Shown here: piece by piece, positions 1-37,209 of the stretch | How the letters are laid out: each line of letters opens with the position of its first letter | Position numbering within the stretch: position 1 is the stretch's first letter | Source of the DNA: Verrucomicrobiales bacterium | GTDB lineage: Bacteria; Verrucomicrobiota; Verrucomicrobiia; Verrucomicrobiales; DEV007 | Direction of reading: 5' to 3' | Assembly (NCBI GenBank): GCA_024641425.1 | Contig: JAHEDC010000005.1 | Span: forward strand, 1 to 37,209 | Length of the DNA: 37,209 bases | Notes under the pieces: generated by a model | Database searches by the model: none | The model's input: only the letters and a program-made list of their open reading frames with translations | Told to the model about the DNA's origin: nothing | Program-made: the position numbers and the translations under genes

Positions 1-404
1 AGATAGGCCGCTTCCTTAAGCGCGTAGGGATTCACTTTCGCCGATGCGACGATGGGAAAGCCCCCCGCGCTCAACCGCTGGGTGTAAAACGCGGGAATGC
101 CGTCCGGGTCCGGCGGATCGAAGCGCATCGCCTGCACCGGCACGTCGCTGGTGACGACGCGCTCGATCGTATCCTTCCGGCCGACCACCGCGAAGCGATG
201 TCCGAGCGTGGTCGTGATGATGGTGTTATCTCCGGGTTCGACGGAGCCGTTGGGCACGCGCTCGGTTTCGGACTTGAGCCAGAAGATGTCGACCGGCTGC
301 GCGCTGCCGTTGAGGACCTGGAGTTGCGGACGCGTTGAATCGGCGGCCCGGGCACTGCCGCCAAGGATGCCAAAGAGAATGCAAAGGGAGAGAAGTTGCT
401 TCAT
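1..404 (-). CDS. Secreted protein with N-terminal VHL-like beta domain (partial, 3' end outside window)
   Basis: An open frame starts at the ATG complementary to 402-404 and reaches the left edge without a stop, giving 134 residues. Residues 1-21 form a signal peptide ending SARA-A, so the product is exported. Residues about 27-92 resemble the von Hippel-Lindau beta domain: LQVLNGSAQPVDIFWLK, then a PG turn, then TTTLGHRFAVVG. W42, T65 and H69 align with human VHL W88, S111 and H115, but F71 replaces W117 and the Tyr98 equivalent is missing. The following segment (GFPIVASAKVNPYALKEAAY) is reminiscent of planctomycete/verrucomicrobial secreted proteins that I recall continuing into a metallopeptidase-like domain; that part cannot be seen here. 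The gene starts 22 bp after the GH81 gene stop on the same strand, so the two are probably co-transcribed. Gene reality is well supported; the function is unknown. Confidence 0.75.
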   Translation of the reverse strand, partial: MKQLLSLCILFGILGGSARAADSTRPQLQVLNGSAQPVDIFWLKSETERVPNGSVEPGDNTIITTTLGHRFAVVGRKDTIERVVTSDVPVQAMRFDPPDPDGIPAFYTQRLSAGGFPIVASAKVNPYALKEAAY

Positions 405-426
405 TTTCAGGGAAGAGTGGTGGGGG

Positions 427-2607
427 CTATCTTACGCCAAAGTTTCCGGGTGCGACGGTGATTTTGGTGCCGTCGGAGAAGGTGATGGTCATTTCCTTCC
501 CGGAACCATTATAGGCGGTGTAACGCTTTTTGCCGTTGGTGCCCTTGAAGGCGGCGGCGAGAGGGTAGTCGGCGGTAACTTCGCGGTCGAGTTGGCCGAG
601 TTTGCGGAGGTTGCCGAGCCAGTGAAGGGTGTTGGAAACGGTGTTGCCGGAGTCGAGCTTGGCGGTGGCGGCGATGGCGTCCCAGTGTTTCTGTGCGGCC
701 TCGGGATCGTGGAGGGCCTCGAATAGGATCATGATGCTCGGCCAGGTTTCCCAGTCGCGGGAGCCGCCTTTTTTCTCGATAGCCCAATCGAGGTTCCGCT
801 TCACATAGTCGGGATAGCGGCCGAGGTAGAGCGAGCCGCCATGCATGGGGAGGAAGTTGATCCCGTGCTTGTGTTCGGGCTTGCCGGAGAACCACGTTTC
901 GTAGCCGGCCTTGCCGCCCCAGATCATGGTCGCGGTCGCCGGGGTGAAGGCGGGCGGGTAGTTGTTGTCCTCGACATCGAACCAGTATTCCTCGATGGCG
1001 GAGAGTTCGCTCGCGAAGAGGTAGACCCCGAGGTCGCGGAGGGCGGTGTCGCCGGTGAACGCCGCCCAGAGGATGACGCCCGTCCAGGCGGCCATCGCTT
1101 CCGAGGACGATTCGTTGTTGTTGCCGTCGGCGAATTTCGCGTGGCCCGAGGCCCAGGTGTGGCCCGCGTAGGGATCGAAATTGCGGAGGAACGGATAGTG
1201 CGGGTCATCACGGTCGGGGCAGGCGACATCACGGACGAGTTCGCGCACCATGCCACCCCAGTCCTTGGCCCAGGCCGGATCGCGGCGCGCGATCTCGGCG
1301 GCGCCACGCAAGAAGTAGCCGTAGTGGAAATGGTGGTCGTTCAGGTCGTTATCGCTGCCGTAGCTGGCGGGATAACCGATGAGGGTGCCCCAGTGCGCGT
1401 CATAGACGAACTGCGCCTTGTCCCCGGGGCCGGAAGCGGTGAACCAGTCCTCGAGCTTCGCCTCGAGGCGGGAGCGGAGTTTTTCCGCGAGTTCCTTTTC
1501 ACCGGCGATCTCGGCGATCGGCACCGAGGTCGCGAGCGTGCCCAGTTTTTTGCCTCCCCAGTATGTGTCGCCGGTGATGAAGTCCTCGGCGGCGATCTTT
1601 TCCAGGTCCGGCTTCACGCCCTCGACGGCGAGGGGCAATGCGGGGAGGACGCCGGGGAAGATGGAATCGGTGGCAAAGGTTTCGCCCTCGAAAAGCCGCA
1701 TCTCGCCGCGCACGCTGCGGTAGGTGAGCGGGAGGAGTTGGGCATCCGTGCGTTTCCACTGGTGCGGATAGAGCGCCATGAGGGTGCCGGTGGCCGCGCC
1801 TTCCTTCGCCTCCGTCTTTACCGTGAAAGTCGTGCGCACGTTGCTGCCGGCGACCTTCCACGCTACCTGCGAATCGACGATGTGGGCGTGGGCGTGCTTC
1901 GCGAAAAGAGCAAGGGTTTCCGGCTTGTTGTCAGGGAGGAGGGCGAGGGTGAAGTAGGTCTTGCCGCCCAGGTCGCTTGTCCAGCGGGTAGGGTTATCCA
2001 CCTTCCACTTCGCGCCGCTTGGAAGAAAGAGCCCGAAGTGGCTGCCGCTTGCGGTCGTGAGGCCGCCGCCTTCCCAAGTCGTCGGGGCCTTGTCGAAACC
2101 GAGCGAAACCCCTCCGCCCTGACATTCGACGAAAACATAGGGTGAGCCGTGACCGTAGGTGCAGCGGAGGGATTTTTTCCCGTCGGCGAATTTCGCGCTG
2201 ACGAACCAGTCGCTGAAGCCATCGAGCCGCGCGTCGGGGAATTCCGCCACGCCCGCGTGGCCGATGGTGATCTCGCGGTTCTTTTCTCCTGACATGGTGC
2301 CGACCATCGCGACCTCGTAGGAATGGATCCGCTCGCCATCGTAGGACACGCGGAAGCCGCCGGGCTCGCAGTTCACCGAGAGCGGATGCGGGTAGTGGCG
2401 GCTCGAGAATTTCTCCCACACGAGCGACGACCACCAGTCGTTCGTGGGAACCGGGCCGGTCATGCGATCAGTGCGGAAGATTTCCTCCGGCGGGCCTTTC
2501 GCGCCTGCGGGTTTTGTCGTGGAGTAGCTGCCCTTTCCCATCGAGATGATATCGGCATGGGTGGTGATACAAAAGGAGAGGAGAAGGAGAGAAATGCGTT
2601 GTTTCAC
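427..2607 (-). CDS. Glycoside hydrolase family 81 endo-beta-1,3-glucanase
   Basis: The 726-residue product has a signal peptide (residues 1-18, MKQRISLLLLSFCITTHA) and full-length GH81 architecture: an N-terminal beta-sandwich beginning near GPVPTNDWWSSLVW, then an alpha/alpha barrel. The hallmark motifs are present: NDLNDHHFHYGYF, with the candidate acid D424, and GNNNESSSEAMAAW, with glutamates E499 and E503, one of which is the expected base. GH81 enzymes are inverting endo-1,3-beta-glucanases acting on laminarin, curdlan or fungal/algal beta-glucan. The enzyme is probably periplasmic or secreted and supplies glucan oligosaccharides. It lies directly upstream of the VHL-domain gene on the minus strand. 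The C-terminal 25 residues form a short extra strand region (YTAYNGSGKEMTITFSDG). Family assignment is confident; substrate is inferred from the family. Confidence 0.92.
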   Translation of the reverse strand: MKQRISLLLLSFCITTHADIISMGKGSYSTTKPAGAKGPPEEIFRTDRMTGPVPTNDWWSSLVWEKFSSRHYPHPLSVNCEPGGFRVSYDGERIHSYEVAMVGTMSGEKNREITIGHAGVAEFPDARLDGFSDWFVSAKFADGKKSLRCTYGHGSPYVFVECQGGGVSLGFDKAPTTWEGGGLTTASGSHFGLFLPSGAKWKVDNPTRWTSDLGGKTYFTLALLPDNKPETLALFAKHAHAHIVDSQVAWKVAGSNVRTTFTVKTEAKEGAATGTLMALYPHQWKRTDAQLLPLTYRSVRGEMRLFEGETFATDSIFPGVLPALPLAVEGVKPDLEKIAAEDFITGDTYWGGKKLGTLATSVPIAEIAGEKELAEKLRSRLEAKLEDWFTASGPGDKAQFVYDAHWGTLIGYPASYGSDNDLNDHHFHYGYFLRGAAEIARRDPAWAKDWGGMVRELVRDVACPDRDDPHYPFLRNFDPYAGHTWASGHAKFADGNNNESSSEAMAAWTGVILWAAFTGDTALRDLGVYLFASELSAIEEYWFDVEDNNYPPAFTPATATMIWGGKAGYETWFSGKPEHKHGINFLPMHGGSLYLGRYPDYVKRNLDWAIEKKGGSRDWETWPSIMILFEALHDPEAAQKHWDAIAATAKLDSGNTVSNTLHWLGNLRKLGQLDREVTADYPLAAAFKGTNGKKRYTAYNGSGKEMTITFSDGTKITVAPGNFGVR

Positions 2608-3168
2608 GACGCGACCCTAGGTCAATGCGGCGGGTTAGCAAAGTGGAAGGTACGACTCCCTACAGGGGACTCGACTTCAGGTCGGCGGACCTGCGCGGCG
2701 TCCTGGTTGACGGTGGCGGAGCACCCCTGAAGACGGCCGCGATCAGCCTGTGGACGAAATGGATGGGCTTGGGCTTTTTCGACCGTCGAACCAGGCAGCC
2801 GGCCTTGCGGACGGGACAGTTGAAGAGATGGCTGGAACAGGGCATTTTCACTGTCAACGAGCGGGGCACATCGGAGTGCCAAGTGAGATAAGCGGAACGT
2901 ACGGGTGATAGAGCTCTTATCGAGGCTTGCCTCAACGCGAAGTTCGGCGCGGCCTCCGGGAAACCCGGCCATTGCGCGACGGCCCGGAGGTCGATGAGAG
3001 CTAAGGCGGTGATAGCCTCGTCGCGCAATTCCGCCCCCACCGTCACGCTTCCGAGCGCCACCGCGATGGGAAGCTCCGCGAGGGCGGCACGGCGCGCGCG
3101 CGGGGCACGCCCATGCGTTTCCGTTCCGAAATCTCAACAAGGGATAAGGGTTCCCTTTTTTGGCCCGC
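2608..3168. other. 560-bp gap with no convincing gene; possible decayed coding remnant
   Basis: No frame here looks like a functional protein. On the minus strand, roughly 2930-3110 has GC-rich third positions and reads like a fragment (for example LRDEAITALALIDLRA), faintly like a helical repeat, but it loses any protein character towards 2660. The stretch 2620-2700, next to the GH81 start, contains a short imperfect hairpin listed separately. The promoter of the GH81 gene should lie at the left end of this gap, but no clear -35/-10 pair was found. The most economical reading is intergenic DNA with an eroded gene. Confidence 0.4.
2653..2673. repeat. Short imperfect inverted repeat
   Basis: CGACTCCC and GGGACTCG flank a short loop; one mismatch would have to be repaired to give a full 8-bp stem. 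It is preceded by GTGGAAGGTA. This resembles short dispersed hairpin elements I associate with intergenic regions of verrucomicrobial genomes, but only one copy is visible here, so repeat status is inferred. Confidence 0.3.
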
Positions 3169-6100
3169 TCAGGATCCAATGGCAATGCGGAAAAAGGACT
3201 GCCCCGACAAGGTGATCGGTTCCGCGAGCCGCACGGTTACCGTCTCGCAGCCGTCGCCATTATCAAGACAGACGCCTGGGACGATCAGCGAGCCGTCACC
3301 CGGATCGGTCGTCCAGGTTCGTCCGTCCTTTGAGACCTGCACGCGGGGCTGCAATGCCTCGGTCAGGCCGATACGGCGGCGGAAGGTGAAGGTTCCGTAG
3401 TCTTCGCCTGACATGGAGACGACCGCCGCCGCGACGGCCGCTTCGTGATTCCGGATATTCGGATCGAAGCCGAAGACGTATTCCCAGAGATTGTGCCATC
3501 GGTCGTGATCGGGATTGCCGGTGACGTCGAGTGGCGATGCGGGGTCGAGGCCGTTTTCGCTCTCCCATCCGTCGGGAAGCCGGTCGCCATCCGTGTCCGG
3601 AGGATCGGGAAGGGGAGCAATCTGAAGTTCGAACATATTGGCCGCATCGGTGCGCCAGGCATCGAGACCGAGGGAGTCGTAATAAGGCGAGTAAGTCTTC
3701 ACCCGCAGGGTTTTGCCGTCGGGCTGGAACTCGAGGAACCGGATGAATCCATTGCCGCCGTTCGCTTCGGATTGCGGATCGAACATCATCTGGTGGACCG
3801 GATTTCCGGCGTCGCCCATGCTGGTCATGAAGCAGGGGCTCGGTTGGACGTGCCCGCAGAGGACGAGGGCGATGTTCGGATGTTTGCGCGCGAGCTTTTG
3901 CCATAGTTCCTCTCCATCGTTCACCCCGGCGGGATCGGAGGCCACGGGATACTGGTGGGGATTGGAACCCTGGGACGTGCCAAAGGTCGCCCAGTCGTAG
4001 CGGGCGTTATCGCGATAGAGATAGGCGTGCGTGACAAGGATGGCGTGGTGGTCGGGATGAGCGGAGACGATTCCACCGGCCCAGTCGACGACCGCGTCGC
4101 GCGGGCCGAATTCGAGACAAACGACGAGATAGCGCCGGCCGTTCGCGACGAAGGTGTGATAGGTGTTGTCGTAATGACCCGGCGCATCGCCGGGAAAGAT
4201 TCCACGCAAGGTGGGTTGGGCGGCATAAGCGCTGCCGGGGCCGCAGCGATCCGCGCGATTGAACTGGGTCGCTCGGGAACCGGAGTCCGACTGGTAGTCA
4301 TGGTTTCCGGGAGCCAGTCCCATCGGCACGAAGGGCAGCACGCGGTTGATTCCGGGCATGACGCGGTTCCACTCCACGTCGGTATCGTTTTGCACGATGT
4401 CGCCGACATGGGTGAGGAAACGGATGTTCCGCACGGCGGCATGATCTGCAATCCAGGTCATGAATTGGTCATAGATCGGTACATTGTTCCCGTTGTCCGC
4501 GTAGTGCTGCGTATCCGGGATGAAGGCCAGCGTCCAGGCTCCGGGCGTCGGATCGCTGTCGGTTCCAACGGAGAGGATTTCCGTGACGGAGCCGAAGCGG
4601 TTGGCCGCCACCAGCGTATAGTCGGTGCGCGACTGCGGAGAAATGGTGGCCTCGGTCGAGGCGGAAACTCTTCCGATTCCGGGGCTGATATCGATCTGGA
4701 GCGCGTCGGCCACGTCCCAGTCGAGGTTGCCACTTCCGCCCAGCGGAATCGGATTCGGCAGGGCACGAAAGCTTTCGATTACCGGCGGGGCGCCGAACTC
4801 GAAACCCGCCGTAGCGAGCGCGCTTCCCAGCGGGCCGGAAACGCTCAGGGTGTAAAGCGCCCCTTGAGTGGGTGGAACTCCGAGGTTGCCGAGCCCATCC
4901 ACCGACCAGGACGTCCCGCCCGGGGTTTCGCCGATCTCCCGCACCGGAGCATTGACGACCTGCCACCGCAGGCGTCCTGTCGCGCCCGCTACAAGGGATG
5001 GATCGGCGGGGGAGAATCCGATAACCCGCGGGGCGGCCAAGACCCTCGGCCCTTCGTGGTGCAATCTCAGCACGTCGCTGTCCCCCAGCGCGCCATTGAA
5101 AACGCCGACATCCTTGAGTGATCCGACGAAGAAGCCCCCGCCGTTCCGCGCGCCGCCGAGAGTCCACTCCACCGGTGTTTTCCAGACGCCCGAGATCCAA
5201 GGAAGGGTCGCCACCCGTACGCCGTCCCGGTAGAGGCGCACTACGCCCGGTTCCGCCGCGGTGCCTGCGATCATCGCAATGGCCACATGGTGCCAGGTGC
5301 CGTCCAGCACGTTTTCAAGCGTCGCGTCGTTCGCCACGTTTCCATTGACCCGCACGACGAGCCCCGATCCTCCGGTTGCAATGACCTGAACGCCGCGTCC
5401 CGGCTTCAGCGCGTCGATCAACGTCGCGGCTCCGGCCTCCCCCCGCACCCGGAAGCCCAGCGTCATTCCGTCTCCGATGCGCGCCCCGAGATTGGCGAGC
5501 GAGGCGCCCGTGACGCGCACGGCGCGATTTCCCTCGAAGGCCAGCGCGTCACCGTCTCCTGTAGGATGCCCGGTTCCCTCGCTTGGGAAAAACGCCGCTT
5601 GGGTCCTCGTCGTGGGATCCATCGGAACGATTCCGGTCGCCTCGTTGAAGGGATACACGCAGGCGGCATTGGCCGCGATCCTCACGGAGGTGTCGACCGT
5701 AGTGGTTCCCACGCCATTGCTTGCGGTTAGGCGGTAAACCTTGTCCTCGGACACGATGACGCGTGCCGCCGCCGACCTCAGTCCTTCGAGCCGAAGATCG
5801 AAACTGATATCGCTATCATTGGCGGCTTCCTGATGGATCTCGACCGCCAACACGTTCCGCCCTTCGACGAGCCGACTTGCGGGAACGCCGGTCGTTTCGA
5901 AAACGCGACCGTCGTTCGCGGCATCGAGACCGGCGTAAAAGTCATAGGGAATGTCGCCTGCGGGCAGATTGTAGCGCGCGACCTCCACTCCGTTGAGATA
6001 CACGATCGCGCCGTCGTCATAGCGCAGCCCAAGGGTCAGGGTGTCGAGTTCGGCGATTTCGAACGCTTCGAACTCATGGCGGAAATAGGTTGTCGCGAAT

Positions 6101-6492
6101 TTGTCGACCGGGTTGCCTCCGAAGCCCACGCGCGTCAGTTCGTCGCTCTCGCCATAGCCCAACTTCCCGGCCCCGCGGACCCAGCTCGTATCGTCGAAAG
6201 CCGGGGCCCGCCATCCGGTTCCCTGGTCGCTGCCATCGTCAAGATAACCCCAGGTCGAGGAAGCGGTAACGAGCGGGATGATTTCGCTCCGCTGCGTGAC
6301 CTCCCCGATTCCTCCGTCGATGAAGACCTGATCCGCTCCGAGAACACGCCAACGAAGCACGCGGCCATGGATCGGTTGCGCGGGATCGATCTCGGCTTCG
6401 AAATAATCGATGACCGGGGGCGACGCACGACAGGCCAAGCTCGCGAAAACAGAGAGCGCGACGAGAGTGCGCGGGATGTGGGGGCTTGCCAT
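3169..6492 (-). CDS. Large secreted multidomain calcineurin-like metallophosphoesterase
   Basis: I take the start at the ATG complementary to 6490-6492, because the protein then begins with a signal peptide (MASPHIPRTLVALSVFASLACRA). An in-frame start 33 bp upstream would add 11 unlikely residues. The 1107-residue product contains, in order: an Ig-like strand region (LRWRVLGADQVFIDGG), a beta-sandwich domain with a conserved YLNGVEVARYNLP core (about 75-240), a LamG domain (about 275-475), Ig-like segments (about 485-640), a metallophosphoesterase domain (about 650-935), and a TSP3-like Ca-binding stretch (DTDGDRLPDGWESENGLDP). Metal motifs are PDTQ (D660), GDIVQN, GNHD (729-732), VTHAY and GHVQ. 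The usual DxH and GHxH are thus DxQ and GHxQ, as I recall for related secreted bacterial members. The substrate is unknown; the accessory modules suggest action on surface or extracellular polymers. Confidence 0.85.
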   Translation of the reverse strand: MASPHIPRTLVALSVFASLACRASPPVIDYFEAEIDPAQPIHGRVLRWRVLGADQVFIDGGIGEVTQRSEIIPLVTASSTWGYLDDGSDQGTGWRAPAFDDTSWVRGAGKLGYGESDELTRVGFGGNPVDKFATTYFRHEFEAFEIAELDTLTLGLRYDDGAIVYLNGVEVARYNLPAGDIPYDFYAGLDAANDGRVFETTGVPASRLVEGRNVLAVEIHQEAANDSDISFDLRLEGLRSAAARVIVSEDKVYRLTASNGVGTTTVDTSVRIAANAACVYPFNEATGIVPMDPTTRTQAAFFPSEGTGHPTGDGDALAFEGNRAVRVTGASLANLGARIGDGMTLGFRVRGEAGAATLIDALKPGRGVQVIATGGSGLVVRVNGNVANDATLENVLDGTWHHVAIAMIAGTAAEPGVVRLYRDGVRVATLPWISGVWKTPVEWTLGGARNGGGFFVGSLKDVGVFNGALGDSDVLRLHHEGPRVLAAPRVIGFSPADPSLVAGATGRLRWQVVNAPVREIGETPGGTSWSVDGLGNLGVPPTQGALYTLSVSGPLGSALATAGFEFGAPPVIESFRALPNPIPLGGSGNLDWDVADALQIDISPGIGRVSASTEATISPQSRTDYTLVAANRFGSVTEILSVGTDSDPTPGAWTLAFIPDTQHYADNGNNVPIYDQFMTWIADHAAVRNIRFLTHVGDIVQNDTDVEWNRVMPGINRVLPFVPMGLAPGNHDYQSDSGSRATQFNRADRCGPGSAYAAQPTLRGIFPGDAPGHYDNTYHTFVANGRRYLVVCLEFGPRDAVVDWAGGIVSAHPDHHAILVTHAYLYRDNARYDWATFGTSQGSNPHQYPVASDPAGVNDGEELWQKLARKHPNIALVLCGHVQPSPCFMTSMGDAGNPVHQMMFDPQSEANGGNGFIRFLEFQPDGKTLRVKTYSPYYDSLGLDAWRTDAANMFELQIAPLPDPPDTDGDRLPDGWESENGLDPASPLDVTGNPDHDRWHNLWEYVFGFDPNIRNHEAAVAAAVVSMSGEDYGTFTFRRRIGLTEALQPRVQVSKDGRTWTTDPGDGSLIVPGVCLDNGDGCETVTVRLAEPITLSGQSFFRIAIGS

Positions 6493-6593
6493 CAAGGGAA
6501 TTGGCCCGGTTCTACCGCAGGCCATCGCATTCTACGAAATAATTCGCGCCCCCGTCGAGCCTTACCTTTGCTTCCTCCGGGCGCTCCGGATGT

Positions 6594-7757
6594 TCAGGCT
6601 CCTTCAGACTTCCGCAAGCTCCCCGGGGTGCGCCCCAATCGCGATTTCAGGACGTGGCCCATGTATTCCTGGTGGCGGAAACCGGAACGCTCGGCGATTT
6701 CGGCGAAGCTCAGCTCCGAGTTCTCGATGAGTCCGCGCGCGCGGCGGAGGCGGCGTTCGACGATGTAGTCGCGGATCGTCTGCCCGGTGGCGGCGAGGAA
6801 GCGCCGCTGGAAGAGAGTGCGGCTCAAGCCGGTGGCCGCCGCGATGACGGTGTTCGAGAGGTTTGTCGCGAGGTTCTCGTGGATGAAGTGGAGGCCTTCG
6901 GCGATCGCGGCATCCTCGATCGCACGGATGTCGGACGAGCGCCGTGCGACGATACCCGTGGGGGGAACGAAGATCGGAGCGCCCCGATGCTTCTTCCCCG
7001 CCATGAGGCCATCGAGTAGGCTTGCGGCTTCGAAGCCGACCCGGAAATGACCGGCCCGCACACTGGTCAGCGGCGGGGAGCTAATCTCGCAGAGCGGCAC
7101 ATCGTTGTCCACACTCGCCACCGCAATCCGCTCCGGCACCGCGATCCCTTCCTCGCGGCAGGCCTCCAGAAGCGAGAGCCCGCGCTGGTCGCTGCAGACC
7201 ATGACCGCGACCGGTTTGGGGAGGTCCCGCAGCCATTTACGCATCCGCTGCCGAACTCGCTCCGATCCCTCGTCCGGCCCGCGGGGAATTTCAAGGACGT
7301 GGAACGAGCGCCCGTCGGCGCAGTGCGCGCGGAAGGCATCGCGCCGACGTTCCGACCAGTTCTCGCCCGCGATTCCGTAGAAGGCGAAATCCTGGAAATC
7401 CCGGAGGCGGAAATGCTCCGCCACCTCGCGGGCGATCGCATCGTCATCGACATGCACGAGCGGGATTCCCGAATGGGCGATTACACCCAGCACGTCGATG
7501 ACCGGCGTGTCGCCGTTCCGGAGCACGGTCGCGCTCTCCGCGTCCTGCACCCGCGCGATGATGCCGTCTCCGCGCCAGTCCCGCATCCAGTCCGGAATGC
7601 GCTCGTGAAGGCTGCGCGGGACATGGAAGAGCTGCCACGAATCGCTCTGGTGGACGAAATGCGCGATACCGCGCAGGATCTCGCGTCCCGAACCGAGGGA
7701 TGTTTCGACGAGAAGGGCGACGCGCTTCCTCGTCGCGGTGGGGGAGACGCAGGGCAT
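6594..7757 (-). CDS. XylR-type transcriptional regulator (LacI-like sensor plus AraC helix-turn-helix)
   Basis: The 387-residue protein begins with a periplasmic-binding-protein-like effector domain (VALLVETSLGSGREILRGI, residues about 12-275). It contains the LacI/XylR-style segments VMVCSDQRGLSLLEACREEGIAVPE and VASVDND. It ends with a two-HTH AraC DNA-binding domain (about 285-387: LSNTVIAAATGLSRTLFQRRF, then SFAEIAERSGFRHQEYMGHVLK). This is the layout of E. coli XylR. It is transcribed divergently from galK and the galactofuranose-type importer, so it probably senses a galactose-related sugar and controls that operon. A small stem (TCCGG/CCGGA, 6576-6590) lies just past its stop, without a U-tract. 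Family is confident; ligand is inferred from position only. Confidence 0.9.
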   Translation of the reverse strand: MPCVSPTATRKRVALLVETSLGSGREILRGIAHFVHQSDSWQLFHVPRSLHERIPDWMRDWRGDGIIARVQDAESATVLRNGDTPVIDVLGVIAHSGIPLVHVDDDAIAREVAEHFRLRDFQDFAFYGIAGENWSERRRDAFRAHCADGRSFHVLEIPRGPDEGSERVRQRMRKWLRDLPKPVAVMVCSDQRGLSLLEACREEGIAVPERIAVASVDNDVPLCEISSPPLTSVRAGHFRVGFEAASLLDGLMAGKKHRGAPIFVPPTGIVARRSSDIRAIEDAAIAEGLHFIHENLATNLSNTVIAAATGLSRTLFQRRFLAATGQTIRDYIVERRLRRARGLIENSELSFAEIAERSGFRHQEYMGHVLKSRLGRTPGSLRKSEGA

Positions 7758-7977
7758 GTCCGATACCTACATCCCATTGCGGGTGTGCTCAAGAGTCATT
7801 CGACGGAGTGCATCCCGGTAGGTTCTATTAAAATGCGCAATAAGCGGTCCCGGCCAGAGGGCGGCTCCGATCCGATTTCTACGAAATTATATCGGAAATC
7901 TCCTAGAGATGCGCTTGATTCCAAACGGAAGAGCGGAAAAAGTGCTTCGAGATGCCGGCATTCGGCTCTCCCAGAAA
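7758..7977. promoter_or_regulatory. Divergent intergenic control region between regulator and galK, with candidate operators
   Basis: This is the AT-richest stretch nearby. It holds a perfect 5-bp inverted repeat ATTTC-TAC-GAAAT (7875-7887) inside a wider GATTTC...GAAATC pair (7874-7900), a plausible binding site for the divergent regulator. On the minus strand TATAAT (7886-7891) matches the -10 consensus, but no good -35 was found. On the plus strand TATTAAAAT (7826-7834) and TATATC (7888-7893) are weak -10 candidates. The galK start could also be the in-frame ATG at 7909, which would shorten this region. Confidence 0.4.
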
Positions 7978-9126
7978 ATGCCCACGAACGCTGCCCAACG
8001 CATCGCCCTCTTCGAGAGCGTCTACCATCGCCCCCCGCAAATCGCAGTGCGCGCGCCGGGGCGCATCAACCTCATCGGCGAGCACGTCGACTACGAGGAG
8101 GGGCTCGTTATGCCAGCTGCGATCGACCGGTATATTTTCGCCAATGCCGCTGTCATCGACGAGCCGGAGATCCGGCTCTGGAGCGCCACATGCACGCGCA
8201 CCCCGCTCCGTCTTCCCCTCGCCGATCTCGCGCCGCTGCATGGCACGGATTCGTGGGCGAACTACGTCGCGGGCGTCGTGGCGAAATACCGCGACGCCGG
8301 TGTTCCCGTGCGGGGCTTTGATGTCGCGTTTGACGCGACGCTTCCCCTTGGGGCCGGTCTGAGCAGCAGTGCCGCGCTGGAAGCGGCGACCGCACTTATC
8401 GTCGAGGCCGCGACTGGTTTCACGAAAACACCCCGCGAGCGCGCGCTCCTTTGCCAGGCTGCCGAACATGAATACGCGGGTGTTCCCTGCGGCATCATGG
8501 ATCAATTGGCCGTGGCCTCCGGAGTGAAGGGACACGCGCTCATGATCGATTGCCGCTCCCTCGAAGTGACGCCAAGTCCGCTGCCCGAAGGCATCGCCGT
8601 GGTCGTTGTCGACAGTCGCGTCAAGCACGCCCTCGCCGATGGCGAGTATGCGAAGCGCAAGGCGGACTGCGAGGCCGCCGTGCAGAGCTTGGGCGTCCAA
8701 CGCCTTCGCGATGCGAGCCTCGAGAACGTTCATGCGGCGCGCGACCGGCTCGGTGATCGCGTTTTCCGGCGCGCCCGGCACGTGGTGTCGGAAATCGGTC
8801 GCGTCCGGCGATTCGCGGAGGCCCTGCAAGGCGGAGATGTCGAGACGGTGGGCAAGCTCATGGCCAAGAGCCACACCTCGCTGCGAGACAATTACGAGGT
8901 CAGTTGCACCGAGTTGGACGCGTTGGTCGCGATCGCAAACAGTTTGGGCGTCATCGGCGCCCGCATGATGGGCGGCGGTTTCGGTGGCAGCACCGTGAAC
9001 TTGGTCCGCGAGGAAGAAGCCGCCTCGGTGGCGGAGGCGATCTGCGCGCGCTATCGGGAAACCTACGGTGCGGAAGTCGAGGCCTTCGTCGTCCATGCCG
9101 TGGACGGAGCGGCCCTCGAATCATGA
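7978..9126 (+). CDS. galK: Galactokinase
   Basis: Catalyses ATP-dependent phosphorylation of galactose to galactose-1-phosphate, the entry to the Leloir pathway. The GHMP kinase signatures are present: the galactokinase motif GRINLIGEHVDY near the N-terminus, the ATP-binding loop LGAGLSSSAALEAA, GIMDQLA with the catalytic Asp, and the C-terminal GGGFGGSTVNL. The ATG at 7978 gives 382 residues, the usual length for the family, and puts APGRINL at the expected place. An upstream in-frame ATG at 7909 would add 23 atypical residues. The last codons overlap ytfR by ATGA, so the two are translationally coupled. galT and galE are not in the window. The coupling implies that the neighbouring importer delivers galactose or a precursor of it. 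Confidence 0.93.
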   Translation: MPTNAAQRIALFESVYHRPPQIAVRAPGRINLIGEHVDYEEGLVMPAAIDRYIFANAAVIDEPEIRLWSATCTRTPLRLPLADLAPLHGTDSWANYVAGVVAKYRDAGVPVRGFDVAFDATLPLGAGLSSSAALEAATALIVEAATGFTKTPRERALLCQAAEHEYAGVPCGIMDQLAVASGVKGHALMIDCRSLEVTPSPLPEGIAVVVVDSRVKHALADGEYAKRKADCEAAVQSLGVQRLRDASLENVHAARDRLGDRVFRRARHVVSEIGRVRRFAEALQGGDVETVGKLMAKSHTSLRDNYEVSCTELDALVAIANSLGVIGARMMGGGFGGSTVNLVREEEAASVAEAICARYRETYGAEVEAFVVHAVDGAALES

Positions 9127-10631
9127 GCGACGTTCTGCTCCAGGCCTGCGGCATCGCGAAAGCCTTCCCTGGCGTCCGGGCGCTCGTGGGCGTCGACTTC
9201 ACGGTTCGGGCCGGAGAGATCCATGCCCTCATGGGCGAGAACGGCGCCGGAAAATCGACGCTCATCAAGGTGCTCACCGGGGTCTATCCGCGTGACGCCG
9301 GCACGGTCGTGCTCCTTGGAAAACCGATGAATCCCGGCTCGCCCCTCGATGCGGAACGCGCCGGAATCGCCACCGTCTATCAGGAGGTCAACCTCATTCC
9401 CGAACTCTCCGTCGCTGAAAACATCATGCTTGGCCGGCAGCCGAGGAAGGCCGGATTCCTCCAATGGAGATCGATCCGCCGCCACGCCGACGAGGCCCTC
9501 TCGCGCCTGGGCCTGAAGATCGATTCCTCCCGCCCGGTCTCTTCCTTTTCCATGGCCATCCAGCAGATGGTCGCCATCGCCCGCGCGCTCCACGTTGACG
9601 CGAAGCTCCTCGTCCTCGACGAACCGACCTCCAGCCTCGACGAACAGGAAGTGGCCGAGCTTTTCGTCATCATGCGCAAGCTCCGCGACGACGGACTCGG
9701 CATCGTCTTCGTCACCCATTTCCTCGACCAGGTCTATGCGGTCACCGACCGCATCACCGTTCTGCGCAACGGTGAACTGGTCGGTGAATTCGAGACCGCG
9801 CGCTTGCCCCGGATCGAACTCATTGCCCGCATGCTGGGGCGCGAGGTGTCGGAGGTTTCCAATGTCGGCGACACCATGGCCATGAGCCGCGACGAAGAAG
9901 CCAAAGACGAGGTTTTCCTGGTGGCCGAGGGCATCGGGCGCGCGGGGATCGGGCCGCTTGATCTTGAAATCCGACGCGGCGAAGTCGTCGGTCTTGCCGG
10001 TTTGTTAGGCTCCGGTCGCACCGAGACCGCGCGCCTGCTTTTCGGGGCCGACCGACGCACTTCGGGCAATATCAGCATCGCGGGCAAGGACGCGCCGCTC
10101 TCCCATCCGGCGGAAGCCATCGCGGCCGGTATCGGCTTCTGTTCCGAAGACCGGAAGCTTGAGGGCATCGTTCCCACGCTCTCGGTGCGCGAGAACATGA
10201 TCCTGGCCATGCAGGCCGGCCAAGGCGCGCTGCGCCAGCTTCCCCGCGCGAAGCAGAAGGAGATCGCCGACCACTACATTTCGGCCCTGAAGATCAAGAC
10301 ACCTTCGCCCGAGACCCCGATCCAGAACCTCTCCGGCGGCAACCAGCAGAAAGTCCTTCTCGCCCGCTGGCTCTGCCTCCAGCCGCAGCTCATCATTCTC
10401 GACGAGCCGACGCGCGGCATCGATGTCGGGGCCAAGGTCGAGATCGAGAAGCTCGTCGATTCCCTGCGTCGGGAGGGCATGGCCATCCTATTTATTTCCT
10501 CCGAGCTGGAGGAAGTGGCCCGCGCCTGTGGTCGCGTCGCCATCATGCGTGACCTGAAGAAGGTCGGCGAACTCGCCGGCACGCAGGTCGAGGAACACCA
10601 GATCATGAAGCTCATCGCCGCCCATGACTGA
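9123..10631 (+). CDS. ytfR: Sugar ABC importer ATPase, galactofuranose type
   Basis: A 502-residue tandem ABC ATPase of the RbsA/MglA/YtfR class. The first half has a full Walker A (GENGAGKST, about 38-46), signature region and Walker B (LLVLDEPTSSLDEQE). The second half has the degenerate P-loop typical of this class (GLLGSGRTETARLLFG), a good signature LSGGNQQKVLLARWL (from 403) and LIILDEPTRGID. Both halves energise uptake through the two downstream permeases. It starts in the ATGA overlap with galK and overlaps the first permease by 8 bp. Assignment to YtfR rather than RbsA or MglA rests on the two-permease, one-binding-protein layout and the strong resemblance of the partner proteins to YtfT, YjfF and YtfQ. 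Confidence 0.88.
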   Translation: MSDVLLQACGIAKAFPGVRALVGVDFTVRAGEIHALMGENGAGKSTLIKVLTGVYPRDAGTVVLLGKPMNPGSPLDAERAGIATVYQEVNLIPELSVAENIMLGRQPRKAGFLQWRSIRRHADEALSRLGLKIDSSRPVSSFSMAIQQMVAIARALHVDAKLLVLDEPTSSLDEQEVAELFVIMRKLRDDGLGIVFVTHFLDQVYAVTDRITVLRNGELVGEFETARLPRIELIARMLGREVSEVSNVGDTMAMSRDEEAKDEVFLVAEGIGRAGIGPLDLEIRRGEVVGLAGLLGSGRTETARLLFGADRRTSGNISIAGKDAPLSHPAEAIAAGIGFCSEDRKLEGIVPTLSVRENMILAMQAGQGALRQLPRAKQKEIADHYISALKIKTPSPETPIQNLSGGNQQKVLLARWLCLQPQLIILDEPTRGIDVGAKVEIEKLVDSLRREGMAILFISSELEEVARACGRVAIMRDLKKVGELAGTQVEEHQIMKLIAAHD

Positions 10632-11646
10632 CAAACCCACCCTGCTCCGAAATATCCTCGGCAGCCGCCTCCTCTGGCCGGCGTGTGGCTTGTTCTTGCT
10701 TCTCGCCTTCAACCTCGTCAACGACCCCGCCTTTTTCGAGATCGGCCTTCGCGATGGGAAACTCTACGGCGACATCGTTTCCATCCTCCTTCAGGCCGCG
10801 AAGATCATTCCCGTTGCCATCGGCATGACCCTCGTCATCGCCACCGGGGGCGTCGATCTCTCCGTCGGCTCGGTCATGGCCATCGCGGGCACCCTCGCCG
10901 CGCTGCTCGTGGCGACCGGAACACCGCTCATCCTGGCGATTCTCGCCGCCATCGCGCTGGCGGCCGTCGTCGGCGCGGCCACCGGCGTCCTCGTCGCGCA
11001 CGTCCGTATCCAGCCCATCGTGGCCACGCTCATCTTCATGGTGCTCGGGCGCGGGATCGCGATGGATCTCACGAAGGGAATGGGCAAACCGATCACCGAT
11101 CCGGCCTTCCTGTATCTCGGCGGCGGCTACATCCTCGGCGTGCCCTTCGCCGTCGTGCTCGTTCTCGTCTTCGGCCTCGTCGTCGGTCTCTTCCTCCGGA
11201 AAACCGCGACCGGTCTTTTCATCTCGGCGGTCGGCGCCAATGCCGCCGCGAGTCGGCTCTGCGGCATCCGGGAGTCCCGGATCAAGGTCGGCATCTACGC
11301 TTTCAGCGGTGTCTGTGCCGCCCTCGCGGGACTCATCGCCGCTGCCCGTGTCGAAAGCGCCGAGCCCGCGCGCATGGGCGAACTGGCCGAACTCGACGCC
11401 ATCTTCGCCGTCGTCGTCGGCGGCACCGCGCTGACCGGAGGGCGCTTCAGCATCCTCGGCTCGCTCGTCGGAGCCATCCTCATCCAGACCCTGGTCTGGA
11501 CGATGCAGAAACTCGGCGTTCCCTCCGACGTCACGCCGGTGCCGAAAGCTCTCGTCATCATCGTCGTCTGCCTCCTCCAGTCGCCGCGCTTCCGCGCGCA
11601 GATCACCGCTCCCTTCAAGGCGCGCAAACGTCCCGCGACCGCCTGA
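10624..11646 (+). CDS. ytfT: Sugar ABC importer permease 1, YtfT-like
   Basis: A 340-residue polytopic inner-membrane protein of the branched-chain/ribose permease family. It closely matches remembered E. coli YtfT in LRDGKLYG, AIGMTLVIATGGVDLSVG, VMAIAG, RIQPIVATLI, GRGIA, LRKTATGLFISAVGANAAA, LELDAI-like LAELDAIFAVVVGG and GGRFSILGSLVGAILIQ. YtfT and YjfF together form the membrane channel for galactofuranose in E. coli. The ATG lies inside the last codons of ytfR (8-bp overlap), and a 12-bp gap separates it from the second permease. Membrane segments are obvious throughout. Orthology is judged from memory, not by alignment software. Confidence 0.9.
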   Translation: MTDKPTLLRNILGSRLLWPACGLFLLLAFNLVNDPAFFEIGLRDGKLYGDIVSILLQAAKIIPVAIGMTLVIATGGVDLSVGSVMAIAGTLAALLVATGTPLILAILAAIALAAVVGAATGVLVAHVRIQPIVATLIFMVLGRGIAMDLTKGMGKPITDPAFLYLGGGYILGVPFAVVLVLVFGLVVGLFLRKTATGLFISAVGANAAASRLCGIRESRIKVGIYAFSGVCAALAGLIAAARVESAEPARMGELAELDAIFAVVVGGTALTGGRFSILGSLVGAILIQTLVWTMQKLGVPSDVTPVPKALVIIVVCLLQSPRFRAQITAPFKARKRPATA

Positions 11647-11658
11647 TTTTCCCCCGCG

Positions 11659-12621
11659 ATGCTCCAGCGCAAGAACATCCCGCTCCTCGCCACTTTCGCC
11701 GTCCTCGCCCTGCTGCTGGTCGCGGCCTCGGTGTTGTTCGACCGCTTCCTCACCCCGCTGAACTTCGCGAACATCCTGCGCGGGAACGCCGCCCTCGGCG
11801 TCATCGCGGTCGGCATGACCTTCGTCATCCTTTCCGGTGGCATCGACCTTTCGGTGGGCACCGTCATGGGCTTCTCCACCATCCTCCTCGCCCGCCTCCT
11901 CGCCGTCGAGGGGCTTTCACCCCTCGTCGCGGTTCCCATGGTGCTCTCCGTCGGCTGTGGCTTCGGAGCCCTGCTCGGCGGCATCATCCAGGTTTACAAG
12001 CTCCCGCCTTTCCTCGTCACCTTGTCCGGCATGTTCCTCGCCAAAGGTCTCGCCTTCGTCGTCCTGCCGCAGTCGCAGGACATCGATCACGCTGGCTTCC
12101 GCGCCTTCGCCCAGTTCAAGCTCAAGCTCTTCGGCAATGCCCCGATAACCTCGGCCACGCTCGTTTTCCTCGCTCTCGTGCTGATCGCCCTCTACCTCGC
12201 GCACTGCACCCGCTTCGGGCGCAACGTTTACGCGCTCGGTGGTTCCGAGTCGTCCGCCACTCTCATGGGCCTGCCGGTCGGGAAAACGAAAGTCACCGTC
12301 TATGCCCTCAGCGGTTTCTGCGCCGCGCTCGGCGGCGTCCTCTGGGTCATGAACTCGACCTCCGGCAACCCCGCCATCGGCCTCGGCACCGAACTCGACG
12401 CCATCGCCTGCGTCGTCATCGGTGGCACCCTCCTCACCGGCGGCGTCGGTCAGATCATCGGAACCTTCGCCGGAGTCCTTGTTTTCGGTACCATCGAGTC
12501 CATGATTCGGTTCAAGGGACTCGAATCGTCCCGCACCCGCATCGCCCTCGGCCTCCTCCTCCTCGCCTTCATCGTCCTCCAGAAAATCGTCGTCCGAAGC
12601 GCGGACCGGAAACTTTCCTAA
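11659..12621 (+). CDS. yjfF: Sugar ABC importer permease 2, YjfF-like
   Basis: A 320-residue polytopic membrane protein. It shares long stretches with remembered E. coli YjfF: ALGVIAVGMTFVILSGGIDL, SVGTVMGFS, PPFLVTLSGMFLAKG, FLAH-like LYLAHCTRFGRNVYALGG, ATLMGLPVGKT, GTELDAIACVVIGGTLLTGG and TRIALGLLLLAFIVLQ. It pairs with the preceding permease. The binding-protein gene follows after 39 bp. The presence of two distinct permease genes for one ATPase is what separates this system from ribose, xylose or galactoside (mgl) importers, which use one permease. Confidence 0.9.
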   Translation: MLQRKNIPLLATFAVLALLLVAASVLFDRFLTPLNFANILRGNAALGVIAVGMTFVILSGGIDLSVGTVMGFSTILLARLLAVEGLSPLVAVPMVLSVGCGFGALLGGIIQVYKLPPFLVTLSGMFLAKGLAFVVLPQSQDIDHAGFRAFAQFKLKLFGNAPITSATLVFLALVLIALYLAHCTRFGRNVYALGGSESSATLMGLPVGKTKVTVYALSGFCAALGGVLWVMNSTSGNPAIGLGTELDAIACVVIGGTLLTGGVGQIIGTFAGVLVFGTIESMIRFKGLESSRTRIALGLLLLAFIVLQKIVVRSADRKLS

Positions 12622-12660
12622 TCATCCTAGCAAATCCAGAAACTCCATCCCTCGCATCCC

Positions 12661-13653
12661 ATGAAAACGAATCCCACCAGCATGATCCGGCGCAGCGCCC
12701 TCGTCCTCCTCGCCTCCGCGACGGCGGCGCTCCTCACCAATTGCAACAAAGGCGACAAGGCTGGCGGAGGCAGCGGCGACACGATGCGCGTCGGTTTCGC
12801 CCAGGCCGGCGCCGAGAGCGCCTGGCGCCGCGCTGAGACCGAGTCCGTGAAGGCCGAGGCCGAGAAGCGGGGTATCGACCTCCGCTTCACCGACGCCCAA
12901 GGCAAGCAGGACAAACAAATCGCGGCCGTGCGCGACTACATCGCCCAGGGACTCGACGGCATCATCCTCGCGCCCATCGTCGAAACCGGCTGGGACGAGG
13001 TGCTCGGCGAAGCCAGGGACGCGGGCATTCCCGTGGTCCTCGTCGACCGCGGCGTCAGCGTGAAGGACGAATCGCTTTACGCAACCCTCATCGCCTCCGA
13101 CTTCGTTTCCGAAGGGAAGATGGCCGGCGAGTGGCTCGTGAAGAAGTCGGGCGGCAGCGCCAAGATCATCGAACTCGAAGGCACTCCCGGCGCCGCTCCC
13201 GCCATCGACCGCAAGAAGGGATTCGACGCCGTTATAGCGGGCGAATCGGGCATGGAGATCCTCGCCTCCCAGAGCGGCGACTTCAACATCGAGAAGGGCA
13301 AGGAAGTGATGGAGGCCCTCCTCGCCCAGCACGCCGACGCCGTCACGGCCGTCTACGCGCACAATGACGACATGGCCCTCGGAGCCATCCAGGCCCTCGA
13401 AGCGGCCGGCAAGAAGCCCGGCACCGAGGTGACCGTCATTTCCATCGACGGGGGCAAGGCCGCCCTCGGCGCCCTCGTCGAGGGCAAACTCAACTGCGTC
13501 GTGGAATGCCTCCCCCTCCTCGGCCCGAATGCCTTCGACGCCCTGGAGAAAATCAAGGCCGGCGAGAAACTGGAGAAATGGCAGAAAGTCGACGACCAGC
13601 TCTTCGACGCCGAGAACACGACGAAGGATTTCGTCGACAAGCGGCCTTATTGA
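12661..13653 (+). CDS. ytfQ: Galactofuranose-type sugar-binding lipoprotein, YtfQ-like
   Basis: A 330-residue periplasmic-binding-protein-fold protein. The N-terminus (MKTNPTSMIRRSALVLLAS ... LLTNC) ends in a lipobox-like LTNC, so it is probably a lipoprotein, unlike the soluble E. coli protein. The mature part matches remembered YtfQ: VGFAQAGAESAWRRAET, AEAEKRGIDL, AVRDYIAQGLDGIILAPIV, TGWDEVL, VKDESLY, GEWLVKK, AIDRKKGFD, SQSGDFNIEKGKEVME, VYAHNDDMALGAIQA, SIDGGK and AFDALEK. In E. coli YtfQ binds galactofuranose and galactopyranose. As the last gene of the galK-ytfR-ytfT-yjfF-ytfQ operon it fixes the likely substrate. The ligand residues were not checked individually. Confidence 0.9.
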   Translation: MKTNPTSMIRRSALVLLASATAALLTNCNKGDKAGGGSGDTMRVGFAQAGAESAWRRAETESVKAEAEKRGIDLRFTDAQGKQDKQIAAVRDYIAQGLDGIILAPIVETGWDEVLGEARDAGIPVVLVDRGVSVKDESLYATLIASDFVSEGKMAGEWLVKKSGGSAKIIELEGTPGAAPAIDRKKGFDAVIAGESGMEILASQSGDFNIEKGKEVMEALLAQHADAVTAVYAHNDDMALGAIQALEAAGKKPGTEVTVISIDGGKAALGALVEGKLNCVVECLPLLGPNAFDALEKIKAGEKLEKWQKVDDQLFDAENTTKDFVDKRPY

Positions 13654-13671
13654 AGCCGGCGGGCGCTTTCG

Positions 13672-14820
13672 ATGAATGAGGCTAAGTTAATCGACTCCCT
13701 ATTTTATTTTCCTTGCCCGGAAAAGCAGAAGGAGGTCGATGCCATCCTCAAGGAGCATCCCCACCTTCTCACCGCTCACGATGGAAGGGGAAGTACGCTC
13801 CTACACGAGTCGGTTGCCAGCGGAAATCGGGAACTTGCGAAGCAGGTGCTCGCGGCGGGAATCGATGTCGACGCGGTTGACGACTTCGGCAACACTCCGT
13901 TGTTTCGAGCGACGACATCCGAGATGGTCGAGTTTCTTCTCGCGAGGGGTGCCGATCTTGAACACCTTGACCGCATGGGAAACACTCCCCTCATGTCGAC
14001 TTGCGGAGGGCTGGGATCTGACGCCAAACGGGCGCTCATCGCACACGGAGCCGACATTCACGCGAAGAATGGATTCGGACTATGTGTCATTCACACCGCC
14101 AGAACGGGCGCGGAACTGAAATTGCTTTTAGAAGCGGGAGTTGATGTCAATCTTCCTGATGGGCAGGGAAATCGACCTCTCCACTACGCCATCCTGGAGG
14201 CAGACTCCTGGCGTCGGCGGTTTCTGGTGGAACTCGGCGCAAGGGAATTGCCCAACAATGCCGGAATCAAGCCATCGGAATTGATCAGGGGACAACTCCG
14301 CTACGGAATCGCCACCGCTGAAGTCTCGACCGCGCGCCTAAGTGCTTTCCTGACGGAGGAAGGTTTGTGCTGGTCGCTGGACGTCCATGCCATGGGGTTG
14401 GAGCTGCCCGACGGTAACTACGACCCGTATCTTTATTCCCAACGTATTTTCGCCTTGGAAGGAAAGCGTTTCGCACATTGGTATGATGTTCTGGACGAAA
14501 CCATCACTTGGGAAAGCGGGTACGATTATGATCGGGATGAACCGAACGCTGGATTTTGTCTGTGGAGTCACGATGAAATTGAGAATGCCAAAATTGCCTT
14601 CTCCAAGCGGACACAGTCAGACTTTCGGCTTCGATGGACAGGTCGTCACGAAGGTATCGAATTAGAGGTGGACGCGATTGCCACGTTCCAAGGCATCAAG
14701 GTCTACGGGAAGGATAGCATCGCAGCGAAGGAGGCGATGTCGTACTACCTTGATCCAGACGATTTCGTAACTCGAGCGGACAATTTCGATCCGGCTCTCC
14801 TCTTATTCGCGCCAGTGTGA
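13672..14820 (+). CDS. Ankyrin-repeat protein of unknown function
   Basis: A 382-residue protein without a signal peptide. Residues about 38-205 form roughly five ankyrin repeats, with recognisable units GSTLLHESVASGNRELAKQV, GNTPLFRATTSEMVEFLLA, GNTPLMSTCGG...LIAHGADI, GFGLCVIHTARTGAELKLLL and GNRPLHYAILEAD. The C-terminal half (about 225-382) is rich in acidic and aromatic residues (DGNYDPYLYSQRIFALEGKR, WESGYDYDRDEPNAGF) and matches no domain I recognise. It starts 18 bp after ytfQ. Its composition is visibly lower in GC than the neighbours, so it may be an acquired gene rather than a working member of the importer operon. It could be an intracellular scaffold or immunity-type protein; no function is assigned. 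Confidence 0.8.
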   Translation: MNEAKLIDSLFYFPCPEKQKEVDAILKEHPHLLTAHDGRGSTLLHESVASGNRELAKQVLAAGIDVDAVDDFGNTPLFRATTSEMVEFLLARGADLEHLDRMGNTPLMSTCGGLGSDAKRALIAHGADIHAKNGFGLCVIHTARTGAELKLLLEAGVDVNLPDGQGNRPLHYAILEADSWRRRFLVELGARELPNNAGIKPSELIRGQLRYGIATAEVSTARLSAFLTEEGLCWSLDVHAMGLELPDGNYDPYLYSQRIFALEGKRFAHWYDVLDETITWESGYDYDRDEPNAGFCLWSHDEIENAKIAFSKRTQSDFRLRWTGRHEGIELEVDAIATFQGIKVYGKDSIAAKEAMSYYLDPDDFVTRADNFDPALLLFAPV

Positions 14821-14858
14821 ATCGTTCGGCTTGAAGGGAGCAATTGACGCCATCGGTC

Positions 14859-15260
14859 TCACCGCCAGCCTTCGAGCACCAACCCCCTGACGCGCCTAAA
14901 TTCGCGGGTGTTGTTGGTGACGACGGTCCATGCATGCCGGAGTCCGGTCGCCGCGATGAACAGATCCGTGATGCCGATGAGTGTGCCCCGATTGAGGAGT
15001 TCGGCATTGTGTCGTGCCGCGATTCGGGCGCACTCGGAGTCAAAGGGTAGAATCTGTAGCCGCGAAACAAACCGTGAGACCTTCTCCCGTTCTTGTTCCC
15101 GATATTCCTCCGGAGCCCGATCAGCGCCTTGGAAAAGCTCGAACTCCGTGATCACCGAAAGATAGCATTCGGCGGGCGAGCACGCCATGAGGTGCCTGAC
15201 AACCTTCTCCCGACCCCTGAGCACATCGATGCAGACATTGGTATCGAGGATCCGGCTCAC
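14859..15260 (-). CDS. vapC: VapC-type PIN-domain ribonuclease toxin
   Basis: A 133-residue PIN-domain protein. The acidic metal-binding residues are in place: D6 in ILDTNVCIDVLRG, E39 in SVITEFELFQG, D99 in GITDLFIAA, and the TNNTREF motif (116-122). Toxins of this family cleave RNA, often tRNA or rRNA, and are held inactive by the antitoxin encoded upstream. Its start overlaps the antitoxin stop by 4 bp, the usual coupling. It converges with the ankyrin gene (38-bp gap). Confidence 0.92.
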   Translation of the reverse strand: MSRILDTNVCIDVLRGREKVVRHLMACSPAECYLSVITEFELFQGADRAPEEYREQEREKVSRFVSRLQILPFDSECARIAARHNAELLNRGTLIGITDLFIAATGLRHAWTVVTNNTREFRRVRGLVLEGWR

Positions 15261-15478
15261 AGTGACTTCTCCCTGTAATGAGGAGCTACGCGGCCGAAAT
15301 CCTCGCGCTCGATCCGGATACTATCGAAGAAACCCGCCGGCCATCCGCTGGCGGTAAGGGGTTCGATAACAAGCTTGTTGCCTTCACGAATGATCGACAC
15401 GCTTCCGCAAGGGAGTTCTAGCTCTTTCGGAAGCCGAATCGCGAGGGAATTGCCAGACTTGAAAACTTTTGTCTCCAT
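15257..15478 (-). CDS. vapB: VapB-type antitoxin, SpoVT/AbrB DNA-binding domain
   Basis: A 73-residue protein. Residues 1-45 form a swapped-hairpin AbrB-type DNA-binding domain (METKVFKSGNSLAIRLPKEL, then VSIIREGNKLVIEP). The tail, GWPAGFFDSIRIEREDF, is typical of the toxin-neutralising segment of VapB proteins. It precedes and overlaps vapC. TGTATA-type dyads just upstream are the likely autoregulatory operator. The ATG lies only about 6 nt after the predicted -10 box, so translation may start on a leaderless transcript. Confidence 0.92.
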   Translation of the reverse strand: METKVFKSGNSLAIRLPKELELPCGSVSIIREGNKLVIEPLTASGWPAGFFDSIRIEREDFGRVAPHYREKSL

Positions 15479-15484
15479 GAATAA

Positions 15485-15513
15485 TGTATATACGTCAAAG
15501 TGTATACATGCAA
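15485..15513 (-). promoter_or_regulatory. vapBC promoter with overlapping operator-like dyads
   Basis: Read on the minus strand, TTGCAT (15508-15513) and TATACA (15485-15490) are separated by exactly 17 bp, a good housekeeping-type promoter. The same DNA contains the palindrome TGTATACA (15501-15508) and a second TGTATATAC (15485-15493), 16 bp apart. Both overlap the promoter, as expected for VapBC autorepression. The predicted transcription start falls at or next to the vapB ATG. This is a sequence prediction only. Confidence 0.6.
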
Positions 15514-15540
15514 GTCGGAAGAGGACGGAGCTTCCGCTTG
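15511..15540. repeat. Stem-loop 1 upstream of the symporter operon
   Basis: CAAG-t-CGGAAG pairs with CTTCCGCTTG (10 bp with one bulged base, 9-nt loop). It lies between the vapB promoter and the symporter gene and could insulate the two or sit in the symporter leader. No U-tract is present. Confidence 0.4.
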
Positions 15541-15572
15541 ACCGCCTCGTGGAAATTCGCGTTCACTTGTAC

Positions 15573-15593
15573 TCCGGGCCTTGAGGCCCTGGA
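15573..15593. repeat. Stem-loop 2 next to the symporter start
   Basis: TCC-GGGCC-TTGA-GGCCC-t-GGA forms an 8-bp stem with one bulge and a tetraloop, ending 12 bp before the ATG at 15606. It would sit at or near the ribosome-binding region, so it could affect translation. No consensus Shine-Dalgarno is visible. Confidence 0.4.
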
Positions 15594-15605
15594 ACCTTGC
15601 CCTCC

Positions 15606-17201
15606 ATGCCCCGCCATTTCACCGCCGTCGATTGGATCGTCCTGGTCGCCTATTTCGTGGCCACCCTTGGCATCGGACTCTTCTTTTCGCGGAAGAGCCA
15701 GTCCACTGAGGGCTTTACGGCCGCGAATCGTTCGCTTCCGGGCTGGGTCTGCGGGCTCTCGATCTTCGCGACCTTCCTGAGCAGCATCAGCTTCCTCGCC
15801 CTGCCGGGGAAGAGCTTCGCCACCAACTGGACGCCTTTCGCCTTCTCGCTCTCGCTACCGCTGGCGACCTGGATCGCGGTGCGCTGGTTTTTGCCGTATT
15901 ACCGTCGCAGTGGCGAGGTGTCGGCGTACGCGCATCTGGAAAAGCGTTTTGGCCCGTGGGCGCGGCTTTACGCGAGTACCTTCTACCTGCTCACCCAATT
16001 CGCCCGCGCCGGAATGGTGCTTTACCTCATGGCGCTGCCGGTTTCGATCATCCTTGGCGTACCCATCGGAGGCGTGCTTGTGGCGACGGGACTCATCGTC
16101 ACCGCGTATGCTTTCATTGGCGGCATCATCGCCGTGATCTGGACGGATGCTCTCCAGGCGATCGTGCTCATCGCGGGAGCGGTGATCTGCCTTTTCGTCC
16201 TTCTCCTCGGCTTGCCGGACGGTCCGGCGGGTCTCTTTCACACCGCCGCCGAGCGCGGGAAATTCTCGCTCGGCGACATGAACAGCACCGCCATTGGAAA
16301 GCAGACGTTCTGGGTCGTCCTGTTGAATGGCCTCTTCATCAATCTCCAGAACTTCGGTATCGACCAGAACTACGTCCAGCGCTACATCGCCTCATCCTCC
16401 GAGCGCGAGGCGCGGCGCAGTGTGTGGCTCGGCGGGCTCCTCTACGTTCCGGTGAGCGCTGTTTTTTTCCTCATCGGGACGGGCCTTTTCGCCTACTATG
16501 ACAGCCGCCCCGACGACCTCGCGGAAGTCCGCACGACCGCCGCCGCTCAGCAGATCCTCCGTGAAGGCATCCCCGCCTCGTCGCCTGAGTTCGAGGCCAC
16601 CGTCGCCGCCCGCGCCGACACTCTTGAAGACGCCAAGGTCGCCGATAGCGTCTTCCCGCATTTCATCGGCAAGCATCTTCCCGCAGGTCTCACCGGGCTC
16701 ATCATCGCCGCCGTCCTCGCGGCGGGCATGAGCACCGTCTCCACCTCGCTCAATTCCTCCGCCACCGTCCTCCATTCCGATTTCTTCCTCCGCTTCCTCC
16801 AGCCCGGGGCCAGCGACGCGACCTCGCTGACCTTCCTTCGCCTCGCCACCCTCGCCGTCGGCATTGTCGGCACCGGCATCTCCTTTCTCCTCCTCAATGT
16901 CTCCAGCGCCCTCGACGCGTGGTGGACGCTCTCCAGTGTCTTCTCCGGCGGGATTCTCGGACTCTTCCTTCTCGGCATGATCAGTCAGGCGAAGAATGCC
17001 AGCGCCCTTATCGCCGTCATCGCGGGGCTGCTGGTCATCGCGTGGATGGTGCTCTCAAGTCTTCCTCTCTGGCCAGCGGCCCTGGCCGATTTCGCGAGCC
17101 CTTTCCACGGCTTCCTCGTCATTGTCGTCGGCACTTTGACAATCCTCTTCACCGGTCTCACGCTCACTCTCTTTCTGGGAAAGAAAACCACCACGCCATG
17201 A
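15606..17201 (+). CDS. Sodium:solute symporter (SSS family), probable sugar-acid transporter
   Basis: A 531-residue inner-membrane protein with about 13 hydrophobic segments and SSS-family features: an N-terminal DWIVLVAYFVATLGIGLFF helix, ATFLSSISFLALPGKSF, AFIGGIIAVIWTDALQAIVL, the hallmark NFGIDQNYVQRYIASSSERE, and LIIAAVLAAGMSTVSTSLNS. I start at the ATG at 15606; a TTG 9 bp upstream is also possible. The family uses a sodium gradient to import sugars, sialic acids or amino acids. Its stop overlaps the aldolase start (ATGA), so the imported compound is very likely the lyase substrate. Sialic acid is a reasonable but unproven candidate. Confidence 0.9.
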   Translation: MPRHFTAVDWIVLVAYFVATLGIGLFFSRKSQSTEGFTAANRSLPGWVCGLSIFATFLSSISFLALPGKSFATNWTPFAFSLSLPLATWIAVRWFLPYYRRSGEVSAYAHLEKRFGPWARLYASTFYLLTQFARAGMVLYLMALPVSIILGVPIGGVLVATGLIVTAYAFIGGIIAVIWTDALQAIVLIAGAVICLFVLLLGLPDGPAGLFHTAAERGKFSLGDMNSTAIGKQTFWVVLLNGLFINLQNFGIDQNYVQRYIASSSEREARRSVWLGGLLYVPVSAVFFLIGTGLFAYYDSRPDDLAEVRTTAAAQQILREGIPASSPEFEATVAARADTLEDAKVADSVFPHFIGKHLPAGLTGLIIAAVLAAGMSTVSTSLNSSATVLHSDFFLRFLQPGASDATSLTFLRLATLAVGIVGTGISFLLLNVSSALDAWWTLSSVFSGGILGLFLLGMISQAKNASALIAVIAGLLVIAWMVLSSLPLWPAALADFASPFHGFLVIVVGTLTILFTGLTLTLFLGKKTTTP

Positions 17202-18109
17202 GTTCCCCTTCCCTTCCGCACATCGTCGGCAGTGTTCCGCCCATTCCGACCCCGCTTCTCGACAACAGCCGTTGCGACGCCGAGGCCTTCGCGCGGATCG
17301 CCGCTCACCTCGAGACAGGGGGCATCGACGCCGCGTTCGTCCTTGGCTCGACGGGCGAACTCGCGTCCCTCAGCCACACCTGCCGACGCGAAGCCATCGA
17401 GGCCTCCGCATCCGCCTTTACGGTTCCGCTTCTCGTCGGCATCGGGGACAACTGCCTGGAGGAAAGCCTCGCCCTCGCGGACGCCGCCGCCAATGCAGGT
17501 GCGACCGCCGTCGTTCTCAACGCGCCCTCGTATTTCGAAATCAGTGCTCGGGAAATGCGGGCCTACCTGGACCGGATCCTGCCCGTCCTCCCGCTCCCGG
17601 TTTTCCTCTACAACATGCCCTGGTTGACCGGTCACCGCTTCGACCGCGAAACCATCGCGCATGCCATCCAGTTCCCGAATCTCATCGGCTTCAAGGATTC
17701 CTCCGGCGATCTCGATTACCTGCGCCTGCTCGTCGAGGAAGCCGCCGTCCGTCCGGAATTGACCGTCCTCACCGGGAGCGAATTCCAATACCTCGAAGCG
17801 CTCCGCCTCGGGGCGCACGGCGTTGTGGGTGGGGGCGCGAACATGTACCCGGCGCTCTTCCAGCAACTACGCGCTGCGCATCATGCCGGCGAAAGCGCAA
17901 CCGCCGCCGCCCTCCAGAGGCAGATCTCGGAACTCGGGAACAGCATCTTCGGTCTGACCGGAAATCCGTCGTCCGTCTTCCCCTGCATCAAGGGCGGACT
18001 CGCCGCCCTCGGTCTCTGCTCGCCGTGCATGGCTCCGCCGCTTGAGTCCTGCTCGCCCGAAGTCGTCGCAGGCATCGCCGCCCTCATCCGGCAGCCCGTC
18101 CCCGCATGA
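17198..18109 (+). CDS. DHDPS/N-acetylneuraminate-lyase family aldolase
   Basis: A 303-residue TIM-barrel class I aldolase. Diagnostic motifs are GSTGE (50-54, alpha-keto-acid carboxylate binding), the catalytic tyrosine Y138 in FLYNMPWLTG, and the Schiff-base lysine K166 in GFKDSSGD. The family includes dihydrodipicolinate synthase, N-acetylneuraminate lyase and 2-keto-3-deoxy-sugar-acid aldolases. Coupling to a sugar-type symporter and a sialidase-like protein argues for a catabolic lyase releasing pyruvate rather than lysine biosynthesis. The start was chosen because it lies in the ATGA overlap and begins MSSPSLPHIVGSVPPIPTP, the normal family N-terminus. nanE, nanK and nagA/B are absent from the window, so a sialic acid role is only inferred. 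Confidence 0.88.
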   Translation: MSSPSLPHIVGSVPPIPTPLLDNSRCDAEAFARIAAHLETGGIDAAFVLGSTGELASLSHTCRREAIEASASAFTVPLLVGIGDNCLEESLALADAAANAGATAVVLNAPSYFEISAREMRAYLDRILPVLPLPVFLYNMPWLTGHRFDRETIAHAIQFPNLIGFKDSSGDLDYLRLLVEEAAVRPELTVLTGSEFQYLEALRLGAHGVVGGGANMYPALFQQLRAAHHAGESATAAALQRQISELGNSIFGLTGNPSSVFPCIKGGLAALGLCSPCMAPPLESCSPEVVAGIAALIRQPVPA

Positions 18110-19374
18110 AAACCGTTGCCCTCGCTCTTATGGCCGCCCTCTCGACCGCGTCTGCGGAGATAATCCTGACCTCCACGCCAAGCGGGCATCTGATCCACAA
18201 CCGGCAGGTCTTCTCCCCGGACGGCCTTTACCTCTACTTCGACCTCCGCAACGACGAGACCCGCCTCGCCGAATCGCCTGGCATCGGCCGGATTGAGATC
18301 GCCACCGGTCGCGAGGAAATCCTTTATCGCACCGAACGCAGTTCCGAGTTCGGCCCTGGCTGTGGCGCGGTGACGTGCCATCCCGTCACTGGTTCCCTAG
18401 CCTTCATCCATGGACTCCTCGATGCTTCCGAGGATCAACCCTATGCGGCCACCCGCCGCTTCGGAGCCACCCTCGGTCCGGACGGCAAACTCATCCATCT
18501 CGATGCCCGCGATGTTGATTTCCCATTCGCCCCCGGCAGCCTCCACGGCGGCACCCACGCCTTCCACTGGTCGCCCGACGGAAAGCGGATTTCCTTCACT
18601 TACAACGACGCCCTGGTCGAAGCCGGGCCCGCGCCCCATGACCTCCGCACCGTCGGTGTCATGCAGACGGGCAAGGTGGTGCGGGTCGATAAAGGATCGG
18701 GTCCCGCTGAGTTCGGCGGCACCTGCTTTGCCGTCCTCGCCGTCCCGGTCACGCCTGATCCCAACCCCGGCAGCGACCAGATCCTCCGTGCCTTCGACGA
18801 GGGCTGGGTCGATGCCTCGCGCCTTGCCTTCCAGGCCATTGTCCGCAACTCCGGCGGAAATCTCGTCACCGAAGTCTTCCTCGCCACTCTCCCCGACGAC
18901 TTGGAAACGGTGACCCATCCCGGCGAGAAGGTCACCATCAAACGCCTGACTCACAGCGCAAAAGGCATCAGCGGCCCGCGCCATTGGCTCAACGCCTCGC
19001 CCGATGCCACGCGCATCGCCTTCCTCGCCGAGGACGAAGCCGGCAGGGTGCAGCTCCACACCGTCCCCGTCGATGGCGGACAAGTGCGCGTCCTCACCCG
19101 CCTCGACGCATCCATCGACACCCCGTTCAATTGGTCGTCCGACGGTCGCTTCCTCGCCTGTTCGGCCGGGGGCCGTATCCAGCTCATTGATGCCATCACC
19201 GGAGAGGCCCGAGCCCTCACGCCCCCCTCGCCCGAGGGTCAACATCCGCGCTACGGCGTCGCTTTTTCCCCCGATGGAAAACGCCTCGCCTTCAACCGAC
19301 TCCTACCCCATCCCGACGGTGGCGATTGGCTCCAGATTTGTCTCGTCGATGTTCCCGAGGACGGCGTGCGATAG
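18106..19374 (+). CDS. Secreted DUF3748 (YidR-like) TolB-type beta-propeller protein
   Basis: A 422-residue product with a signal peptide (MKTVALALMAALSTASA) followed by WD40/TolB-like blades (FSPDGLYLYFDLR, WSPDGKRISFTYND, FSPDGKRLAFNR). Several segments match remembered E. coli YidR: HLIHNRQVFSPD, PGSLHGGTHAFHWSPDGKRI, FTYNDALVE, HDLRTVGV, RAFDEGWV, GPRHWLNASPD and TPFNWSSDGRFLA. YidR has no established function that I know of. Here the gene sits between the lyase and the sialidase-like gene with a 4-bp ATGA overlap, so it is probably an extracytoplasmic part of the same sugar pathway, perhaps binding or modifying the substrate. Family call is good; role is inferred. Confidence 0.8.
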   Translation: MKTVALALMAALSTASAEIILTSTPSGHLIHNRQVFSPDGLYLYFDLRNDETRLAESPGIGRIEIATGREEILYRTERSSEFGPGCGAVTCHPVTGSLAFIHGLLDASEDQPYAATRRFGATLGPDGKLIHLDARDVDFPFAPGSLHGGTHAFHWSPDGKRISFTYNDALVEAGPAPHDLRTVGVMQTGKVVRVDKGSGPAEFGGTCFAVLAVPVTPDPNPGSDQILRAFDEGWVDASRLAFQAIVRNSGGNLVTEVFLATLPDDLETVTHPGEKVTIKRLTHSAKGISGPRHWLNASPDATRIAFLAEDEAGRVQLHTVPVDGGQVRVLTRLDASIDTPFNWSSDGRFLACSAGGRIQLIDAITGEARALTPPSPEGQHPRYGVAFSPDGKRLAFNRLLPHPDGGDWLQICLVDVPEDGVR

Positions 19375-19383
19375 AAAAAGCCC

Positions 19384-20949
19384 ATGAAATTCCTTGCCTT
19401 CATGCTCCTCCTTATTGTGGCGCCGTCATTGCCCGCCGCGCCGCCGCCTCCCGGCAGCATCATTTACCACAGCCCCGCCGGCACCGGCCTCTACATCGGT
19501 TCACCCGCGCTCTGCGTATTGCCGAATGGCGATTACCTCGCTTCGCACGATCTCTTCGGGCCGAAAAGCAACGAGCATGTCCGGGCCACCGGACGCCTCT
19601 ACCGATCCACGGACAAGGGCGCGACTTGGAGTCATGTCACCGACGTCGACGGCTATTTCTGGACGAATCTTTTTGTCCACAACGGCGCGGCGTACGCACT
19701 AGGCACCGACAAGCACCACGGCCAGCTTATCATCCGCCGTTCGACCGACCACGGCACGACCTGGAGCGAGCCCGCCGTCATCGATGCCGGCCAATGGCAC
19801 ACCGCGCCCATGCCTGTCATCGAACACGACGGGCGTCTTTGGCGCGCCTTCGAGGACGCGCACACCAGCGACAAATGGGGCGAACGCTACCGCGCGCGGA
19901 TGATTTCGGCCCCGGTCGACGCCGATCTTCTCAAGGCCGAGTCCTGGACTCTCTCCAACGCCGTGGCCCGCAATCCCGAGTGGCTCGACGGCCGGTTCAA
20001 CGCTTGGCTCGAGGGGAGTGCCGTCGTCACCCCGGAGGGAAAACTGGTCGATGTCCTCCGCGTCGATCTTGCCGACCAACCCGAAAAGGCAGCCCTGGTC
20101 GCGATCAGCGCCGACGGCAGGACGGCCACCTTCGATCCCGGGTCCGGCTTCGTCGATTTCGACGGAGGGGCGAAAAAATTCACCATCCGCAAGGATCCCG
20201 ACGGCCCCGGTTACTGGTCGCTGGCCAACGTCATTCCCGAGCAGGTCGCCGTCACCGGAAAGCCCGGCGGCATCCGCAACACCCTTGCCCTTGTTTACTC
20301 CGCCGACCTCCGCACCTGGGAGACGCGCTGCGTTCTCCTCTACCATCCCGACACGGTGCGGCATGGCTTCCAGTATCCGGAGTTCCACTTCGACGGCGAT
20401 GACCTTATCGCCACCGTGCGCACCGCCTGGGACGACGACAAGGGAGGCGCGCACAACAACCACGACGCCAACTTCCTCACCTTCCACCGCTGGAAGAACT
20501 TCCGCGCCCTCACGCGCGAGGACGATGTCCCCATGCCGGAGTTTATCCCTGTAACCCACGAGACAGATACACTCACGATCAAGGGCAGCGCCTTCGAGGT
20601 GGGCGTCCTCCACAACGGCGAGACCGCATTCTCGAACCGCGGATACACCTGGCAGGATGTTCCCCCGGCGCTCGCCGGAAAAAGTGTGACCCGCCTTGCG
20701 GGCGGCGAGCGTCCCTTCCTCGATGTCACCGCGAAGACCACTACCACGCTCACGATCGCCACCGCCGACAAGCCGGAGGCGAAACACCTTAAGGACTGGA
20801 CGCGCCAACCCCTAACATTCCACTACACCGATCAGAGCCGCACCCCGATGAACGTCTACACCTGCGAACTCGCCGCCGGCCAAACCCTCCGCCTGCCCGG
20901 AGCCAACTGGACCGGCACCCTCCTCCTCTTCGACGAAAAGAAGCAGTAG
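19384..20949 (+). CDS. Sialidase-superfamily Asp-box beta-propeller protein, secreted
   Basis: A 521-residue protein with a signal peptide (MKFLAFMLLLIVAPSLPAA). It has two clear Asp boxes, STDKGATW and STDHGTTW, so it is a six-bladed sialidase-type propeller. The region where GH33 sialidases carry the RIP arginine motif reads YIGSPALCVLPNGDYLASHD, with no arginine. A C-terminal beta-rich extension (about 395-521) is present. It lies 9 bp after the YidR-like gene as the last gene of the operon. Databases usually label such proteins exo-alpha-sialidase, but the missing first arginine makes true sialidase activity doubtful. It could be another glycosidase or a carbohydrate-binding propeller. 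Confidence 0.75.
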   Translation: MKFLAFMLLLIVAPSLPAAPPPPGSIIYHSPAGTGLYIGSPALCVLPNGDYLASHDLFGPKSNEHVRATGRLYRSTDKGATWSHVTDVDGYFWTNLFVHNGAAYALGTDKHHGQLIIRRSTDHGTTWSEPAVIDAGQWHTAPMPVIEHDGRLWRAFEDAHTSDKWGERYRARMISAPVDADLLKAESWTLSNAVARNPEWLDGRFNAWLEGSAVVTPEGKLVDVLRVDLADQPEKAALVAISADGRTATFDPGSGFVDFDGGAKKFTIRKDPDGPGYWSLANVIPEQVAVTGKPGGIRNTLALVYSADLRTWETRCVLLYHPDTVRHGFQYPEFHFDGDDLIATVRTAWDDDKGGAHNNHDANFLTFHRWKNFRALTREDDVPMPEFIPVTHETDTLTIKGSAFEVGVLHNGETAFSNRGYTWQDVPPALAGKSVTRLAGGERPFLDVTAKTTTTLTIATADKPEAKHLKDWTRQPLTFHYTDQSRTPMNVYTCELAAGQTLRLPGANWTGTLLLFDEKKQ

Positions 20950-20975
20950 CACGGATTTCCAAATCGGTGTCCGTG
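20950..20975. repeat. Nested inverted repeat after the operon
   Basis: CACGGA (20950-20955) pairs with TCCGTG (20970-20975), and inside it GATTT-CC-AAATC (20954-20965) is a perfect small palindrome. It begins at the last base of the stop codon's neighbourhood, so it may protect or terminate the operon mRNA. It has no U-tract. The phrase resembles short repeats found between genes in this phylum. Confidence 0.4.
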
Positions 20976-21018
20976 GTGTGGATTTTCTAGTCCGCCCGTC
21001 GTCAATATTCAGAGAAGG

Positions 21019-21099
21019 TTGAACAGGACGAAAGGGAGGCAACAGAGAAAGAACAAGGAAACAGCAGATTCTCCGTTTCCTCTGTTCCCTCCTGTTCAA
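21019..21099. repeat. Long imperfect inverted repeat (about 80 bp) upstream of the S9 peptidase
   Basis: TTGAACAGG (21019-21027) and CCTGTTCAA (21091-21099) are a perfect 9-bp outer stem. Further inside, AGGGA, ACAGAG and GAAAC on the left each find their complement on the right with small bulges. The purine-rich left arm and pyrimidine-rich right arm would make a long hairpin RNA. This kind of AACAGGA/GGGA repeat looks like a dispersed intergenic element. It could also be the terminator of the upstream operon. Confidence 0.5.
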
Positions 21100-21165
21100 A
21101 TCCAAAGCCGTGAGGATTGGACATCCGCCCCCCAATCATCCTACAGTGGCCATCCCATTCCCGTC

Positions 21166-23604
21166 ATGAAATCCGCCCTCTCCACCCTTCTTCTCGCCGC
21201 CCTCCTGTCCTCGGCTTCCGCCCAGAAAGGTGTTTACAAATCCAGCGTCGATGCCCACTGGCTCACGGACAACACCCGTTTCTGGTACCGCAACGACCTT
21301 GCCCATGGCACCCGCGAGTTCGTCCTCGTTGACGCGGAGAAAGGAACCCGCCAACCCGCCTTCGATCACGAGAAGCTCGCGAAAGCCTTCGATGCCGATC
21401 CCGCCAGGCTCCCACTCGAGAACCTCGATTTCGACCTCGGAGAAAACGCCCTCTACTTCCGCGCCAAAGGCAAGGCCTGGCGTTGTGACCTCGGAACCTA
21501 CGGCCTGACCGAGGCGCCGCCCCGCGACCCGAAGCCCGGCGATGCCCTCACCGGCTACCACCCCCGCGATCTCCCGCGCGGCGGAGACCCGGGTGGTGGC
21601 GAAACCGCCCTCGTTTTCGAAAACAAGACCGACGGCGTGGTCGAGCTGTTCTGGCGGAACGGCGGCGAGCGCACGAGTTACGGGAAGATCCTGCCGGGCG
21701 AATCGCGGAACCAGCACACCTTCGCGGGCCACCTCTGGGAAATCATCGATGCCAGGGGCGAGACTCTCGTTGCTTTCCGTGGCGAGCGCCAACCGCGCAA
21801 CGCGATCATCACCGGCAAGGTCAATCCCCGCGGACGCAACCGGGACGGCAGACCTTCGCGCCCGAACATTGAAAGCGCATGGCGCGTCTCGGCGCGCAAT
21901 CACAATCTCTTCGTCAGGAAGGCCGACGGCGGAGACGAATTCCAGCTCAGCCACGACGGCGTGGAGGGCAACGGTTACGAACACTTCGAACTTTCCCCCG
22001 ACGGCACGACCCTCGTCGCCTTCCGCGTCGAACCCGGTGAGAATCTTCCGGTCTACCGCATCGAATCGTCGCCGAAAGAAGGCGGTCGCGTGAAACTCCA
22101 GAGCAATCCCTATCCTCTGCCCGGCGACAAGTTCGCCGCCTATGAGCTGAACCTCTTCGATCTCGCCTCGCGGAAACAGACCAAGCCCGCTGTCGAGCGT
22201 GTCGATTTCGGTCGCCCCCGCATCCGCTGGACGCAGGACGGCAAGTATTTCACTTACGAGAAGACCGATCGAGGCCACCAGCGCTACCGGCTTATCCGCA
22301 TCGATCCGACATCCGGCGAGGCCGTGATTGTCATCGATGATCGGAGCGAAACCTTCGTTTTCACCTACGCGAGCAGCTTTGGTGACACCACGCGCATTCT
22401 CGATGCCACGGACGAAGTCCTCTACGCCTCCGAGCAAGACGGCTGGCGCCACCTCTATCTCTACGATATCGCGAAGGGCGGTCTTGTGAGCCAAATCACC
22501 AAAGGCGAATGGGTCGTGCGCGGCATTGACGAGATCGACGAGGAGAAGCGGCAAATCTGGTTCCACGCGAGCGGCATCATTCCCGGTCAGGATCCCTACC
22601 TGGTCCATTTCGGACGCGTCAACTTCGACGGCAGCGGTCTCGTCTTCCTCACCGAAGGCGACGGAAACCACGAGATCACGTATTCGCCGGACAAACGTTA
22701 TCTTCTCGATACCTACTCGCGCGTGGATCGCGAACCCACCACCGAGCTCCGCCGCGTCGCCGATGGCAAGCTCGTCTGCGCCCTCGAAACCGCCGACATC
22801 ACCGAACTCTCCTCCACCGGTTGGGAGGCCCCCGAGGTCTTCGTCGCGAAAGGCCGCGATGGAACGACCGACGTCTGGGGCATCGTCTGCCGCCCGAAGG
22901 ATTTCGATCCCTCGAAGAAATACCCTGTCCTCGAGCACATCTACGCCGGGCCCCACGATTCCTTCGTCCCGAAATCCTTCAGCGCCTCGCGCCGCTTCTC
23001 CGAGATGACCGACCTCGGCTTCGTCGTCGCGAAGATGGACGGCATGGGCACAGCCAACCGCTCGAAGGCCTTCCACGACGTCTGCTGGCAGAACCTCAAG
23101 GACGCCGGCTTTCCCGACCGCATCCTCTGGCACCAGGCGGTCGCGGCGAAGTATCCCTGGTACGACATTTCCCGCGTCGGCATCTACGGCGGTTCGGCCG
23201 GCGGCCAAAGCTCGACAGGCGCTCTCCTCTTTTATCCTGACTTCTACAAGGTCGCCGTCTCCTCCTGCGGCTGCCACGACAACCGGATGGACAAGGCCTC
23301 GTGGAACGAGCAGTGGATGGGCTATCCCGTCGGCCCCCACTACGCCGCCTCCTCGAACATCGACCACGCCGCCAATCTCCGCGGCCATCTCATGCTCATC
23401 GTCGGAGAACTCGACAACAATGTCCCGCCCGAATCCACCTACCGCCTCGCCGATGCCCTCATCAAGGCTGGCAAGGACTTCGAGCTCGTCGTCCTCCCCG
23501 GCCAGGGCCATGGCGACGGCGGCTCCTACGGCGAACGCAAGCGCCAGGACTTCTTCCGCAAGCACCTCATGGGGATCGATCCGCCGGATCGGAACGGCGG
23601 GTGA
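21166..23604 (+). CDS. S9 (dipeptidyl-peptidase IV-like) prolyl peptidase with inserted VHL beta domain
   Basis: An 812-residue secreted protein (signal peptide [19 protein letters not shown]). The N-terminal part is a DPP IV-type beta-propeller and the C-terminal 250 residues are an alpha/beta hydrolase with the serine triad: S677 in GGSAGGQ, D750 in GELDNN, H782 in GQGHGDG. Between about residues 147 and 222 lies a VHL-like beta domain: [44 protein letters not shown]163, Y172, T185, H189 and W191 align with human VHL W88, Y98, S111, H115 and W117, the hydroxyproline pocket. DPP IV enzymes remove Xaa-Pro dipeptides from peptides in the periplasm or outside the cell. I start at the ATG at 21166 because the upstream frame enters the hairpin region and lacks a signal peptide. 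Confidence 0.9.
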
Positions 23605-23633
23605 TTTCAGGCACGCAGCTTTCCCGCAATGAC

Positions 23634-23663
23634 TTGTCATTTCCGATGAGATGTAGATAGGAT
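23634..23663 (+). promoter_or_regulatory. Candidate cls promoter
   Basis: TTGTCA (23634-23639) and TAGGAT (23658-23663) are 18 bp apart. The -35 is good and the -10 moderate. The predicted start site falls just before the cls ATG at 23671, implying a very short or absent leader. The TTGTCA also lies in a small palindrome ATGA-CTTG-TCAT. Prediction only. Confidence 0.3.
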
Positions 23664-23670
23664 TCCATCC

Positions 23671-25125
23671 ATGACCGAGCACCAGATCGTGATCCTTTTG
23701 TGGGCGGGCCTTATCTTCCTCGTGCACATCGGCGTGATGGTGCGGACGATCCTCCGTCCGAATCGGGCCCCCGCTTCCCGGATCGCGTGGCTGGTCGTCA
23801 TGATCGTGCTACCCGGTGTGGGCATCGTGGGTTACTTGCTTCTGGGAGAGACGAATATCGGTCGCCGCCGGGTGGCCCGAATGCGGGAAGTGCTGGCGCG
23901 GATGCCGGAAGTGAGCGCGCTCCCCGGAATCGAGGCTCCGGAATTCAGGTCGGAGATCGCGGAGCATTACGATCCCTTGTTCCGGGTGGGCCATTCGGTC
24001 AACGGCTTCGAGCCCGTGGGCGGGAACCGGGCGGAGCTCCTGCCGGATTCGAACGCGACCATCGCGGCCATCGTCGAGGACATCGATGCCGCGAAAGACC
24101 ACGTCCACCTTTCCTTCTACATCTGGTTGACCGATCACAACGGGCTGAAAGTGGTCGAGGCGCTCAAGCGGGCCGCCGGGAGGAAGGTAACCTGCCGCGC
24201 CATGGCGGATGCCCTGGGTTCGCGCGCGATGATCGCTTCCGAACACTGGAAGGCGATGCGGGAAGCGGGCGTTCGCCTCGCCACCGCGCTCCCGATCGGG
24301 AATCCGCTCCTGCGTCCCTTGAAAGGGCGCATCGACCTGCGCAACCACCGCAAGATCGTCGTCATCGATAATGCGATCACCTATTGCGGGAGCCAGAATT
24401 GCGCGGATCCCGAGTTTCTGGTGAAGGCGAAATACGCGCCGTGGGTCGATGCCATGATGCGCTTCGAGGGGCCGGTCGTGCGGCAGAACCAGCACCTCTT
24501 CGCCAGCGACTGGATGGCCCAGGTGGATGATGACATCGATGCCTTGTTGCGCGATCCGCTTCCCAGCGGTCCGCCGGGATTTACGGCGCAAGTCATCGGG
24601 ACTGGCCCCACCGTGCGGCACTCGGCGATGCCCGAAGTCTTCGAAACGCTGATGTATGCGGCGCGGAAGGAATTGTTCATCACGACCCCCTATTACGTGC
24701 CCTTGGAATCGATGCAGGCGGCCTTGTGCGCGAGCGCCCGACGGGGTGTCGAGACCACCATCATTTTTCCGGCCCGGAACGATTCCTTCATCGTGGGTGG
24801 GGCAAGTCGCAGCTATTACCGTGAGCTTCTGGAGGCCGGAGTGAGGATCTTCGAGTATGAAGGAGGCGTTCTCCATACGAAGTCGCTGACGCTGGACGGG
24901 GAGGTCACGCTGATTGGATCCGCCAACATGGATCGGCGCAGCTTCGAGCTGAACTACGAGAACAACATTCTTCTTTACGATCCCTCGGTGACCGTGGCGA
25001 TGCGCCGCCGGCAGGAAGACTACCTCGCCCATTCCCACGCCGTCACCGCCGAGATGGTGGCCCAGTGGCCGCTCTACCGGTGTTTCTGGAACAACACGCT
25101 CGCAATGCTCGGGCCCGTCCTGTGA
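23671..25125 (+). CDS. cls: Cardiolipin synthase (phospholipase D superfamily)
   Basis: A 484-residue membrane enzyme that condenses two phosphatidylglycerol molecules to cardiolipin and glycerol. Two N-terminal transmembrane helices (about 5-25 and 34-56) with the family PASRIAWLVVMIVLPGVGIV signature precede two PLD domains. Both HKD motifs are intact: H226-K228-D233 in NHRKIVVIDNAITYCGSQN and H402-K404-D409 in HTKSLTLDG, followed by LIGSANMDRRSFELNYE. Length is normal for bacterial ClsA. The gene stands alone on the plus strand, and its 3' end overlaps about 52 bp of the convergent truncated ATPase frame. Confidence 0.93.
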   Translation: MTEHQIVILLWAGLIFLVHIGVMVRTILRPNRAPASRIAWLVVMIVLPGVGIVGYLLLGETNIGRRRVARMREVLARMPEVSALPGIEAPEFRSEIAEHYDPLFRVGHSVNGFEPVGGNRAELLPDSNATIAAIVEDIDAAKDHVHLSFYIWLTDHNGLKVVEALKRAAGRKVTCRAMADALGSRAMIASEHWKAMREAGVRLATALPIGNPLLRPLKGRIDLRNHRKIVVIDNAITYCGSQNCADPEFLVKAKYAPWVDAMMRFEGPVVRQNQHLFASDWMAQVDDDIDALLRDPLPSGPPGFTAQVIGTGPTVRHSAMPEVFETLMYAARKELFITTPYYVPLESMQAALCASARRGVETTIIFPARNDSFIVGGASRSYYRELLEAGVRIFEYEGGVLHTKSLTLDGEVTLIGSANMDRRSFELNYENNILLYDPSVTVAMRRRQEDYLAHSHAVTAEMVAQWPLYRCFWNNTLAMLGPVL

Positions 25126-26093
25126 GGGCCGCGCAGGGTGCGGGCGAGATCCTTCGCCGTATCGGGATTGAAGGAGCGGTCTTCCTCGATAAATCCAGCT
25201 CCATCGAGATCGCGGAGCGCCTCGGAGAGGGAGCCTCCCGAGGCGCGTTTGAGGGTCTTGCTGATCTGCAGGACATTGCGCGGGCCGTCGACGAGGGCGC
25301 GGACGATCTCGCGGTAGGAGGCGGCCTTCCGGGTGAAGATGTCGTGGAAGATCTGGTCGAATTCATGGAAGAGGAGTCCGCCCTTGTGGAAGCAAAGGCG
25401 CTCGATGTTCTGCTCGGCGGTCTTGCGCGGATCGATTTCCTCCAAGTAGCGGGGCACGCCGCCGGTGACCGCCAGGAGACGCAGCTTCTCGCGGACGGGT
25501 GTCTCCCGGGCGCGGCTTTTCTCACGTTCGGCCCAGAAGGCATTGCAATCCTGGAGCGGCAGAGGCTTGAGACGGAACTGCTAGGAAACGCGCCCGACGA
25601 AGCCCGTGCTGTTGAGGATGTTCTCCTCGATCCACGACGACACCGATCCGCACAGGACGAGGACGAGGACGAGCCCCTGGTGCTTGGAAAAATACGCGTT
25701 CCACGCGTTCTTGAGGTGGCCGGCGAAGTCGCGATCCCCGAGGGACATCCACGAAATCTCGTCGAGCAGGACCAGGGTCGACCCGCTCTTCGGGAGCAGC
25801 GTCGAGAGAAAATGGAAGGCCTTTGGCCAGGAATCGAGGGTAAGCCGAGGCACGCCGAACGAGCGGGCGAGGGCCTCGGAGAAGTTTACGAGCTGACTTT
25901 CCCGGTCGATATCGGCCCGGGGCGGGAGGCCGGAAATGGTGTAGGCCTGGGAGACGAGATCGCCGCAATGTCCGATGAAAGTGGACTTCCCAATGCGCCG
26001 CCGCCCCTGGCAGGTGACCAGTTGGCTGCTTTTAAGATCAATGAGTTGCCTGAACTCTTCGATTTCGCTTTCGCGTCCGTGAAAGATGTCCAT
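25074..26093 (-). pseudogene. Archaeal-type AAA/STAND ATPase (DUF234 family), amber-interrupted and 3'-truncated
   Basis: Starting at the ATG complementary to 26091-26093, MDIFHGRESEIEEFRQL leads into a Walker A (CQGRRRIGKSTFI) and Walker B (TLVLLDEISWM), then LCGSVSSWIEENILNSTGFVGRVS. There a TAG stop (25581-25583) interrupts the frame. Reading continues in the same frame with QFRLKPLPLQDCNAFWAERE and TGGVPRYLEEIDPRKTAEQN, then the winged-helix part KTLKRASGGSLSEALRDLDG. Family members continue for another 100 or more residues into DUF234, but here the frame ends 52 bp inside cls with unrelated residues. A single T-to-A change (for example from TTG) would explain the stop. Both defects point to a non-functional copy. 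Such ATPases are patchily distributed and probably mobile; function unknown. Confidence 0.8.
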
Positions 26094-26095
26094 GG

Positions 26096-26140
26096 CGATT
26101 AGGCGCCGAAAAAATAGCCAGAGGTTTCGGCGCCTAATCG
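26096..26140. promoter_or_regulatory. Perfect 16-bp inverted repeat at the ATPase start
   Basis: CGATTAGGCGCCGAAA (26096-26111) and TTTCGGCGCCTAATCG (26125-26140) are exact complements around a 13-nt loop. Each arm also contains a smaller near-palindrome, TTAGGCGCCGAA. On the minus strand the structure ends 2 nt before the ATPase ATG, so it would occupy the ribosome-binding region of its mRNA or act as a paired operator. It is the longest perfect inverted repeat seen in the window. Confidence 0.75.
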
Positions 26141-26221
26141 ACGGCAAAGCGTCCGAACATCGAACGGGGGCGCAACCTGTCCTTCCCAATCTGCGGAAAT
26201 CCGCGTTAAGCTGCGATTTTT

Positions 26222-27205
26222 ATGAACGACTCTTCCCTCTCTCTCCCCGACGGCGCCCGCTTTCCTGCCATCGGGCTCGGCACCTGGAAGATTCCCGATG
26301 CGTTGACGCCGGGGATCGTGCGGGATTCCGTGGAGATCGGGTACCGGCACTTTGATTGCGCCTGTGATTACGGGAACGAGTCGGCGGTGGGGAAGGGTTT
26401 GCGGGCGGCGCTGCAAGAGGGGCTGTGCGGGCGGGAGGATTTGTGGGTGACTTCGAAATTGTGGAACACCTACCACGAGCCGCGGCATGTCCGGGCGGCC
26501 TGCGAGCGGTCGCTGCACGATCTCGGGTTGGACGAACTCGACCTCTACCTCGTCCATTTCCCGATCGCGCTGGCCTACGTGCCCTTCGAGGAACGCTATC
26601 CGCCCGGGTGGTTGCATGATCCGACGGCGGCGGCCCCGGCGATGAAGCCGGTCGACGTTTCCTACGCCGAGACGTGGGGGGCAATGGAGGAATTGCAGCG
26701 CGCGGGACTCGTGAAGCGGATCGGAGTCTGCAACCTGACCATCTCCTTGCTCCGAGAAGTGCTCGTGACCTGCGAGATCCGGCCGGCCGTCCATCAGGTC
26801 GAGATGCATCCCTACCTGACGCAACAGCGGCTGTTGCGCTTTTGCCAGACCGAGGACATTGCCGTGACCGCCTTCTCGCCCTTCGGCGCGGGGTCGTACG
26901 TGCCGCTCGGGATGGCGGAGAGCGGGGAATCGGTGCTGGTCGATCCGGTGGTGACGGAGATCGCCGAGACGCATTCTCGAAAGGCCGCGCAAGTGGTGCT
27001 GCGCTGGGCGGTGCAGCGGGGGACGGTGGCGATCCCGAAATCGCAGAGCCCGGAGCACTTGCGCGAGAACCTCGATGTGTTTTCGTTCTCCCTGAGCGAC
27101 GCCGAGATGGCGGCCCTCGACGGGCTCGACCGCCACCAGCGCTACAACGATCCCGGTGCCTTCGGCGAGGCCGCCTTCAATACCTTCTACCCCATCTTCG
27201 ACTGA
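26222..27205 (+). CDS. Aldo/keto reductase (xylose/aldose-reductase type)
   Basis: A 327-residue cytoplasmic NAD(P)H-dependent TIM-barrel reductase. The catalytic tetrad is D45, Y50, K79 and H112 (HFDCACDYGNE, TSKLWNTYHEPRH, LDLYLVHFPIALAYVPFEER). The nicotinamide and phosphate-binding segments VGVCNL-type RIGVCNLTI, HQVEMHPYLTQ and VAIPKSQSPEH are present. The long loop after LVHFP and the end GEAAFNTFYPIFD resemble xylose reductase / mannose-6-phosphate reductase branches more than short bacterial AKR5 enzymes. The ATG at 26222 is the first after the ATPase palindrome. The next gene begins one base after its stop, so the two are co-transcribed although no metabolic link is obvious. Confidence 0.88.
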   Translation: MNDSSLSLPDGARFPAIGLGTWKIPDALTPGIVRDSVEIGYRHFDCACDYGNESAVGKGLRAALQEGLCGREDLWVTSKLWNTYHEPRHVRAACERSLHDLGLDELDLYLVHFPIALAYVPFEERYPPGWLHDPTAAAPAMKPVDVSYAETWGAMEELQRAGLVKRIGVCNLTISLLREVLVTCEIRPAVHQVEMHPYLTQQRLLRFCQTEDIAVTAFSPFGAGSYVPLGMAESGESVLVDPVVTEIAETHSRKAAQVVLRWAVQRGTVAIPKSQSPEHLRENLDVFSFSLSDAEMAALDGLDRHQRYNDPGAFGEAAFNTFYPIFD

Positions 27206-27206
27206 C

Positions 27207-29552
27207 GTGGACTTCCCCCGCCCGCTTTCCTTCGCGCTGCTCGCCTTCCTGTCTGTGACGGCGGGGGCGGAAGAACGGCTCTTCGTGGAGATCGTCGAGA
27301 ACTACTGCGCCGATTGCCACGACGCGGATTCGAGCAAGGGCGATATCGATTTCCTCTCGATCCTCGGCGAGCCGGTCAGCGCGCACGCGGCGGTGTGGGA
27401 GAAGGCGGTGCGGCAGCTCGACGCCCGCCAGATGCCGCCGATCGGGAAGGATCGACCGGACGGGGCGGCTTATGGCGAGGTCGTTTCGCTGCTGGAGAAA
27501 GCACTCGATGCGGCGGCCGCCGAGCACCCGAATCCGGGTCGCACGGACACCCTGCGACGCCTGAACCGGACGGAATACCGGAACGCGATCCGCGACCTGC
27601 TCGCGCTCGACATCGATACGACCGCGCTGCTTCCCGCCGACGAGTCGAGCCACGGTTTCGATAATGTAACGGTGGGCGAATTGTCGCCGACCTTGCTCGA
27701 CCGCTACATCACGGCGGCGCAGAAGATCAGCCGGCTCGCGGTGGGAAGTCCGTCGCGGGTTCCGGCCGGGCAAACGATCCGCGTGCGGCCCGACATCACG
27801 CAGGAAGGGCATGTCGAGGGGCTCCCGTTGGGAACGCGCGGTGGCACGTTGATCCCGCAGAACTTTCCCCGCGATGGCGACTACGAGATCGTGATCCGCC
27901 TCGCCCGTGACCGGAACGAGCAGATCGAGGGCTTGCGCGGGAAGCACACGCTGGAAGTCCTGCTCGATGGAAAACCCGTGGCCGATTTCGCCGTGCAGCC
28001 GCCGCAGAACCGGGCCGACCAGACGAAGGTCGACGCGCACCTGAAGACGCGGATTCCCGTCAAGGCAGGCCCGCACGCGCTGGGAGTGACGTTCCGGAGA
28101 AATGGCGCACCCTTGGAGGAAAACCTGCGTCAGCCCTACAGCGCCCATTTCAACACCCACCGCCATCCGCGCCTCGCGCCGGCGATCTACGAGGTCTCGA
28201 TCACCGGGCCCTACGATTCACCGGGAGCCGGCGAATCCCCGAGTCGAAAGCGGATTTTCACCTCGGCCTTGGAGGACGAAAACGCGAGGGCCTCCGAGAT
28301 CCTCGGCGCGCTCGCGCGCCGCGCTTTCCGCCGACCGGTCGCGCCCGGCGATCTGGAAGGCCCGCTGGGTTTCTACCGCACGGCGCGGGAGGCGGGCGAG
28401 GATTTCGAGGCGGGGATCGAGGCCGCGCTCACCGCCATCCTGGTCAGTCGCGAGTTTCTTTTCCGCGTCGAAAAAGATCCCTCCGACCTCGCGCCGGGAA
28501 CCGTGTATCCGATTACCGACCTCGAACTCGCCTCGCGGCTCTCCTTCTTCCTCTGGAGCAGTATCCCCGACGAGGAACTCCTCGCCGTGGCCGAACGCGG
28601 CGAACTCCGTGATCCTGACATGCTCGCACAACAGACGCGCCGCCTGCTCGCCGATCCGCGCGCGACCTCGCTCGTAACGAACTTCGCCGACCAGTGGCTC
28701 TATCTGCGCAACCTCGATTCCATCACCCCGGACGGACGGCTTTTTCCCGACTTCGACGACAACCTCCGGCAGGCCTTCCGACGCGAGACCGAGATGCTCT
28801 TCGAGACCGTGCTCCGCGAGGATCGCAGCGTGCTCGACCTCCTGCGCGCCGACTTCACCTTCCTCAACGAACGGCTCGCCGAGCACTACGGCATTCCGCA
28901 CATTTACGGCGACCGCTTCCGGAAGGTCGCGCTCGAACCCGAAAGCCGGCGCGGCGGGATCCTCCGGCACGGCAGCATTCTCACCGTGACCTCGTACGCG
29001 ACCCGCACCTCGCCGGTCATCCGCGGACATTGGATCCTGAAGAACCTGCTCGGCACCCCGCCTCCGCCTCCGCCGCCCGATGTCCCCGCGCTCGAGGACA
29101 ATACCGTCTCGGCCAGCCTTCCGATGCGCGAGCGCCTCGCCGAGCACCGCGCCAACCCGGCCTGCGCGAGCTGTCACGATGTGATGGATCCCGTCGGCTT
29201 TTCGCTGGAGCACTTCGACGCCGTGGGCCGCTGGCGCACGATGGAGGAAGGCCGCCCGGTCGATGCCAGCGGCGGTCTGCCCGACGGCAGTGAATTTGCC
29301 GGCGTGGAGGGCTTGGAACAGGGCCTCCTCGCGCGCCCGGAGATTTTCGTCCGCACCCTGAGCGAGAAGCTTCTCACCTTCGCTCTCGGCCGGGGTGTCG
29401 AGACCTACGACGCGCCTGCCATCCGCGGGGTCCTGCGAGGGGCGAAGTCGGATGACTACCGTTTTTCCGCGCTCATCCTCGGGATCGTGCAAAGCCCCGC
29501 CTTTACCCTGCGGACGCGTGCGGACGTTGACGCCGAAGGGAAATCCCATTGA
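27207..29552 (+). CDS. DUF1592-family c-type heme protein (DUF1587/1595/1592/1588/1585)
   Basis: A 781-residue exported protein starting at GTG 27207, one base after the reductase stop; that start puts the signal peptide (DFPRPLSFALLAFLSVTAGA) first. Domain order: N-terminal heme-c domain with CADCH (C34, C37, H38), DUF1587 (RRLNRTEYRNAIRDLLALD), a carbohydrate-binding-like middle region (about 200-340), DUF1595, DUF1592 (YPITDLELASRLSFFLWSS), DUF1588 with a second heme-type motif CASCHDVMDPVGFSLEHFD (C653, C656, H657), and DUF1585 at the end. Such proteins are expanded in Planctomycetes and Verrucomicrobia. They usually pair with a DUF1552 protein and are linked to periplasmic redox and polysaccharide use. 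No DUF1552 gene is present here. Function remains unproven. Confidence 0.9.
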   Translation: MDFPRPLSFALLAFLSVTAGAEERLFVEIVENYCADCHDADSSKGDIDFLSILGEPVSAHAAVWEKAVRQLDARQMPPIGKDRPDGAAYGEVVSLLEKALDAAAAEHPNPGRTDTLRRLNRTEYRNAIRDLLALDIDTTALLPADESSHGFDNVTVGELSPTLLDRYITAAQKISRLAVGSPSRVPAGQTIRVRPDITQEGHVEGLPLGTRGGTLIPQNFPRDGDYEIVIRLARDRNEQIEGLRGKHTLEVLLDGKPVADFAVQPPQNRADQTKVDAHLKTRIPVKAGPHALGVTFRRNGAPLEENLRQPYSAHFNTHRHPRLAPAIYEVSITGPYDSPGAGESPSRKRIFTSALEDENARASEILGALARRAFRRPVAPGDLEGPLGFYRTAREAGEDFEAGIEAALTAILVSREFLFRVEKDPSDLAPGTVYPITDLELASRLSFFLWSSIPDEELLAVAERGELRDPDMLAQQTRRLLADPRATSLVTNFADQWLYLRNLDSITPDGRLFPDFDDNLRQAFRRETEMLFETVLREDRSVLDLLRADFTFLNERLAEHYGIPHIYGDRFRKVALEPESRRGGILRHGSILTVTSYATRTSPVIRGHWILKNLLGTPPPPPPPDVPALEDNTVSASLPMRERLAEHRANPACASCHDVMDPVGFSLEHFDAVGRWRTMEEGRPVDASGGLPDGSEFAGVEGLEQGLLARPEIFVRTLSEKLLTFALGRGVETYDAPAIRGVLRGAKSDDYRFSALILGIVQSPAFTLRTRADVDAEGKSH

Positions 29553-29687
29553 CGAACGGCGTCGGATTTCCCATCATCGGCCCATGGCCTCCCACCGCTC
29601 CGCAATTGCCGACGACACTCCGCGTCCGCGCATCGCCGGGGCTCAATCGGTTTCAGCTTATCCCTCAGCGGCGGGAGTCCGCGCCCG

Positions 29688-32303
29688 ATGAGCGATGTCG
29701 GAAAAGCGGGAAGTCCGACGCGCCGCCTCCAGCGGCTTTTGCTGGCGGCGGCCGCGATGGGGATGTTCGTCGTGGGACTCGTGGCCGCGTTGGCCGTTTC
29801 GATTCCCCTTTACCAGCGCCTGAAGGCCGAGCAGGAGCAGCAATTGGGATTCGCGGTTTCGATGCGGACGCTGACTGTGGCGCAACTGCTGGAGAAACTC
29901 CGGGAAGTGGCGGCGCAGGTTTCCAGTCGCACCCGCGCGCGGGAATTGCTGGCGGCGTACGACAAGGGGGAGATCACTGCCGGGGAATACCAGACCGCTG
30001 CGGCGCCGATTTTCGAGGATGCCCTCCAGGGCTCGCCGTTTCTCGCCGGGATCCAGCGCCTTGATGCGGGCGGAATGGCCGCCGTCGCGGTCGGCGAAAC
30101 GATCCCTCCTGATTTGTGGTGGGAACCTTCCAATGCCGCTGGAAAGCCGGAACTCCGGGGACTCTCCGCCGTGGACTCGACGCGCTACCTTGTCGCCGCA
30201 GCGCCGGTTCTCGACCGTGACGGCACGCATTTGGGCAGCGATGTTTTCCTCTTTCGCACCGATGGGCTGCGGGAGCTTGTCGCGGATTACTCCGGATTGC
30301 GGAAATCGGGTGAAATGATCCTCGGCTCGCGGGAGGAGGGAGTCTTTTTTCCGCTCCGCGATTCCGGCGCGGCGACGGACGGCGCGGCGCAGGATCTCGC
30401 GCTCGCCCTCGCCGAAGGATCGGCGGGGAAGCGCGGAGTGCTCGCCGCTGGTGAGGCCCGCGGTGGGAAAGTCATTGCCTATGGACCCGTCGCGGAATTG
30501 CCCGGATGGGCGATCGCGGTGCGAATGGATCGCTCCGAGGTCTTCGCGCCCGTGCGGCGCCTCCTCGGGAAAGCGGGCCTCCTGGTGGTGCTGGTGCTCG
30601 GGATCGGCGTGGCGGGCATGCAGTGGCTGCTGCGTCCGTTGGCGGGAAAGATCGTTCTGCGGGGGGATGAACTGGAAGCCGAGATCCGGAAGAAAACCTC
30701 GGCCCTTGTGAAAGCCCGCCGGGCAGCCGATGCGGCGAACCGTGCGAAGAGTGAATTCCTCGCCAACATGAGCCACGAGATCCGGACGCCGATGAACGGA
30801 GTCATCGGCATGACCGAACTTCTCCTCAATACCGAGCTTTCCCCGATCCAGCTCGAATACCAGAAGACGGTGCGGAATTCCGCGGAATCGCTGCTTGGCC
30901 TCCTGAACGACATCCTCGACTTCTCGAAGATCGAAGCGGGGAAACTCGAGCTCCACACCCATGATTTCCTGCTCCGCGACTCGGTCGGACAGACCTTGCA
31001 CATCCTTTCCTCCCGCGCCGCCGAAAAGGGGCTCGAACTGGCCTACGCGATCGCGCCCGATGTTCCGGACTGCGTCATCGGTGACGAGACGCGCTTCCGG
31101 CAGATCCTGATCAATCTGGCGGGAAACGCGATCAAGTTCACGGAGAAGGGCGAGGTCGTTGTCACCATCGAGAATGCACCCCGCCCCGACGCGGGCGAGG
31201 GCGTGGTGCTGGCGGTCTCGGTGCGGGACACCGGGATTGGTATTCCCAAGGTTGCCCTGGCGAGGATCTTCGAATCCTTCACCCAGGCGGAGGAATCGAC
31301 GACCCGCCGGTTCGGCGGCACCGGTCTCGGCCTCGCCATTTCGCGCGAACTGGTGCAGAAAATGGGCGGCACGCTGGCCGTCGAGAGCAAGGAAGGGGAG
31401 GGGAGCCGCTTCTATTTCACCGTCCGATTGGGCCTGGGCCCACCCGTCCCGCACACCCACCGCCTACCTCCCGAATCGTTGAGGAAACTTCCGGTTCTCA
31501 TCGTCGATGACAACGCGACGAACCGCACGATCCTCGTCGAGATTCTCGCTACCTGGGGAATGACTTCCGAGGTGGCCCGGGACGGAGAGGAAGCGCTGGG
31601 CAAGCTTGGCGATTCCGACGGCGAGGGGTGTCCCTTCGCGCTCATTCTCCTCGATTGGATGATGCCCGTGATGGCGGGTTCGGAGTTCGTCACCGCGTTT
31701 CGCGGGCGTTTCGCGGGAAAATGCGGGCCGCGGATCATCGTCCTCTCGTCCTCGGGGGGGTCGGAGCTGGACGGGGCCGACCGGGACGTCGTCGACCGTA
31801 TCCTGACGAAACCGGTGATCCAGTCCGATCTCCTCGATGCGATCACGATGACGATGGGGACGCCGTTATCGTCCGGAGACATCCCATTGCCATCGCAGGA
31901 AACAGGCGCGGTCCTTCCCCGCCACATTCTTCTCGCCGAGGACGGGCGGGTCAACCAACTGGTCGCCACCCGGCTCCTGGAAGGGCGCGGCCATCGGGTT
32001 GTCGTGGTGGAGAATGGCGTCCAGGCCCTCGAAAAACTCGCCGAAGAGAATTTCGATCTCGTGCTCATGGACGTGCAGATGCCGGAGATGAACGGCTACG
32101 AGGCCACCGCCCGCATCCGCGAACGCGGTCTGACCGCGCGGTCCGGTGATCCGATCCCCGTCATCGCCATGACCGCGAACGCGATGAAGGGCGACCGCGA
32201 AAAATGCCTGGCGGCAGGGATGAGCGACTACGTCTCCAAGCCTGTCCGCTCGGCCGAACTCTTCGCCGCCGTCGAAAAGGTGGAATCCAGGAAAGGTTCG
32301 TGA
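29688..32303 (+). CDS. Hybrid sensor histidine kinase with two receiver domains
   Basis: An 871-residue inner-membrane protein. TM1 (about 18-40) and TM2 (about 300-320) bracket an extracytoplasmic sensor of about 255 residues resembling a dCache/PAS-like fold, then a coiled linker ([20 protein letters not shown]). The HisKA box [16 protein letters not shown] has the phospho-acceptor H363. HATPase motifs are [17 protein letters not shown] and [12 protein letters not shown]1 has D656 in LILLDWMMP and LTKPV. REC2 has D795 in [16 protein letters not shown] and YVSKPV. No DNA-binding output, Hpt domain or partner regulator lies nearby, so phosphotransfer must leave through an unlinked protein. 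GGGAG upstream of the ATG is a fair ribosome-binding site. Confidence 0.92.
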
Positions 32304-32318
32304 TGACGGCTGGAAGCG

Positions 32319-32334
32319 GGCTTTCCAAAAAGCC
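32319..32334. repeat. Small stem-loop between kinase and hflK
   Basis: GGCTTT-CCAA-AAAGCC is a perfect 6-bp stem with a tetraloop, 16 bp after the kinase stop, followed by TATTATAG. It may be a weak terminator; the downstream TATTAT (32340-32345) could be an hflK -10 box, though no -35 was recognised. Confidence 0.35.
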
Positions 32335-32389
32335 ACGGATATTATAGTGGCCAGAGGAGGGTGGGGTGCTAGGGTGGCAGGATTCAATT

Positions 32390-33382
32390 ATGAGTAACCA
32401 AAACTTCGACCTTGACCAACTGCGGGCGCAGCTTCCTGATTTTCCCAAGCTCAATCTCGGCCTCGCGAAGTGGATCGTGGTCGGTATCATCGGCGCATGG
32501 GCGGCGATCACCGCGACCTATTCGATCCCTGCGGAATCGGTGGGAGTGATCCTCCGTTTCGGGAAAAAACAGGACACGCTGGTCAAGCCCGGCCTGCATC
32601 TGAAACTGCCCTTCCTCATGGATCGCGTTTACCCGGTTCCGATCGAACGGCAGATGAAACAGGAATTCGGTTTCGGCACCCCCGGTGCGACCGAGCCCAC
32701 CCAGTTCTCGGCCGATCCGCGCGTGCAGTTGGAGGAAAAATCGATGGTCTCCGGCGATCTCAACGCGGCCCAGGTCGATTGGGTCGTCCAGTACCGCATC
32801 ACCGATCCCGAGCATTTCCTCTTCAACGTGCGCAATCCCGCCGAGACCCTGCGCGACGCCTCGGAGTCGATCATGCGCGAGGTCGTCGGCGACCGCACGA
32901 TCGACGAGGTCATCACCGTCGGCCGCGAGGAGATCCAGATCGTGGCGCAGACAAAGCTCCAGGAACTCCTCGAACGCTATCAGATGGGTCTGACGGTGCA
33001 GCAGATCCAACTGAAGGAAGTCAATCCGCCGCGCGAGGTGAAGCCCGCCTTCAACGAGGTCAACGAGGCCCAGCAGGAGCAGGAGACGGCGGTCAACGTC
33101 GCGAACGGCGAGTACAAGAAAGTCATTCCCCAGGCCGAGGGGGAGGCCGACCAGAAGATCAGCGAGGCCGAGGGTTACGCCACCGAGCGCGTCAACGAGG
33201 CCGAGGGCGACGCGACCCGCTTCAACGCCGTGCTCGCCGAATACATCAAGGCCCCGGAAGTGACTAGGCGCCGTCTTTACCTTGAGACGATGAGCGAGGT
33301 GCTTCCCCAGCTCGGCAACAAGATCATCCTCGACAAGGATGTGCAGCAGGTTCTGCCCTTCCTCCAACTGAATCCCAAGTAA
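32390..33382 (+). CDS. hflK: HflK-like SPFH/band 7 membrane protein
   Basis: A 330-residue protein: a short cytoplasmic N-terminus, one transmembrane helix (about 25-45, WIVVGIIGAWAAITATYSIP), then an SPFH domain (GVILRFGKKQDTLVKPGLHLKLPFLMDRVYPVPIE, in parts) with the HflK core VDWVVQYRITDPEHFLFNV and a coiled-coil region (EAQQEQETAVNVANGEYKK). HflK with HflC forms a large cage around the FtsH protease and modulates its access to membrane proteins. hflC follows after 25 bp. The ATG at 32390 (AGGA 7 nt upstream) is preferred; a GTG at 32366 with a stronger AGGAGG would add 8 residues. Confidence 0.9.
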   Translation: MSNQNFDLDQLRAQLPDFPKLNLGLAKWIVVGIIGAWAAITATYSIPAESVGVILRFGKKQDTLVKPGLHLKLPFLMDRVYPVPIERQMKQEFGFGTPGATEPTQFSADPRVQLEEKSMVSGDLNAAQVDWVVQYRITDPEHFLFNVRNPAETLRDASESIMREVVGDRTIDEVITVGREEIQIVAQTKLQELLERYQMGLTVQQIQLKEVNPPREVKPAFNEVNEAQQEQETAVNVANGEYKKVIPQAEGEADQKISEAEGYATERVNEAEGDATRFNAVLAEYIKAPEVTRRRLYLETMSEVLPQLGNKIILDKDVQQVLPFLQLNPK

Positions 33383-33407
33383 CCTCGGGTTCCCTCTACT
33401 TTCTCCT

Positions 33408-34433
33408 ATGAAAAATGTCATCCGGGCGATCATCGTCCTCTTCCTCATCGGCCTGCTCCTTTCCGTAAGTGGCACCGCGTATATTGTCACCGAGACCGAA
33501 CAGGTCGTCGTGACCCAGTTCGGACGTCCGGTCGGCGAACCGGTGACCACGGCGGGGCTCAAGTTCAAGCTGCCCTTCATCCGCAAGGTGAACCGCTTCG
33601 ACAAGCGGGTGCTCGAATGGGACGGTCCGCCCAGCGACATGCTGACCAAGGACAAGACCTTCATCGTCGTCGATACCTTCGGACGCTGGCAGATCACCGA
33701 CCCGCTGAAATACTTCCTCCGCCTCACCGATGAACGCCGCGCGCTTTCGCGGCTCGATGACATTCTCGGCAGCGCGACACTGACCACCGTCGCGAACCAT
33801 GATCTCGTCGAGGTCGTGCGGACGACGAAGGACCGCGAGCCGGCCCGCGACGAATCGGTGGCGAAGGTGAAGGGCGGCGCGGCCTTGAAGTCGATCTCGA
33901 AGGGGCGCGTGAAACTGGAGGAGGAAATCTACGCCGCGGCCTCGAAGCAGATGGAGGATCTGGGGATCACGCTTCTCGATGTCCGCTTCAAGCGCGTCAA
34001 CTACCATCCCTCGGTGGCCGGCAAGATCCACGCCCGCATGATTTCCGAGCGCCAGCAGATCGCGGCCGGTTTCCGTTCCGAGGGCGCGGGCGAGGCGGCG
34101 CGGATTCTCGGGACGAAGGAGAAGGAATTGAAGCGGATCAATTCCGAGGCCTACAAGACGGTGGAGCAACTCCGCGGCGAGGCCGATGCCAAGGCGACGA
34201 CGATCTACGCCGAGGCCTACAACCAGAGTCCGGAAGCCGCGGCGTTCTACGAATTCATGCAGACGATGTCGCTCTACAAGGAAGCGCTCGCGAAGGATAC
34301 CTCGGTTGTGCTTTCGACCGAAAGCGAGTTGTTCCAGTTCCTGAAGGGGGCCGATGTCGGGGGCGCGGAAGCGGTGGCCTCGCCGCGGGTTCCGAAAGGG
34401 GAAGGACTTGCCGAACAAGGGGAGAATCGATAG
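33408..34433 (+). CDS. hflC: HflC-like SPFH/band 7 membrane protein
   Basis: A 341-residue partner of the preceding gene. The N-terminal helix (residues 5-25, IRAIIVLFLIGLLLSVSGTA) is a membrane anchor. The SPFH domain has the HflC signatures TETEQVVVTQFGRPVGEPV, GLKFKLPFIRKVNRFDKRVL and DLGITLLDVRFKRVNYHPSV. It ends in a helix-rich tail with MISERQQIAAGFRSEGAGEA and EAYNQSPEAAAFYEFMQTMS, then a low-complexity C-terminus. hflK and hflC are probably one transcription unit. hflX, which precedes them in many proteobacteria, is absent. Confidence 0.92.
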   Translation: MKNVIRAIIVLFLIGLLLSVSGTAYIVTETEQVVVTQFGRPVGEPVTTAGLKFKLPFIRKVNRFDKRVLEWDGPPSDMLTKDKTFIVVDTFGRWQITDPLKYFLRLTDERRALSRLDDILGSATLTTVANHDLVEVVRTTKDREPARDESVAKVKGGAALKSISKGRVKLEEEIYAAASKQMEDLGITLLDVRFKRVNYHPSVAGKIHARMISERQQIAAGFRSEGAGEAARILGTKEKELKRINSEAYKTVEQLRGEADAKATTIYAEAYNQSPEAAAFYEFMQTMSLYKEALAKDTSVVLSTESELFQFLKGADVGGAEAVASPRVPKGEGLAEQGENR

Positions 34434-34503
34434 TGGGACTTCAGATGCGGGAAGAATCCGCCACGACCGATCCCGATTCGTCATGCGGGCGGAGGCCGCG
34501 ACG

Positions 34504-35166
34504 ATGATGCTGCGCCTCCACGAACTCCGCCACAGCCCCTACTGCATTCCCGTCCGCCGGGTGCTGGAGGCCTATGGCGTTTCCTTCGAAACCATCGCCG
34601 TCCCCAACTGGGACCGCCGCGCCCTCGCCCGGCTGACCAAGGGCGCCTGCTACCAGGTTCCGGTAATCGAATACGACGGCGCGGTGGTCCACGAGACGCC
34701 CGACGATCCCTTCGCGGTTCCGCGGTTCCTCGACCGCACCTTCGCGGGCGGCGCGCTCTTTCCCGATCACTGCGCGGGCCTCCACGAGATTCTCCTCGAA
34801 CACATCGAGAACGACCTCGAAGGGATCGGCTTCAAGCTCTGCGATCCGGCCTATGTCGACGCCATCGAGGACGTGGGCGAGCGCGCGATGGTTCTACGGC
34901 ACAAGGAGCGGAAATTCGGCCCCGGCTGTGTCGAGCAGTGGCGGGCCGACGCGGGGAAACTCCTCGCCGCGCTCGAGGCGGCGCTCGCTCCCTTTGAGAC
35001 GCGCCTCTCCCACGCGCCCTGCCTCTTCGGGAAAACCCCCGTCTACGCCGACTACGCGCTGCTCGGCGTCCTCGGGAATTTCCAGCACGGCGGCCAGCAC
35101 GTGCTCGACGCGCGCTTTACCAGCCTGCACCGCTGGCAGCGCGCCCTCCGGGGCTATTCCGCGTGA
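34504..35166 (+). CDS. Glutathione S-transferase-like protein
   Basis: A 220-residue protein. Residues about 2-80 form a thioredoxin-fold GST N-domain with SPYCIPVRRVLEAYGVSFE (S11-C14, a monothiol-like SPYC), followed by CYQVPVIEYDGAVVHETPDD. The rest is a helical GST C-domain ending LFGKTPVYADYALLGVLGNF. I chose the ATG at 34504 because GGAGG lies 8 nt upstream and the GST fold starts immediately; ATGs at 34483 and further upstream would add unmatched residues. It is 70 bp after hflC on the same strand. The substrate is unknown; GST-fold proteins include transferases, reductases and dehalogenases. Confidence 0.8.
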   Translation: MMLRLHELRHSPYCIPVRRVLEAYGVSFETIAVPNWDRRALARLTKGACYQVPVIEYDGAVVHETPDDPFAVPRFLDRTFAGGALFPDHCAGLHEILLEHIENDLEGIGFKLCDPAYVDAIEDVGERAMVLRHKERKFGPGCVEQWRADAGKLLAALEAALAPFETRLSHAPCLFGKTPVYADYALLGVLGNFQHGGQHVLDARFTSLHRWQRALRGYSA

Positions 35167-35190
35167 GATTCTGTCCGTCTTCCCGAGCCG

Positions 35191-37194
35191 CTACTGGCGC
35201 ACCTGGAAATAGGTCTGCGGGGTGGTGAAGGTTCCGGGCAAGGCCAAGGTCGTCGTGGGATCGGTGGTGTTCGCCGGGATGCTGTCCGTAACCTCCATCC
35301 AGGTCGCGAGATCGTTGGAGAACCAGATGGAATAAAATTCTCCGGAGCGGGAATTCCATTCCAGCGTCACCATGCCGGTGGTCCGGTTGTCGGTGAAGCC
35401 GACGATGCGGAAGGGGAGCGGCGGCTGCTTGCCGAAGAGGGAACGGGTGGGGACGGACGCATTGAAACCGCCCGTCGTGGAAAGATAGAAATCGTCGATC
35501 GCGACCGCCTGCGAGGACTGGTCGGCGGTGGCGGCGACGGCGAAGACGAAGTTGATGTTCGGCTGGGGGAAGCCGAGCAGGGGCACTTCCTGCGGCTCGC
35601 GATCGGAGCTGAAGTTGTTGAAGACGGTGCTGCGCAACGAGGCCCCATCCTCCGCGACGTGGACGCTGAACGTGTCCGTGGTGCCGAGCGGATTGTTCGT
35701 CACATCGATCCACACGTTGTAAACGCGATCCGCCTCGAAGGAGAAGGCGGCGTCGGTGAGTGCGCCTCCGATCCCGTTCACGGCCTGGAGCGTGAGCGGC
35801 CCGTTCGCGACGCGGTTGAGCTTCACGTAGGTGCCGATGTTCGAGGCGAAGTCCCCCTGAAAGCGGATCGTCTTCTCGGTCAGGCCGAGCTTGATGTCGA
35901 CCGGCAGCTCAGGCTCGAGGGCACTGAGGCAGAAGCGGAAGAAGAGCGTGGCCGAGGAACCTTCGACGAGGGTCAGGGAACGGAGATCCTTCGCGGTGAG
36001 ATCCCCGCCTCCCGTGATCCGGGTAGCCTGCGATGCGCCGACCGTCGCGACGTCGAAGACCCCGGCCGCCGGCAACCACCGCGCCTGCCCGCCGAGGGCT
36101 CCGGCATTGAGCCCCTCGAAATCCTCCACCCAGCGCCAGCCCGCCGCGACCCCCGCGCGCGGGCTCACCGAGACCATCGCCGTCACCGGGGCCTCCGCCC
36201 CGCGCGTCAGCGTCAGCGTGTAGGTCGCGGGCGCGGTCACCGGGACATCGATGCTGCCCACGCCGAAACTACTCAGGCCGGTGACGTCTCCGACATTGGG
36301 CGTGATCGTGATCGTGGCGTCCTTCGTCACGTCCCAGCGCAGGCGCGTGGTATCGCCCTCCGAGGCGACCCGGAAATCGGCGGAGAAGGAATTGACGAGC
36401 AGCGGCTCCAGCGGCGGGGCGAGGTTCGGCATCCCGTTGTCGCGGAGGTCGATGATTTCCGCCGGGGTGAGCGGGCGCTTCCAGATTGCGGCCTCGTCGA
36501 TGTCCCCGTTAACCCACGCCGCCCCGGAGGTGCGGAGAACGGCCCCGAAGGAGGTGATGTTCATGTTATAGACGGTGCCGGCGGGCCGGGCGGGAATGGC
36601 GAGCGCATCGAGCACGCCGTCGATGTAGAGGGCGCGGGTGGCGGTTCCGTCGGGCTGGAGCGACTGGACGAAGGCGATATGGTGCCAGGCCACCCCGTCG
36701 AGGGGCGAAGCGGTCGACTTCAAGTGATCGATGAGCGGGGTTCCACCCTGGCGGATGAAAACATCGACGGCCGCACGCGTTCCGGTGTTCGGCGTGCCGA
36801 GGGTGAAGAGCGGATCGTTGTTCGCGTTGCTGCCCTCGGAGAAGAGCCGCTTGTCCGCCTGGCCCGAGAAATTCGCCTTGGCCCAGAAGGCGATGGTGAA
36901 CGAGGCGTGTTTGTTCGCCGGAAGATCGTCCGCTCCAGCATGCGTGCGGAAAAGATAAGTGCTCCGCGTCGCGTTGAAGCGGAAGGCCATGCCGCGCACC
37001 CCCGCGACAAGGTCGGCAGAGTCCAGGTTCGCCAGCGTCAGGTCGTAGCCGTTCTTCAGATCCGGCGTCTTCGTGCCCTGTACCTCGTCGAAGGGCCAGT
37101 AGGAGACGAGATCCGTCTTCAGGCTGTCCCCCTGGGCGTGGAGGCCGGCCGGGAGCAGCGCGAGGGCGGCAAGGAGGTGGCGGAGGGATTTCAT
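35191..37194 (-). CDS. Secreted LamG-domain protein with Ig-like module
   Basis: A 667-residue protein with a signal peptide (MKSLRHLLAALALLPAGLHA). Residues about 27-240 form a LamG/concanavalin A-like domain (LVSYWPFDEVQGTKTPDL, HASFTIAFWAKANFSG, GVAWHHIAFVQSL, GDIDEAAIWKRPLTPAEI). An Ig-like segment about 260-345 (RLRWDVTKDATITITPNVG) matches the type in the metallophosphoesterase at 3169-6492. A second beta-sandwich region (about 355-580) and a C-terminal strand-rich tail (TLEWNSRSGEFYSIWFSNDL) follow. No catalytic domain is recognised; it is probably a surface or extracellular carbohydrate-binding protein. It converges with the GST gene (24-bp gap), and no terminator was seen between them. 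Confidence 0.85.
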   Translation of the reverse strand: MKSLRHLLAALALLPAGLHAQGDSLKTDLVSYWPFDEVQGTKTPDLKNGYDLTLANLDSADLVAGVRGMAFRFNATRSTYLFRTHAGADDLPANKHASFTIAFWAKANFSGQADKRLFSEGSNANNDPLFTLGTPNTGTRAAVDVFIRQGGTPLIDHLKSTASPLDGVAWHHIAFVQSLQPDGTATRALYIDGVLDALAIPARPAGTVYNMNITSFGAVLRTSGAAWVNGDIDEAAIWKRPLTPAEIIDLRDNGMPNLAPPLEPLLVNSFSADFRVASEGDTTRLRWDVTKDATITITPNVGDVTGLSSFGVGSIDVPVTAPATYTLTLTRGAEAPVTAMVSVSPRAGVAAGWRWVEDFEGLNAGALGGQARWLPAAGVFDVATVGASQATRITGGGDLTAKDLRSLTLVEGSSATLFFRFCLSALEPELPVDIKLGLTEKTIRFQGDFASNIGTYVKLNRVANGPLTLQAVNGIGGALTDAAFSFEADRVYNVWIDVTNNPLGTTDTFSVHVAEDGASLRSTVFNNFSSDREPQEVPLLGFPQPNINFVFAVAATADQSSQAVAIDDFYLSTTGGFNASVPTRSLFGKQPPLPFRIVGFTDNRTTGMVTLEWNSRSGEFYSIWFSNDLATWMEVTDSIPANTTDPTTTLALPGTFTTPQTYFQVRQ

Positions 37195-37209
37195 GGGGGA
37201 AGACTAGCC

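Follow-up and report, generated by a model that had tools for sequence, protein, structure and literature searches.

Hydroxyproline (Hyp) has its textbook reader in the von Hippel-Lindau protein (VHL), on which oxygen sensing and many PROTAC drugs are based. What, then, would a VHL domain do inside a bacterial peptidase? This question is raised by an S9-family peptidase gene in a 37,209-nucleotide stretch of DNA (hereafter the window) from a Verrucomicrobiales bacterium (contig JAHEDC010000005.1). An earlier note on this DNA had proposed that the domain may recognize Hyp and bring Pro/Hyp-rich substrates to a proline-specific enzyme of the dipeptidyl peptidase IV (DPP IV) type. In our analysis, the Hyp-reader part of this proposal is supported by a VHL-like predicted fold, by conservation of the pocket and by Hyp-gene neighbourhoods in relatives, whereas its premise of a proline-specific DPP IV is not supported. 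We give a probability of about 0.58 to the reading that the gene encodes a secreted S9 peptidase for Hyp-containing peptides with a VHL-type Hyp reader.

A VHL beta domain within an S9-family peptidase

The features of the gene are listed in Table 1. The earlier note had assigned residues 147-222 to a VHL beta domain, and both these limits and its residue numbers proved exact. Pfam detects VHL (PF01847) over residues 148-199 with 26.3 bits, compared with a cut-off of 21. When the domain region alone was searched against PDB by phmmer, only VHL chains were retrieved (E about 1e-3), and a profile built from 73 homologues again found VHL only (E 3e-12). The structure prediction that the note had suggested as a check was also run. 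The AlphaFold2 model of the domain has a pLDDT of 79.6, with a core over 90, and Foldseek recognizes it as a VHL-type beta sandwich: among the 50 best matches listed there are VHL complexes only (best E 1.6e-6), many of which superpose at an rmsd of 1.4-2.0.

Table 1. Features of the S9-family peptidase gene (positions in the window; percentages are weighted values among homologues)
Feature	Position	Strand	Residues	Evidence or remark
S9-family peptidase	21166..23604	+	812 aa	ATG start
N-terminal stretch (20 letters)				Sec signal peptide-like, by inspection
VHL beta domain insert	21604..21831	+	147-222	Pfam, PDB profile matches, AlphaFold2, Foldseek
W163 (VHL Trp88)	21652..21654	+	163	W 100%
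Y172 (VHL Tyr98)	21679..21681	+	172	Y 94%, F 2%
T185 (VHL Ser111)	21718..21720	+	185	T 90%, S 10%
H189 (VHL His115)	21730..21732	+	189	H 98%
W191 (VHL Trp117)	21736..21738	+	191	W 98%
DPPIV_N beta-propeller	21892..22728	+	243-521	PF00930, E 3.6e-35
Peptidase_S9 catalytic domain	22987..23565	+	608-800	PF00326, E 1.3e-45
Catalytic triad	23194..23511	+	S677, D750, H782	S677 (GGSAGG) 23194-23196, D750 23413-23415, H782 23509-23511
17-residue motif	23266..23316	+	701-717	At the place of the DPP IV proline S1 pocket

With the beta domain of human VHL (PF01847; 1lm8, 1lqb, 4ajy), the bacterial domain shares the fold, the spacing of W88, Y98, S111, H115 and W117, the GHxW motif, and N78 and G114; it differs in being only about 25% identical and in sitting inside a peptidase. 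The VHL alpha domain, which binds Elongin C, had no match in the window peptidase by Pfam, PDB search or the full model, and the chain continues from the beta domain into the propeller. Thus, contact with Elongin is not expected. The full-length model is confident (pLDDT 88.3, pTM 0.87) and shows the VHL strands between propeller strands. Counting strands on this model would place the insert after the second propeller blade. Since the substrate-binding insertion of PmDAP IV lies between blades 1 and 2 (PMC5807507), the VHL insert would be at least near a known substrate-binding face.

Other VHL-like proteins were also encountered. L065 and L066 (ORFs of 127 and 132 aa in G017 and G008) are small stand-alone VHL proteins that keep W, Y, T, H and W and have the motif LTHPW rather than GHxW. 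A 1663-aa ORF (L067, in G025) contains about five VHL-like repeats, mostly without the pocket residues, and in L068 a VHL domain that lacks the His stands at the C-terminus.

Conservation of the VHL hydroxyproline-site residues

In VHL, the Hyp site consists of Trp88, Tyr98, His110, Ser111, His115 and Trp117; the Hyp hydroxyl is hydrogen-bonded by Ser111 and His115, and its carbonyl by Tyr98 (PMC9528729). The match of five of these residues (W88, Y98, S111, H115 and W117) to W, Y, T, H and W in the window, as claimed by the note, was confirmed, and we examined their conservation in S9 homologues. These were gathered from the order with the whole gene as query, from the phylum with PF01847, and from named genomes. 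The VHL domain was present in 126 of the 186 collected proteins. Carriers were defined by a profile seeded on GHxW sequences, which raised the question of selection bias; this profile nonetheless detected pocket-broken copies, three of them in the order, and proteins classed as VHL-less do have a real gap of about 75 residues at the insertion site. All five residues were intact in 121 of the 126 carriers; they do not vary freely, and the VHL match is therefore not a product of chance. Two of the conditions that the note had named as refuting its proposal, a predicted fold unlike VHL and free variation of the five residues, thus turned out in its favour. Among the 81 columns of the weighted alignment of carriers, the Hyp-site columns hold conservation ranks 1, 3, 4, 6 and 7, and N78 and G114 account for the remaining two of the top seven. 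Five random columns would reach the same ranking with a P of about 8e-7.

The surroundings of the site give a different picture. In VHL, the flanks of bound peptides or inhibitors use Asn67, Arg69, Phe91, Tyr112, Pro99, Ile109 and Arg107 (PMC9528729). Position 112 is aromatic in 97-98% of the VHL-bearing homologues, and most contacts to the HIF residues flanking Hyp are lost: Arg69 is replaced by Gly (89%), Pro99 by Gly (83%) and Ile109 by Gln (84%), and Phe91 is variable. A Hyp cage that is kept while most flank contacts are not is the pattern that should be expected, as judged from the alignment, of a Hyp reader for other peptides.

It is also conceivable, though unlikely, that the peptidase acts on Hyp/Pro peptides while its VHL domain serves structure or protein contacts (as a dimer contact or a brace of the propeller), with conserved residues that hold the fold. 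Conservation for the fold only should not pick out the Hyp contacts, including the polar pair T185-H189, over the hydrophobic core. Moreover, the repeats of L067, which belong to a non-peptidase, are still recognized although W88, Y98 and H115 are lost, so the fold seemingly does not depend on these residues.

Gene neighbourhoods and distribution of the VHL domain

Within the order, and in genomes having a Pro_racemase-family (PF05544) gene, 37 of 55 VHL-bearing S9 genes lie within 5 kb of such a gene on the same strand, compared with 0 of 24 VHL-less ones. These 37 carriers fall into four families, with eight or more genera represented, and show differing gene orders. The pocket is complete in all 37 adjacent copies, and none of the three pocket-broken copies of the order is epimerase-adjacent. 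Fisher's test of VHL presence against adjacency gives 5e-9, a value that overstates the evidence because the carriers are related and provide just three phylogenetically independent pairs with and without VHL; a sign test on three pairs has no power.

The Pro_racemase-family protein of these operons scores 370-434 bits as a 4-hydroxyproline epimerase, just below the equivalog cut-offs of 442-450, and 175-218 bits as a proline racemase. Its nearest PDB entry is 2azp, it is close to 4j9w/4j9x, and both Cys motifs are intact; 4J9X is the complex of HypE with Hyp (PMC4364671). Further genes of the operons encode an AraC-type regulator, a DHDPS-family protein, aminopeptidase P, a POT di/tripeptide symporter and a DAO-family D-amino-acid dehydrogenase, and an aldehyde dehydrogenase (ALDH) gene is found in the L225 operon; the gene sets vary. 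The known partners of 4HypE in trans-4-hydroxyproline catabolic operons are DAAO, DHDPS and ALDH (PMC4113996). The same enzyme families thus flank the VHL peptidase gene of the relatives, whose version adds a VHL-bearing, probably secreted S9 peptidase, an AraC-type regulator and sometimes the POT symporter and aminopeptidase P. A collagen-utilization cluster of Colwellia likewise combines extracellular proteolysis, uptake, a Hyp dipeptidase and the Hyp pathway in one locus, but it uses an M9 collagenase, and no VHL domain is mentioned in the available text of that report (PMC7883544). The adjacency ties the peptidase family to the use of Hyp independently of how the VHL domain is read.

This operon link is lineage-bound: in the phylum's other orders, none of 10 genes with VHL has a Hyp gene nearby. 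Few of those in the named genomes are adjacent; L154 and L178 lie beside epimerase and DAO genes, and L152, L153, L167 and L171 have a neighbouring DHDPS gene whose product is 63-66% identical to the operon type. Two VHL-less genes of the named genomes, L137 and L209, also adjoin epimerase genes, and the operon therefore supports the peptidase as much as the VHL domain, a point in favour of a merely structural insert.

A protein of about 290 aa with no Pfam or NCBIfam match occurs in the Hyp operon (L222:11211-12086 and L227:7417-8280). S9 genes of other lineages, VHL-bearing or not, also have it nearby (L135, L140, L141, L143, L155, L167, L185 and L195), which marks it as an as yet unnamed partner of the peptidase family.

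The VHL peptidase gene of the window itself is not beside Hyp genes (epimerase, DAO). Two of its neighbours, an SSF symporter (15597-17201) and a DHDPS-family protein (16919-18109), were considered as a Hyp operon and rejected because the latter is just 25% identical to the deaminase-like protein of the operons. The genome of the window does carry Hyp epimerase and DAO genes at two other places, one of them with DHDPS and ALDH. Production of Hyp by a PF13640 prolyl hydroxylase of the host was also dismissed, as the genome has no PF13640 match.

Lectin-like sites often contain aromatic cages with polar partners. The pocket might accordingly bind a hydroxylated ligand other than Hyp, for instance a sugar or glycan, through its aromatic residues and the Ser/Thr-His site. 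The altered surroundings of the Hyp site relative to human VHL would suit this idea, as would a BNR-repeat (sialidase-like) protein among the neighbours in the window. We regard it as distinctly improbable: in relatives, the genes around it in the operon belong to the Hyp pathway and are not sugar genes, and it is through this very Ser/Thr-His pair that VHL hydrogen-bonds the hydroxyl of Hyp (PMC9528729).

The VHL domain has been gained or lost repeatedly. At the insertion site, VHL-less homologues have a median of 42 residues and carriers 117, a difference of about 75, and presence and absence switch at least eight times on supported branches of the tree. The closest relatives of the window enzyme are VHL-less (62-68% identical, and up to 68% in the catalytic part), which again fits a structural module. 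On the other side, the domain occurs at two different positions. In an Armatimonadetes protein (L175), it occupies the C-terminus (residues 795-868 of an 869-aa S9 protein) with all five residues intact. This is a separate fusion, so that one peptidase family joined VHL in two ways. Verrucomicrobia-like VHL peptidases were also seen in metagenome bins titled Klebsiella pneumoniae/Proteobacteria (L147 and L171), names that are probably wrong.

The catalytic domain and a proposed role in feeding on hydroxyproline-rich proteins

Could the enzyme simply be an ordinary proline-specific DPP IV with a decorative insert? It has DPPIV_N and Peptidase_S9 domains, and in the PDB it is most closely related to prolyl tripeptidyl peptidase and DPP IV. 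Like the S9 DPP IV and prolyl tripeptidyl aminopeptidase structures (2d5l, 2ecf and 5yp1), it combines a propeller with an alpha/beta hydrolase, a Ser-Asp-His triad and an oxyanion-hole Tyr; the 186 homologues show no variation at S677, D750 and H782 or at the oxyanion residue Tyr593. In PmDAP IV, the proline is held by Val639, Trp642, Tyr645 and Tyr649, and the substrate N-terminus by Glu208-Glu209 (PMC5807507). The window enzyme has C703, N706, D709 and W713 at the four proline-pocket positions, with Val, Trp and Tyr thus giving way to Cys, Asn and Asp (CHDNRxD). It also has GGSAGG where DPP IV has GWSYGG. In an alignment to 5yp1 and 2ecf, the double-Glu motif is absent, as there is no counterpart of the 5yp1 helix between the GNG and the SPDG turn. 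These differences are near-invariant in the 186 homologues. By these tests, the protein is a DPPIV_N-type S9 enzyme and not a DPP IV, the "prolyl" premise of the earlier note is not supported, and an ordinary DPP IV is highly improbable. It may be speculated that the polar S1 pocket could suit a hydroxylated residue. The catalytic motifs are identical in VHL-bearing and VHL-less enzymes, which is also in keeping with a structural role of the insert.

The motif that replaces the DPP IV proline pocket, CGCHDNRxDKxxWNEQW, is near-invariant with or without VHL, and the S9 group with motifs of this type occurs across many phyla.

Taking the Hyp-reader reading as the best explanation, the following course may be proposed. 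The peptidase would be exported to the periplasm or outside the cell; a signal-like N-terminus is found by a crude rule in 111 of the 126 VHL-bearing homologues. The VHL insert would bind 4-hydroxyproline of the substrate through an aromatic cage, with a presumed geometry like that of human VHL, and the Ser/Thr-His hydrogen-bond pair. In this way it may keep Hyp-rich chains (collagen, or algal and plant hydroxyproline-rich glycoproteins) at the peptidase, with putative cleavage sites in Hyp-containing peptides. Short product peptides would then be imported and split, for which some operons offer the POT symporter and aminopeptidase P, and free Hyp would pass through the epimerase, D-Hyp dehydrogenase, deaminase and semialdehyde dehydrogenase. 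The VHL peptidase thus probably helps bacteria to feed on hydroxyproline-rich proteins.

We found no description of VHL domains in peptidases, or of bacterial Hyp readers, in the open-licence literature. VHL is not mentioned in the main text of a survey of prokaryotic prolyl oligopeptidases (PMC4522959). Bacterial VHL domains are already present in Pfam, and one printed example, EMK97_00595 of Litorilituus sediminis, is a hypothetical protein whose annotation includes a VHL beta domain and which its authors considered a possible tumour suppressor; the available text of that article draws no link to a peptidase or to Hyp metabolism (PMC9002001). The system described here is a combination of known parts that is new and testable. 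Bacterial VHL domains that keep the pocket, and that belong to peptidases encoded next to genes of Hyp breakdown, make an ancestral or parallel function open to direct test. A tentative and rather doubtful extension would be that VHL-fold Hyp reading serves nutrient scavenging in bacteria, where one secreted peptidase family recruited it at least twice, and that the VHL-HIF oxygen sensor of animals uses a domain whose Hyp pocket pre-existed for feeding on Hyp-rich protein. In addition, the peptidase is a candidate enzyme for degrading collagen and hydroxyproline-rich glycoproteins, and its VHL domain may provide small Hyp-binding modules for biotechnology.

Some further genes of the window were noted. 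A galactokinase-like GHMP kinase is followed by a galactofuranose-type ABC transporter with an ATPase, two permeases and a YtfQ-like binding protein (7909-13653), and a XylR-like regulator lies nearby (6594-7757). Positions 27156-29552 encode a planctomycete/verrucomicrobial PSD-type protein (DUF1592/1588/1585/1587/1595) with a cytochrome c match.
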